Assembly (NCBI GenBank): GCA_028673005.1
Contig: CM054116.1
Span: 147,743,173 to 147,807,172, forward strand
Length of the DNA: 64,000 bases
Reading direction: 5' to 3'
DNA from: Tanypteryx hageni
Taxonomy: Eukaryota; Arthropoda; Insecta; Odonata; Petaluridae
Position numbers and translations under genes: made by a program. Positions 1 to 64,000 of this stretch are shown here, piece by piece; within the stretch, counting starts at the first letter, position 1, and each line of letters begins with the position of its first letter. The notes below the pieces were generated by a model. That model was not told where the DNA came from. It worked only from the letters and a program-made list of their open reading frames with translations, and ran no database searches.

Positions 1-1681
1 TTCCGGAAGTTTCGAAGGAACATTTACGGTAATTAATCTCCATTTGCCAATTTTTGCACCGAGCGGATGAATTCCTAAAGGGACTGGTCGCCAACCTGAT
101 TTCTTACACTACACTATATGCATTTCTTTTATGCGACAAATATTGAAATCAGTCGTTGGCTGTTTTTTCCTACTCGCGATGACTTAGGTTAAATAAAGAG
201 AATTATTCATGGGTATTCTAATCTTGGCGCGTAATGTAACGAACTAATAGAAAGCGTTCCATCTTTTCGCAAAATCGAAACACGCTCCAATACCCAAAGA
301 CGATTTACCATAAAGAGGCGTAACCATGCGGAGTGGAACTCGAGGGCGAATGGAAGCACTTTGGGCGCCAAACGGTGAGCCGAGGAGAAATTTTCCAATC
401 GAAGGACCGACTAGACGCGAATAATCCATCCCGAGTATTGGAAGGGCGTGGCCATCCTACGAGTTAATCGTCCCGGGTCACGCAAAGCCTCTTGGATTTA
501 ATTGACGAGGCTCTTTCCGCACTCCTCGGGGAGACGGCCAAGATTACCTGTTCGCTCTGCAGATGGAGCGCAGTGTGCCACAGGGCGAAGGCTAACCGGT
601 GGAGAATGACCGTGTCCACGGGAAACACCTTGGACCTTTTCTTCATCGCCGGCAGCTGAGTCCACGTGCGGCGGATGAGGTGCGGCAGGCGAGATGCGGA
701 GACCGCTACGCACGAAGGATGCAGCCGCACCCGCTCTCGGATGCGGCAGAGGAAGGAGTTAGGGCCCCGGAGCGAGCATAGTGCACCTTATCGATCGGAG
801 TGGGCGTGCGGCGAAATGGAATCGGAGGAGCGGCCTCAAGAGCGCGAGTGCCCTCGCGCTCCTCTATTCTATAAATTCCTTCGAATCGATGGTCGACGGA
901 TTTTTCCGCCAAAATGAAGTTTCGATTAACTCTTCGCCGAAATAAAACAACCCATATTTCCCATCGGAGGAGAGAACGTTCGTAAAAATAGCAATCCAGT
1001 TGCATTTACGGCATCCAACTCGAATGAGTACTAAGAATCTTATAAATATATCGCCATAAAATTCTCCTAAATTGCCGACGACCTTATTTCCTCGCAAATG
1101 AATCGCACTCGCGCAAAGGTCGAACCAGGATTTTATGGCGGGTAAGTTCGTTTTATTTGTTCTGCCGCGTGAAAGCGTCGTCGTTGTTTTCCCAGTGCCA
1201 GGCATTTACGCATCGTGAACGTGATGGTAAGAATTCCGTGTTGGACTGTGTATGCCATGCGGATAGATTCACTCCCTTCTCTGCTTTCGCCTATATTTGA
1301 CTTTGAAGGAGTGCAATGACACTAAGCGGTTTAAACTGAAAGTACCCGAATACATATTGACGAAAAGGAACATATATGTATTATATCCTATATTCATGGA
1401 TTTGAGGTACTTAGGATCCACCTTTTTAACCCTTTTCTTAACCTGATCTACTTGTAGTAAATTATCAAATAGTTATTATATAAGCTCTATCGAGACATTA
1501 TTGTTTAAAAACAATGTAGGCCTTATGTAAGTATACATAATTTAATAAAATTCATTAGGTATTATTAAGTAGACGTGTATGATTTGAACTGTATGACGTC
1601 AGCAAGCCCTAAAAACTTTGAATTACTGCTACTTATTGCTAGCCTCATGCGGTCGTCCAGGTGATTGATTACCTGTTAGAT
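1..1681. other. Unique sequence with GC-rich patch, no gene recognised
   Basis: No convincing coding region, RNA gene or transposon is seen here. Roughly 440-860 is clearly richer in G+C and CpG than its surroundings, which would fit an old promoter or exon remnant, but no open frame there has recognisable protein content. From 1320 on the sequence is ordinary AT-rich spacer. Confidence 0.5.
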
Positions 1682-2228
1682 CAACGATTCCCAAACTGTG
1701 CGCCACGGCACACTAGGGCGCCGCTGTAGATTTTTTAGGGGTGCCGCGAAAAACATTGTTCAGTAAATAAATCTACGATATGCAATAATTTCTCTTCTAA
1801 AGAACTAGGATCTTTTGTGTTATCTGTACCCCAGTCTAGATATTTCGTTTCCCTCCCTCTGGTTTGGGTTGAGTGTTCGGGGGGGGGGGTAGAACGAATC
1901 CAACCCCCAACCACTCAGCCCAACCCGAAACAGAACGAATCCAACCACAAACCACTCAACCCAACCAGGGGGAGAGAGAAGAGAAGGAATCCAACCCATA
2001 ACCACTCAACCCAAGCCGGGGGGAGGGAAATGAAACGTGCAGATTGGAGGATAGATAACGCATTAGGTCCATAAATTGATTATGCAGTTGCATCAACAGA
2101 TAGAAGCGTGCTAATGTTTAAATAGCACCACCTAAAAACATAGCAAACATGTTACAAGGCTGGGGTTCCCAGAAATCCTGTTTATCTTGGAAAGTGTGCT
2201 GCGACTCAAAAAGGTTTGGGAGCCACTG
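1682..2228. mobile_element. hAT-type non-autonomous element (MITE)
   Basis: The left end reads CAACGATTCCCAAAC and the right end, read inward on the other strand, CAGTGGCTCCCAAACC, giving an imperfect terminal inverted repeat of the kind used by Charlie/ZBED-type hAT elements. Just inside the left end is the GC-rich hairpin-like GTGCGCCACGGCACAC, also typical of such MITEs. The flanking 8-mers TGTTAGAT (left) and TGGTAGAG (right) agree at six of eight positions, a plausible decayed target duplication. The interior holds a run of ten or so G and an impure tandem repeat at about 1890-2020. There is no transposase, so movement would need one supplied by a related element. Confidence 0.6.
1890..2020. 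repeat. Impure ~60-bp tandem repeat inside the MITE
   Basis: The phrase GAATCCAACC followed by ACCACTCAACCCAA recurs three times, separated by G-rich stretches, and the left flank carries the reverse form (GGTTTGGGTTGAGTG). It makes an open frame in one direction with no protein meaning. Confidence 0.6.
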
Positions 2229-3635
2229 TGGTAGAGTACACCGACACTTGGATTTTATTATTTTCATAATGAAGAAAGCTGACTTGCAAAGATAGGAGAG
2301 ACAAAAAAATCCTGGCATATACATAGCACTTTTTATCAACTTGGGACATTTTTCTACCATGAAAAGATACCAAAATAATTATCTTGATGATCTCGAGTTG
2401 ATTTGGAGGTTACTTTGCAGTGTAGAATTACATTTTCAACATTAAAATTGTCCATGTGAAATAATGATTAAATTTTCATTGCAATTCCCTTAACGTCTAT
2501 TTTGAATAACATAGAAAATTAATAAATGTTGTTACAGGTTCTAGCATTGCAAAGTCTTGGAAGCGCCTGTCTTACTCATTGATGCTATCCTGTTATGCAC
2601 AGCAAAAATTTAGATTGCATTTCTAGGCTTTTTAGCTCTGATGTCATGTTTAGCAAATGTCTCAGTTTGTTTTCCTGCAATTGTGCTGTTTTACTTTATT
2701 AAAAGGCAGAATTAATCATCTAAATGATAATTTTATCCCTTTCTTGAAGTTATAAATTTAATTTGTTTGTCTCAACAGTGACATCAGTCATTAAAGCCAA
2801 ATTTAAAACCAACACCTCATCTTCAAAATGCATACACACATTCATTGCCTCTTGAAGCCAGAAATCCATGATTTTCTCTCCCTAACTCTTATATGATCTG
2901 TAATGGCATAGCTTAAAAGATTATTTCGGATAAAGGACAACATTTGCAACAAAACGGACGCGGGACCACATAATTACGACTTCTAGTTTTGGAGACGAAA
3001 ATTCGAGAACCACGCAATCTTTCGATGCCGTTATACGCGTTTTCAGTAAAGAACACCTTTGAAATCTCAGTGGATTCCGTAGTATACTTTTCCTACTTGT
3101 TTGCATAAACGGGGACCCAAAAGCTATCACTTGCATAGGAGCTCCAAAACAGTAGTTACGCCAATGGATTAATAGCTGAAATTATATCCGCTTTTTTTCT
3201 AAAATTATGAAACAATGAATCGGCTGCTTCTAAAAATATTCATCCTGCCGTCTCTCCATCCTTGAACGGTTTTTTAAGGGCGTTTCTTTTTCAAAGTGAA
3301 CGCCTATCAGCTTCGGTTGGTCCGTCCGTGCGTGCGGATGCTCGCCCTCGGCATCCGCGGAATGGATTCACACGAAATTTGGCTCTTTCGGCAAAAGGAA
3401 AATTACATAAATGGTTCACATGAACCAACTGGTGACAAAAGATGAACTTTCCATCGTATATCGTAAAGTATTAGTCAAATCAAAAATATTCAAATAACAT
3501 TTGTAGAACTAGTTAAATAAAATATTTCTTGACGATAGATTTGTATCGAAGTACTAGCCATTTTCCAGCAAACCTAACATTGCTAACAAGAAAGGTCAAA
3601 CCGTTGAAAACGAAAACAGCCTGTAGAAACTGATA
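2229..3635. other. AT-rich spacer, nothing recognised
   Basis: No open frame with protein-like content, RNA gene or clear repeat boundary was found. A short motif near 2890-2955 (TTATATGATC followed by a TTTGCAACAAAA stretch) resembles 56145-56210, so part of it may be an unclassified old repeat. Confidence 0.4.
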
Positions 3636-3644
3636 TGAGGAGGA

Positions 3645-4664
3645 GGAGGCTTTTTACAACGCCTCTCATCCCACCCCACGCTTTCCTTCACCCACCACTT
3701 CTCTGCCTCCAACATCACCTTCCTGGATGTCGATCTCTCCATCCGGGAAAACAAAATCCACACCAGCGTGCACCTCAAGCCTTCCAACCGCCTTCAATAT
3801 CTCCAGTTCAACAGCTGCCATCCCCTCCACACCAAAACCTCTATTCCCTATGCCCTAGCCCGACGAGGGCGGAGAATTTGCTCGGACAGAGATTCCCTGT
3901 CCGAGTACTGCTCCACCCTCGAACATGCCTTCTTACAGCGCGGATACCCGCCGGATCTGATCCGAGACCAAATCCGGCGGGCAGTCGCACCCGCCACCCC
4001 TAACTCCCACCTCAATACCCACACCACCACCGATTCCACCCTCCAACTCACCCTAACCACCCTGTATTTCCCCGGCATCCACGACATTCTGAAAAACATC
4101 CTGAAAGCCGCCCACCTTATCCTCTCATCCTCCCCTCACCACATCCCATTTCCCAGACCACCGATGCTCTCCTTCCGCCGTCCCCCTAATCTGGCAAATA
4201 TTCTATGGAAGAAAGAACCCCCAGCACCCACGCCTTTACACCCTGCCGGATCTTACCCCTGCGGAAGACCCCGATGTCTAACATGCCCAATAAACCCCCC
4301 CTGCAACTCCTTCTCCAGTCCCACAACCAACATCACCTACCCCATAACTTCCACCACCAACTGCACCACCCGCAATATCATTTACCTCTTGAGATGCACC
4401 CAATGTCCCGCCTTTTATGTTGGCCTCACCAGCAATCCCCTCAACATCCGCATGAATGGCCACCGCAACAGCGTCATTCTCAAACGACCGCTGCCGGTGG
4501 CCGTTCATGCGAACAAACATAATTTAAAGTTCAACAACTGCTTCACAGTGAGAGTCATTCGCGCTCTCCCCGACAATGCTTCGGCTCCCCAACTCCGTCA
4601 GTGGGAGCTTTCGCATATCCATCTCCTAAACTCCTTCACTCCCCCAGGCCTCAACCTTCGATAG
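3645..4664 (+). pseudogene. Penelope-like RT C-terminus plus GIY-YIG endonuclease
   Basis: The fragment is about 340 codons and open throughout, entering from a 5' truncation so it has no natural start codon. In order it has an RT C-terminal segment (about residues 1-40, TFLDVDLS), a basic stretch containing GRRICSDRDSLSEYC, a low-complexity Pro/Ser/Thr region, the Cys-rich linker and the GIY-YIG domain in the last 100 residues. In Penelope elements the GIY-YIG domain nicks the target so the RT can prime from it. Without the RT palm this copy cannot retrotranspose. No frameshift is needed to read it, so the copy is fairly young. Confidence 0.8.
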
Positions 4665-4803
4665 CTTTTCACACCCTTTCTGCCTTCTTCCAACACCCTA
4701 CCCATCCCCAACCCCCTCCGTTTCCTCCAATCCTCGACCTTTCCGCACTACCCTTCCACCCCCATGCCTCCACCCAGTGTCACCGCCATCAGTTCTCTCT
4801 CTG

Positions 4804-4850
4804 TAGCTGAAGAAGGAGTAGTTCCGAAAGCTTTACGTTTGTGATGTTTC
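4804..4850 (+). ncRNA. Weak hammerhead-like core after Penelope copy 1
   Basis: CTGAAGA, a short stem (GGA / TCC around a GTAGT loop) and GAAA follow the coding region in the order of a hammerhead ribozyme, as known for terminal repeats of Penelope-like elements. There is one extra base before stem II and I could not find a convincing stem I, so this may be a decayed or non-functional motif. Confidence 0.3.
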
Positions 4851-5030
4851 TGTGTTTTTGTGTTATTTTACGTGTGTAGCTTCGACATCCCCGGGGCCTC
4901 GCCAACCTGAAGTCGTCTGATTGGTGAGTGCTCACTGGGTTTCCTCATCCCAACACCTTGTTGACATCCATATATTCATTTTACCTTTCCTTTTCCGTAA
5001 GTTGTTATATATATATATATTTGTTTATTT

Positions 5031-5746
5031 ATTTAATAAGATCAAAACAGCACTCAGGCCTATTACATTGAACATTACAACCAATAAATAATAAATGCAT
5101 ATAAAAATATATAAAAACAGTCAAATAAAACAATAAGGAACTCAAGGATATACATCAGTATGAGGATCTTGCTTCAGAGTTTGGTTATTTAAGTTTTGGA
5201 GGCGGAAAATTAAGGAGCGTTTTGTGGTTGAGAGCCGAGGGGTGTGGCAGTGGAATAAATCATGTAATCTGGTACTTCTAGAGGGAATACGGAGGGAGTA
5301 ACTGGAGAGAAGTTCGGGAGTTCTATATTTTCCATTTACAATGTTACGAAAAAACTTTAGGTCGATTGCCAGTCTACGATCGGTCAGAGGTAGTAAACCT
5401 AGAGTGTGGAGAATGTGGGAAGAGGACGCATTGCGAAGAGAAGGAACTCGCTGGCGGATAATGTGATGGGAGAAATTTAGGGGCCTTTCTAGGTGATTGA
5501 GATTAGATTGGGAAGCTGAGGACCGAATGGGTGAGCAGTAATCTAAAATTGGGAGAACACAGCTGACAAAGAATGTGCGTAGAGAGAGAACATTCGTAAT
5601 TTCAGCGAAAAGATAGATAAGGCCCAGCATAGACATGGCACGAGAAGTGACGCTCCTAATATGGGTAACAAATAGTAGTTTCTGGTCAAAGATTACACCA
5701 AGATCCTTTTGTGTTGTAACTAAGGGGATTGTAATGTCAAGAATTT

Positions 5747-5755
<9 letters not shown>
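5031..5755 (-). pseudogene. LINE reverse transcriptase C-terminus (5'-truncated)
   Basis: On the minus strand the frame encodes the thumb and C-terminal part of a non-LTR retrotransposon RT: KDLGVIFDQKL, then FVSCVLPILDYCSPI, and a final segment with PRLSTTKRSL. The catalytic palm is absent because the copy is 5' truncated at the long TA microsatellite. The 3' tail is a short AATAAATAAA-type repeat at about 5030. The C-terminal segment matches the fragment at 23200-23400, so the two are the same LINE family, probably of the I/Jockey group; I cannot fix the clade. Confidence 0.7.

Positions 5756-5812
<57 letters not shown>
5753..5812. repeat. TA dinucleotide microsatellite
   Basis: About 30 units of TA separate two oppositely truncated retroelements. 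Frames reading through it give repeated Tyr-Ile, which has no coding meaning. Confidence 0.95.
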
Positions 5813-5815
<3 letters not shown>

Positions 5816-6755
5816 TCATAGGTAGTCTGTCCGTAGACAGGTTCGTGATTATTCTTGGTTAAACCTGGTTCTCCATATATTCCTATTTTCGGCTGTCCTC
5901 TTCATATCTTGATACCCCTTTCCCTTTCAAATCGTCTATGAGCTGAAACCTTTTCCTACCTCTTTCCCATTTCCCAACTAGTTTTCCTTCTAACAAATCT
6001 TTAATCATACTTTCTCTCCTCAAGTATTGTCCAACCCAGTTAGCCTTCCTCTTTCTGATAGTCTGTATAATCATTCGCTTCTCTAATCCTCTTCGTAGCA
6101 CTTCATCGTTTGTCATCCTATCTGTCCATTTTATCTTCAACATTCTCCTCCAAGTCCACATTTCAAAGCTTTCCAAGTATTTGATGTCATTTTTCCTTAG
6201 CGTCCATGTATCTGCCCCATACAATGCTATACTCCATAAGTAGCATTTTATCAACTTCTTGCGGATATCTTCCCTTATATTCCCTGTAAGTAGTTGTTTC
6301 ATTCTCCTGAAAGCCGCTTTTGCTTTTCCTATTCTAGTTCTGATCTCATCCGTACATTTTGCTTCTCGTGTTATGATGTTTCCAAGGTATTTATATTCTG
6401 AAACTTGTTCTAAAGGCTTTCTCCCAATACTTATGTTCAGATTCTCTTCTTTACCTGATATTCGAATGACCTTGGATTTTTCAGTATTTATTTCCATACA
6501 GTATTTTCTACCTGTTATCACTAGTCTATTTATCATTTTCTGTAGGTCCTCTTCCTTTCTTGCTAGAAGTACTTGATCATCTGCGTATTTACTGTTCTTA
6601 TAATCCTTCCTCCAATTTTGAAATCCCCTGTGCCTTCTAAAGGTTCTTGCATTAGACTTTCTCCATATATAATGAATAGGGTTGGCGATAGGCAGCAGCC
6701 TTGTCTTACTCCTCTACCGATATTTATTCCGCAGGTGTCCACATTCTCTCTCTCT
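5813..6755 (-). pseudogene. RTE-like LINE, 5'-truncated (copy 1)
   Basis: The minus strand encodes the second half of an endonuclease-reverse transcriptase of the RTE-like type common in insects: ENVDTCGINI, RQGCCLSPTLF (RT motif before the catalytic Asp pair), then, after a frame break, the C-terminal region with KYLGNIITREAKCTDEI and IKWTDRMTNDEVL. A one-base deletion near 6595 shifts the frame exactly at the codons for YADD. The 3' end is the same ATGATGA-type tail seen in copies 2 and 3. Truncation lies at the CT/TA repeat near 6745. It is about as close to copy 2 as members of one subfamily would be. Confidence 0.8.
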
Positions 6756-6772
6756 CTCTCTATATATATACT
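6740..6772. repeat. CT then TA microsatellite at the RTE/CR1 boundary
   Basis: A short TCTCTC run passes into TATATA between the truncated RTE copy and the start of the CR1-like element. It obscures any target-site duplication of either. Confidence 0.85.
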
Positions 6773-6853
6773 CACTTACTTACTAATGCTCAGAGGTGAC
6801 TGACGTGTTTTACGGTCGCTCCGCTCTTCTCAACTTGCACTCTCCCCGCTGCG

Positions 6854-7606
6854 ATGGCCCCGAAAAACAACCCCGCGAAATGGGACTTGGAGACGGACAA
6901 TGGTGATATCCGCTCAATGAATGAGACGGTGATGTCCTCTGTTTCATCATTTAAAGAGGAACTAAAGGTGGTGAAGGACCAAGAGGGCTCCAAAAAGAGG
7001 GAATCACTAATATCGCTTGAGGAACGGTTCGATGCCTTTCACCAAAAAGTTCTTGGCGATATGAAGGTCATTTTGAGACGTCTAGATGATCTCAGCAGTC
7101 GGCAGGAGGACTTCGACAACCGACTTGATGCCCTTGAGCAATACTCAAGACGTACGTGCCTCCTGATCCATGGCATCCAGGAGAACGAGCGCGAAGACTG
7201 CTTACAAATCGCCGGTGAGTTTTTCAAAATCCGCCTAAAAACGGAAGTTTCTCCTACTATGCTCTCCCGCGCACATCGTATCGGGCCGCCTAGAAGAAAC
7301 TCAGATTTTCCCCGACCTATCATCGTGCGCTTCCTGTCCTACCAAGATAGAGAGAATGTATGGCGTAAAAAACGGGAGCTGAAGGGATCCTCGTTTCTTG
7401 TCACCGAGTCCCTCACACAAAAACGGAAAAGTCTCCTTCTTTCCGCCAAGGAAATCGCCGGCCAAAGATCTGTTTGGACCCAAGACGGGAAAATTATAGC
7501 TTTATCCCAGAATGGTACTCGTTTCCATATCACTAACGAGAAGGAGCTACAGAACCTGCAGCGGGAATTTTCAAAACCTAATTTAAGGAGTGAACGCCGT
7601 AGTTAG
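6854..7606 (+). CDS. LINE ORF1 protein, RNA-binding chaperone-like
   Basis: The 250-residue product has the layout of an L1/CR1-type ORF1 protein, which coats the element RNA in a ribonucleoprotein. An N-terminal acidic/Ser-rich stretch (1-45) leads into a predicted coiled coil (about 45-95; heptad pattern in LEERFDAFHQKVLGDMKVIL and RLDDLSSRQEDFDNRL), then LEQYSRRTCLLIHGI opens an RRM-like domain (about 97-200) with the family phrase SRAHRIGPP and PRPIIVRFLSYQDRENVW, and a basic C-terminal tail. The start is the first ATG of the frame, 70 bases into the element. It is open and in the same strand as ORF2. Zn knuckles are absent. Confidence 0.85.
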   Translation: MAPKNNPAKWDLETDNGDIRSMNETVMSSVSSFKEELKVVKDQEGSKKRESLISLEERFDAFHQKVLGDMKVILRRLDDLSSRQEDFDNRLDALEQYSRRTCLLIHGIQENEREDCLQIAGEFFKIRLKTEVSPTMLSRAHRIGPPRRNSDFPRPIIVRFLSYQDRENVWRKKRELKGSSFLVTESLTQKRKSLLLSAKEIAGQRSVWTQDGKIIALSQNGTRFHITNEKELQNLQREFSKPNLRSERRS

Positions 7607-8281
7607 TATTCTTCTTGAGTAAGACTTTGTGCACCATTCTGACGATACTGTTTAAAGTTGAATACACGTAGTAATAATATTTATTTTCATTACCAATCCG
7701 AGTGCCTATAAAACATTAATTCTCCTTCCACGAGTCGCGCGTCCTTATTTCCTGAGATCCTGTAGTATCTGAACTCCTCGATTCCCAACGCATCCTGAGG
7801 TTTCTGCATCCCTGTTCCTGCACTCCCGGTGTTCCTGTTTCCTGACCGAAGAAAGAAGTTTCCCCCGTCGTGCTCCCTTCCCCCTCGCCTGTGTTAAAAG
7901 TCTGTGTCCCTTCACTTTCAGTGTACCCAAATAGCTCGCTCCTCACATAGTAATAGTGCTCCCAATAGTGTTTTTTCTTTCCCTCTCTCGCCCATTTCCC
8001 TAAGCTCCCAAGTGCAGTGTGTGTGCTCCTTTCAGTGTAGTGCTTGCGTCATGCAAAGTGTAGTGCTTGTGTTTCCTTCAGTTTAGTGCTTGTGTCTCCT
8101 CAAAGTGTAGTTGTACTTGCTATCCTATAAATTGCCTTTTTCGCACATATTTTTATTAATTATCTGGCTTATACGCATCCTCCTGCTCTGCACCTTTGAT
8201 TACTTCCTGACCATAAAAACTCTTTTAGTTCTTTTTTATCCTATCCTTTTTCCTTTTCCTCAACTTCCTACTATAACTGAG
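7607..8281 (+). other. Inter-ORF spacer of the CR1-like LINE
   Basis: About 675 bases of pyrimidine-rich sequence separate the two ORFs. The frame of ORF2 is open from 8111 but lacks an ATG before 8282; that upstream stretch would encode a hydrophobic segment unlike any LINE domain, so I treat it as leader. How ORF2 is translated (reinitiation or a separate mRNA) cannot be seen. Confidence 0.55.
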
Positions 8282-11200
8282 ATGCCCTCTTCCCGAGAAT
8301 TCTTGCCTATTAACCGAACGCTTACACCTATCGTATCCTCACAGCACGACACATCCCAACCGCCCCCGCCTTTTTCCTTAAACCCAAAAGCATCTGAATT
8401 TTTCCCTTCACAAACTCCCCTCCCTTGCTCTCCCGCTAAGTGTCTCAACTTTCACGATTGTCCTTCTCTACCTGTTTCTCTCATTTCATCCTCTCCCTCC
8501 CCCAACTCTTCTCTATTGACCTCCCGAGGACACCTGCTTAACCCACATGCCCCCGAGTTCTGTCTCCCTCGCCACATTACTCTCTCCCCCCTTAACCCTG
8601 AAGCTTCTGAATTTGTCTCAACTACCTCACTCACCACCTGCCGCGACGCCTACAACTCAAATCCCATGAACCCAACACAGGTCCGACCCGTGACACGAAT
8701 TTCCAGGTATCATATCGACACTCAATCTCTCCTTTCCAACGAACTTAAACCACATCCTCGCTCACTAAAAATTATCTATATCAACGCCCAAAGCATTCAG
8801 GCTCACTTGGACGAACTTCGTTTAATTTTATCTAAGACAAATATTCATATCATTGCCGTGGCTGAGACTTGGCTTAAACCTGAAACTGACTCCTCGCACG
8901 TAGAAATTCCTGGCTTCAAGCTTTTTCGAAATGACCGCTTAGGCAAAGGTGGTGGTGGTGTAGGAATTTACGCCAGAAATGACATTCAATGTAATATCCT
9001 CGCTCATAGTGAACCTAAGTACTCTAAACGTCCCGAATTCCTTCTACTTGACGCGCGAGTTAACTCCGTAAAAATCCTCATAGGAATCGTTTATCGACCA
9101 CCTAAAATAGGACACCTCTCCGATATAGAAGAAACTCTATCCAAACACATTCAAGACTTTCAACATTTAATAATCACTGGTGATTTTAATGCTAATTTAC
9201 TCGTACCCAACCATGAAAGTAACTTTCTCTTACAGTCTTTCGAGTCCCTAGGGCTAAACGTCCTGCCACTCCAGCCAACGAATCATACGGCAACCTCCGC
9301 CACTTGGATTGATCTTGCGATTACGGCAAATCCCGAGAAAATAATTAAATACGGACAATTAGCAGCTCCCGGTATCTCTTCGCACGATATGATTTATATT
9401 GCATACTCCCTACGTTGTCAAAAACTTAAGCAGAAATTCATAAAGGTTCGCGACTATAAATCTATTAATGAATCACTATTAACATCAGAGGCGGCGCTCC
9501 TACCCTGGCATTTAATCGAGCACCTAGAAGACATAGACGATAAAGTTCAGACTTTTAATTTATATATGTCTCAGCTACTTGAAAAGTTTGCCCCTCCCAG
9601 AATCATTCGGGTCTCAAAGCCACATGCTGCATGGCTAACTCCAGAAATAAAATCGATTATGTCCCGCCGTGACAGAATTTATCGTGATTTTAAGAAATCT
9701 AAGGATCCTGATTTACTATCGCGGTATAAATCATTGCGAAATAAAACAAAACAACTTATACGCAACGCTAAAATTAAATATGTACACGATTCAACCAACT
9801 CTGCACGAACACAGTCCTCGATATGGAAAAAATTACGGAACTTGGGTGTTGGTAAAAATAAAGATATGCAACTTCTACCAAACCTGTCCCTTGACGAGCT
9901 TAACGCTCATTTCACTAAACCTCCCACGACCGTAGATGTAGGCCTAAAATCTGAAACTATTGAACGTATCCGTAGCCTCAAACCCAATCACACCTCAAAT
10001 ACAATCTTTGAATTTACACCACTCACACAACCACAGGTAGCTAAATCACTTCGTGCAATTAAGTCAACTGCAATAGGAGATGACGGCGTATCTATAATAC
10101 TAATAAATAAATTAATTCCTATCATTCTCCCCATTATCACTCATATCTTTAACTGGTCTATTCTTCAATCTAAATACCCTACTTCATGGAAATCAGCTCT
10201 TGTCCGTCCTATCCCCAAGAAAAACAATTCTCACGAAAACGCTGATTTCAGACCAATTAGTCTCTTGCCTGTTCTCTCCAAGGCGTTTGAAAGACTTGCA
10301 CATGAGCAAATAACTCATTTCCTTTCAAAAAATAATCTCATTGACCCGTTCCAATCTGGTTTTCGTAAATCGCATAGCACAGCTACCGCACTATTGAAAG
10401 TAACGGACGACGTTCGCAAAGCAATGGATCAGAGAAAAATCACCATTCTAACACTATTGGATTTCAGTAAAGCCTTCGACTCCATCGACAAAGACATCCT
10501 ACTATGCAAACTTGAACTTTTGCACTTCTCACTCGCTTCTCGAAACTGGTTTCGCTCATATCTAAATGGCCGCTCTCAAAAGGTTATTACTCATGATTTA
10601 TCATCTCGTCCCTTAAATGTAAATAGAGGCGTTCCGCAAGGTTCTATTCTTGGCCCCCTGCTATTCTCTCTGTACATTAATGATATCTCAAATGCCCTCA
10701 CTCACTGTAATTATCACCTATATGCTGACGATCTCCAAATCTACTATCACTCTCGCGTACCTGAATTTCCCGATGCTGTCGCTAAAATCAACTCTGATCT
10801 AGCTTTTCTCTCTCTTTGGAGCACAAATAACTTTCTGAAGATCAACCCCGCAAAAAGTCAATCTATTATTATCGGTTACCCCAAACTATTGGCTTCCATA
10901 GATCATAGCGAATCTCCTCTTCTATCGCTTGAGGGGTCCACATTGCATTTTAAAAAATCAGTAGTCAACCTCGGTGTCATAGTAGATGAAACTCTATCTT
11001 GGGCTCCTAATACCAATAAAATCTGTAGTACCATCAACTCCTCCTTGCACTCTCTCAAAAAACTCAAAAACTTATTACCTAATTCCTTACGTAAACTCTT
11101 AGTGACCACACTCCTATTTCCTCACTTTGACTATTGTGATGTTGTTTATAATGATCTCTCCTGTGAATTGGCATTAAAACTTCAACGCACACAAAACTCC

Positions 11201-11575
11201 TGCATGAGATTCATCGGTGACCTTAAAAAGAGCGACCATATTAGCGAACATTACAATAATCTTTCATGGCTCAAACTTGACGCTCGAAGGAACTTACATA
11301 CCCTGATGCAAATGTACAAAATCCTTACTTATAACAAACCTGACTACCTCTCTTCCCTCTTCAATGAAATCAACACAGTACACAAGCGGGATACTAGAGG
11401 CAAGAATAACCTCCTTATTCCTCATCACAGGACGAATATCAACAATAAATCCTTTAAAGTCTCCGGTTGCCGACTCTGGAATAACTTAGATGAGAATTTT
11501 AAAACATCTCCCTCTTTAAACTCATTCAAACGCACCTGTGTCACTCACTTTCTTAAACAACAAAGTAATCCTTAA
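8282..11575 (+). CDS. LINE ORF2: AP-like endonuclease and reverse transcriptase
   Basis: The 1097-residue product nicks target DNA and reverse transcribes the element RNA. An AP-type endonuclease lies at about 162-370 (INAQSI, VAETWLKP with the catalytic Glu, GDFNANL, WIDLAIT, SHDMIY). The RT follows at about 600-870: FRPISLLPVLSKAFERL, LLDFSKAFDSID with the first catalytic Asp, GVPQGSILGPLLF, and YADD at 814-817. The C-terminal region ends in a segment similar to other CR1-type elements (SGCRLWNNLDENF). No stop or frameshift is present. I place it in the CR1/L2/Kiri superclade from the GVPQGS and DFSKAFD signatures; the precise clade needs a tree. I chose ATG 8282 because no ATG lies upstream in frame. 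Confidence 0.88.
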   Translation: MPSSREFLPINRTLTPIVSSQHDTSQPPPPFSLNPKASEFFPSQTPLPCSPAKCLNFHDCPSLPVSLISSSPSPNSSLLTSRGHLLNPHAPEFCLPRHITLSPLNPEASEFVSTTSLTTCRDAYNSNPMNPTQVRPVTRISRYHIDTQSLLSNELKPHPRSLKIIYINAQSIQAHLDELRLILSKTNIHIIAVAETWLKPETDSSHVEIPGFKLFRNDRLGKGGGGVGIYARNDIQCNILAHSEPKYSKRPEFLLLDARVNSVKILIGIVYRPPKIGHLSDIEETLSKHIQDFQHLIITGDFNANLLVPNHESNFLLQSFESLGLNVLPLQPTNHTATSATWIDLAITANPEKIIKYGQLAAPGISSHDMIYIAYSLRCQKLKQKFIKVRDYKSINESLLTSEAALLPWHLIEHLEDIDDKVQTFNLYMSQLLEKFAPPRIIRVSKPHAAWLTPEIKSIMSRRDRIYRDFKKSKDPDLLSRYKSLRNKTKQLIRNAKIKYVHDSTNSARTQSSIWKKLRNLGVGKNKDMQLLPNLSLDELNAHFTKPPTTVDVGLKSETIERIRSLKPNHTSNTIFEFTPLTQPQVAKSLRAIKSTAIGDDGVSIILINKLIPIILPIITHIFNWSILQSKYPTSWKSALVRPIPKKNNSHENADFRPISLLPVLSKAFERLAHEQITHFLSKNNLIDPFQSGFRKSHSTATALLKVTDDVRKAMDQRKITILTLLDFSKAFDSIDKDILLCKLELLHFSLASRNWFRSYLNGRSQKVITHDLSSRPLNVNRGVPQGSILGPLLFSLYINDISNALTHCNYHLYADDLQIYYHSRVPEFPDAVAKINSDLAFLSLWSTNNFLKINPAKSQSIIIGYPKLLASIDHSESPLLSLEGSTLHFKKSVVNLGVIVDETLSWAPNTNKICSTINSSLHSLKKLKNLLPNSLRKLLVTTLLFPHFDYCDVVYNDLSCELALKLQRTQNSCMRFIGDLKKSDHISEHYNNLSWLKLDARRNLHTLMQMYKILTYNKPDYLSSLFNEINTVHKRDTRGKNNLLIPHHRTNINNKSFKVSGCRLWNNLDENFKTSPSLNSFKRTCVTHFLKQQSNP

Positions 11576-12429
11576 TCATCTCTTTACACTCCCCATAAAT
11601 TATCCTTACTCATGTTTTTTTTTTGTATTGTCTTATATTATTTTCTATTTCTTAATATAATTTTGTATTGTTTTTATATACTTTGTGTATTGTTTATATG
11701 TATACATATGTATGTATGTGTGTGTGTATGTGTGTGTGTATGTATGTATATATATATATATGTATATATATGTATATGTATATATATGTATATGTATGTG
11801 TATATATATATTCTTTCTTCTATTGTTTGTATTTTTTTGTTGTTTTTATTTTTTTGCTATTGTTTTATATTATTTTATATTGTATTATATTATTTATGTA
11901 TTTTATATCTTTTCCTGCTTTCTTATAATATGCATGCCCCAACAACATTCTTTATATTCATTCATTGTATATATTTCATGTATATTTCATCTCATTCTGC
12001 ATACTTGTATATTTCTTGTTTACATTACGCTATTACCTTTACGTGTACTTTTTTATGACGGTATATAATTACGCTGTATATACGAACTCTCCCACTGTAC
12101 ATACTCCTTCCTATTTAATGTTGTAGTTTTGTATTACCAAATGTACACTATCTAGGGTTTTCGCAGGTTTTTCACACCCCCCTTCTTAGTGGGTGTTTTC
12201 CTGCGTGGGTTTTGCTAGGGAGGACATGTCTGTTTTTACCTAGATTTTCCCCACAAACACAAATCTGTATTCAATTTTATCTTTTAAATTTGTATGATTT
12301 AGGTACATAATGTTTATATAGTGTATTTTGTTATACCTTATTTTATTCTTTTTCTTGTATTTATTATATTGACGAAGGGTTAAATGTAAGAATGGACCTT
12401 CTGGTCTAAATTTCGCCCGAATAAAGACG

Positions 12430-12433
<4 letters not shown>
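11576..12433 (+). other. 3' UTR of the CR1-like LINE
   Basis: T-rich and TG/TA-rich, with an alternating purine-pyrimidine stretch at about 11690-11815. The last unique bases read CCCGAATAAAGACGATT before the ATCT repeats. Open frames here are low-complexity Tyr/Cys/Val strings with no coding meaning. Confidence 0.7.

Positions 12434-12515
<82 letters not shown>
12434..12515. repeat. ATCT repeat followed by TA microsatellite
   Basis: The ATCT units are the 3' end of the LINE. The TA run that follows probably grew from them and served as insertion site for the next Helitron. Confidence 0.9.
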
Positions 12516-12516
<1 letters not shown>

Positions 12517-13560
12517 GAGTAATCGGTGCTTGCATACTGCAAGCATTGGTGCCCTATAACCACCACATCAAATTTCATTCCTCCTGCTTGATGAGAATTA
12601 CCGTAAATTAATTGCCAAATATTCCGCAATGCTATTTACACAGGAAAAACTCAAATGTTGGAGTGCCTGGAGTCGAACCGAGGAATCCTACAGGAGTAAA
12701 TGGTATCAATTAAGCAAGCTAATCAATTCCAATTATAAAATTTTGAGATAGTTGCAATGGCCACATAACTATCTTTCATAATTCTCTAATGTTTTATGTT
12801 TTTGAATTTTGAAGTCGTTTTCATTTTTGTAACATATCGGGAAGTTGTCTAAATTAATTCTTCTTACGGAAAAAGAACTCAAATTCTGGAGCGCCTGAAG
12901 TCGAACCGAGGACACCTACATAAGATGTCTCATATTATCCGAAGGCCTACTCATGACATATACAAACCCTGAAAATTTCAGCGCAATATTCCTCTTAGTA
13001 TTGTCTGCACACCAAAATATTTTTTCCCTTTGCTTATAAATGTCACGGTCTGAGAGTGACGTCATGACACTAAGCTACTTTTCAGTTCGTAGCTCTAAGC
13101 TCTCGTTCGGTTTTATTAACACGTAAATTAAATTCCCGAAGAAAAGCATTGTCTCGTAGTCATGACAGAAATATTGGGCCATTGTTATAAATTGTATAAA
13201 ATCCCGTTTTTATGCAGTAAAAATCGAATAATTGGACTAATTCGGCATGGATTCGTGTTTTACTTTCAGGAAAAATAATCTTCGTTCTTTTTCACGTCTT
13301 CTAATATAGGTCCGGAGTTTGTACCTTAATTTAAAGTAATTTTAAAATGCAATTATAGAAAGGCTTGTACGGATTTAAATGGTTTTCTCATGAGACTTGA
13401 AAATGGACGTTTTGGGGTGTAAAAGACCCCGTTGTAAGGAGAAATTTTGGAATTTTCGATTTGTCCTGGTAATTTTGGACCAACACCAAGGTTCCCTCCA
13501 AATTTCAGCTCTGTAGAATATATAGAAGTACCTTAGGTTTTATATCATTATATATAATGA
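12516..13560 (-). mobile_element. Non-autonomous Helitron, family B (copy 1)
   Basis: Read on the minus strand, the 3' end is a stem-loop (TGCTTGCAGTATGCAAGCA on the element strand) followed by about eight bases and the end CTCG, with a T immediately outside, the layout of a Helitron 3' terminus. The other end lies near an ATATAATGATATAAAACC stretch shared with copy 2. No Rep/helicase is encoded. The body carries two tRNA T-arm-like motifs (GGAGTCGAACC at about 12671 and GAAGTCGAACC at about 12898). The terminal bases CTCG differ from the usual CTRR. Confidence 0.65.
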
Positions 13561-13584
13561 TATCTTCCGAAAGAAGCCGCTATT

Positions 13585-13589
<5 letters not shown>

Positions 13590-13630
<41 letters not shown>
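13590..13630. repeat. TA microsatellite, hAT target site
   Basis: A TA run that ends in ATATATAC (13623-13630), the left copy of the 8-bp duplication of the next transposon. Confidence 0.9.
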
Positions 13631-13631
<1 letters not shown>

Positions 13632-16600
13632 AGTGGCGTCGCGTGCCCATTTAGGTTGGGTGTGCGTTTATTGGGGGGGTTATGCAACCCGCGCTACAAA
13701 ATTCACGTGTTAATTTGAGCGTACGAATGCATTTTTATCAACGTGTGAAAGTTTTAAGAGAGCATAGCGCAGCAGCGCTCTTCTTAATTGGTCTAATGCA
13801 ATTAATCGTAGAATAATTTTGAATGCTTTAATTCAGTAACTGATATAATTATGCATCACGCGCGCCGTTTATGTGAAAAGGGTTAACGCTTCGTTGTGAG
13901 AAGATTAGGATATCATTGGCAAATACTAGAGTGAAGCACGAATTATCTGTATTTTTCTACGATTTTTAAATATGTACAACTATATAATACGCACAGAAAT
14001 CTGAAAAAGTAATCACTTGGGAAAATATTATTTTCCCGATTGAATCAAAGAAAGGCTTAAAAAACTCATTTTACTTACTTATTTATACACCAGTTCCAAT
14101 CTCCTGTTTTGCCTTAGGAATTTTGTTAGCACATCATCATAAAATGAAGGTCTTTTCTTCAGTTCCCCCAGCAATGTCTTTTCAATGGCGAGTGAACTTA
14201 AGCCGCATAACCTTTCCTGAGTTTGTGTTCCTCTATAACACGTATGTATTCTCTTCATAGCCGAAAAAGAACGCTCGACTGTAGCAGTAGAACTCGGAAT
14301 CGTCATGATAAGTTCCGCTAATTTATAAATTTCCTTGAATGCAACCTGAAGCTGATTTTCTTGCATGAATTTTAATAGGTGATGCACTGGTTTCCTCGCA
14401 AATTCATCAGAAGAAAAGAGCACTTTTAGTTCATTTTTTAGGCGAACGTAGTCAAAAACTGGTCCGTAGAAATCCTTTAATTTTTCTAGAATACCATCAG
14501 GAAAAGTTTTCGCATACTGATCATATCTTTCGCTACAAAGGAGTTGAAAAAACTCAAGTTTCGAAAGTGAAGAGTATCTTTCTTCCATCTCCAGGCACAT
14601 GCAGTCGACTATTCTCTGGTATAATCGAAGGCACGCGCTCTTCTCCTCTTCTATAGATCCCTTTCGTCTTTTAGGCTTCGACTCCTCAACCGTATGCTTT
14701 TCCTTTGCAGAAACCCAAATATCATCAAATCCATGTTCCTTGTCATTCCTAAGCTGTTTCATAGTATCATGCACCTTTTTACAACAGTACAATATGTCAT
14801 CGGATGATGTTTGCAATATATTATTCAAAACATCAGTATAGCCAAACAGAACAGAAAAAATTTCTAACAGAAAAATTGTTTGAAAATCTTGCAAGAAATA
14901 CAAAAAACCACGAGCTTTGATTACAGCATCCACGTCCCATTCCCCAGAATTCTCCACAATGTGTTCAAAAAATTCAATAAGTTGACTTCTGTGGCGTTTT
15001 ACTGTGTTTGATAAACGGGAAGTAAAGTTCCATCTGGTTGGTGCGATGGAGGGTAATTTTTTAGCAACAAAATCTTGCAAAGCATTTACTCTTTTCGATG
15101 ATTTAGAAAAATATGCTGCCAATCCACTGATAGTTTGGAAAAACAATCTACATTCCTTGATATTCGAGAGGCTTTGCTTCAGAACTAAGTTCAAAACGTG
15201 AGCGTAGCAATGCGTAAATATTGCTAAAGGATAGGCCTCGATAACTTTACTCTGCAACCCATTAATATGTCCACTCATTACACAGGCACCATCATAAGTT
15301 TGGCCGACCAACTTGTCCTTAATATTAAATTCCTCAACTCTGTTTACAACATGTTTAAAAAGACCACTAGACGTTCTATCATCACTTACGTCTGTAAATC
15401 CGATAAACCTTTCGTGTGTTTGCCCATTATGGACAAAACGAAAAACAGTTGATAGCTGCGATTTCGACATGACATCAGAAGTTTCATCCAGAAGAATGGC
15501 CACAAATGTAGCGGAAGAAATTTCTTTCTTTATAGCATCTTTAACCACATCAGATATAGCATTAATGATATCATTTTGTACTGTGGGAGAAGTTCCTCGA
15601 AATATAGTCGATGCCTTTAGATGACTGTCTAAAAGAGGATCATACTCACGGAGCACATTTAAAAATTCTATATAATTCCCTCAGTTGGCTGAATCTTCAG
15701 ACTCATCATGACCTCTCAAAGGAAGCTCTTGCTTAGCCAAATAACATACAGCATCAATTAATCTTTTTAAAACGTCTCTATTTTTCTTTACTTGTTCATT
15801 ATGACGACTAATTTCAACTTTTCTTTGGCTGTCAATGAGAGTGTCAATTCTTTGTTTTCCAAACATCTTAAGATTTAAAAATGACTGAACATGTGGTTGG
15901 GAGCGCTCATGTTTTTGCACTGCTGCAGCTAAATGATTAAGATCGGAATACCCGTGCTTATTCCAAACACTTTTCTCTTTGGAGAATAATAAACAAGGCC
16001 AACAAAAAAGTCTTGACCGCACTTCACATCCAGTTAACCATTCTACTGGACCGTATTGTGAAACAGAGAAATGTCTCATGTACTCAGTTTTTGCATCTTT
16101 GTGCTTGCACAGTAAATTTGGAAGAGGAGGACGAGGCTTACCTTCTTCGACTATGTTCATACAATCCGCAAAAGCTCTGGCAGAAAACGGGGCATTCAGT
16201 ACATCGTCAACACTGTTTACCATTGTAAATATGGGCAAAAAGTTATAAATTATATCTAAAAAATTATAAATATATGTTAAAAACTTGTCTAAATCGGTGT
16301 CATAAACACGTCGGTTCACACCTTACCCCACGCACGCAAAACAGACGAAACTCAGAAAACAAAAACAGGATCTCATGACAAGTAACAACGTTGAATTGGA
16401 TTGGTTCACACAATAGCCAATCACAACCGCTAACTACTTCTGGGTGCTGTTGTCTCAGCGCACACCCTGCCACGCCTTCTGGACTGTTTAAAACCACAAG
16501 GAGGCTAAGAATTTGACCCGCTGCGCCATCTGTACGTATGTTTAAAGGGCTCAAAGCTGCTCGTATTACTTACCGCACACCCGGGCTATTAACGTGAATG

Positions 16601-16797
16601 TGATACAATGTATATGCGCCGAAACTTCTCCTCTTCATGAAACATTGTATATTGGATTTGATTTTAGGAATCACGCGAAGCCAGAAAACGATTAGGGGAG
16701 TCTTTAACGGGAATAAATGCAAAAATATAATATCTGTGACACTGTGAATCCGTGGGTTTGCACCGCACACCTAGCACACCCTGAATATACGCCCCTG
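13631..16797 (-). mobile_element. ZMYM1-like hAT transposon with perfect 8-bp TSD
   Basis: The element spans 3167 bp. The left end is CAGTGGCGTCGC and the right end, read inward, CAGGGGCGTATA, with a second shared block GGGTGTGC just inside. ATATATAC occurs directly outside both ends (13623-13630 and 16798-16805), the 8-bp duplication expected of hAT. One transposase gene on the minus strand fills most of it, with a single stop. The outer 450 bp at the left end and 480 bp at the right end are non-coding. It sits in a TA/CA microsatellite between two Helitron copies. Confidence 0.9.
14079..16319 (-). pseudogene. ZMYM1-like hAT transposase, one premature stop
   Basis: One frame runs from an ATG at 16319 to the stop at 14079, about 745 codons, broken only by a TGA at 15681-15683 (residue 213). 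The N-terminal part has a TTF-type zinc finger region (SRLFCWPCLLFSKE). After the stop come a DUF4371-like RNase H segment with ILLDETSD, TYDGACVMSG and FTHCYAHVLNL (catalytic Asp residues and the C..H pair), an insertion domain, and a C-terminal dimerisation motif TVERSFSAMKRI. The TGA sits where CGA would be expected (SAN-stop-GNY), so a single C-to-T change probably killed the gene. Domesticated ZMYM1-like host genes exist, but the TIRs and TSD show this is a transposon. Confidence 0.88.
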
Positions 16798-16805
16798 ATA
16801 TATAC

Positions 16806-16824
16806 ACACACACACACACATATA
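16806..16824. repeat. CA/TA microsatellite
   Basis: A short CA run ending TATA between the hAT element and the next Helitron end. Confidence 0.85.
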
Positions 16825-17727
16825 CAAGTTGTTGGTGCTTGCATACTGCAAGCGCTTAAAAAATCACCATACACCAAGATCTAAAATCGTAAATAAAATA
16901 ACGCGACAACATTTGAACTACACAAAGCACATTTACATAAGATAATAGTTTACATTTTCCAGGAAATTAAGGCATCTGTCCGGAATTTATAAATTCTCTG
17001 GCAATCGGCTTCGCGTCCAAGTTTACGAATTTCAATTTCCATGGCTCAGATCGCCATTTTTAACCAATATCTATAATCATCATTTAGACAATAGCTTATA
17101 TGTTACACTAAAATTTATGTAAAAATTAGGATATTTTGTGTGTTAGGATTATGGTGTCTTCATCCATGCCATTTAGTACGTATCCGGATAAAAAAACTAA
17201 TTTTAAATTATCACGTCATCATATGTACACGTCGTTGGCTGAAATCAATTTGGATTATAATGCAATCTAACAATAAGCATTAAATTATTGTTCTTGAATT
17301 ATGGAAAATCAATTCCCATTGAAAGGCATTGGGATCGTTGCTATGGCAGTTAATATTTTTCATTGTTGAAAACCGAAAAGCTTTTCATAATTTTATGAAT
17401 AAAATCAAATTTTGACGCAAATTCAGCATGGATTTGAATTTTTTCTCTAATAAAAATAAACTTCATTATTTCATCCACAGTACGGTGGATGTCCCGACTT
17501 TGTGGCTTATTTTTAAATAATTTAAAAAAAGCAATTTTAGATACCCCTGCATAGTTTTCAATGCTTTTCTTATAGAGTTATAAAATTGGGCTTTGAGGTC
17601 CAAAACACCCCTTAAATATAACTTATACTGAAATTTCGGATTTTTTCAAAAGGTTGTACTCAATCAATTATTTTCCTTGGAAATTTTAACTCTGTAGTAT
17701 TTCTAGAAGTACCTTAGGTTTTATATG
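16825..17727 (-). mobile_element. Non-autonomous Helitron, family B (copy 2)
   Basis: The minus-strand 3' end is the stem-loop GCTTGCAGTATGCAAGC, then CACCAACAACTTG with a T outside. The other end carries CCTAAGGTACTTCTAGA, the same as copy 1 near 13520-13545, so length and orientation agree. The two copies lie head to tail with the hAT element in between. Terminal bases are CTTG here and CTCG in copy 1. Confidence 0.65.
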
Positions 17728-18803
17728 ATATGTTCTCTCTTATAAAAATTTTAGTGTGTGTGTGTATCTCTCTAAGTTCTTCATACGTTTTTAAACCTTT
17801 GAAGCTATCGAATTCAGAGTTTCATGGGCCATCCTATGGACCAAAGGAAGAACTTGGTCTGGTTTGCAGACCATGGGGTCTCTTATACCCCATGGGGTCA
17901 ATAAAACACTATTTCCATAAGAATGCATGGGAAATGGTGTGGAGAAACCCCAAAATGCCATGCAGCCCTTCACTGATGTGGATATAAATATACCTAACTA
18001 TTAACTTACGATCCCGGGAAATGGCTTATTTTACGTAGGAAAGACTGAATATTTTAATCCTGTTCACTGTTTTCTCGTATTACATGCTAAATCGCTCGAA
18101 ATTTTCCTTTAAGCGCAAAATTTATTAACATTTTCCAGGCGGCAACAAAGCTAAATTTCTTAATTGTTGTCCTCTTCAAAAGGAGATAGCCAATTAAAGA
18201 TTAATCCAAGGATATTCCACCCCATGGCCCGCCGTAGAGGAAGAATAGCCAACGCTAAAATAAGGGTACAAATGGACTCATGCCTAAATATAATCTATGA
18301 ATACTTTTAAAGTGAGTCAAATGATTTTTAAGGAATATTAGAACATTGTTATATTTTACCAATAACATTGAAAGATTTATCGCAACATAAATCGATACAT
18401 CTAGGTACTTACATTTGTTCGGTAAGCAAGATGTTGTTTATTATTTACGTTTAGGCTAATAGTATTGGCATAATCCACATAATTTGATTGCTGCTTTAAA
18501 GGCTTCGGTGCATTTATCCATGTGAATATTCAGTAAGACGTTAATGCGTAATTATATTAATGATAAAACGTTACAATACAATACATAAAATAGTAAATGT
18601 TAATGTAAACATAGCTTGCGTAATTAAGGAACGGGGAACGTTTGGTAAATTTGGGATACTCAACAGCGCAAGTAAATTTCAGAATTTATGTATTAGTTTT
18701 ATTGTTATATGACATCAAAAGTGATATATCAATAAAAATAATAAAAATCGGGTGCTACTTAAAAGAAAACTCTTTCCCGGGCGAAGCCGGGCGTTTGGGC
18801 TAG
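17728..18803 (+). mobile_element. Second Helitron type, 3' terminus at 18803
   Basis: At 18776-18791 CCCGGGCGAAGCCGGG forms a GC-rich hairpin, followed by CGTTTGGGCTAG and then T, the classic Helitron 3' end of insects (hairpin about 12 nt from CTAG, insertion before T). The 5' end is not resolved; it may be near 17990. The preceding 250 bases contain inverted motifs around CATGGGGTC but no gene. No helicase is present, so this too is non-autonomous. Confidence 0.6.
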
Positions 18804-18818
18804 TATCCTATATATATC

Positions 18819-19430
18819 TCAAGGTAAATGTGCGTAGTCTGGTAAATGTGTACATTTACCATCAAGTTCGGTAAATTTAAGTATAACATACTGTGCACAT
18901 TTACCTAGAGACACTGGTAGATGTGGATAATCGTCGCAACACAGGCAACAACATGGCGGCGTCGCGAACATCTGTTGCAGTTTAGAAGTACGGTAAATGT
19001 GCGTTGTCCGGTAAATATGTACATTTCCAGGTAAATGTGTACAGCCAACTAAACTAAATTTGAACATGAAGGCAAATTTTACTCGGCCCCACCGGGTTGG
19101 GTAAGTTAGTCGAAGTGTTTTTGGTTCCTCCTCACGTTCACTGTGTTCCCCCCTCGGATTGTGAAGCGTTCATCTTAATATATACCAGTGGAGTCGAACC
19201 CTCGATGTTTTTTGTTATAAATTAACGTGATTATTGAAGTGTATAACTTCTCATTCTTACTTATTTCCACATTTACCAAGACACATCGGTAAAAGTGCAC
19301 ATTTACTAGGAAATGTAAGGATAATACGTATTTCTGGAAACTTAAACTTACATTTACCGAACTTGGTGGTAAATGTGCACATTTACCGGTAAATGCACAC
19401 ATTTCCCGATTACCTACCTTTACCGTAAAT
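18819..19430. repeat. Palindromic fold-back repeat built of GGTAAATGTG
   Basis: About a dozen copies of GGTAAATGTG or its complement CACATTTACC lie in two blocks (18820-19040 and 19265-19430). 19368-19387 is a perfect 20-bp palindrome, GGTAAATGTGCACATTTACC; 18841-18860 is the same with central mismatch. The blocks are roughly inverted copies (both carry an AAGTTCGGTAAAT phrase), so the whole could fold back. The spacer holds a GC-rich patch and a GGAGTCGAACCC motif. No gene is seen. Confidence 0.75.
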
Positions 19431-19469
19431 ATATGTAGAAGCAGCTATTTGTAATGATATTTATATATA

Positions 19470-20230
19470 CTAGTAAAAGGTGCTTGCATTTTGCAAGCAT
19501 TTCATCTCCCATTGAAAAACCATTCATTTTTCAGAGAGATATTTCAACATTGGAAATATATTATTTTAATTCTAAAGATGTTGCTTCTGCACCGATTTTT
19601 GTTCTTTCCTTATGTAACAATAATAAAATCCCTTAAATATGCAATTATACTTTTTCCACAGTAGGGTACTAAAGCCACAGATTTCTGCCAAATTTTAAAG
19701 TTGTACCTTATCTAGAAATGAAATAATATTAATTTATTTGTTTAAATTTTAAAAATATTTAACGGCCGCAACAAAATATTCATCGAGATTTTCAAATGTT
19801 TATTTGGGTATGTGCAGTAATCTCTAAATAACTTTTAAATGTCAGCTCCAACACATTACTTTCTTCAAAATTCTCTAATATTTCATGTTTTTGGATTTTG
19901 ACGTCGTTAAAAGTTTCTGCCGTAGTTTTAAATCAACTGAATTATAATACAATCCACTGTTTCTCTTTAGAAGCACAAAATTCAAGCTATTATTATATAC
20001 AGTTCATCAACCCCCATAAGTGAAAGGAGTAACGATCTTTTATTTAATAAAATATATCGCGTTTTAAAATTATGACGTCATCATGTATTCATCTTTGGTT
20101 GAAATCAATGGGACAATAAGAATTTCCCTATTAAAAAGCATTAAAGCGTTATTATAATGCGGATTGCCAATTCCCATTGAAAAGCATTGTCCTGGTTGCT
20201 ATGGTAGCTGAAGTTCTTTATCCCTGCTGA
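19470..20230 (-). mobile_element. Non-autonomous Helitron, A/B-like chimera
   Basis: The minus-strand 3' end is TGCTTGCAAAATGCAAGCA, then CCTTTTACTAG with T outside. The first 200 bases resemble family A, whereas the distal part (GGTTGCTATGGTAGC near 20195) resembles family B, so it is a chimera or an intermediate subfamily. It is cut at about 20230 by, or into, the hAT remnant. Confidence 0.6.
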
Positions 20231-22200
20231 AGCGTTTGTAGCTTGAATTGCCAAAAAATCTCTCCCAACTTTTGCCAAATATAAATGGGATCTACTGTTT
20301 TCTTTCCAGTAAAATAATGGGTCACTATCGCGGTGCATCACAAATTGCTTTGTGTATTTCCTCCTGAAATGTGGACATTTCGTCCATTTTTGTCGACGCT
20401 TCTTTTTGCGAGTCATTTTTTTAAATAAAGTATTTTATTCATCCAGTATTAGAACTTTAATCTATTACAATTAGCTCTTGGTCTTTTCCTTCTTGCCGGA
20501 ATGCATCTCCTAATTTTAAATTCTTCCAAAAATGCTTTACAGCATTAGCCTGGTTTTCCGTGAATAAGACGAGGATAAATCTTGGATCAAGAAATGTTGC
20601 AGCCATAAGATGATCTTTGGAAATGTCGAATCTGCTATTCAAACGCTTCATCATGAGTTCATCACGAAACAATTTTACACCAGGCACTGATGTTGCTGTT
20701 AGTTCATCTCTTAAAACCGAAATGCAGGGAACAATGAGACTAATGGTAACAGATTTTTCGGATCTAAATATGGTTGCTGCCTCTGCTGTTGCCTCGAGAA
20801 ATGGAAGAGATGCAAGCAAGTGCGTATTTCAAAACATCGGAATTTGACAAGAGTAAATATTTCCGGTTCACCGATTTTTACCTAAATCTAATCAACTCTC
20901 GTCTCTTTAACAAAAATATAAAATATGAGTTAGAGCACGCATAATATTTCCATCACATACACACATATATACATCATCGAGAAAATGACGAAAACGTGCT
21001 CAGGGGATCTCAAAATGTGTATTTCCGTTGACATCTCTAAATCGATCTTTGTTAACTCCGGTCGATACGCGAGAATGCGTCGTATTTTATACAATAATAA
21101 ACCCTGAAGTCTGAGGTGGCGCCACGACAGGACTAGGTACATGGTCACCGACTGACATAGCATTCACGTAGATATGAAGTTAAAATTCAGTCTGCCGCGA
21201 ATCCGACGCCGCTCATACTTTTGGAAATGAGTGTACATGGCTGATTAACTTCTTTAGCAATGGCTGAGCATCCATGGCTGCATTTATCAAAAGCTGCAGA
21301 AGTTGAGCGGCACAGTCTTGCCATTGAATAAGTAGGCATTGTATATATAATGTCTATAGTAGCAAAGAGAATTCTAGACATCTCTATTCCATACATTTCT
21401 AATCGATTCCTAATAATTTCTCGATGACGGCCGCGGTGTGGTCAGCATTCAGAACTTCTAGGTTTACAACCGACAAGCATCGCTATTGCAAGATCCAATC
21501 TGATTCAGATATGTAATGTAATGTGATAACCAAATAATTGCTTCAATTGCTAGCCTTCCAATGATCGAAGGTGTTGGATGGTCGTGAATTATGTGATTCA
21601 TATTTTAAATGCTTTATGAGTTTCTCGTGCTATTTTTGAGGGCATCAAGGTGGCGTGAGGCTGTTGTTAGATGCGGGGGACAGTAAGTTCCATGCGTTAA
21701 CTTTGAACACAAATTCTTGAGCCCAGTGACTTTAGCAACTTCGAACGATTTTCCATCAGCCACAGTAAAGTACACTGCTTTATCATATTGTTCTTCTGTT
21801 TTCGTATCAATTTATTTTCTCATAAAATGTGCCCCGATAGTTTGTATTTTAGCCTTGGGATTCGATGATTCTTCTTCAGGTCGCTTCAATTCTTTCGTTT
21901 TCGCATCTGTTTCTTTTGCTCCTCCGTGCACCGAAGGATGCTTCCTTTTCAAATGTGCCCATAAGTGGGAAGTTGTTCCACAGGCTTGCGACGACAATAT
22001 TTGGCAATGCAAGTTGCGCTTAAATGCCTTGTCACTTATTTCAAAATGTAAGCGAAATTCTGACACGTTGAAGGATCTGAATTTCAAAATATATATGAAC
22101 TGGCGTAATTGCCGGTCAAAGATGACGGGTATGCGTGAATTAAGTATTAAGTTAAAATTGAAATAAAAATTAATGAAACCGACTTTTATATGCACTAAAA
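20230..22200 (-). pseudogene. Decayed BED-finger hAT transposase (ZBED1/4-like)
   Basis: Three fragments lie in order on the minus strand. At 21640-22050 is the second half of a BED zinc finger (GTTSHLWAHLKRKHP) followed after a frame break by TEEQYDKAVYFTVADGKSF, the usual next segment. At 20457-20830 is VTISLIVPCISVLRDEL and AATFLDPRFILVLF from the middle of the RNase H fold. At 20200-20350 is DPLFYWKENS and RDFLAIQATNASA from the hAT dimerisation region. The stretch 20830-21640 is unrecognisable. Frameshifts and missing parts mean it is long dead. TIRs were not found. Confidence 0.75.
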
Positions 22201-23195
22201 ATTAAACAATATTTACAAAATTCGCATAATTAGCGTTCCAGAGAGTAAAAATAGTTTGGGCGAACAGAAATTGTTTGACAAAGAAAAACATTACGCTATA
22301 AAATTCTTATACGGTCCAAATTATGTTTAAATCTATGTAACATTTAATTTTGCCTCTCTCTCTCCCGCTCTGTCTCTCTCCTTCTCTCTCTCTCTCGTAT
22401 TAAAGCATTCGAAGTACGCATTCCTTACGCATATAGTATAAGGATTATGGCGACAACACAATCTCGAGGCATAACAATGACATTGTCTGCAAGGCAACAT
22501 ATCATTGAAATGCTTCAATTTTTCAAATAAATACGATTTAAACTTATAACTTGAGCGATTTTGTATCGTAGACAAAATGCGACGATAAGAATAAGAAACG
22601 TCGTTTATTTTTCTTTAGAACGGTCTAGATACGAAGATTGTAGGCCAATTCTTTCTCATTTTTTAATTTGCAAAAGAGTAAAAGCCTGTAAGTCGAAAAA
22701 ATCGACTTTTTACGTGTTATCTTATGGGAGACATAAATTATCCACTGGAGTCGAACCCGGGTCTTTTTTTGGAATTTTGCTTCGTAAATGGCTTTTCCTA
22801 CAAGAGACAAACATTCCCACCAAATTTCAATCTTCTACCTGCTAAGTCTAAGTTTGATAAAAATAGCATTACAATTAGTTAGTGGTGGCGGTGGAAGTTG
22901 TTGCAGACGGAGTATATAAGTTAAACAAGATGATCCAAACAGAACTTACGATGCCTACTTTCCATTTAATCATTTATTTAATACTTATATTGGCTTTAAT
23001 AGCTTTAAAGTCATCGCGGATATGTAGCTCTTTGTGTTCCCAAATTTCATAATTTAGCGTTATAAAATACTAAAAATACATTCGAACGGAATATTAAATT
23101 GATCACGCGTATTTGTGCGGGAAAAAAACGCGTGTACGTACTAGAATATACCGAATCCGAGTGCAACAATAGTTGTTGCTATGGCTATACCTACT
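22201..23195. other. Spacer with CT microsatellite, no gene
   Basis: CT repeats at about 22352-22400. A GGAGTCGAACCCGGGTC motif at 22745 resembles a tRNA T-arm on the other strand but no tRNA can be folded around it. Otherwise nothing recognisable. Confidence 0.5.
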
Positions 23196-23199
23196 TCTC

Positions 23200-23596
23200 T
23201 CTTCACGTCCCCCCTCGTCCCACCCGCAATCCCAACCCCTTACACTTACCCAAATGCCGACTCTCCATCACCAAAAGATCTCTCTTCTATCGATTGCCCC
23301 AAACATTTAATTCCCTGGTTCGTTTGTTCCCTGTTATTGATATGTTTTCCCCCATCTCATCCTTTTCTGCACTAGTTGCCCGGTCACCCCCATAATTCTT
23401 ATTGTCTAAACGCTTTTGAATATGTTTCTGTTTTTGCATTTTCCTGTTTGGAACAATTTAATATCTGTTCCACGATTGTTAATTTAATTTATTTTATTTG
23501 TTATTTTATGTTGTTATATTACGGATCCATTGTAAAAGGCCAAAATTTGGCTGTTTATGGACCTTTTTTAATTAAATAAATAAATAAATAAATAGA
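23200..23596 (+). pseudogene. LINE 3' end fragment with TAAA tail
   Basis: A short frame encodes the extreme C-terminus of the same LINE family as 5031-5755 (CRLSITKRSLFYRLPQTFNS), ends at 23393, then a 3' UTR with GGCCAAAATTTGGCTG and a tail of TAAA repeats at 23573-23596. It is extremely 5' truncated, as is common for target-primed insertion. Confidence 0.65.
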
Positions 23597-25692
23597 CACT
23601 CTCGCAATGAGTGATAAAAACTGCAAAATCGCCAGTATTTACGTGAAATTCTAAAAAATACGGTCGATAAGCCAAATTTTACGGTAAAAATTAAAGTCTT
23701 CATTCCTTTCCTCCGAGAATAGTATAAAACTCGCTCCGATATTACAATTCTAAGATATTTTAATGTGCAAAAGAAAATGACCCTTCACGATGGATTTCAG
23801 ATTTCCCATGTAAATCAAACGGGAAGGATAGTTCCTGGAATCCCGGGACTTTCCATATTCGCAACAAAAACTATCCTCAGAAGCTCGGCTCCAGTAGCAG
23901 CAGATTTCCATTAAGTATCATGAAAATTGGTCTATTGTTGCAAAAGTTAATAGGGAGATGGAAAGACAGACGGTAAGACAGAGAGACAGACGGACGGACA
24001 GACAGACAGACACAACGACAAAACTATAAGCTTATTTCCATTCTGGAAAGTAGGCTAAAAATAATGACACAGTCATTTGAAAAAATTAAGATCGAATTTT
24101 TTTAAATATTGCTTGATAAGAAAGTAACACCTAATTATCCTAACTTTCGAGTATTGCTGCGTTAACTGAGCCTAAACTGGCAACACTGTAACTGAAATTT
24201 GAGCGAGGACACAGCAGCGAAATTTCGTGATCAAAGAAATTCGTCCGAGTGTCGTAGTTCTGTATTAAGTAGAAGTTATAATTTCAAACGCTAAAACATA
24301 AAACCTACAACTAATTTCTTATGTGAATGATACTTCACTCAATAAATATGGATAATATAATATTAGTATTATCCTGCCTTTATTAAAAAAAGATGATTGA
24401 AGAACACCACTACAAATACACTGCACATTAAAACAAAAGCCTAAATGGACATTGGCCCATATTTCGACCGCCCTGTTTGTTTGTTTGTATGTACCTTGGG
24501 GGAGGGGATGATCTAAATGACAAATTTTCAACCACCAGTACCTTATATTTACAGTATTACATTATGAGGGTTAAAATTAGACCAATAATTTAATAAGAAC
24601 ATATCAAACTTTCATTGGTCGATATATCGTCCGCCGATTCGAAATTTACGAATCGTTTTTGCGATATCGAATCGAATATCGAAGCACTTCAGGGCCCTAG
24701 CGTAAAAGAATACCAAATTTGAGAGAGTAGTATTTTCTACATATGACAGTTCAAAAAATATTTCATTTACTCATAATATAGCTAAGAATACTAATTAGGC
24801 CTACTATTCACATGGAAAGTTAGGAAAATTGATTGCAGTAAAACTATAATTCTTGAAAATTACAGTCATTGATCTTAAACTTTGTTAGTATGGCATAAAT
24901 CGAAGAACTAAAAAAGGGTGATGACAGACGGTTAAGTAAACAAAGAAAAACTCTGAAAATGAAAAAGAAACAAATAAGCTGGCATTAAGGAGAAACAGAA
25001 ACAATTGCCCAATTTTCTTACAAAAATGTCACACACTAAGATAATCAGTTTGATTTTTGATTTGGGAGATTCTTCACAAAAACAAAAATCGATTGAATGA
25101 AATAAAGAGCCCAAGAACGAGCTAGATGAAAGTGAGCAACATGAAAGCAAGTGATATGAAAATAAACACTGATTATGGTATAACTGAACAAAATTAATAA
25201 GTATGTTACGATCCAGCTATATTTGACGATCTTGATAATTGGTTCGAGAAATTAAATAATTTAAACAAAAATTCAGCTATAATTAGAGAACCAAAATAAA
25301 TAAAAATGGAAGAATACCTAAATTAACTCTAATACCAAATCTATCTCTAATGATTACTATACTAGAAAAATGTTCAAAGATGAAATTGTTATAAGATCTT
25401 ATAATTATTTGAATATATTATTAATTTGAGGTTTGCGATTATGCATCCAACTGATTTTGAACAATATATCAACATCTGAGAGGTAATAATTAATCCTTAT
25501 TCAAAAGAGCTGGTCTTCTGGTTTGTGGGGCTACTATTTCCTACATTGCGTTCAGGGACATTTTCCCGGGGCCGTTTTCTCCAAAACCAATTTTATCCGT
25601 AACCTTATCCCCGGCATTACCGAGAACAGGACAAGTATCTGTCAGAAGCAATCGTCGGTTTTCCAACGAGCGATATATCCCTCTATTGGCGA
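23597..25692. other. AT-rich spacer, no gene
   Basis: No gene. A GACA/GACG repeat lies at about 23960-24015; TCGA-rich sequence near 24615-24690 has several overlapping ATCGAAT motifs. Nothing else is recognised. Confidence 0.5.
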
Positions 25693-25727
25693 GACAATAG
25701 AGTAAGTAATAAGACAGAGGTGGCGTG
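25693..25727 (+). repeat. Solo P-like terminal repeat
   Basis: CAATAGAGTAAGTAATAAGA, then CAGAGGTGGCG, matches, in reverse, the right end of the P/THAP9-like element at 29734. It may mark the end of a related element whose other end I could not find. Confidence 0.45.
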
Positions 25728-25729
25728 AC

Positions 25730-26200
25730 GTCGTTGAGGTGAAGCCAAGAGCCGGCGCTTTCCGCCATATTGAGTGACTCTGAAGTTGTCAAGAGTCCGT
25801 GGATATCTTGACGATAAGTTACCTTGAACCAGTCGATTTAGTGAAGTTTCTGAGGTAAGTTTATGCTTCACATTCCTTATTAGATGTTTCTAATTGTGTA
25901 TTTTATGCGGAAATAACGTCATATTTTATATAATAAGGAGTTTTTGTTCTTGATCAGGTGCCTGAAAACAATCGTTGCATACATTTAATAAGAGCTGTGC
26001 CCCATGAATATTTAAGCATGAGGGTGCATGTGCAGCAAAATGTGCGTCAACGTCACTGCAGAAAGACCGGATCCGACAAATGTTAAAGAAATTAGTTCTA
26101 TTGAAAGGCCAATGATGGATATGATGTGGTTGTCGTGGAAGAGGCTGTGAATGTATTATGGATGGAAAACTGATTTGTTAAATAAAAGTGCATTTATTCC
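25730..26200 (+). other. Candidate short spliced transcription unit
   Basis: An exon-like stretch ends at TTTCTGAG followed by GTAAGT (25857). A pyrimidine-rich tract and CAG precede 25958, where an open stretch (VPENNRCIHLIRAVPHEYLS, then 22 more residues to a TAA at 26089) begins. AATAAA is at about 26183. Donor, acceptor and polyadenylation signals in the right order suggest a transcript, but no ATG opens a long frame and I do not recognise the peptide. It could equally be part of a P-like transposon, since the solo terminus lies just upstream. Confidence 0.25.
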
Positions 26201-26244
26201 TTTGATATTGTGTCCTCGTCTCATTTTATTTTGAGATTAACAAA

Positions 26245-26350
26245 ATTGATAGTAGCTCAATAACTTTGGCTAAGATTAATAAAGGTAAAATACTCCTTTT
26301 GTAACCCTTTAATTGTTTGGCTAAAGGATTATTTTACCTTTATTGAGATT
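26245..26350. mobile_element. Penelope terminal-repeat inverted junction
   Basis: 26298-26350 matches the sequence directly after the ribozyme-like motif of Penelope copy 2 (TTTTGTAACCC, then TTTGGCTAAAGGA). 26245-26297 is the reverse complement of the part just beyond it (AGCCAAAGTTATTGAGCT and following), matching copy 2 at about 50267-50322. Penelope elements often carry a second terminal repeat in inverted orientation; this looks like such a head-to-head junction left without coding sequence. Confidence 0.6.
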
Positions 26351-26415
26351 AACAGGAGAATATCTCATCATTTTTTACTAACTTTTATATTAACTTCGCT
26401 TTATGTATATATATA

Positions 26416-27172
26416 CTAGTAGAAGGTACTTGCATACTGCAAGCATTTCATCTCACCTTGAAAAAACGTTCATTTTTCAGGGAGATATTTCATTATGGTA
26501 AATATTTCTTTAATTCAAAATATTTCTCCCCGGGACCGATTTTCGTTTTTTTCCTTATGGAACAATAGTGGAGTAAAGCAATCACTAATTTTTCAAATTT
26601 TAGGAGTATTATACTTTTTCCATATTGGGTTAATAATGCTACACATTTATGCCAAATTTCAAATTTATGGCACATTTAAAAGTGAAATAACATTTATCTA
26701 ATTGTTTAAATTTAAATAATTTTTAACGGCCGCAATAAAAATTTCATGAATACACTAAAATGTTTATTCCTTTAAATTGATTAAACTCTAAACAACTTCA
26801 AAATTTCAGCTCTCTAACTCGCCCCGTAATACCTAAACATTTATCTATTTGTTTAAACTTTAAGAATTTTTAACTGCCAAATAAATTAAGATATCAAAAT
26901 TTGTATAATCCCTATTTCGTTTTTTTTACAAATCCTACCCCTTAAAAAAATTTCAGCTTCGTAGCATATTAGCAAATACATAAACCTTGAAATTTTGTTT
27001 AAACAATGGCGAATTTTTAGCGGCCGCATTGTTGCACTTTTTAAAGTTTTTCGTTTTTTCTAGTCGGTTTTGCACAAAATCCTACCTAAGAAAAAAAATT
27101 CGAATCCCCAGCTGATCTTGAAGTGCCTAAACATTAGTTTCCTCCTATCATATGTTATATATATGTTATCGG
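26416..27172 (-). mobile_element. Non-autonomous Helitron, family A
   Basis: CTAG at 26416-26419 with T outside, then the stem-loop TGCTTGCAGTATGCAAGTA on the element strand. The body has the family hallmarks AACGGCCGC, TTTTAGCGGCCGC and CTAGTCGGTTTTGCAC (plus strand). It ends near CATTAGTTTCCTCCTATCAT, the family 5' end. No gene. Confidence 0.7.
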
Positions 27173-27174
27173 TG

Positions 27175-27280
27175 CAGAAGAGAAATATTTAGAATCCAAG
27201 AAATTTTTCCCATGATGAAATATCTCTCCGAAAATTAATGTTTCTTCAAGGTGAAATAAAATGCTTGCAGAATGCACGAG
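27175..27280 (+). repeat. Helitron family A 3' fragment, opposite orientation
   Basis: A 100-bp piece running up to AATGCTTGCAGAATGCACGA, the family stem-loop with one changed base, head to head with the previous copy. The CTAG end is lost. Confidence 0.5.
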
Positions 27281-27891
27281 TTTATATTTGATGATAATTA
27301 ACATACGTCTGCGAAAGTCCAAATGGAGTGGAAAATATCTTTTCCAATTCCTTTTGGGTGTACTTAAACCGGTGCAGTTAACAGATGACGCGTAAAACTT
27401 CTTAATTGCCGCTTTTTCCCGTAGCTGTGCCGGAGACTTAATAATACTCGTATATTAACCTCAATATTTTACATATGGTAAGACAATTTCATTGCGATGC
27501 AAGGTTTTATTCGGGCAAAAAGTAAAGATAGATTCGTGGAGGCCTATGGCTTCAATAGAGTAGTAGGGTCACTCAATACAGCCGCCGGTTACGCCCACCC
27601 GGCTTCACTTTCGCTTGGGTTCCAGTCACGGAGGTTTCAAGTAAATGGAGGCGACACAAACGCCTCTCAGCCGTGGCAAAAAAATCCGCCATCTTTCTAC
27701 GCTCGCTGCGGTTTTGTCTGTACGCCCGTGATGTTGTGTATTACGTTCCGTGCTTTCATAGTTTTGGCTTTTGCTTTAGGTGTTGACGCTGTTTTTGTTG
27801 CACATTAATTTTTATTATACAGAGTTTATTTATTTTATATAGCTTATATTCTGTATACACATAGTTTTTTTGAGTAACCATAATTTTATTA

Positions 27892-28760
27892 TGGTTACTT
27901 GCTCAGCCTTCGGTTGTACTAACCGAAGTGAAGTAACCAAACCTGAAGTCACGTGTAAGTAGAAATTACAATGAGATATTGATCCTTGATTGCTAAGTAT
28001 GTGTCCTATGTATGAGTATTATAATACCGGTGAAAACGAATGTTTTGATTGAGTGAACCGAAATCGCGTGACACGTTTGCTGCTTGGTGTCAATTATTCA
28101 AGTTGCCCTAGGAGGGCAGAAGAGGCAACTGTGTTCCCATTGAATTCCTTTTCTTACTGCCTGTAAAAAGTCTGCAGTCAACATGTCAACAATGAGAAGG
28201 CATATGTTGGATGACTATAATTATGAGAATATAGCTGAAGAACATAATTATATAATACTGCCAGATATTTTGAAAACTTCTGAATTTCAATACGATGTTG
28301 TGAAGTATATATTTCAGGGTTTGTGGTTAGAAGAGTTGAATCTTGCATTAAGTGTGAGGAATGTTTGGGAGCTTTAAGGGAGTCTATGGAAAATTCAAAT
28401 TCCTTAATTATTTCAATTAAAAATAAGGGAGGGTTGATTGCTCCATCAAAAGATGTTGTATTAATTTGCCTATGTTCTCAAAGAATTGTCAATTTGGCAT
28501 ATCAAACTTAACAGAGAAGGTAATTACTGACCTCACTTGTCAGGTCCTGTCGAAAGTTTTGTCAAATAATATATTTCCAAGTCTTAAGGAGCACGTATTC
28601 GACCATTCATTTGGTGAAAATCATATTGTGCAAATGATTAAATTGGTATCACAGTTGCACATGAAATTAAGGTTCGGCCATGAAGCCAGTAAATGAAAGA
28701 ATTCATGGCTCAATAGTGAGGCAAACTTTCAATAAATTAATATTGTTCAAAGGTCAGTAG
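27892..28760 (+). pseudogene. THAP9/P-element transposase remnant
   Basis: At 27892 an ATG opens MVTCSAFGCTNR, the first Cys pair of a THAP DNA-binding domain, ending at a potential splice donor (GTAAGT, 27953). At 28310-28510 the frame SGFVVRRVESCIKCEECLG and then KNKGGLIAPSKDVVLIC matches the C-terminal region of THAP9 and P transposases, and NKLILFKGQ near 28733-28759 resembles their end. Between them the leucine zipper, GTP-binding and catalytic regions are absent, and there are frame breaks. It cannot encode an active enzyme but might make a short DNA-binding peptide if the THAP part were completed by splicing, which I cannot show. Confidence 0.6.
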
Positions 28761-29178
28761 ATGTTAAAAGAGTGTGTTTGCATTTTACTTTAATAAAACA
28801 ACGTGATTTACGGCCTTGTATCTATGAATGAAATGTGAATGTCTATTGTTTTATTAATAAAAACGTATAAAAAGATATTGTTATGGTGTAGATTTACCTG
28901 TAATTTTCAAGATTCTTGTGGCATGCCAAATTTCTAGCCAAGCAGTGAGAGAGTGAGCGTGAATAGCTAAGTATAATATTTATGCTGACAATGATGCACT
29001 TGTGATTAAAATGAGGATGAAGACTACGAAGAGATCTTATGGATAAATTGAGGATAAGACGGCTAAAGAGTTCATGATGGTCGATCACATGTTTTTATAT
29101 GATTTGATAATGTACAAATTCAACACTTCATACTTATAAGATTCAATAGTGGCAGTTTAACTCTGTGCTTGTCCATCA

Positions 29179-29196
29179 GCTGGTACGCGTACCAGC
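29179..29196. repeat. Perfect 18-bp palindrome
   Basis: GCTGGTACGCGTACCAGC is its own complement. It lies in the 3' non-coding part of the P-like element and could be a binding site or cruciform seed; no function is known to me. Confidence 0.8.
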
Positions 29197-29929
29197 GAAC
29201 TTCTCGTAGTTCATGATAATAGTTTATGCTGGACCTACACAAAATTATTTTTTTAGTACATGCATATCTCGTGGACTGAATGCAAGAGAAAAGTGTCCGG
29301 AAGGAGTTCCCGCTAACTTTAATTCACGTTTGCATTGCTTAAAAATTTATTCCCTGAAATAAACACGGGAAATGAGTACAAGTGTACGGCAGGGTTAAGA
29401 AGAGCCTCTTGCGTAAATATTTCCGTCATCGTTGGTTTGGGTATGGCGAATATCCTCTTATATACATGCTTATTTGGCGTGTTTTGCGTATCCATCGATT
29501 TATGACATACGCAAGCTACGGCGTAGCTATAAAAACTGAAACATTCGCCATATAACACTGTAGGTCCGGCGGTTGTTTTGAGCGTAGTGGGCGTGGCTCA
29601 TTCCTTCCCATCAACCCCCACTTCTGCCACGCTTTTCTCCTATAGCTCGAAGCGGTTGTGTCGCCTCCATCTACTTAAAACCTCCTTGGTTCCAGCCTTG
29701 GCAGCGCCACCTCTGTCTTATTACTAACTCTATGGGCATGACGACGCGCCATAGTACACTTTATGGATGTTAGCTGTAATGTCCAACACCACCTAAAAAT
29801 ATAGCGCAAAAAAGTCCGCACATTTAATCTTAGGCGTAGGAATTAAATCCCACAAACCGATCATAAACACACGTAAGAATATATGTTAATTCTGCCATTT
29901 TCTGCTAAGACATAAGAGATTGCACATCA

Positions 29930-30480
29930 CTCGATGGATTCATTGCCGCTCTCGGTGCGAGAGAACTCCGCCATATGCAATGGACGCCACGATTTGTTAG
30001 TAGCCGACTCCTCTTACCAGCGAGGGACAGAGAGCAGCAGCAGCGGCGGCGGCGACAGGCGCTGCATACTTCCTGGATCGCATCCACTGCAGATGAATCT
30101 GGAGAGAAGTGTCGCCGAAACGGGAACTGATGCGAGGAGACACCGGAGGAGGGCGAGGAGGGTCTCCCGGAGGAGGGAGAGGAGGTTCTCCCGGAGGAGG
30201 GTCTCCCGGAGGAGGGTCTCCCGGAGTAGGGTCTCCCGGAGTAGGGTCTCCCGGAGGAGGGTCTCCCGGAGGAGGAGGGAGAGAGGAAGAGTGACCGTCC
30301 GCGTAGAGGCTGCTGCAGGCCATTGGCTTCGAGGCATCCCGTGATGGGGTGATGGCTGTTAGGCTCTGCAATTCCTTTCGACGTAATTGGGTAGACGAAG
30401 TCTGTTTGCTGATAGCGGCCTCTTCCTGTATGCGGCGGAGGAACAGTCACCTCGTTACCTCGGATTTTTAGCGAATGATT
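29930..30480. other. GC-rich, CpG-rich patch, possible promoter
   Basis: Base composition jumps compared with neighbours, with many CpG, a GCAGCAGCGGCGGCGGCG stretch and a minisatellite. It lies just upstream of a candidate first exon at 30560. Frames here (Ser/Gly/Arg or Pro/Gly/Asp pentapeptides) are repeat artefacts. Confidence 0.4.
30160..30280. repeat. 15-bp GC-rich minisatellite
   Basis: About eight units of TCTCCCGGAGGAGGG, two with GTAGGG in place of GAGGG. The 15-bp period keeps all frames open. Confidence 0.95.
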
Positions 30481-30559
30481 TGTCACGCAACTTTGTCATC
30501 TTTCTTTCTTAAATGTGAGTTATACGTTGCGCATAGTTTAAATCTCGCTCCATACTGAT

Positions 30560-30620
30560 ATGGAGGCTGCCAAAGAAAATCGGCCAAAATGCACTCCCAG
30601 CAATTATTTCATTCGTGATG
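30560..30620 (+). CDS. Candidate first coding exon of a host gene
   Basis: An ATG opens twenty codons, MEAAKENRPKCTPSNYFIRD, that end one base before a good splice donor (G then GTACGT). It follows a GC-rich patch, as a promoter-proximal exon would. No downstream exon can be identified in the window, and I do not recognise the peptide. Confidence 0.3.
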
Positions 30621-32458
30621 GTACGTAACTTTAGGCTATCAAGTCGCTTTATCCGTATACTTGCTATCAGAAATCACTCTAGCAGATACATATCGATCCA
30701 AAAATTTTAATATTATTGCAACTAAGTTACTTAATAATTAGAGTATGATTCGTAATAATTTCTAATTTTCATTTAATGACGTGCAGTGAGGGGTAAAATT
30801 ACAAGTAGTCTTGGTAGGATTCGATTTAAATCGATAAATGTCGATATGCATCGAATTTTTTAAAAATTTAAATTCGACGAAAATGAATTTTTGTCGATAA
30901 GTGTAGATTTTCACCACTACAATTTCTACGAAATTTATGCATCATGATTTTAAAACTTTGTATCCGCTCTCAAATTTTACATATTTTACCATTAAACATC
31001 TAAAACGGTAGAGAGAGTCTGTATTTGTCATACCAAACGGCCACACAACATCGCTTATATCACTGTCATAAGGGCTCATACTGAGCTGCCGTGGGATCCA
31101 ATGGCGAAGGACAAAATATTATGATCGGTTTATTGCGCTATTTCTTTACCCTCGGCCTGATCCGATAATCCATACGCACTTCGGATTCCATTTACCGAAA
31201 AGTCGGGAGACGTCTATGGCGTCCTCTTCGCGACATTATCTGCCGACCTCCTCCAAGAGGCGAAATGAAAGGTTTTCCCGGACTGAAAAATGTGTACCGA
31301 TCGTCAGATGGCGTTATGGCATTTCCAAAAGCACTCTGTTATAAAATTTATGCAATCCATCTGAGAGTGTCCCCCGTGCTTAGTTTCTTTTGCATTCGTT
31401 CCATATACGCACTCGGGGCTTTTTCCGCATTCAGAGTCGTTTATTACTCAACAAGATGAAATATTTTTCTTCAAAATATTCATTCAAATATTAGGTTGTA
31501 CATTATACTAACGTCACATTAATTTCTCACTAACGATTACGATTTAGTGAGTAAGGGGTGCGAATTAACGAGTAGAATACGCTTTCTGATTTTTTGCGAA
31601 AAACTAACTGTTCCAGGTTGGTGGCCGAAGTCAACAACAACACATTCGGCAAAATATAAATAAAGCGGCATAAAAGTAGTCTTCTTTTTATTTACACACT
31701 TTAAGTTAAATTTAATTAGAAGGAATTCAATTTATAACACTTTTCTAGATAAAAATTGATGAAATGTATCGAAATAAATGTCAATTTATATATCCCTTTT
31801 TAAGAAATATAAACGTCAATACTTGTGTGTATTTCTGGCTAATCCTTGGATTATTATAACCACAATATAAACGTCGAAAATTAAAATGCCCAATTAATCG
31901 TATAAAAATAAACGTCGATGTACGCCGTTGACTTTTGAGAAAAATAATCAATGGTAGTGGTCGCTTTTTAAGAAATATTTACGCCGAAAACTTCCAAGCC
32001 TAGTCAAGTGTATTAAAGTAAACGTCGATGTTGGCCGCCCATTTTTAGGAAAAATAAACGTCGAAGACTACCAAGCCTACAGTAGTAGTAATTTTAAGCG
32101 TCGATATTCGTCAAAAATCTCTCGGGAAAATAATTGTCGATTTCAAAAAAAATAAACGTCGAATTCTACAGAGCCTAATTACACAGCTTTGGGACTCTAA
32201 CCTTTTCGACAGCACTGATACAGCATTACAGCTTTTACGTTTACTCGGTCAAATTTAAAAGTTATAGAGAAGGCCGACTGCTATCAAAGTGCAACATCGG
32301 AAGCGTTTTCCGTTAAATTACTCATCCGAACTTTGCGGTAGATCTTCGATTATCCGGATTTCAAATTCTATATCGCTGAATATATTATTTTAATGTCAAC
32401 GATCATTTTTTCCTTCGCTAAGATACGGCCGCTGTCGCCCTCTGGTGACGAAGGCTAT
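30621..32458. other. AT-rich spacer, no gene
   Basis: If the exon above is real this is its intron. It holds a TCGA-rich stretch near 30820-30905 and the degenerate TAAACGTCGA array listed separately. Nothing else is seen. Confidence 0.45.
31740..32165. repeat. Degenerate array around TAAACGTCGA
   Basis: Eight or more occurrences of AAACGTC(G)A or close variants, several preceded by AAGAAATAT or GGAAAAATA and followed by CCAAGCCTA, at spacings of about 30-70 bases. It looks like an old, diverged tandem repeat. Confidence 0.6.
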
Positions 32459-32466
32459 ATTATAAC

Positions 32467-33213
32467 TAGAGTATGGCTTTTTCGGGTTTTACCCGATTTT
32501 TACCCGCCGATTGCCTTTTTTAAATTTCCGTTAAAACCCGAAAAATCCCGAAATTATTAGTTTTCTTTAAACAATATTTTTTAGATTTGGTCGCAGAATT
32601 TCTATTCTGTCGCTTGTAGGCACCTCAGCACTTGAGTGCAGTCCGAGATGTTCGTGATAAGTTTGCTTATTCTCTTTGTAAACAATCTATTAGTAAGCTC
32701 GCTTTGTAACACAATCTTAATCTCCTTGGTTTGCTCGCGCCACGAATAGCCATAGCTAGTCGCTGTTAGATCTTTGATAGAATAAGGAAAAAAGCCCAAG
32801 TGTCTGTTAGTTCAAAACACTACGAAAGAAAAATTATTTAACTAATATTTGGTGGATTTTCAAAAGAAGTTGAACGGGAAGCAACATGTTTGCGCAGCCC
32901 GCGAGGTGTTCCTCTCCATCTGAAGGCGTTTAACGCGAGATATCGCACCCTCGACCATACTTGAGGTATAGTAAAAAGTTTTGATTGTTGATAAAACTTT
33001 TAAATTTTTAAACAAGATTTTTATTTAAAAATCATTTATCCGAATTACAAAATGATAAAACCCGAAAATTACCCGAGATCGAACTTTTTTTTAAAGCCTC
33101 GAAAATCTGTAACTTACTTATTTCAGATTTTAACCCGAATGAAAAGAAAAATAATAAAACCCGATATCTACCCTCCAAATTAAACTTTTTTAACCCGAAA
33201 AATCCATACCAGA
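32467..33213. mobile_element. hAT-type MITE with perfect 8-bp TSD
   Basis: The left end TAGAGTATGGCTTTTTCGGG and the right end, read inward, TCTGGTATGGATTTTTCGGG agree at 16 of 20 positions. ATTATAAC occurs directly outside both (32459-32466 and 33214-33221). The interior repeats ACCCGA motifs near both ends and has no gene. Ends starting TAG plus an 8-bp duplication fit the hAT superfamily (Tip100-like). Confidence 0.85.
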
Positions 33214-33221
33214 ATTATAAC

Positions 33222-34318
33222 GCTCGAGACATTGTCTGGTAGGTTGTTTGTTGCATGTTAGGTTTCTCTCCTCGGTTTCATCGCCATGCTCTAGAGCTAA
33301 TTCCAATTTTGAGTCCTTTCTAAAGAGCCACATACATTGTCGCTACGACCCTTGCCCATATTTGCGACTTATTTCCTCCCCCCTCTTGTTTGTTTTGCTG
33401 CCAGACCGTGAATAAGAGCTCTCGCGTGATTCAGTTTTTTCGGCTCTTTCCAATGTGACGCGGAAACCGAAGGTATGACAATATCGTAATACCGTTTGCC
33501 CGTTTTCTCACAATGTCTCCCTCTTTCTTGACATGCTGCTCCTTTGACCACCTTTACGAGCTATTTTCGACGTGCCTCACCAATTGAACGCCTGCCGTTC
33601 GTTCAGTGCCTTTCGCCCATTTTTAGGATGGGAAGCTAAGCCGCCTGGCCTCTTGGCCTATTATCGCTGTACGTTAAAATTTTAAATTATGACAAGGTAT
33701 ACGCAGCAGGACACGGAACTAAAATTTCTTCGTTCCGGTTCGCGCAAAACAAAATTTCGGCTTGATTCCGGTTTCGCCCCGGCAACCACAGGCGAACCGG
33801 TCGAAAGCTTTTTTCGCTCCGACATTGGTTTTTTTTGACAAAACTTCGAGAAGATTCCAAAAAAATCTATATTAATTGTTGTTATTTTTAATTAAACTCA
33901 ATGTGTCATTACTAACGTGAAGCCAAAACAAATAAATACATGCATCAGTGGCCTGCGGCGATATTTCCTTTTGTGTAAGCTGTTTCATATCTCTCAAATC
34001 GCAGTCACCGGTTTTTTAGCATGGATTTAAAACAATATCTATGCATTAAAAACATAAAAAGTTACAAATCGTCTCAGAATTTATAAGAATGAACATAGAT
34101 GTATATTGAATACAAAACTCAAATGTAGCCTCAAAAACACGCTTAATTATACCTTCAGCTAAAGTTAGACGTCAAGTTTAGTCCGCTTTACCACATATTG
34201 CGCCATATACATACTAGAATATGAGAAGCTTCATTCATTTTGCTCCTTTGTATAATTCATAAAGATATCATATTCCCAACAGGTTATTTTGTGAATCATG
34301 CATCTTTTTAAAATGATT
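33222..34318. other. Spacer, no gene
   Basis: Nothing recognised apart from a GC-richer CCGGTTCG-type stretch near 33710-33820 with inverted motifs, possibly part of an unclassified MITE. Confidence 0.45.
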
Positions 34319-34818
34319 NNNNNNNNNNNNNNNNNNNNNNNNNNNNNNNNNNNNNNNNNNNNNNNNNNNNNNNNNNNNNNNNNNNNNNNNNNNNNNNNNN
34401 NNNNNNNNNNNNNNNNNNNNNNNNNNNNNNNNNNNNNNNNNNNNNNNNNNNNNNNNNNNNNNNNNNNNNNNNNNNNNNNNNNNNNNNNNNNNNNNNNNNN
34501 NNNNNNNNNNNNNNNNNNNNNNNNNNNNNNNNNNNNNNNNNNNNNNNNNNNNNNNNNNNNNNNNNNNNNNNNNNNNNNNNNNNNNNNNNNNNNNNNNNNN
34601 NNNNNNNNNNNNNNNNNNNNNNNNNNNNNNNNNNNNNNNNNNNNNNNNNNNNNNNNNNNNNNNNNNNNNNNNNNNNNNNNNNNNNNNNNNNNNNNNNNNN
34701 NNNNNNNNNNNNNNNNNNNNNNNNNNNNNNNNNNNNNNNNNNNNNNNNNNNNNNNNNNNNNNNNNNNNNNNNNNNNNNNNNNNNNNNNNNNNNNNNNNNN
34801 NNNNNNNNNNNNNNNNNN
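34319..34818. other. Assembly gap of exactly 500 N
   Basis: A run of 500 N, a conventional placeholder for a gap of unknown size. Open frames across it are meaningless, and order or distance of the two sides is not assured. Confidence 0.99.
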
Positions 34819-35462
34819 CCTTGGGGCAGAAAACTTGTGGGAGAGGATTATTCCGCTGCATCTTATCAAAGGTTTCACATAAGAAATTTTCATTTCATAT
34901 AAGAGATGACAAGAGGAACCTAATGGACAATTCAAAACCTACATATCTACTACTTTCACTCAATAACTACATGAATCAAAACATTCTCAGAATTTTTAAG
35001 CAGCTAAGTTTATTAAGGAAATTATAATTACCCTATCGGATATTAATTTTACGAATAACAAAGATCCTCAGAACTCACAATACATTTTCGTAACTATACA
35101 ATGAATAAACATCGTCCGAGACATGGAGAACACTAATCGACTTTCAGTGAGAAAAATAATTATCTTTAACTTATAAAATGTCCCGAAGCACCAAAAATTA
35201 TAAACAGTGCAAAGAAAACCAGCAATATACTTCTAGAGTAACACTAATTTTTTTTAAACCAAACAATGAACATTTAAATATTACACATACTAAATATGTG
35301 ATTTCCGTATACCCACTAAACAAAACATTTATACAGCACTCGCGGAACACAGATAGCATTACAAAATAATGCTAAATCAACGCACAAACTCTTACAGCCA
35401 CTCAAGTAAAAAATCTCCCTTCTTAGTACATATAAAAGATAATCTTGAAATCTTGAAAAATT
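34819..35462. other. AT-rich spacer, no gene
   Basis: No feature recognised. Confidence 0.5.
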
Positions 35463-36013
35463 GCAACAATGCAGACGCTAAAAATTCTTTTAAAAAGTAG
35501 AATTCGTAAAAAAACGAAATAGGGATTATACAAATTTTGATATTTTAATTTTTTTTGGCAATTAAAAAATTCTTAAAATATAAACAAATAGATAACTGTT
35601 TAGAAGTTACGGGATGAGCTAGGAATCGGAAACATTCAAGTTATGTACAAAGTAGTGCATTTGAACAAATAAATATTTGAATCTCTCCATAAACATATTG
35701 CGGCGGCCGTTAAAAATGTTTAAATTTTAAACAATGGAAAAAATATTATTTCACTTCTAGAAGTACTGCAACTTTAAAATTTGGCAGAAATGTGTAGCAT
35801 TAGTACCCCATAATGGAGAAAGTATAAAATTCTTAAAATTGCAAAGTTTTGGGATTGTTTTAATCTATTATTTATACATAAGGGAAAATCGAAAATCGCT
35901 CCGAAGGTGAAATATTTAGAATTAAAAAAATATTTGTAATGATGAATTATGAAAAATGGATGTTTTTTTATGTCGAGATGATATGCTTGCAGAATGCAAG
36001 CACCAACTACTAG
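35463..36013 (+). mobile_element. Helitron family A, 3' part
   Basis: The family body (GGCGGCCGTTAAAAATG, GTAGCATTAGTACCCCAT) leads to the stem-loop TGCTTGCAGAATGCAAGCA (35984-36002), then CCAACTACTAG, with T outside. A new copy starts directly afterwards in the same orientation, so the two are tandem. Confidence 0.75.
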
Positions 36014-36325
36014 TACGATATATAATGATGATAACATATAGGAGGATACTAATGTCCAACCCAAACTACAAGAGCTGGAGAGCTAAAAGTTTCAGTTTTT
36101 GTAGATATGATGGAAAAACCTCCAGATAAAATGAGACAACTCACCTAAGTGACATGAGTTCGACTCCAGAAATTCCGAAAGTTGCGTTTTTTTCCCATAA
36201 GAAAAGCATTGCGCCATTTTTGTAAATTAATTTTGGGCACTTTCCTGTAAGCTAGAAAAATGAAATTTTCAGAGTTGCTAGATGGCCACAATATCTGTTA
36301 GGAATTATTGCTACTTTTGCTGATG

Positions 36326-38464
36326 CAGGTGCGGGGTAACAATAACAAAGTATTTTTATTGTTATGATAAAAGTATTTTTATTATTATGGCAAAAGTATT
36401 TTTATTATTATTGTAAAATATTTTTATTATTTTCAGATATCGTATTCATATTAAACATAATGGGTACATTTTACCCTAATGGCATTTGCAAAGAAAAAAT
36501 GTCGACAATATTCACTGGAATACTTAAAATTTGGTTTCATTCCTTCCATAAGCAATGAAACGCAACCTATGTGCCTTATGTGTGAGAGAGTATTCGCCAA
36601 CGACGCCATGAAGCCATCGAAAATGAAAGAACATGCATACAGAAAAGAAGGATAAAAATCTTGACTACTTAAGAAGCTCAAAGAAAAACTAGAGAATCGT
36701 ACTAAACTAACTTCCTTCTTTAAATTTCCTGCTCAAGCTGATGCTGATAGTGGATTAAAAGCTTCTTATAATATACCGATGCTCATTGCAAAAGCAGGAA
36801 AACCTCATTCAATTGGGGAAGAAATCATTATTCCAGCTATAAAGGAAGTGATAGAGATGATAATGCAAAAAGACTCCAGTGCTATTCTTAAGTCCTTACT
36901 ACTAAGTTATAATACAGTGAAAAGGCGAATAGACGAGTTATCTGAAGACATTGAAGAAATCATTACCAACGAACTTAAACATTGCAAATTTTCAATTCAA
37001 CTCGATGAATCAACTTTTGGAAGTGAAAATGTTCTTATGGCTTACGTAAGATATTTCAGCCAGTCAAAAAAGTGTTTTATAGATGAATTTCTTTTTGCAA
37101 AATATCTGAAAGACTCAAAAGGGGAGACTATATTACGTTCTTTCGAAGAATACATGGAAAAACATAATATTCCAATGGAAAATATTTGTGCAGTTGCTAC
37201 CGATGGAGCACCTGCCATGAAAGGTCGGTATCGAGGATTTGCTTCCTTTCTGAAACAAAAAATTCCTAATATATGCACTATTCAATGTTTCCTTCATAAA
37301 CAACATCTTGTGGCAAAACAATTGAGTCCTGAATTGCATAATTCCTTAACAGTATGTGTAAAAGCAATTAATAAAATCAAAGCAAATCCATTTCATTCAC
37401 GTTTTTTGCCAGGTTATGCGAAGAAAATGACAAGATAGCCAATCAACTACAATTGCACACTGAAGTTAGGTGACTCTCTTCAAAGACGTGTAGATTTGTA
37501 CAGATCAACCATAGAGTTTTTTTTAAAGATATGGATCATTCTGTGTGGCGAGCTGCAGAAATGTCAAGTTCATTTGTTTTACCTGGCTGAACTATATTCA
37601 AAATTTAATGAGTCCCAAAATCGTTTGCAAGGTAAGGATGTCAGTCTCATTCAAGCTCGAACAGTCTTGCTTGGTTTTCAAAAGAAACTTGAGCTATTTA
37701 AATTGTCCTTATCAATGAGGGACTTCAAATATTTTGCAAATCTTCAGAAACTTGAAAATGAAAGTATTACTGACAATAATTTGGGGATATTTGTTAACCA
37801 TCTTAAAGAGGTAATCCATAATTTCAGCATTAGATTTGCAGACCTGCAAAATAGGCAAATTCCTGATTGGATTGTATCTCCTTTTGACTCCTATTTAAAC
37901 CATAACAGCATAGAAAACCAAGAAATTTTTGATGAACTTATAGACATGTCTGTTGATCTCGAAGCAAAAGCATTGTTCAAAAATAAGACTACCGATTTAT
38001 TTTGGGCAAATGAAATAATTAATACTAGATATCCAAAAATTTGTGCAACAGTACTGCCTTTTATTTTAGCATTCCCCACTTCATATATGGTTGAAGCTGG
38101 ATTTAGCCATGCTAACACACTTATAATTAAGCAGCGAAACATGTTGAACTTGGAAGAAAGAGGAGACTTAAGATTAAAGCTTACAAATCATGAGCCCAAT
38201 GTAAATGGTCTAGTAAAAAACACCAAGCCCACCCTTCACACTAAAAATAAATTTTAGTTCAGTATAAAAATGTCATCTTACTTGATTAATTGTAAATGTT
38301 TTTTAAAATATAGTTTTTTATACACTACCGTAATTATTACTATTCAAAAACCTTTCCTAAAATAGTTTTTAAAAGTATTTAATATCAAAACTTTCACAGG
38401 AGGTCTCCGGATTTTTATGGCATCATCAAAGGGGTCGTTGAGATAAAAAGTTTGACAACCCCTA
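36326..38464 (+). mobile_element. ZBED5/SCAND3-like hAT transposon, decayed
   Basis: Left end CAGGTGCGGGGTAACAA; right end, read inward, TAGGGGTTGTCAAACTTTT, of the kind found in ZBED5-type hATs. The ends are too diverged to prove a TIR, and the flanking 8-mers TGCTGATG and GTTTAGCT do not match. One transposase pseudogene fills the element. Confidence 0.6.
36479..38257 (+). pseudogene. ZBED5-like hAT transposase, frameshifted
   Basis: ATG at 36479 opens CRQYSLEYLKFGFI and a BED finger (PMCLMCERVFANDAMKPSK, then a His), with stops at about 36652. From 36779 to 37435 come the RNase H parts IQLDESTFGSENVLM, VATDGAPAMKG and IQCFLHKQHLVAK (two catalytic Asp and the C..H pair). After a frameshift near 37435 the rest (37496-38257) runs to MVEAGFSHANTLIIKQRN, the dimerisation region carrying the last acidic residues. 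At least two disabling changes are visible, so it is a dead copy, though all domains are still present. Vertebrate ZBED5 is a domesticated relative; nothing suggests that here. Confidence 0.82.
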
Positions 38465-38968
38465 GTTTAGCTACTACAGAGCAAGTTAGAAAGCTGAAAT
38501 TTCAAAGTTATTTAGATTTCTGTCTATGTAAACGAATAAACATTTCAATGTATCCATGAAATTTTTATTGCAGCCGTTAAAAATTATTTAAAATTAAACA
38601 ATTAGATAAATGTTATTTCACTTCTAAATTTGTTACAAATTTATAATTAGGCAGAAATGTGTGGCATTATTAACCAAATGTGGATAAAGTATATTATTCC
38701 TAAAATTGCAAAAATTAGCGATTGTTTTACTCCATTATTGTTCCATAAGGAAAAAACGAAAATCGGTCCTGAGGATAAATCTTTTGAATTAAAGAAATAT
38801 TTACCATAATGAAATATATCCCAGAAAAATTAATGTATTTTCAAGGTGATCTGATATGCTTGCAGAATGCAAGCACCTTCTACTAGTAGTATATAATGAT
38901 GTTATATGTTACTCCTCCTCTGTAAGGATCTATATATAATGATGTTATATATTGGAGGATACTAATGT

Positions 38969-39036
38969 GAACTGATGGTGTAGTGGTTAGCGTGTCGGCT
39001 TTCTATTGCAAAGTTCGAGGGTTCAAACCCCTCGAA
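38969..39036 (+). other. tRNA-like head of the RTE element
   Basis: GGTGTAGTGGTTAGCG is a good pol III A box/D-arm; 39017-39033 is a perfect five-pair T arm (GAGGG, loop TTCAAAC, CCCTC), which is the B box; between them GCTTT and AAAGT can pair around a seven-base loop with anticodon position ATT. Nucleotide 1 of this tRNA numbering falls on the first base after the target duplication. The acceptor stem does not pair, so it is a tRNA-derived promoter-like segment and not a working tRNA gene. Confidence 0.55.
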
Positions 39037-39236
39037 TGGAGGTTTTATAGAAAAAAAATATCATCAGTGCTTGGCAGTAGGCAGCAGTACTGTCAGTATG
39101 GTATAAAGCCGAAAACAAATGATGTTGGTTGGATCTATATCCAATACAGCTGTAGGCATGATCAGGACGATTTGAACGGCTACAGTGCTGCGATGTGTAA
39201 ATCAAGAGGGAAATTACCACATTCCAATCCCTTATA

Positions 39237-42216
39237 ATGATTATATGGGTGGACAATATGAGTTCTCTCGAGGTAAAACAATTCGGAGGTAAAATAGTCC
39301 CCCAATCGGATCTCCAGGTAGGAACTGCCTTGAGGAAAACATTTGTCGAAAGTAATTTACGAATAGGGACTTGGAACGTAAGAACTATGAGAAAGGCAGG
39401 AAAGCTAGAGAACTTGAAAGAAGAAATGAGAAGAAATAGAGTTGACATTATAGGACTAAGCAAAACTAGATGGGAGGGCGAAGGACAGTTCGATTCAGAA
39501 GAATTCACGGTAGTTTATTATGGAGGAAATAGTGGGGAAAGTGGAGTAGCTCTGGTACTTAGGAAAGATATGATGAAAAGCGTGACAAAAATAATAGCAA
39601 CGAACGATAGACTGATCGCAATAAAGCTAAAAGCAGTCCCAGTGGACATACTGATAATCCAGGTATATATGCCAATGTCAGCTCATGAAGATGAAGAAAT
39701 CGAGGAGATTTATGAGCAAATTAATGAAATTTACAAAGAAGATGGAAGAGGAAAGGTAAACTGCATAATTATGGGAGATTGGAACAGCATAGTTGGAGAA
39801 GGACAGGAAGAAAATGTTGTCGGGCAATACGGACTTGGGAAGAGAAATCGAGGAGGGGAGAAACTCGTAGAATTCTGCATCAATAATGATACATAATTAT
39901 ACATGGTTCAAAAACCATAAACCAAGGTTATACACATGGAAAAGCCCAGGAGATAGAATGAGATGCCAAATAGATTACACCCTTGTAAAACAAAGATTCA
40001 GGAACAGCATAAAGAATGCCAAGGCATTTCAGGGAGGGGACATTGATTCAGATCACAGCCTTCTAATACTTGACGTGAGTACAAAGTTCAAACAAATAAG
40101 AAAAATGAGAAGAGAAAGACAGACCTGAGACCTAGAAAAACTGAAAGAAAGGCAGGATGTAGTCAGCATGAAGTTGGAAGATAACCTAAGAATGTTGGAA
40201 AACAAACCGAAGACCATTGATATAGAATGGGATGAAATTAAAACCAGTATCAAGGATACTTTGGATAAAGAGATTGGAAAAGAAAACCATGGATCACGAA
40301 GGAAATGCTGGAGAAAATGAGTGAGAGGCAAAAATAGAAAAACGTTAACAGTGAAGATGGTAAAACCAACTATAGGCGTATAAACAATGAGTTGCGAAGG
40401 GTAACAGATAAAGCTAGAGAAAATTGGATAAAAGGAAAATGTGATGAAATAGAACAAATGGAGAAGTTAGGACGGTACGATATGATGTACGCTATAGCAC
40501 TCGAGTTAAAAGATAAGAAATCTAATGGAATTCATGGTATGGGAATTATGAATATGGATGGGAAGATAGTCTCAGAAACAAAGGATGTAGCACAGGTATG
40601 GGAAGAATACATTAAGGAAATATACAGCAAACAGGCAGGAGTGGCAAAAATAGAACTGGAACAGGAGGAAAACATTGAAGAAGACAACTTAGGACCAAGT
40701 ATTATGGAGAGCGAAGTAGAAAAAGCGATAGTGGAACTAAAGAAGGGGAAAGCCACGGGCAGCGATGGAATACCGGCTGAGATACTTAAAGTCATAGGAT
40801 CAGAAGGACTAAAAGCGATCACGAAATTAATTAATAAGATTTACGACATGGGAGAGTGGCCTCGGGATTTCCAAGAAGTAACAATGATCCCTCTTAAGAA
40901 GAAGCCAAAGGCAATGCAGTGTAAAGATTACAGAACGATAAGCCTTCTATCACTCACTTTAAAGATCATCACGAGGAATCTTAATAACAGACTGGAGAAA
41001 AAGACAGAAGAAATGCTAGGGGAAGATCAATTCGGTTTCAGAAAAGGACAAGGAACTAGAGATGCTATAGGAGTAGTTAGAATTATATCAGAAAGGGCAA
41101 TAGAGTACAGTCAAGATTTCTGCGCATGTTTTGTAGACTGGCAGAAGGCCTTTGATAGAGTAAATTGGATAAAGTTGATGAAGATATTAAAGAATATAGG
41201 TGTAGACTGGAAAGACAGGAGATTGATTAGGAATCTATATGTGAATCAAATTGTAAAGGTCAGGTTTGAGAATGTGGACACCTGCGGAATAAATATCAGT
41301 AGAGGAGTAAGACAAGGCTGCTGCCTATCACCAACCCTATTCAATATATATGGAGAAAGTCTAATGCAAGAAGCTTTAGAAGGCACAGGAGATTTCAAAA
41401 TTGGAGGAAGGCTTATGAATATATATGAATATATGAATGAATATGAATATATATGAATATATATGAACAGTAAAATATGCAGATGATCAAGTACTTCTAG
41501 CAAGAAAGGAAGAGGAACTCCAGAAAAAGATAAATAGATTAGTAATAACAGGTAGAAAATACTGTATGGAAATAAATACTGAAAAATCCAAGGTCATTCG
41601 AATATCAGGTAAAGAAGAGAATCTGAACATAAGTATTGGGAGAAAGCCTTTAGAACAAGTTTCAGAATATAAATACCTTGGAAACATCATAACACGAGAA
41701 GCAAAATGTACGGATGAGATCAGAACTAGAATAGGAAAAGCAAAAGCGGCTTTCAGGAGAAAAAAACAACTACTTACAAGGAATATAAGGGAAGATATTC
41801 GCATGAAGTTGATAAAATTCTATGTATGGAGTATAGCATTGTATGGGGCAGAAACATGGATGCTAAGGAAAAATGACATAAAATACTTGGAAAGCTTTGA
41901 AATGTGGACTTGGAGGAGAATGTTGAAGATAAAATGGACAGATAGGATGAAAAACGATGAAGTTCTACAAAGAATAGGAGAGAAGCGAATGATTATACAG
42001 ACTATCAGAAAGAGGAAGGCTAACTGGGTTGGACATTATCTGAGGAGAGAGAGTATGATTAAAGATGTGTTAGAAGGAAAACTAGACGGGAAAAGGGAAA
42101 GAGGTAGGAAAAGGTTTCAACTGATAGACGATTTGAAAGGGAAAGAGAGTTATCAAGAAATGAAGAGGACAGTGGAAAATAGTAGTATATGGAGAACCAG
42201 GTTTACCCATGAATAA
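39237..42216 (+). pseudogene. RTE-like endonuclease-reverse transcriptase, broken
   Basis: Endonuclease from 39358: RIGTWNVRTM, GLSKTRWEG, MGDWNSIVGEG and, after a +1 frame break near 39890, IDSDHSLLI. A TGA at 40126-40128 and further breaks precede the RT (about 40400-41500): AVELKKGKATGSDGIP-like linker, YRTISLLS, FVDWQKAFDRVNW, VRQGCCLSPTLFNIY, and YADD at 41476-41487. The C-terminal region (41566-42216) has GKAKAAFRRKKQLL and RKRKANWVGHYLRRE. A short TATGAA-rich insertion sits between GGR and YADD. The catalytic residues themselves are unchanged. Copies 1 and 3 are relatives. Confidence 0.85.
41416..41465. repeat. TATGAA-type microsatellite insertion in the RT gene
   Basis: About 45 bases of overlapping ATATGAATA units occur between the GGR codons and VKYADD; copy 1 lacks them. 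They introduce a stop and shift the frame just before the catalytic site. Confidence 0.8.
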
Positions 42217-42608
42217 TCCCGGACCTGTTTACGGACAGACTACCTATGATGATGACTCATGTCCAGCCCAAACTACAAGAGATAGAGACCTGTAATTTTC
42301 AGAATTTGTAGAAGTCTTCGAGAAACCTCAGGAATAAATGGGATCTCTTATTTAAGTGACATGGGTTCGACACCAGAAGTTCCAAAATTTGCGTTTTCTT
42401 GCAAAAGAAAAGCATTGCGCCATTTTTTAAAATTAATTTCTGGCACTTGCCCACAAGCTTGAAAAATGAAATTTTCAGTGTTCTTAGATTGCCATCATAT
42501 CTATTAGGAATTATTATTACTAATGCTTACAGTGTCCTGAGTTTTACTCTAAATGCCCCGAAATATCTCCAATAAGTTAGCATGGGAAAGTTAATCCAGT
42601 GTGTAGAC

Positions 42609-42928
42609 CAGGGGTCAGCAACCTACGGCTTGTGGACCACGTGCGGCCCTCGAGAACGCTTTATGCAGCCCGCAAAGCTGTAATGAAAAAGTGATCAGGA
42701 AAATTTCTCATGGGCAATTTTATATTTTTTGAGTAAAATTATGGTCTCAAAGCCCTTTCTGGTGAAGTTTTAATGCTAGTAAATTACGTAGACTTGATTT
42801 CGTCCATATGGAATCACAGAATCTCTAGAAAACTTCCGATTTATTCGCTCATCCGAGGCTTTCTTGACTCCCGAAACATTCACAGCTGCAAATGTGACCC
42901 GCCATGCAGAAAAGGTTGCCGACCCCTG
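42609..42928. mobile_element. hAT MITE with perfect 8-bp TSD
   Basis: Ends CAGGGGTCAGCAACCT and, read inward from the right, CAGGGGTCGGCAACCT. GTGTAGAC is repeated exactly at 42601-42608 and 42929-42936, and the joined flank matches the Helitron family A consensus (GTGTGTAGACCAAT). 320 bp, GC-rich ends, no gene. Confidence 0.93.
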
Positions 42929-43747
42929 GTGTAGACCAATATAAGAGGAATAGCATGATGGGATTTTGCAGGATTATAGGATTTTGTTCCCAACCAACTA
43001 TAAAAAACGAACTTTTCAAAACTGTTAATTTTTAGTTGTTTTAACTCCATTTGTACATTAAAGTTCAATAATTTTTATCTTGGAAACTATAAGTTGAAGG
43101 TACAAATTTTTGCAAATATTTTGTAGCAAATTACATATAGAAAAAAGTAAATTTTGCAATAGTTCAAAAATGCTACCGCTAAAAATTCGCCATTGTTTAA
43201 ACATATTTTGAAAATTTATGTATTTCCGAATGTGCTAGAAAGCTGAAATTTTTTAAAGGTAAAATTTGTAAAAAACGAAAAATGCATTATAGAAAATTTG
43301 ACATTTTAATTTCTTTTTCTGATAAAAATTCTTAAAGTTTAAACAAATAGGTAAATATTTATGTACTAGGAGGCAACCTAGGGAACTGAAATTTTTACGT
43401 TATTTAGTGCTTAGTCCATATGCACAAATAAACATTTGATAACCATCATGAAGTTGTTATTGCGGCCGTTAAAAATATTTAAATTTTAAACAATTAGAAA
43501 ATTATTATTTCACTTCCATATATGATATAATTTAAAATTTAACAAAATGTGTGGCATTAGTGCACCATAATGGAAAATTTATAATATTCTTAAAATTTCA
43601 AATTTTAGGTGTTGTTTTAATCAAATATTTTTCCATAAGGAGAGAACGAAAATTGTGGAGATGAAATCTTTGGAATTAAAAAATATTTTAATAATGAAAT
43701 ATCTTTATTAAAGAATAATTAATTTTTCAAGGTGAGATGAAAAGCTC

Positions 43748-44130
43748 ATTGAGTATATTTATGACCAAACTAAAGCATTTGATCGAATTGATCACCAAAT
43801 ATTATGTTGTAAACTGAAAATCCTTGGAATAACAGGCAATGCTCTGAACTGGATTAAGTATTTTTTAAGCCATAGGTATCAATTTGTAATCTACTCTCAA
43901 GCATCATTAAATGGCACAGTGACAGAATTTTTCAAACCTCTAAAATTTCAGACTGGAGTTCCTCAAGGATCAATTCTTGGACCATTGTTTTTCATTGTTT
44001 TTATGAATGACCTTCCCTGATATTGTTCGAATAGTGTTGCCATCTTATTTGTGGATGATACATCCTGCAGAGTAACAGCTGACAAATTCCCAAATCTTAT
44101 TGATCGTGCCAATAGGGCAGTCAAAGAAAT
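43748..44130 (+). pseudogene. Jockey-like LINE RT fragment, 5' part
   Basis: The plus strand encodes RT palm motifs: TKAFDRIDHQILCCKLKILG, TGVPQGSILGPLFF, a stop after NDLP, then LFVDDTS in place of the usual FADDT. It is 5' truncated at the Helitron and broken off where the CR1-like LINE was inserted. Its 3' part resumes at 46770. Confidence 0.75.
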
Positions 44131-44134
44131 GGCT

Positions 44135-46765
44135 AAAGTTTCCCACCCAAGTTCCTTTAACGTATCTGTTACACTATCCTCTCTTCCAAAACGACCCATA
44201 ACAAACCTGGCTGCCTTTCGCTGAACCTTTTCCAATTTATTAATATGTATTCTGTCATGAGGATCCCAGACTCCTGAACAATATTCCAATATAGGCCTTA
44301 CTATTGTTTTGTATGCTAATTCTTTAGCTTTCCTACTACTATGTTTTAAATTTCTCATAACAGTGTTAAGTGCCTTGAAACCCTTTGAAACTATACATTC
44401 TGCCTGAAGACCCCATGCTAAATCTTTCGTAATATGTAGTCCAAGATATTTTATATTATCAACCTTCGGTATTTGTATCCCTTCCATATAGTAAGGAAAA
44501 TTACTCTTTTCCCTTTTCATAGAGAATAGAATATGCTTGCTTTTCTTAACGTTTATTTTCATTTTATTTGAACATACCCAAGACATCAGCTTATCTATGT
44601 CCCTCTGCAGTAAACCTCTGTCGTTTTCATCTTTAATGACTATAAATGATGCAGTCATCTGCGAAAAGTCTCACTTTTGAGGATATTTGACTTGGTAAAT
44701 CATTTATGTAGATTAAGAATAATAACGGTCCTAAAACGCTTCCCTGAGGGACACCTGAGGTGACATCTATTTCATCAGATAAACTAATATCCTAACCCTT
44801 TGTTTTCTATCTGCTAGAAAGGCTTCTATCATCGCACTACCCTTATATCTATTCCTAGTGCGTAAACCTTAGTCAAGAGTAAATCATGAGGTACTACATC
44901 AAATGCTTTCGTTAGATCTATCACTATACCTTCCGCTTCCTGGCTATTGTCTAATGTTTCTGCAATATCTTCACATAACCCTAGCAACTGGAGCTCACAG
45001 GAATGACCCTTTCTGAACCCGGCCTGACCTTCAAATATCATACAATTATTTTCTAAAAACTTTTGTATATAGTCCGCCAGACATTTTTCCATTAATTTGC
45101 AAACAACGGACGTTAGGCTTACTGGTCTATAATTTGCAACTTCTGTCTTATTTCCGTCTTTATAAATAGGTATAACAGTGGCTGATTTCCATTCTAATGG
45201 GATACAACTGTTTGCTAAGGTAACAGTAAAGATGTGATTTAGGTATGGTATAATCGCTTCGCTCCCTAATTTTAATGCTCCTGATGCAATATTATCAAAT
45301 CCTGTGGACTTATGCCAGCGCAGACTCTTTACCTTGTTATTAACAGTATTAAAGCTAAACTCAATTCACGGTCCACTTTCATTTGGTAATCTTACTTTGC
45401 CTAAAGCATAAGTTTTCACTTGGAACACTTTGGAGTACCATTTATTAAATTCGTTTGCCTTTTCTAAGTCGCTTATGATTAATGACCCTTCATTATTTTT
45501 TATATTTTTAATCTTGTCTTTGGTATCCTTCCTTCTTCGTAAATACTTATAGAAGTTGTTGCTATCTTTTGAGTTTAATATATTTAGTAAGTATCTATCA
45601 TGTGCGACCATTTTTTCTTTATTTAAATCTTTTAATAACTGAGTATATGAATCTCGTGAACATCCGCCAGTGTTTAGCTTCCTGTGCACATCTCTTACTT
45701 TCCTTTTCAACCTCCTAATTTTCTTATTGTAAAATTCAGGATCGGGATTGTTTTGAATACATTTTTTGGAACATACTTCTCAGTAGCTTAGAAAATTATT
45801 ATTTTGAATGCATCCCAAATATCATTTACGTTTATTCCTCTTTTTACCCATCTTATGAAATTTTCCCTAAGGTAATTTTGGAAGCCTAGTCTGTCTGCTC
45901 TGTGATATCTCCAAATGACTTGCTTACGATCCCTTTTCACGCGGTCAGTTTCGAACTCCAACTCAGCTAAAACCGCCTTGTGATCACTAATGCCTTGGAA
46001 GGTTTCACAACTCATGAATGAGTCAGACGGTCTTATAAGAAAAATGTCTAAAATATTTTCCCCTCTTGTTGGGATATTGGTTACCTGCTTAAGCCCCCCA
46101 TCGCGTATGAGGTTGTTTACCAGTTCCTGCGCTTTACCTCCTTCCATAGATGGCCCGTCCCAGTTGACCTTGGGGAGATTTAAATCTCCTGCAATTACTA
46201 CTCCGTTGCTAACCGTTCTTTCATTTACGTGGTTATAAAGGGTCTCTAGAATTTCTGTATCCGCCTATGATATTTAAGGCTTTATTACTCTTTCTTCCGT
46301 ATATTTTTACGCACAAAAGTTCACTATGTTCATCAACCCATATTAAATTACTGAGAATTTCATCTTTTACGCATATAAATACACCTCCACCTCTCTGGTT
46401 TCGATCCCTTCTGTAAGTAGTGAACCCGCCTGGAAAGATTTCTTTAGAATCAATATCATTTTTTAACCACGACTCGGTACCGACAATTACATCTGCTTCT
46501 GTTGCCTCAACTAGGCTTGCAAACTCTTTACATTTATTTAAGATACTCCTACAATTTACCTGAAGAATTCTTATTCCCTTACCTGGATTTTTGACTTCTT
46601 TATTATACAATATATGGCCCCCGTCTTCAACGTCTTTCATCATCTTCTTCATGATGTCAGCACCTCTCTGGTCCTCTTCTAGTTTCCCTGCTTGGCGTGT
46701 TGTATTATCTATGCCCCAGTAAATAAAATTGCCACAGGAGTTTTCATGATTAGAAAATTCGCACC
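44135..46765 (-). pseudogene. CR1-like LINE inserted in another LINE
   Basis: Minus-strand ORF2 in several frames. Endonuclease: IRILQVNCRSILNKC, GTESWLKNDID, RRDRNQRGGGVFI, then after a break DLNLPKVNWDGPSM, ILDIFLIRPSD and [71 protein letters not shown] and FADD at 44654-44665. The C-terminal part reaches RPILEYCSGVWDPHD and KVQRKAARFVMG, and stops near LGWETL at the junction. At least five frame breaks or stops. All catalytic motifs are still readable, so it is dead but not old. Confidence 0.82.
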
Positions 46766-46769
46766 CATT

Positions 46770-47115
46770 GTATCTATTGACACATTAAAAATGTTATAAT
46801 ATGCCAAAGTGTGCTCTTATATTTCTCATGAAATTCTACTTTGGGGTAACTCAAGACTGTCTACTCTTCTTGCCAAAATGGCTCCCACCACTCTGCCTCC
46901 CTTATTTTAAATAAACTACCAAACAATTTTAAGGCAATATCATCTCACAATATCATCAAAAACAAGGTCAAAAACTTATTGTTAAGCAAATGTTATTACA
47001 GTGTGAGTTAATTTCTATCAGATAGTTTCTAAATAATGTAGGAAATTTTTGTTTTATGTAAATGTGTTATGACCTACTACAGATCATGTATTTCTTTTGA
47101 CCATATGGAATGAAT
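46770..47115 (+). pseudogene. Jockey-like LINE, C-terminal part and 3' end
   Basis: LKMLYYAKVCSYISHEILLW and, in the next frame, a LLSKCYYSV-like segment are the usual C-terminus of the RT type seen at 43748-44130. They lie on the same strand after the inserted LINE. More than 100 residues between the parts are missing, so an additional deletion occurred. Confidence 0.6.
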
Positions 47116-47979
47116 ATATAATTATATACATAATATCCTCATTCTGTCTGTCTGTCCTTCGGCGTGTGTGTGTGCGCGCGTGCGTGCTTGTGTGTGTGTA
47201 TGTGATAGATCTTTTGTGGGTGCTCTAACTCAAAAACTATTAATCAAGTCAACAAGAAATTTTATATTTAACATTTTAATAAACATCACAAGAACTGATT
47301 AGTTTTTGGTAAAAATCGGTCAACCAGAAGTGGGTGTTTACTCTTGTCACTTATCCGTTATTTTAAAATATTTGTTTTAATATTCGATAAATGTAAACAT
47401 GTACCAGAATAAAAGTTGTAGGATATTTAATTTTCTACAATCTTTGTTTGAAACATTTTTCAATATAATGCATTGTTTAAAAGATATCTTATATTTTTAG
47501 CTGCCACCATCACGCCACCTACTGACGACTTGGTTAACAAATGACGCTTAGTTACATCTTAGTAATGCTCCTTTTTCTTTTACTTATTGTTGGAGCTTTG
47601 TGGCTATTTCCAATATCAGAAGCCTATAGTTGGAGTTTAATTCTGTTCTTCGTAGTCTAAAATTTCCTCGCTGTTTCTTAAAATATTTATTATGATGCAA
47701 CCTATTTGGATTTTTTAGAAATATTACAGATATGGAGAAAGTCATGTGGTAGCCACATCAGAGTTTTTTCACTTGCAGGCTGTTTTCTTTTGCAAAATTA
47801 AATTAGAAGTAATTGACCTACTATCTTCAGAGAGACACCATTTATAAAGAAAAATAAACAGATTCTTATTCTTATAGTCGACTGTTGCCTTCGGTTCGAA
47901 ATTGCTCAAGCTATATGTTTAAATCACGTTTATTGGAAAATTTTAAGCTTTTTAAAGATATGTTCTCTTGATGACCATG
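47116..47979. other. Spacer with GT/GC microsatellite
   Basis: GTGTGT/GCGCGC repeats at about 47164-47205. No gene recognised. Confidence 0.5.
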
Positions 47980-48566
47980 TAAGAAATTATTACCTACAAC
48001 ATCAAAACATCGCAAGAATAAGATATTTTATAGTTTAAGCTGTCGAATAAAGTAAAAACGGAGAAATTCGGTCCATATTTACGTTTTTAATGAAAGAAAG
48101 AAATATACCTTGCACCTTGAAAAATCAAAACTCCTGTGTAAACATATGGAAAAATATAATCGTCTCCCGGAGTCGAATCCGGGACACTTCCGTAAACGAA
48201 AATTGGTTTCTCGGGTTCTCTTGGTTGGCAGAAACAAAATGGCATGTACAGCATTTCTCTATGACAAACTGTCCAAGAGATAAAAGGCGAGACGGACGGA
48301 CAGACAGACATTGAGTAATTATATATAATGATATTAATTTTATTAGTCTAATTTACCTTCAAATTTGACGGGATTATCATAAAAGTATTCCCAATATATT
48401 TAATTTCGATATGAAAAATCGGTAAGATATGCTATGATCTAGTTTGGCTTTCATGCACAATCAAACCACTGTTTATGAAAGTTATATTTGTTTTGATTAT
48501 ATTGTTTTAATTATATTGTTTAATTAATTAGTAGTAGAGGCGCCAAATGATTATCCAAATATTTGC
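47980..48566 (-). repeat. 587-bp inverted repeat, left arm
   Basis: This is the reverse complement of 50436-51022 with, as far as I can read, one substitution (near 48409). It includes a GTCT/GTCC repeat, a T-arm-like CCCGGATTCGACTCCGGG on the complementary strand, and ATTATATATAATGATA. The encoded frames are mirror images and meaningless. Near identity implies a very recent duplication, gene conversion between arms, or an assembly artefact. Confidence 0.9.
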
Positions 48567-48738
48567 TGAGAATGAAAGGAAAATCGAAATAATAAGATAT
48601 GATTCATAAAGAAATAACTGAAATTTACTTGAAATATTTGAGCAAATTATAAGTTGGTGGAATAAAGTGATCCGAAGATCCTATGCAGACAGGCATAAGC
48701 TGTAAAGTTGGGAATAATTTTGAAACGAGAAAAAAGTC

Positions 48739-48802
48739 TGCTATGACCGGGAATCGAACCCGGGTCTTCCACTTGCCGGGCGGATATTGAACTATCGTAG
48801 CA
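48739..48802 (-). other. tRNA-like pseudogene (Gly-type promoter boxes)
   Basis: On the minus strand TGCTACG and CATAGCA pair at six of seven acceptor positions, the T arm CCGGG-TTCGATT-CCCGG is perfect, and TCCGC/GTGGA form an anticodon stem around CCGGCAA (position 33 is C, anticodon position GGC). The D loop has lost about six bases that are present in the partner copy at 48862-48893 (AGTTCAATGGTAGAAT). It is a tRNA-derived sequence, perhaps a SINE head, and not a functional tRNA. Confidence 0.5.
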
Positions 48803-48893
48803 GATCATTTTTCTCATTTCTGAACGCGGATGTTTTCTTGGTTGGGACAGAAATAAAAATGATCTGCTACAATAGTTCAATGGTAGAATATCC
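48782..48893. repeat. Inverted pair of tRNA 5' halves
   Basis: 48782-48812 and 48855-48893 are inverted copies of the tRNA-like 5' half (ATGATCTGCTACAATAGTTC type) separated by about 42 bases. The right copy leads straight into Penelope coding sequence. Confidence 0.7.
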
Positions 48894-48894
48894 C

Positions 48895-50142
48895 AAGAAT
48901 ATCTTCCCAAGTGTACCTCTGGAAGAAACATCCCAAATTTTAAAATCATTGTTACTAAAACAAAATTTTTCTGATGAAATTGTCCTCGAATATTTACAAC
49001 TTACTAATTTATGCATGTCACAGAACGTTTTTTTATTCAAAAATGAAATTTACAAACAAACACAAGGAAATTCTATGGGAAACCCCTTATCTCCTTTTTT
49101 AGCCAACATTTTCATGTCCTCTTTTGAAAACGATTGCAAAAAAATTTCATTACTTTCCAGATATATGGTTGAGGTACGTGGATGACATATTCACAATCTT
49201 TGATTTAAAGAAACAAAATGTAGATGAATTTGTTAATCAGTTAAACAACATATATCCTTCAATCAAGTTCTCTTATGAACTTCAAGAAAACAACACCTTG
49301 CCATTTTTGGACTTGCTTATCATAAATAATAGACAACACATTGAGTTTGACATTTTTAGAAAACCTACACATACTGATAACTTTATTCCTAACAACTCCT
49401 TTCACCCTATGAACCAAAAAATAGCTGTGTTTCAATTTTTAACACACAGATTATGTAACATCCCCCTCAGTAAAATCAGATATGCAAAGGAACTTAAACA
49501 CATAAAACAAATTGCCGCTAAACTTGGATATGATAATAATTTAATTAATAAATTAGTGAGAAAACATAACTTTAATAAAACCTTGTCCAATGCCACTTCC
49601 CTCAAATTAGACAACAAAAAAGAGGACAAATATGTAAAATTGCCTTATTTTCCACCATTAAACTGAGGCTTGAACAAAATTTTTAACATAAGAATTATAC
49701 CATAACATATACAAATCCTTATAATTTGAAAAATTTACTGGGCAGTACAAAAGACAGAACAGAATTTTTGAACAAGTCCGGTATTTATAAAATACAATGC
49801 TCACACTGCGACCAAAAGTACATAGGACAAACAAGAAGGAAACTAATAACACGCTTCAAGGAACACATGGCTCACTATAAATATAATCGTTTTGAAAAAT
49901 CAAGCGTTGCCAACCACATCTATGAAACAGGTCATAGTATACACGTAAACGATTTAACACTGATAACTTCAGCCAATAACTCACTAAACTCGTTAGAAAA
50001 CCTTCACATTTACAAAAACCGCGATACACTTATGAACACGGACACAGATTTCAACAAGACCCTATACAAATTGACAGATTTAAACGACACACACGCCGAA
50101 AAATCTTTCCGCGCTTCACTTGTTTCTCGGTCGTCTTCTTAA
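48895..50142 (+). pseudogene. Penelope-like RT and GIY-YIG endonuclease, broken
   Basis: RT from 48895: FLFKNEIYKQTQGNSMGNPL is the motif before the catalytic loop; a one-base slip in the A-run at 49137-49144 shifts the frame; then WLRYVDDIFTIF carries the catalytic YVDD (49175-49186), LPFLDLLI follows, and the thumb ends at the stop 49664-49666. About 20 codons are missing or shifted before the next open part (49726-50142): SGIYKIQCSHCDQKYIGQT with R and H downstream is the GIY-YIG nuclease. The RT fingers are absent. The linker lacks the CCHH-type Cys cluster of copy 1. Confidence 0.82.
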
Positions 50143-50197
50143 TACTTTCCGTTTCAAACCTAGCAGTTGGCTCCCAGTCACTGTTGAAACAGGTTTT

Positions 50198-50238
50198 ACC
50201 CCTGACGATGCCCACCTTGTGGGCGAAATGCATTGGGT
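50198..50238 (+). ncRNA. Hammerhead-ribozyme-like motif (minimal type)
   Basis: In order: ACCC (stem I), CTGACGA core, one extra T, GCCCAC-CTT-GTGGGC (perfect six-pair stem II), GAAA, TGCATT, GGGT (stem I partner). Stem III would be only one or two pairs with the palindromic TGCA, and cleavage would follow ATT at 50234. Such minimal hammerheads that act as dimers are known from Penelope-like terminal repeats. The extra base between the core and stem II is atypical. The homologous repeat at 26298 begins right where cleavage is predicted. Confidence 0.55.
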
Positions 50239-50435
50239 TTTGTAACCCTCTAATTGTTTGGCTAAAGGAGTATTTCACCTTTATTAATCTTAGCCAAAGT
50301 TATTGAGCTACTATCAATTACCTATTTTTATAGTTATTTTCATAGTTTTTTGAAGTGCATCTTATAAATAAGTGGAGTAATAAATTCGAATCGCATATAT
50401 GAATCACGCAAAAAGCCATTCCTTGACATGCAAAT

Positions 50436-51022
50436 GCAAATATTTGGATAATCATTTGGCGCCTCTACTACTAATTAATTAAACAATATAATTAAAACAA
50501 TATAATCAAAACAAATATAACTTTCATAAACAGTGGTTTGATTGTGCATGAAAGCCAAACTAGATCATAGCATATCTTACCGATTTTTCATATCGAAGTT
50601 AAATATATTGGGAATACTTTTATGATAATCCCGTCAAATTTGAAGGTAAATTAGACTAATAAAATTAATATCATTATATATAATTACTCAATGTCTGTCT
50701 GTCCGTCCGTCTCGCCTTTTATCTCTTGGACAGTTTGTCATAGAGAAATGCTGTACATGCCATTTTGTTTCTGCCAACCAAGAGAACCCGAGAAACCAAT
50801 TTTCGTTTACGGAAGTGTCCCGGATTCGACTCCGGGAGACGATTATATTTTTCCATATGTTTACACAGGAGTTTTGATTTTTCAAGGTGCAAGGTATATT
50901 TCTTTCTTTCATTAAAAACGTAAATATGGACCGAATTTCTCCGTTTTTACTTTATTCGACAGCTTAAACTATAAAATATCTTATTCTTGCGATGTTTTGA
51001 TGTTGTAGGTAATAATTTCTTA
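50436..51022 (+). repeat. 587-bp inverted repeat, right arm
   Basis: Partner of 47980-48566. The outer flanks (ATGACCATG on the left, GAAACACGC on the right) show no duplication, and the inner flanks differ too, so the arms are not bounded by an obvious transposon end. Confidence 0.9.
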
Positions 51023-52299
51023 GAAACACGCATTTCTTTACGAAATTTTATGGCTTTTTCGTACTCTTTCCGGGTGTAGCCAAGGCGACCCACATTGTTG
51101 CCTTCGATTGAATTAGCGTCTATTAAGCCTTCAAATAGCCCAAATAATTACGTTATTCACTTCGCGCTGTTTATGAAGCATCGAAATTATAGTTGTAGTA
51201 ATGTCAAACTTAATAGATTGCAACGTTAATAATTAAAGATTATTATTATTCAGTAAACTGCGTGTGGGCTGTGGGCATTTTTAACGATTGACCAAAAGAA
51301 AAAAATCTTCTTTCTTCATTTCAATACTGGAATGTGACCTTTCTCGAATGAGAGAGACAATTAAAATTGCACATATAAATTATAAAAACAAACGACATTC
51401 AAAATATCAGTTGTCTAATTTTATATGGAAAAATTGGTTATTATTACTTTTAAACGTGCAGATTTCTGACTGACTTCGCAAAAGTTTTTGCGGGTACCAC
51501 TAGTTATAATAATAATAATAGTATTGTCATCTCTGTATGATATGGCGTTGCTAATGAGTAGTATAAGTAAACTTATACTTTATAACCTACAGGCATTATT
51601 GTATTTTATGATCATATTTTTCAACTCTTGCTGTAATAACAATAATAATAATATTTTATTATCCGTGTGACCATACAAAAAATATTTCAGGTATAGGAGT
51701 CGTCAAAAGAGAAAAACTGGATACACACAAGTGATAAACATTCAAATACAACAATGAATTGGAATACCAAGCAAACAAGAATACCATATACCTATACATG
51801 AATGTACTGTTATTTCTTTTATATTTATCATATGGCTACTATATTGCACATATGTTCTCCTGACTTATCCAATGTCAAAACTATGATGACCGCTGGACTA
51901 ATAAATGCTTATGCAGGGCGATCTGATTCACGAAAGTTGAAATACGAAAACTTGGACATGAGCCGATTGCCAGGGAATTAGGAAATTACGGATAATTGCG
52001 TCAATTTAGGTAATCTATTTTTATCTTATAGTTTTATAGACATTTTTGAAACTACTGTTAAACAAATTAAGGCAATTCATGAATTTAGGTAATATTTGTG
52101 TGCTTTGGTGGTTATATTTTATATCAAATGCAATAAGTTTATTACTGTTTTGTAACTACAACTTCAATGAATATGTATTTGATTTAATGTAACATTTTAC
52201 TATATTTATTTTATTTGTGCTATTATATGTTTTATATATCTTTGTAAATGGGTAACTTACTACCAGTGTATTATGATTAAATTAAATTAAATTAAATTT
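51023..52299. other. AT-rich spacer with small repeats
   Basis: ATA triplet runs near 51506-51523 and 51636-51651, and four or five AAATT units at 52276-52299. No gene seen. Confidence 0.5.
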
Positions 52300-52476
52300 T
52301 GCAGAAAATTATAAATATACTGCTAATACTCATGGAATTTATTATTTAATACATATCGGCTCCACTTAGTTGAAGTGCTGTTGCTCTGAAGATCACGTTA
52401 TTTTATTTACGAGTTTCGATCTTCGCGTATGGTGATTTTTTTAAAGCGCTTGCAGTATGCAAGCACCGACAACTCG
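52300..52476 (+). mobile_element. Helitron family B, 3' end fragment
   Basis: GTATGGTGATTTTTTTAAAG, then the stem-loop GCTTGCAGTATGCAAGC (52449-52465) and CACCGACAACTCG with T outside. The last 100 bases match copy 2 of family B read on its own strand. The 5' part is not recognised. Confidence 0.6.
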
Positions 52477-52710
52477 TATATATAACTGGCGAAGTCAATC
52501 TAAAAGTTGGTAACAAATGAGATGAGTGAAGAAGAAGAGGGTGTTGAGGGGAGGTTGGAACACCCGAATTGGATATAACTCATGCGAGGACTGAGGCTAA
52601 ACATATAGTATGAGAAAGAAGCAACTCCCGAGCTATCTGCAGTCGGTTTATACTGCACTCGCGCATTACATAATGAAAGGACAGCCTTATGAGTGCATCT
52701 AACGCAGGGT

Positions 52711-52790
52711 CAACCTATATAGGAAGAGGCCAACCTATATAGGAAGAGGCCAACCTATATAGGAAGAGGCCAACCTATATAGGAAGAGGC
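52711..52790. repeat. 20-bp tandem repeat, four units
   Basis: CAACCTATATAGGAAGAGGC four times with no visible divergence. Each unit contains the palindrome CCTATATAGG. Confidence 0.95.
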
Positions 52791-52799
52791 CCACCATTG

Positions 52800-53903
52800 A
52801 AACCGGCTGCGAACGTCTTTAACCCCAACCTTTCATTTTACATGTAATTTCATTACTAATGTAACCGATGGCCAAGCCTACTTTGCTGGTGGCGCCCCCC
52901 CCCCCCTACACATACAGTCTGAGGAGCCTTGCGGTAAGGGTTCTCCGTCATTCATAGGCCCTTTAGCCATAAGGATAAAGCATCGTCGATTGGATGCGAG
53001 CGCATTATTTCTGGGGGCGTCTCCTCGCAAAGGCTTCTAACATGGTGCATAAGTTATTAAATCGTTTCTATAGGTTCAAGACCGCTGATATTAGTAATTA
53101 GAACACTTAATTGCCAGTCTGATTCGATACTTTTCTGTTGTTAAGCAATGGCTGATCAAATCGTTACCGGAGCTTTTACTACTTTTACTCACTTTTTACT
53201 TTTACTCGTTGTTTTAAAAGAAGTCCCGTAATATAGCGACACACCTACGGATGTCACCCATTCGAAGTTAAATTACGCATTAATTTTGAGCGAATACTTA
53301 CGAGAACTCGTTAGATATTAAATGTAACAGCCGCTGCTTGTATTTGATAGTGTGTTAGGCGAGGGCCTCCTCCGAACGCCATTTACGCAGAGCCGTATAT
53401 ATTACATGCATTACGAGAATAATGTTTAACTTCAAATAGCGGCTAAGGAGCTACACATATACATATAACAGTCGCGGTTCGACCTTGGAACTCCTCGCCT
53501 TCCGACCTCGCCTAATTCAATAAGATCAAGCTCCTCGGAGAACAGTGCTGTTGAATTGGCGAGGTCGAGGACCAATAATTCAATGTACAAGAAATGATCA
53601 GCTGACATGTCGGGTATAATTGGATTACCTGCACGCGTTGCCCATCAAGCCTCGTTCCCACGACTTTCTGCTTCATCTTTTGGGAGAATCGATGCAATAA
53701 ACGAAGATCGGCGTATCCGAGGCAACCAACACACGCGAGTTTCCGCCTGCGACTAATCGCACGGCATTCTCCGGAGGTACGCTTCGGCAGCAGCGGTAGA
53801 TGGCTACCCGAGGATCATTCATACACGCACACACACGCGATATAATAAACGTCTTCGAATCATCACTCGCGATATTTTTTCTCCGCGTCGAACGATCGTG
53901 AAG
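52800..53903. other. Mixed-composition spacer, no gene
   Basis: A run of about 13 C at 52897-52910. GC rises from about 53450. Nothing coding is recognised. Confidence 0.45.
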
Positions 53904-53942
53904 ATGGAGGAACAAAAACAGATTCCACCGCTCTGTTTTAAG
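53904..53942 (+). CDS. Candidate first coding exon of a host gene
   Basis: ATG opens MEEQKQIPPLCFK, ending at AAG directly before GTACGT, a good splice donor in phase 0. GC/CpG-rich sequence surrounds it, as around a promoter. The frame continues into low-complexity sequence if unspliced. No further exon is identified, so this rests on the start, donor and composition only. Confidence 0.22.
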
Positions 53943-54065
53943 GTACGTCACGGAAGAGCCACCGGTCTCAACCGAACACGAACGCCGCCACCTCCAGGAT
54001 ACGTGCACTCGCTGCACCCGATCGCTGCCCTCCGACCACGACGACTGAATCACGCGTCGCTGTTA

Positions 54066-54090
54066 TCTCTCTCTCTCTCTCTCTCTCTTC
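54066..54090. repeat. TC microsatellite
   Basis: About twelve CT units. It gives the Ser-Leu repeats of an otherwise meaningless frame. Confidence 0.9.
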
Positions 54091-54332
54091 CCCTCACTCG
54101 CTCCGTGGGGCGGTGGCGCGGTGGGGCCGGCTTAGCAAAGCCGCACGGCCTCACACCCTCACACTCACACGCCCACGATCATTTTACGACCGAAAGGCTT
54201 ACGATATAGCGCGCGACGTTGCCAAATGTATCGACGAAAGCATAAGATTCGCTCTTCTGTCCCGTTCTGCCATCGGTTCACCGCCAGGAGTACGTCTTTC
54301 ATTTCAATTCAATTCATATATGAACTGTAGAT

Positions 54333-54640
54333 CAGGGGTCGGCAACCTTTCTCGCGGGCCACATTCAAAATAGTGAATGCTCCAGAGGGCCGCATTGGAA
54401 GCCACGAGAGCTTCGTGTAGTCGCGTAATCGAACTCCAAATGAATAATTTTAAAATCGAAATGCACGGGAGACTTGAACGATTCTTTAATGTAATTCATG
54501 TCCGCTAATGAGTTTTTAGTGTTTGAAATTTCGGACAAAATTCTTCATTATGTTTGTTTTAGAGGTGGTTAATAGTTTCATCCAGGGAATTCACCTCTTC
54601 TCACTCCCTGCCGGCCACATAAAGAGACCAAACGCATTTA
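54333..54640. mobile_element. hAT MITE, one end only
   Basis: CAGGGGTCGGCAACCTTTCT at 54333 matches the terminus of the MITE at 42609-42928, followed by GGGCCACATTCA and GGGCCGCATT, typical of this MITE group. A second GCCGGCCACATAAAG near 54609 suggests the inner right part, but the right terminus is missing. Confidence 0.55.
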
Positions 54641-55845
54641 TTTATTCAGCACTGCGCTGGTTTTGTACTGATTAACTTTCTTTATTATGTTTTTCGTCGA
54701 TTGAAGCATATTAAAGTTTCTCATTTCATTATTTGCCTTGATTTTTTTCACCTATCGGCATTTTGATATCTGCATTTATTTTCTCCTTAGTAGGAGCAGT
54801 GTTGCAGAAGCAGTTGTGGGCACATAAATAATTTACATCGTAAATTATTGACTGAATATTCTTAAAAAGCTAATATAAATATCTTCTAATAGGCGAAGTC
54901 GATCCTTCAACCTTTACGAAAAGCATCACCGATTTTTACAATTAATCCTAAAATAATTCTCGAACACGTTGCTTTTCATTGGAAAATGCCACTCGTACTG
55001 ATTTGGATCTGTTAAAAACAGACCACATCACGATTACATCAAGCTGCGAGCGAGCGATGCCTTTGTCGTCGACTAACTATTCAGCTCATCAGATTTAATT
55101 TCCATATCTCATCCTAAGAATTATAGGTTGAGTTACAGGTCCAACTCGATGGGGGATGCCTAAGGCAGAGGGTCGGCGTGAGGCATGTTCAGTCGGTTCC
55201 CTGAAACAGAGCCCCGCGCATTATTAGGGGCCCCACACAAGGCTCAATTGTCATGTATCGATAGCGCAATTTTCTATCCTCTTTATACGTGGAAATTTAT
55301 TTTTGATAATGATTCAGGAACGCATTAACAAAATTAACTCTATTTTTAATGGAAAAACCAATTCAGCTTACGAAGACATTTTATGGTGCGCATGAAGTTA
55401 GTATGTTGGGGTTCCACCGTATTATTTGTAATGTACTACCTTTCGTATATTTTGTAGGTGGCCTGCCAGATACTTTTTATATTAAACGTGGCTCATGGTC
55501 GGCAAAAGGTACAGGTCCCCTGGTCTATAGTGCTCTCCGAACAGTAGCAGCAGCCAGTCTCTCCTTCCCATTTCATTCCCCCTCTCCACTACGAAAGTGG
55601 GTAAGTCTCTCATTGTGTGTGAAATTAAGACGAAGTATAAACAGAACCAGAACCCTATACGTGAGAGTGCTTATCTTTCTCTTTTCTGACACACTAAAAA
55701 AAATCATATTTTTTACTTAATATTTTCTGCCATTCGAGTATCGTGATCTTATGTTCGTCGGCAAAACCGCTTGCTTGTCCTTTTTTCCGATTCGATCACT
55801 TTTATTAAATTAAAAAATACGCCCGAAAGTTTCTTTTATTGAAAT
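54641..55845. other. Spacer, no gene recognised
   Basis: One 123-codon frame (55349-55720) is open but has no recognisable content and AT-rich, non-coding-like composition. It may be part of the decayed hAT whose C-terminus follows. Confidence 0.4.
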
Positions 55846-56020
55846 TTCTGCAAATTTAACAATGGCCTTGAGAATATCGCTCGCTACACCCGGTACAGTT
55901 GCATCCGCAGAGTGCTCATTTTCAAAACTTAGAATTATAAAAAAATTAACTGATTAGAAAAAAGCTCGCACTAACAATAAGTCAAGAGCGAATCACTGCC
56001 TTTGATATGTTAGAATAACA
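55846..56020 (+). pseudogene. hAT dimerisation-domain remnant
   Basis: In one frame: ALRISLATPGTVASAECSFS, then KLRIIKKLTD, a stop, and a weaker continuation. TVASAE(R)SFSKL is the hallmark of the hAT C-terminal domain. Only about 50 codons are recognisable, with two stops. Confidence 0.65.
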
Positions 56021-56249
56021 TTTGCAACAACAAAGTCCAAAACACTTTGTGCCTACGATTAACAGTTTTCGAGATAAAAATTGTTAATACGTAAAAATAG
56101 TTAAAAATACGTCTAGCAATCGGAAATTCTATTCCCTAGGCCTTATATGATCCGTAAGGTATGGATGAAAAAATTTATCCATACGGGCGATAAAATTTGC
56201 AACAAAATGATTACAAAAAAGCTCGTTACTACTACTTATAGTTTATGTA

Positions 56250-57022
56250 CAAATGGGGTAAAAACAACCACTCAAAATAAGAATTTTGAAATTTTTATTT
56301 TTTTGGTTGGTTGTACCAAATGCTATAATCGTGCAGAATTTCAGTATCCTATTCCTCTTCGATTGGTCTACACACTGGAGTAACTTTTTCCCATGCTAAC
56401 TTATGGGAGCTATTCCGGGGAATCTGGAGTCGAACCCAGGACACTGTAAGCAAAAGTAATAATAATTCCTAATAGATATTACATGTATCTAGCAACACTG
56501 AACATTCATTTTTCTAGCCTATGGGCAAGTGCTCGAAATAGATTTACAAAACTGGCGCAATACTTTTCTTATGGGGGAAAAAGCAAATAAAATGAGACTT
56601 CTCACCTAAGTGACATGAGTTGGACTCCAGAAATTCCGAAAGTTGCGTTTTTTCCCATAAGAAAAGCATTGCGCCATTTTAGTAAACTAATTTTGGGCAC
56701 TTGCCCGTAAGCTAGAAAAATGAAATTTTCAGTGTTGCTAGATGGCCGCAATATCTATTAGGAATTATTGTTACTTTGGCTTACGGTGTCCTGGGTTCGA
56801 CTCCAGATACCCCGGAATATCTCCCATAAGTTAGCATGGGATAAAGTTATCCCAGTGTGTAAACCAACCTAATTAGTAGGTTTCTCCATCATACCTAAAA
56901 AAAAACTGAAACTTTCATCTCTCTAGCTCTTGTAGTTTGGGCTGAACATTAGTATCCTCCTATATATATGTTATATCCTCCTCTGTAGGGAACGTCTATA
57001 TATAATGATAACATATAACACA
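56250..57022 (-). mobile_element. Helitron family A with 220-bp internal fold-back
   Basis: The minus-strand copy ends near the family start at about 56950-57000 (CATTAGTATCCTCCTATATA on the plus strand). About 56365-56587 and 56646-56867 are inverted copies of each other (both include the T-arm-like TGGAGTCGAACCCAGG or its complement and CATAAGTTAGCATGGG), around a spacer of about 60 bases. The 3' stem-loop end is absent. Confidence 0.65.
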
Positions 57023-58429
57023 CTAGTAGAAGGTGCTTGCATAGTGCAAGCATTTCATCTCACCTTGAAAAAAAATAATTTTTCAGAGAGATATTTGATC
57101 CTGGAAATATTTCTTTAATTCAAAAGATTTCACCTCGGGACCGATTTTCGCTTTTTCCTTATGAAACAATAATGGCGTAAAACAATCACTAATTTTGCAA
57201 TTTTAGGAATATTATACTTTTCCCACATTGGGTTAATAATGCCACACATTTCTGCCAAATTTTAAATTTGTAGCACATTTAAAAGTGAAATAATATTTAT
57301 CTAATAGTTTAAAATTAAATACTTTTTCACGGACGCAATAAAAATTTCATGGATACGTTGAAATGTTTATTCGTTCATATAGACTAAACTCTAAATAACT
57401 TAAAAATTTCAGCTCTCTAACTCGTCACGTAGTATCTAAACATTTACCTATTTTTTTAAACTTGAAGAATTTTTAACTGCCAAACAAATTAAAATATCAA
57501 AATTTGTATAATCCACATTTCTTTTTTTTACAAACTCTATCTTTAAAAAAATTTCAGCTCCGTAGCACATTCGGAAAAACAAAAACCTTGAAAATTTGTT
57601 TAATCAATTCCGAATTTTTAGCGGCCGCATTGTTGCACTTTTTCCTGATTCTCGTTTTTTCTAGTCGGTTTTGCACAACATCCTATCTAAGAAAAAATTA
57701 CGAATCTACAGCTCATTCTGCAAACATATCATCTCACCTTGAAAAAACATTTATTTTTCAGACAGATATTTCACCATTACAAATATACTTTTAATTCTAA
57801 ATATTTCACCTTCGCAGGTTTCTTTTTTCCCTTATGTAAAAATAATAGATTAAAACAGGCCCCAAACTTCGCAATTTTAAGAATTTTATACTTTCTTCAT
57901 TATGGGGTACTAATGCTACACATTTCTGCCAAATTTTAAAGTTGTAGTACATCTAGAAGTGAATTAATATTTTCTAATTGTTTAAATTTTAAACATTTTT
58001 AACGGCTGCCGCAATATATTTATAAAGAGATTCAAATGTTTATTTGTGCAAATGCACTACTCGGTAAATAAATTGAAAATTTCAGCTTCCTAGCTCATCC
58101 CGTAGTACCTAAACAGTTATCCATTTGCCTAAACAATTTTTAACGACAACACAAATTAAAATATCGTAATTTCTATAATCCCTACTTCGTTTTTTACAAA
58201 TTCTACCTCTAAAAAAATTTCAGCTCCGTAGCAGATTTGGAAATACACAAACCTTGAAAATTTGTTTAAATAATTACGAATTTTAAACGGTCGAATTCTT
58301 GCAGTTTTTCAAAATTTTCGTTTTTTTCATTCGGTTTTGCACAAAATCCTACCAAGAAAAAATTTCGAATCTCCAGCTCATCTGAAAGTGCCTAAACATT
58401 AGTATCCTCCTATATGTTATCATTATATA
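57023..58429 (-). mobile_element. Helitron family A, two copies fused
   Basis: CTAG at 57023-57026 with T outside and stem-loop 57034-57052. At about 57715 the body of one copy jumps to CATATCATCTCACCTTG, the sequence just inside the 3' end of a second copy, whose own stem-loop is missing. The second continues to the family start at about 58428. Confidence 0.7.
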
Positions 58430-59080
58430 CTAGTAGTTGGTGCTTGCATTCTGCAAGCATATAATCTCAACATAAAAAAACATTCATTTTTCATATTTCA
58501 TCATTACAAATATTTTTTTAATTCTAAATATTTCACCCCCAGAGCGATTTTCGTTTTTTTCCTTATGTAAAAATAATAGATTAAAACAATCCGAAAACTT
58601 TGCAATTTTAAGAATTTTATACTTTCTCCATTATGGGGTACTAATGCTACACATTTTTGCCAAATTTTGAAGTTGTAACTTTTCCCATCCTAACTTATGG
58701 GAGATATTCCGGGATCTCTGAAGTCGAACCCAAGACACTGTGAGCAAAAGTGAGAATAATTCCAAATAGATATTGCGGCCATCTAGTAACACTGAAAATT
58801 TCATTTTTCTAGCTTACCGGCAGGTGCCCAAAATTAATTTACAAAAATGGCGAAATACTTTTCTTATGGGAAAAAACGCAACTTTCGGAATTTCTGGAGT
58901 CGAACTCATGTCACCTAGGTAAGAAGTCTCATTTTATCTGTAGGTTTCTCCATCATATCTACAAAAACTTAAACTTTCAGCTCTCTAGCTCTTGTAGTTT
59001 GGGCTGGACATTAGTATCCTCCTGTTATATATATGTTATCATTATATATCGACGTTTCTTACAGAGGAGGATATAACATA
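58430..59080 (-). mobile_element. Helitron family A, internally deleted
   Basis: CTAG at 58430-58433, stem-loop 58441-58459. Near 58676 the body jumps to the T-arm-like part (TGAAGTCGAACCCAAGACAC), so the middle is deleted. Two inverted T-arm motifs follow and the family start is at about 59020-59050. Confidence 0.7.
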
Positions 59081-60147
59081 CTAGTAGTTGGTGCTTGCAT
59101 ACTGCAAGCATTTCATCTCACCTTGAATAAACATTCATTTTTCTGACAGACATTTCATCATTACAAATCGTCTTTTAATTCTAAAGATTTCACCTCCGCA
59201 GCGATTTTCGTTTTTCCCACATGTAAAAATAATAGTTTAAAACAATCCCCAAATGTAACAATTTTAAAAAATTTACACTATATTCATTATGGGGTACTAA
59301 TGCTACACATTTTAGCCATATTTTAAAGTTGTAGCACATCTAGAAATAAAATAATATTTTTCTAATTGTTTAAATTTAAATAATTTTTAACGGCCGCCGC
59401 AATTCATATATGGGAAACTTGAAATGTTTATTTGTGCAAATTCACTACTCTGTAAATAATTTGAAAATTTCAGCTTCCTAGCTCATCCCGTAGTACCTAA
59501 ACAGTTATCTATTTGTTTAAACTTTAAGAATTTTTAACTGCCAAACAAATTAAAATATCGAAACTTCTATTATCCGTTTCGTTTTTTTACAAATCCTACT
59601 TCTAAAAAATATTTCAGCTCCGTAGCACATTCGGAAATGCCTAAACCTAAATCTCCAGCTCATCTGGAAGTGCCTAAACATTAGTATCCTCCTGTTATAT
59701 GTATGTTATATCCTCCTCTGTAAGGAACGTCTATATATAATGATATTGAAATGTTTATTCGTTTACATAGACTAACTTCTAAATAATGTAAAAGTTTTAG
59801 CTCCCTAACTTGCGGCGTAGTGTCTAAGCATCTACCTATTTGTTTAAAATTTTAGAATTTTTAACTGCCAAACAAAAATATCAACATTTCTATAATCCCT
59901 ATGTTTTTTTTACAAATCCTACGTCTAAAAAAATTTCAGCTCCGTAGCATATTCGGAAATACATAAACCTTGAATATTTGTTTAAACAATTGCCAAATTT
60001 TTAGCGGCCCATTGTTGCACTTTTTCGAGGTTTTCGTTTTTTCTAGTCGGTTTTGCACAAAATCCTACCTAAGAAAAAAATTTCGATTCTCCAGCTCATC
60101 TGGAAGTGCCTAAACATTAGTATCCTCCTGTATGTTATCATTATATA
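59081..60147 (-). mobile_element. Helitron family A, complete-looking copy plus partial copy
   Basis: CTAG at 59081-59084, stem-loop 59092-59110, family start at about 59690-59745. A second body without a 3' end follows to about 60147. Both contain CAGCTCCGTAGCA and CCTAAACATTAGTATCCTCC. Confidence 0.7.
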
Positions 60148-60635
60148 CTAGTAGTAGGTGCTTGCATTCTGCAAGCATATCATCTCACCTTGAAAACATT
60201 CATTTTTCAGACAGATAATTCAACATTACAAATATTTTTTTAATTCTAAAGGTCTCACTTCCGCAGCGATATTCGTTTTTCCCTTATGTAAAAACAATAG
60301 ATTAAAGCAATCCCCAAACTTTGCAATTTTAAGAATTTTATACTTTCTCCATTATTGGACACATTTTTGACAAATTTAAAAGTTGCAGCACTTCTGGAAG
60401 TGATATAATATTTTTCTGATTGTCTCAATTTTAAAAATTTTTAACGGCCGCCGCAATATATTTATGGAGAGATTCAAATGTTTATTTGTGCAAATGCACT
60501 ACTCTGTAAATAACTTGAAAATTTCAGCTTCTTAGCTCATCCAGTAGTACCCAAACAGTTATCTATTTCTTTAAATTTTTAACGGCAACACAAATTAAAA
60601 TATCAAAATTTCTATAATCCCTATTTCTTGTTTAG
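60148..60635 (-). mobile_element. Helitron family A, 3' half
   Basis: CTAG at 60148-60151, stem-loop 60159-60177, with family body until CCCTATTTCTTGTTTAGAAA, where a hAT MITE end and then the RTE follow. Confidence 0.7.
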
Positions 60636-60704
60636 AAAAGTATGCAAAAGGCCGAACTGAGTATCACAGAAGGCTGCCTAAAGACCGCCAGTTCCCCACC
60701 CCTG
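60636..60704. mobile_element. hAT MITE right end fragment
   Basis: CCGCCAGTTCCCCACCCCTG at the end is, read inward, CAGGGGTGGGGAACTGGCGG, a common hAT MITE terminus. The left end is missing. Confidence 0.5.
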
Positions 60705-60734
60705 TCCTAGGAGATATTCACAATTTAGAAAAAC

Positions 60735-63078
60735 AAAAAGATGTAAGAAATATACGAGAAGATAGAAAATATTATGGAGGAGGAAGGTAAAAACTGTTGC
60801 AAGATAGTGATGGGCGATTGGAACGCTGTGGTAGGAGAGGGAAGAGAAGACCAAGTAGTAGGAAAATTTGGACTAGGGAAAAGAAATGAAAGAGGTGAAA
60901 GACTTGTCAAGTTCTGTAAAGAGAAGAGGATGTACATATCAAATACTTGGTTTGAAAATCATAAGAGAAGGCTATACACGTGGAAATCACCAGGAGATGG
61001 AGCCAGATATCAAATCGATTATATTTTAGTGGAGTATAGATACAGAAATGGAGTGAAAAAGGCATATGGACTTCCAGGAGCAGACATTGACAGTGATCAT
61101 GTGCTCCTGGCTGAAATAAAACTAGCCTTGAAGAAGGTTAAGAAGGCTAAGATAGCCACAGTAGGAAAAGAAAGAATAAGAGAAAAATTAGCTCAAGCAA
61201 TCAAAAGAGAAAACGTATCAGAGGAAAATGTGGATGAAGCATGGAATAGGATAAAGAAGGCTATAAGGAAAACAGCAGAACAGGCTATTGGGTTTTTCAA
61301 AGGAAAAAGAATAAAGAAGCCATGGGTGACAAGGGAAATGACAGAAAAGATGGATGAAAGAAGGCAATACAAAAGCAGGAATGATGAAGATGGAAAAAGG
61401 AAATATAGGAAACTGAATGATGAACTAAGAAGAGAAACCCATAAAGCAAGGGAGAGATGGCTAGAGGAGGAATGCTCAGATATAGAAGATCTAGAGAGAA
61501 AAGGAATGTATGACTTGATGTATAACAAAGTAAAAAGTGTAACGTGGGATAGATGGAGAACAAGTGCATGTGTGAAAGAGATTGCAAGTAAAGAAGATAA
61601 AGTTCTATATAAGGAAGAGGAGGTTCTTAATAGATGGAGAGAATACATGGAGGAGATACCGACAGAATTATTTAAGTGTCTTAATGAGGAAGGACTGGAA
61701 GAAATAGTGAAGTTGTGTAATGCAATCTATGACAAAGGGATGTGGCCAGAGGATTTCATAAAAACAATTATGATTCCAATTCCGAAACAGCAAGGAACAA
61801 GAAAATGCAGTGAACACAGAACAATCAGTTTAATTACACATGCAGCAAAGGTTCTACTGAGGGCTATGAACAGGAGACTAATTAGCAAAATGGAAGAAAA
61901 TGCTGCAGAAGAACAGTTTGGATTTAGAAAGAGAAGAGGTACAAGAGACGCAATAGGATTGATAAGAATGAGTGGAGAGAGATATATAGAAAGGGGTAAA
62001 GGAATTAGTCTGTGCTTCATAGATATGGAGAAGGCATTCGACCGAGTGAACTGGGAAAAACTCATGGAAATACTAAAAGCAAAAAAAGTAGACTGGAAAG
62101 ATAGAAGGTTAATTAAAGAGCTGTATATGAAACAGAAAGCAGCTATGAGGATAAAAGATTCACAGACCGAATGGTATGATCTAGGAAGAGGAGTAAGGCA
62201 AGGGTGCTGCTTATCGCCAACCCTGTTCAATATATATGCTGAAGAAATGATTGACAATGGAATAGATAATGATAAAGGAATTAGTATTGGGGGTAGAATA
62301 ATAAATTGTATAAGGTTTGCTAATGACATGAAAATTTTGGCAGATGAAACGAAGCATATTCAGGAAATGGTTACAAAGCTAGAAGACAGGATAATGGAAT
62401 ATGGGATGAAAATGAACATAAAGAAAACAAAGGTGATGAGAATAGGGGATAGAGAGATAATGAATGTGTCAATAAAGGATGGAAGAGTTGAGCAAGTAAA
62501 ACAGTATAGATATTTGGGAAGCATGCTAACAGAAGACTGGAGAAGTGAAAAAGAAATAAGAACAAAAATAGCAATGGCAAAAGAAACATTTAATAGGGAA
62601 AAAACGGATACTGTGTTGTAAAATGGATTTAAATCTGAAGAAACGTCTTGTGAAGTGCTATGTTTGGAGTGTATTGCTTTATGGGTGTGAAAAATGGACG
62701 TTAAAGAAGGGAGAGAAAGAAAGCCTAGAGGCATTTGAAATGTGGGTGTGGAGGCGGATGGAGAAGGTTAAGTGGATGGATAGGATAAAGAATGAAGCAA
62801 TACTAACAAGGGTGAATGAGAAGAGAAGATTACTTGAAACAATTCAGAGGAGGAAAAGTACTGGTTAGGGCATATCTAGAGAGGAGAAGGTTTGCTATTG
62901 ATGGTGTTGGAAGGATCAGTAGAATGTGAAAGGAAAAGTAGAAGAATAAAAATGATTGATGACCTGAAAGAAAGTGGAGGGTAACAGGAAATGAAAGAAA
63001 TGGCAAGGAACAGAAAGGAGTGGAGACAACACTGGTGCCAGGGACCTGCCTTGGGGCAGAATACCTTATGATGATGAG
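60735..63078 (+). mobile_element. RTE-like LINE, 5'-truncated (copy 3)
   Basis: Begins inside the endonuclease and ends ATACCTTATGATGATGA, the tail shared with copies 1 and 2. The protein differs a good deal from copy 2, so it is another subfamily. No target duplication was found. Confidence 0.8.
60747..62955 (+). pseudogene. RTE-like endonuclease-RT with mutated catalytic site
   Basis: MGDWNAVVGEGR, YQIDYILVEYRY and IDSDHVLLAE are the endonuclease C-terminal motifs. In the RT, about 45 residues are missing in frame between EYMEEI and PTELFKCL (compare copy 2). HRTISLI, CFIDMEKAFDRVNW and VRQGCCLSPTLFNIY follow, but the catalytic YADD reads FAND (62326-62337), losing an essential Asp. The main frame is open from 60774 to 62621; then a frameshift leads to KRLVKCYVWSVLLYGCEKW and further breaks. 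A long frame here does not mean activity. Confidence 0.85.
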
Positions 63079-63114
63079 TTATTAAATCATATGAGCTTTA
63101 TTTTGGATGCAAAG

Positions 63115-63768
63115 TAGGTGATCAGGACAAATCTTGGACCCCTCACATCTGTTATGCTTCATGTGTAACACCACTGACTGGCTAACTTAAAGGATCCCGT
63201 CACATGCCATTTTCAGTTCCCAGTTTGGAGAGAACCTAAGGACCATTCATCAGATTGCTATTTTTGCTTGACTAACATCTGAAATTACATCTAAGTCTAA
63301 ACATACTGTAAAATATCCAAATCTTCCGTCAGCTATCAGACCCGTGTCCCATGGTCCAGAGCTTCCTGTACCTAAGCCACCAGAAACATGGACCTTAGAT
63401 GTAAAATATGATGGAGATGTCGAGACCCGGAGTGACTCAGGAGATGAAATACAGAATGACCCAGCATTTATGGAAAGCCTGATTTCTTCTAACCCTCACT
63501 TGATAACTCAGTCTGAACTCAATGATTTGGTTTGTGTTCTTAATTTATCTAAAAGTCAAGCAGAACTTTTAGCTCCAAGATTAAAAAGATGGAATCTTCC
63601 TGATCAAGGTGCTAAAATATGTTTTTTCCATAAACATCAACAGCAATTTGAACATCTAGTTTCTAAAGAGGGAGATCTAGTTTATTGCAATGATGTTGAT
63701 TCTCTACTGGAGGACTTGGGGCAGCAGCACAATCCTCAGGAGTGGCGTTTGTTCATACATTTCTCAAA
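63115..63768 (+). pseudogene. Fragment of a widely repeated invertebrate gene, function unknown
   Basis: GDQDKSWTPHICYASCV opens a stretch continued, over a stop and two frame changes, by WREPKDHSSDCYFCLTNI and then an open part KSKHTVKYPNLPSAIRPVSH, LNDLVCVLNLSKSQAELL, and QEWRLFIHFSK. From memory this resembles a multi-copy family in arthropods, Hydra and other animals with phrases like LNLSK.QAELLGSRL and EWRLFIDSSK; its role is unknown to me. The typical continuation is missing: a GTGAGT and then a MITE follow. It is therefore a decayed, truncated copy. The open frame to 63889 is extended artificially by the MITE. Confidence 0.6.
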
Positions 63769-63818
63769 GGTGAGTTTAAAAGCACAATGGAAACAAGTAC
63801 CCATCTGTTCCACTAGCC

Positions 63819-64000
63819 CAGTGTTTCTCAACCGGTGCTCCGCAAACATGAGGCAGGTGCTCCGCAAGCCTCTTAAAAAATTAAAATGAAAAGTCCAATT
63901 ATTGGAAATATAATATTAAATTATTTATTAGAACGAAGTGTTTTGTCTATCACGTTACGATAATCGCAACACTGCTTTGATTATAAAATCTACTTGTTCT
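63819..64000. mobile_element. hAT MITE, left end, runs off the window
   Basis: CAGTGTTTCTCAACCGGTGC at 63819, then CTCCGC repeated, is the usual start of a Charlie/ZBED-type MITE. The preceding 8-mer is CACTAGCC. The right end lies beyond the window. Confidence 0.6.

Follow-up and report, generated by a model that had tools for sequence, protein, structure and literature searches.

A tRNA-like head at the first base of an RTE-type LINE family in the odonate Tanypteryx hageni

Introduction

SINEs carry tRNA heads on LINE tails, and the route by which the two parts are joined has been deduced from finished SINEs. Their internal pol III promoter fixes the start at nt 1 and travels along in each copy, and their heads often have weak acceptor and anticodon stems. 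With regard to RTE LINEs, a passage of one report describes internally deleted families that gain heads, mostly from tRNA and some from 5S rRNA, and thereby become SINEs (PMC7245038, citing Kojima 2018). In Helicoverpa armigera, the tRNA-derived SINE HaSE1 and the RTE element HaRTE1 have a common tail; the copy HaRTE1.1 is 1,645 bp long and, in the excerpt concerned, is given no tRNA head, unlike the LINE described here (PMC3272025). Junctions between small RNAs and LINEs are on record as well: the relevant extracts report three U6 copies joined with RTEX-2 in Anolis through a switch of template from RTE-like to small RNA (PMC4476161), a catalogue of U6/L1, tRNA/L1, and Alu/L1 chimeras in which the tRNA parts are mostly antisense halves and of which the U6/L1 chimeras usually propagate no further (PMC13174262), and small-RNA/LINE chimeras in Magnaporthe (PMC2104539).

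The family analyzed here is represented in a 64,000-nt stretch of Tanypteryx hageni DNA, which we refer to as the window. It resembles RTE-clade LINEs in having an APE endonuclease and a reverse transcriptase, one frame of ~1,000 codons, short UTRs, a length of 3.2-3.3 kb, and an ATGATG tail, and it differs from them in its 5' end, which is tRNA-like and contains an A box and a B box. With the tRNA-headed RTE SINEs, as outlined in the cited passage of PMC7245038, it shares the order of tRNA head, RTE 5' region, and RTE tail (compare copy L057, below); in the route outlined there, however, deletion comes first and the head second, whereas here the full coding element bears the head. Like the small-RNA/LINE chimeric retrocopies, to the extent that the extracts describe them (PMC13174262, PMC4476161, PMC2104539), it has a small RNA at the LINE 5' end within one target duplication, but those chimeras are separate events and here a family inherits one junction. 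It is best described as an RTE LINE with a SINE-type head, a combination that is real, has precise boundaries, is a family trait, and is partly still coding. Among the matches listed in the open-licence literature, we found no LINE family that is autonomous and passes on a tRNA head; an unremarked entry may exist in Repbase or in the subscription journals.

Results

Target site and coding state of the window copy

The insertion, its target sites, its open frames, and a second copy in the window are located as follows.

38969..42254, plus strand: RTE-type LINE insertion, 3286 nt, reading frame broken (empty-site comparison; Pfam endonuclease and RVT_1)
38961..38968, no strand: left target-site duplication ACTAATGT, present once in three empty paralogous sites
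42255..42262, no strand: right target-site duplication ACTCATGT, 7/8 identical to the left copy
36018..36294, plus strand: empty paralogous target site, uninterrupted, without head or LINE
56878..57107, minus strand: empty paralogous target site, uninterrupted, no head
58777..59161, minus strand: empty paralogous target site, uninterrupted, no head
39201..39896, plus strand: APE-type endonuclease open frame (Pfam PF03372, E 8.8e-10)
40338..41456, plus strand: reverse transcriptase open frame, first part (Pfam PF00078, E 2e-25)
41467..42216, plus strand: open frame with the reverse transcriptase end and the C-terminal part, downstream of the repeat at 41407-41472 (PF00078)
42240..42254, plus strand: 3' tail CTACCTATGATGATG, common to family copies
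5812..6748, minus strand: second copy of the same RTE, 89.7% identical, 5' end missing, in a TA repeat

At the insertion point, the three paralogues in the window read through as TACTAATGTCC or TACTAATGTTC with no interruption. Since all three of these empty target-repeat paralogues (3/3) are without the head, we conclude that the head and the LINE were inserted as a single unit. The first-pass annotation had the LINE begin exactly with a tRNA-like sequence lying inside the target duplication, and on both points it was correct: the coordinates are right to the base, with element nt 1 equal to tRNA nt 1, and the head lies between ACTAATGT and ACTCATGT. The host of the insertion is an unnamed dispersed repeat with the motif GGAGGATACTAATGTCCAGCCC, which occupies 38800-38968 and 42255-42500 and recurs at ~10 further places in the window.

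The match of PF00078 to the frame at 41467..42216 has an E-value of 1.5e-6 and a score of 28.5 bits, slightly below the cut-off of 29.6. The repeat at 41407-41472, in the reverse transcriptase region, consists of ATGAATAT-like units that are absent from the second copy (6748-5812). The description of the element as a coding LINE is only half right for the window copy, whose frame is split; one open frame from stop to stop is present in 2 of 16 two-ended copies elsewhere (L053, 1008 codons; L060, 1006 codons).

A degenerate tRNA-like head with A and B boxes

The 5' end of the element contains these features.

38969..39046, plus strand: tRNA-like head, 78 nt including the terminator-like TTTT (the head recurs in 37 of 39 other copies)
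38976..38986, plus strand: A box TGGTGTAGTGG, from tRNA nt 8 (box patterns)
39020..39030, plus strand: B box GGTTCAAACCC within a perfect T arm (box patterns, fold)
39043..39046 (element nt 75 on), plus strand: TTTT, pol III terminator-like, one of two sense-strand T4 runs
39051..39058, plus strand: A-tract at the head/RTE junction, its length differing among copies

Seven bases precede the A box, which places element nt 1 at the position of tRNA nt 1. Using the patterns TRGYNNARYGG (A) and GGTTCRANYCC (B) at tRNA spacing, we found that the head holds the sole mismatch-free A/B pair on both strands of the 64 kb, bearing out the A box and the perfect T arm (B box) of the first-pass annotation; Y was admitted post hoc as the fourth letter of the A pattern, and against TRGCNNAGYGG the head has one mismatch. 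Chance origin of the pair was rejected, as 12 Mb of simulated first-order Markov sequence gave no pair with up to one mismatch in A and none in B.

The designation "tRNA-like" is sustained by the boxes and by a model alignment, and it does not extend to a tRNA gene. ARAGORN reported no tRNA. The Rfam tRNA model gave 16.0 bits for the window copy (a partial match) and, for four family members, 17.4 bits in three and 17.1 in the fourth, against a curated cut-off of 29; in these four the model aligned end to end (1-71 of 71) from element nt 1, with non-standard pairs at 3/7 positions of the acceptor stem and 3/5 of the anticodon stem. A functional tRNA gene was therefore rejected, and the low score, the non-standard stem pairs, and the silence of ARAGORN indicate a degenerate tRNA-like head of the kind found in SINEs. 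When compared to SINE2 elements, the family shares the tRNA-related head and its two boxes at the 5' end, albeit with a model score below the curated cut-off, and at 3.2 kb with a coding frame it is neither short nor non-autonomous. The translated head had no match in the protein search, and a copy of the 3' tail, sought within the 5'UTR as a SINE remnant, gave nothing longer than 14 nt.

The fold of 38969-39044, which is no cloverleaf, is stabler than 200 shuffles (z -3.2), and most of this stability comes from the T arm together with another hairpin. HDV-like ribozymes have been reported in other LINEs. A function of the head as RNA would put it in the place of such ribozymes, the tRNA-like fold being the site where RNase P or Z cleaves a longer transcript and thereby fixes the 5' end at nt 1. 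The start of most copies at tRNA nt 1 and the stable T arm are consistent with this reading, but the non-standard pairs in the acceptor and anticodon stems speak against it, and we regard it as distinctly improbable.

The head is a family trait

We searched the 1.68-Gb genome and scored the 40 best candidates per search, so that old or diverged head-less copies may go unseen; the candidate totals given below are unverified copies. With a query of the head and the 5'UTR (element nt 1 = query 20; best 40 of 845 candidates), 39 places other than the window start at query 10-22. Twenty of these 39 were fetched at 5 kb each, and the head was at the start in 20/20. Fifteen of the 20 extend through the body to the tail (among them L046 and L047, with an extra insert); of the remainder, L057 is without the middle and four lose similarity earlier.

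A head-free query (39060-39330; best 40 of 1251 candidates, 39 of them outside the window) revealed the head upstream in 37/39 places; a general lack of the head in other copies, which would have spoken against the first-pass annotation, was not seen. This count comes from a recount with looser patterns, the stricter patterns having flagged 18/20 and 13/19, and six copies were read by eye as head-bearing (L093, L110, L111, L112, L113, and L126). L116 and L127 have no head and start at the head/RTE junction, one within the A-tract, and represent either ordinary truncation or a head-less 5' form. In the 37 head-bearing copies, the A and B boxes are free of mismatches in 36, and the first bases are GCACTG-like in 30 and depart from this pattern in seven (L093, L096, L111, L112, L122, L126, and L129; L126 solely through a change further in). 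In L096 and L111, GTGTAG units are duplicated where the A box starts, as if by slippage. The head is joined to the 5'UTR by TTTTAT and an A-tract of variable length.

These counts bear on the reading of the window copy as a one-off chimera, in which reverse transcription during this insertion switched from RTE RNA to a pol III RNA of 78 nt. Such chimeras are described in the extracts of PMC13174262 and PMC4476161, and the single target duplication, the TTTT at the junction, and tRNA nt 1 at the insertion boundary are what such a switch would leave. The same 5'UTR is, however, preceded by the head in 37/39 other places and in 20/20 longer copies. A unique junction is refuted by one common to many places, leaving this reading with a very small probability; it survives as a founding event.

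A query of the head alone (best 40 of 360 candidates, 30 loci fetched including the window's own) found RTE sequence behind the head in 30/30 loci and no independent SINE with this head among them. Fifty-two of 58 loci found with the head in the query (L012-L040 and L062-L090) remain RTE to the end of the fetched 1.5 kb; the 58 loci comprise 54 distinct sequences, of which 54 have the TTTT, 54 the B box, and 53 the A box. That the head is a separate SINE, lying upstream by accident or as an insertion target, would fit with the presence in the genome of a SINE with an identical 17-nt A-box region (see below), but RTE follows the head at all 30 loci and the head is missing from the three empty sites, which refute this reading for the window copy, and we assign it a very small probability.

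State of the family and an internally deleted copy

Thirteen copies that have neither a large gap nor a large insert reach the tail and are 3,174-3,262 nt long (L048 is counted among them despite a gap of ~70 nt). Compared in pairs over ungapped columns, 14 copies, with that of the window among them, are 93.0-99.0% identical; nine copies are 97.7-99.0% identical to one another, and the window copy is 93.0-94.8% identical to all others. This spread suggests to us that both older and younger rounds of copying transmitted the head. The 16 two-ended copies end in CTATGATGATG or near variants. Clear target duplications were found in L041 (13 nt, one mismatch), L055 (10 nt), and L057 (9 nt), while 7 of the 16 two-ended copies have none or just 4-5 nt and 6 of the 16 lie in AT repeats, where duplication is not judgeable.

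Judged by resemblance, the element at 38969-42254 probably belongs to the RTE clade. It has an APE-type endonuclease followed by a reverse transcriptase, a single long frame in L053 and L060, short UTRs, a short tandem repeat at the 3' end, and a target duplication (clear in the window copy, L041, L055, and L057).

L057 is an internally deleted RTE copy of 1123 bp that consists of the head with the first 373 nt and of the last 749 nt, with 2.2 kb missing, and it is the single internally deleted copy ending in the tail among the 20. Ten RTE copies with like scores (L017-L026) are spaced over 1.2 Mb at C3:22.4-23.7 Mb; L046 and L047, the two checked of this cluster, have a common extra insert, perhaps reflecting segmental duplication.

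TTTT after the head and the choice of polymerase

The sense strand of the 3286-nt element has two runs of at least four T, one after the head and the other at 41129. The probability of a T run within 12 nt is ~0.4% from the density in the body and is estimated at ~6% once the greater share of T in the 5' region is allowed for. The TTTT is kept in 36/37 head-bearing copies found with the head-free query (it is lost in L111), in 54/54 distinct copies retrieved by a query that included the head, and in 16/16 two-ended copies. Depletion of T4 runs in the reading frame would be expected if pol III were making the whole RNA; as a sign of read-through it was not significant in either open copy (L053: 0 seen, 2.2 expected, P 0.07; L060: 2 seen, 2.9 expected, P 0.41).

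The TTTT behind the head would favor a 78-nt product, and a longer transcript would call either for a start by pol II or for pol III that terminates inefficiently. The terminator-like run at nt 75 in 36/37 copies weakens the proposal that the LINE has an internal pol III promoter, and we do not claim that pol III would make full-length LINE RNA. A pol II start near the head, leaky pol III termination, RNA processing where the tRNA-like fold lies, and the absence of any function are each possible. A bolder account holds that an autonomous LINE lineage adopted a pol III promoter of the tRNA type as its own 5' end and is transcribed from it, with the polymerase passing a weak T4 terminator; a promoter placed on a coding LINE, followed by a single internal deletion, would make SINEs head-first, the reverse of the published order. 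We consider this account unlikely.

The head could also be a passive hitch-hiker without function, inherited because 5'-complete copies are copied from nt 1. LINE 5' ends are copied regardless of function, the TTTT would block pol III, and the first nucleotides vary, with GTGTAG duplicated in L096 and L111, all in agreement with such a view. The mismatch-free A and B boxes in 36/37 copies argue against it, albeit as a weak sign of constraint, because the copies are closely related. We hold passive inheritance to be a tenable but less probable reading.

A neighboring SINE, a sister family, and other elements

Directly downstream of the full-length RTE copy in L060, at L060:3774-4150, lies a SINE with a tRNA head and an RTE-like tail with GAATGAATGA. 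Its head matches that of the LINE exactly over 17 nt around the A box, and behind the head follow ~30 nt of RTE 5'UTR and then the RTE-like tail, which is the composition given for RTE-derived SINEs in the passage of PMC7245038. This SINE bears on the origin of the head, which might have been borrowed when a headed, internally deleted RTE-SINE swapped its 5' part with an autonomous RTE. The shared 17 nt over the A box, the RTE 5'UTR segment, and the RTE-like tail favor such a swap, as do the weak acceptor and anticodon stems of the head; against it, the two heads align locally over no more than those 17 nt, and the 30 head-only loci gave no SINE with this head. A swap of this kind is compatible with what was observed of the head at the insertion and in the family, and we rate it as a possible though doubtful origin. 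The suggestion that the element is an intermediate showing how a SINE partner arises gains partial support from L057 and from the SINE next to L060, but no SINE with this very head was found among the 30 head-only loci.

A sister RTE family is present in the window from 60747 onward (best 40 of 1485 candidates; five upstream pieces fetched), and of the five pieces only L132 extends far into the 5'UTR. Comparison with L132 showed that a stretch around CCGGAGGTAAAATRGTCCCCCA is common to the 5'UTR of both families. No A/B pair at tRNA spacing was found in L132, even with two mismatches per box, in this one copy whose own 5' end is unconfirmed.

Elsewhere in the window, the Rfam tRNA model scores 43.4 bits at 48739-48801 (minus strand); this match has a short D arm, its 5' part is repeated inverted nearby, and it adjoins an open frame at 48724-50142 that is presumably Penelope-like. 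A related stretch in L133 makes this match look like a dispersed repeat and not like a lone tRNA gene. A viral contig collection gave no RTE match and no exact match to three head patterns. Ten RTE-like loci were found in a genome contig collection (bacterial records), of which only L001 is close (48% at the protein level); its contig starts ~130 nt before the endonuclease.

Discussion

Head and LINE form one insertion unit whose first base is tRNA nt 1; 37/39 copies picked with the head-free query carry the head, and so do copies with open frames. We consider it probable that a tRNA-derived head of the pol III type (~75 nt plus TTTT) was captured at the 5' end of an autonomous RTE-type LINE lineage, which has transmitted it as its own first base ever since. 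The first-pass annotation had proposed capture by template switching; capture of the head is supported, and template switching appears plausible as its means. The capture was probably a single event, either a template jump or the joining of RNA onto a tRNA-derived RNA, and the A-tract between the head and the LINE may be the scar of this capture, perhaps derived from the A-rich tail of the tRNA-derived RNA. The head would then have passed through older and younger subfamilies and, by analogy with SINEs, may have been retained since it helps to set the transcription start at nt 1. Such a role in fixing the 5' start is likely but unproved. An internal deletion in one step, as represented by L057 (one copy), could turn the headed LINE into a SINE-like element.

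The presence of headed coding LINEs, close copies, open frames, and L057 in one genome makes the order of SINE birth testable, and the family raises the question of which polymerase serves a LINE with a tRNA-type promoter.
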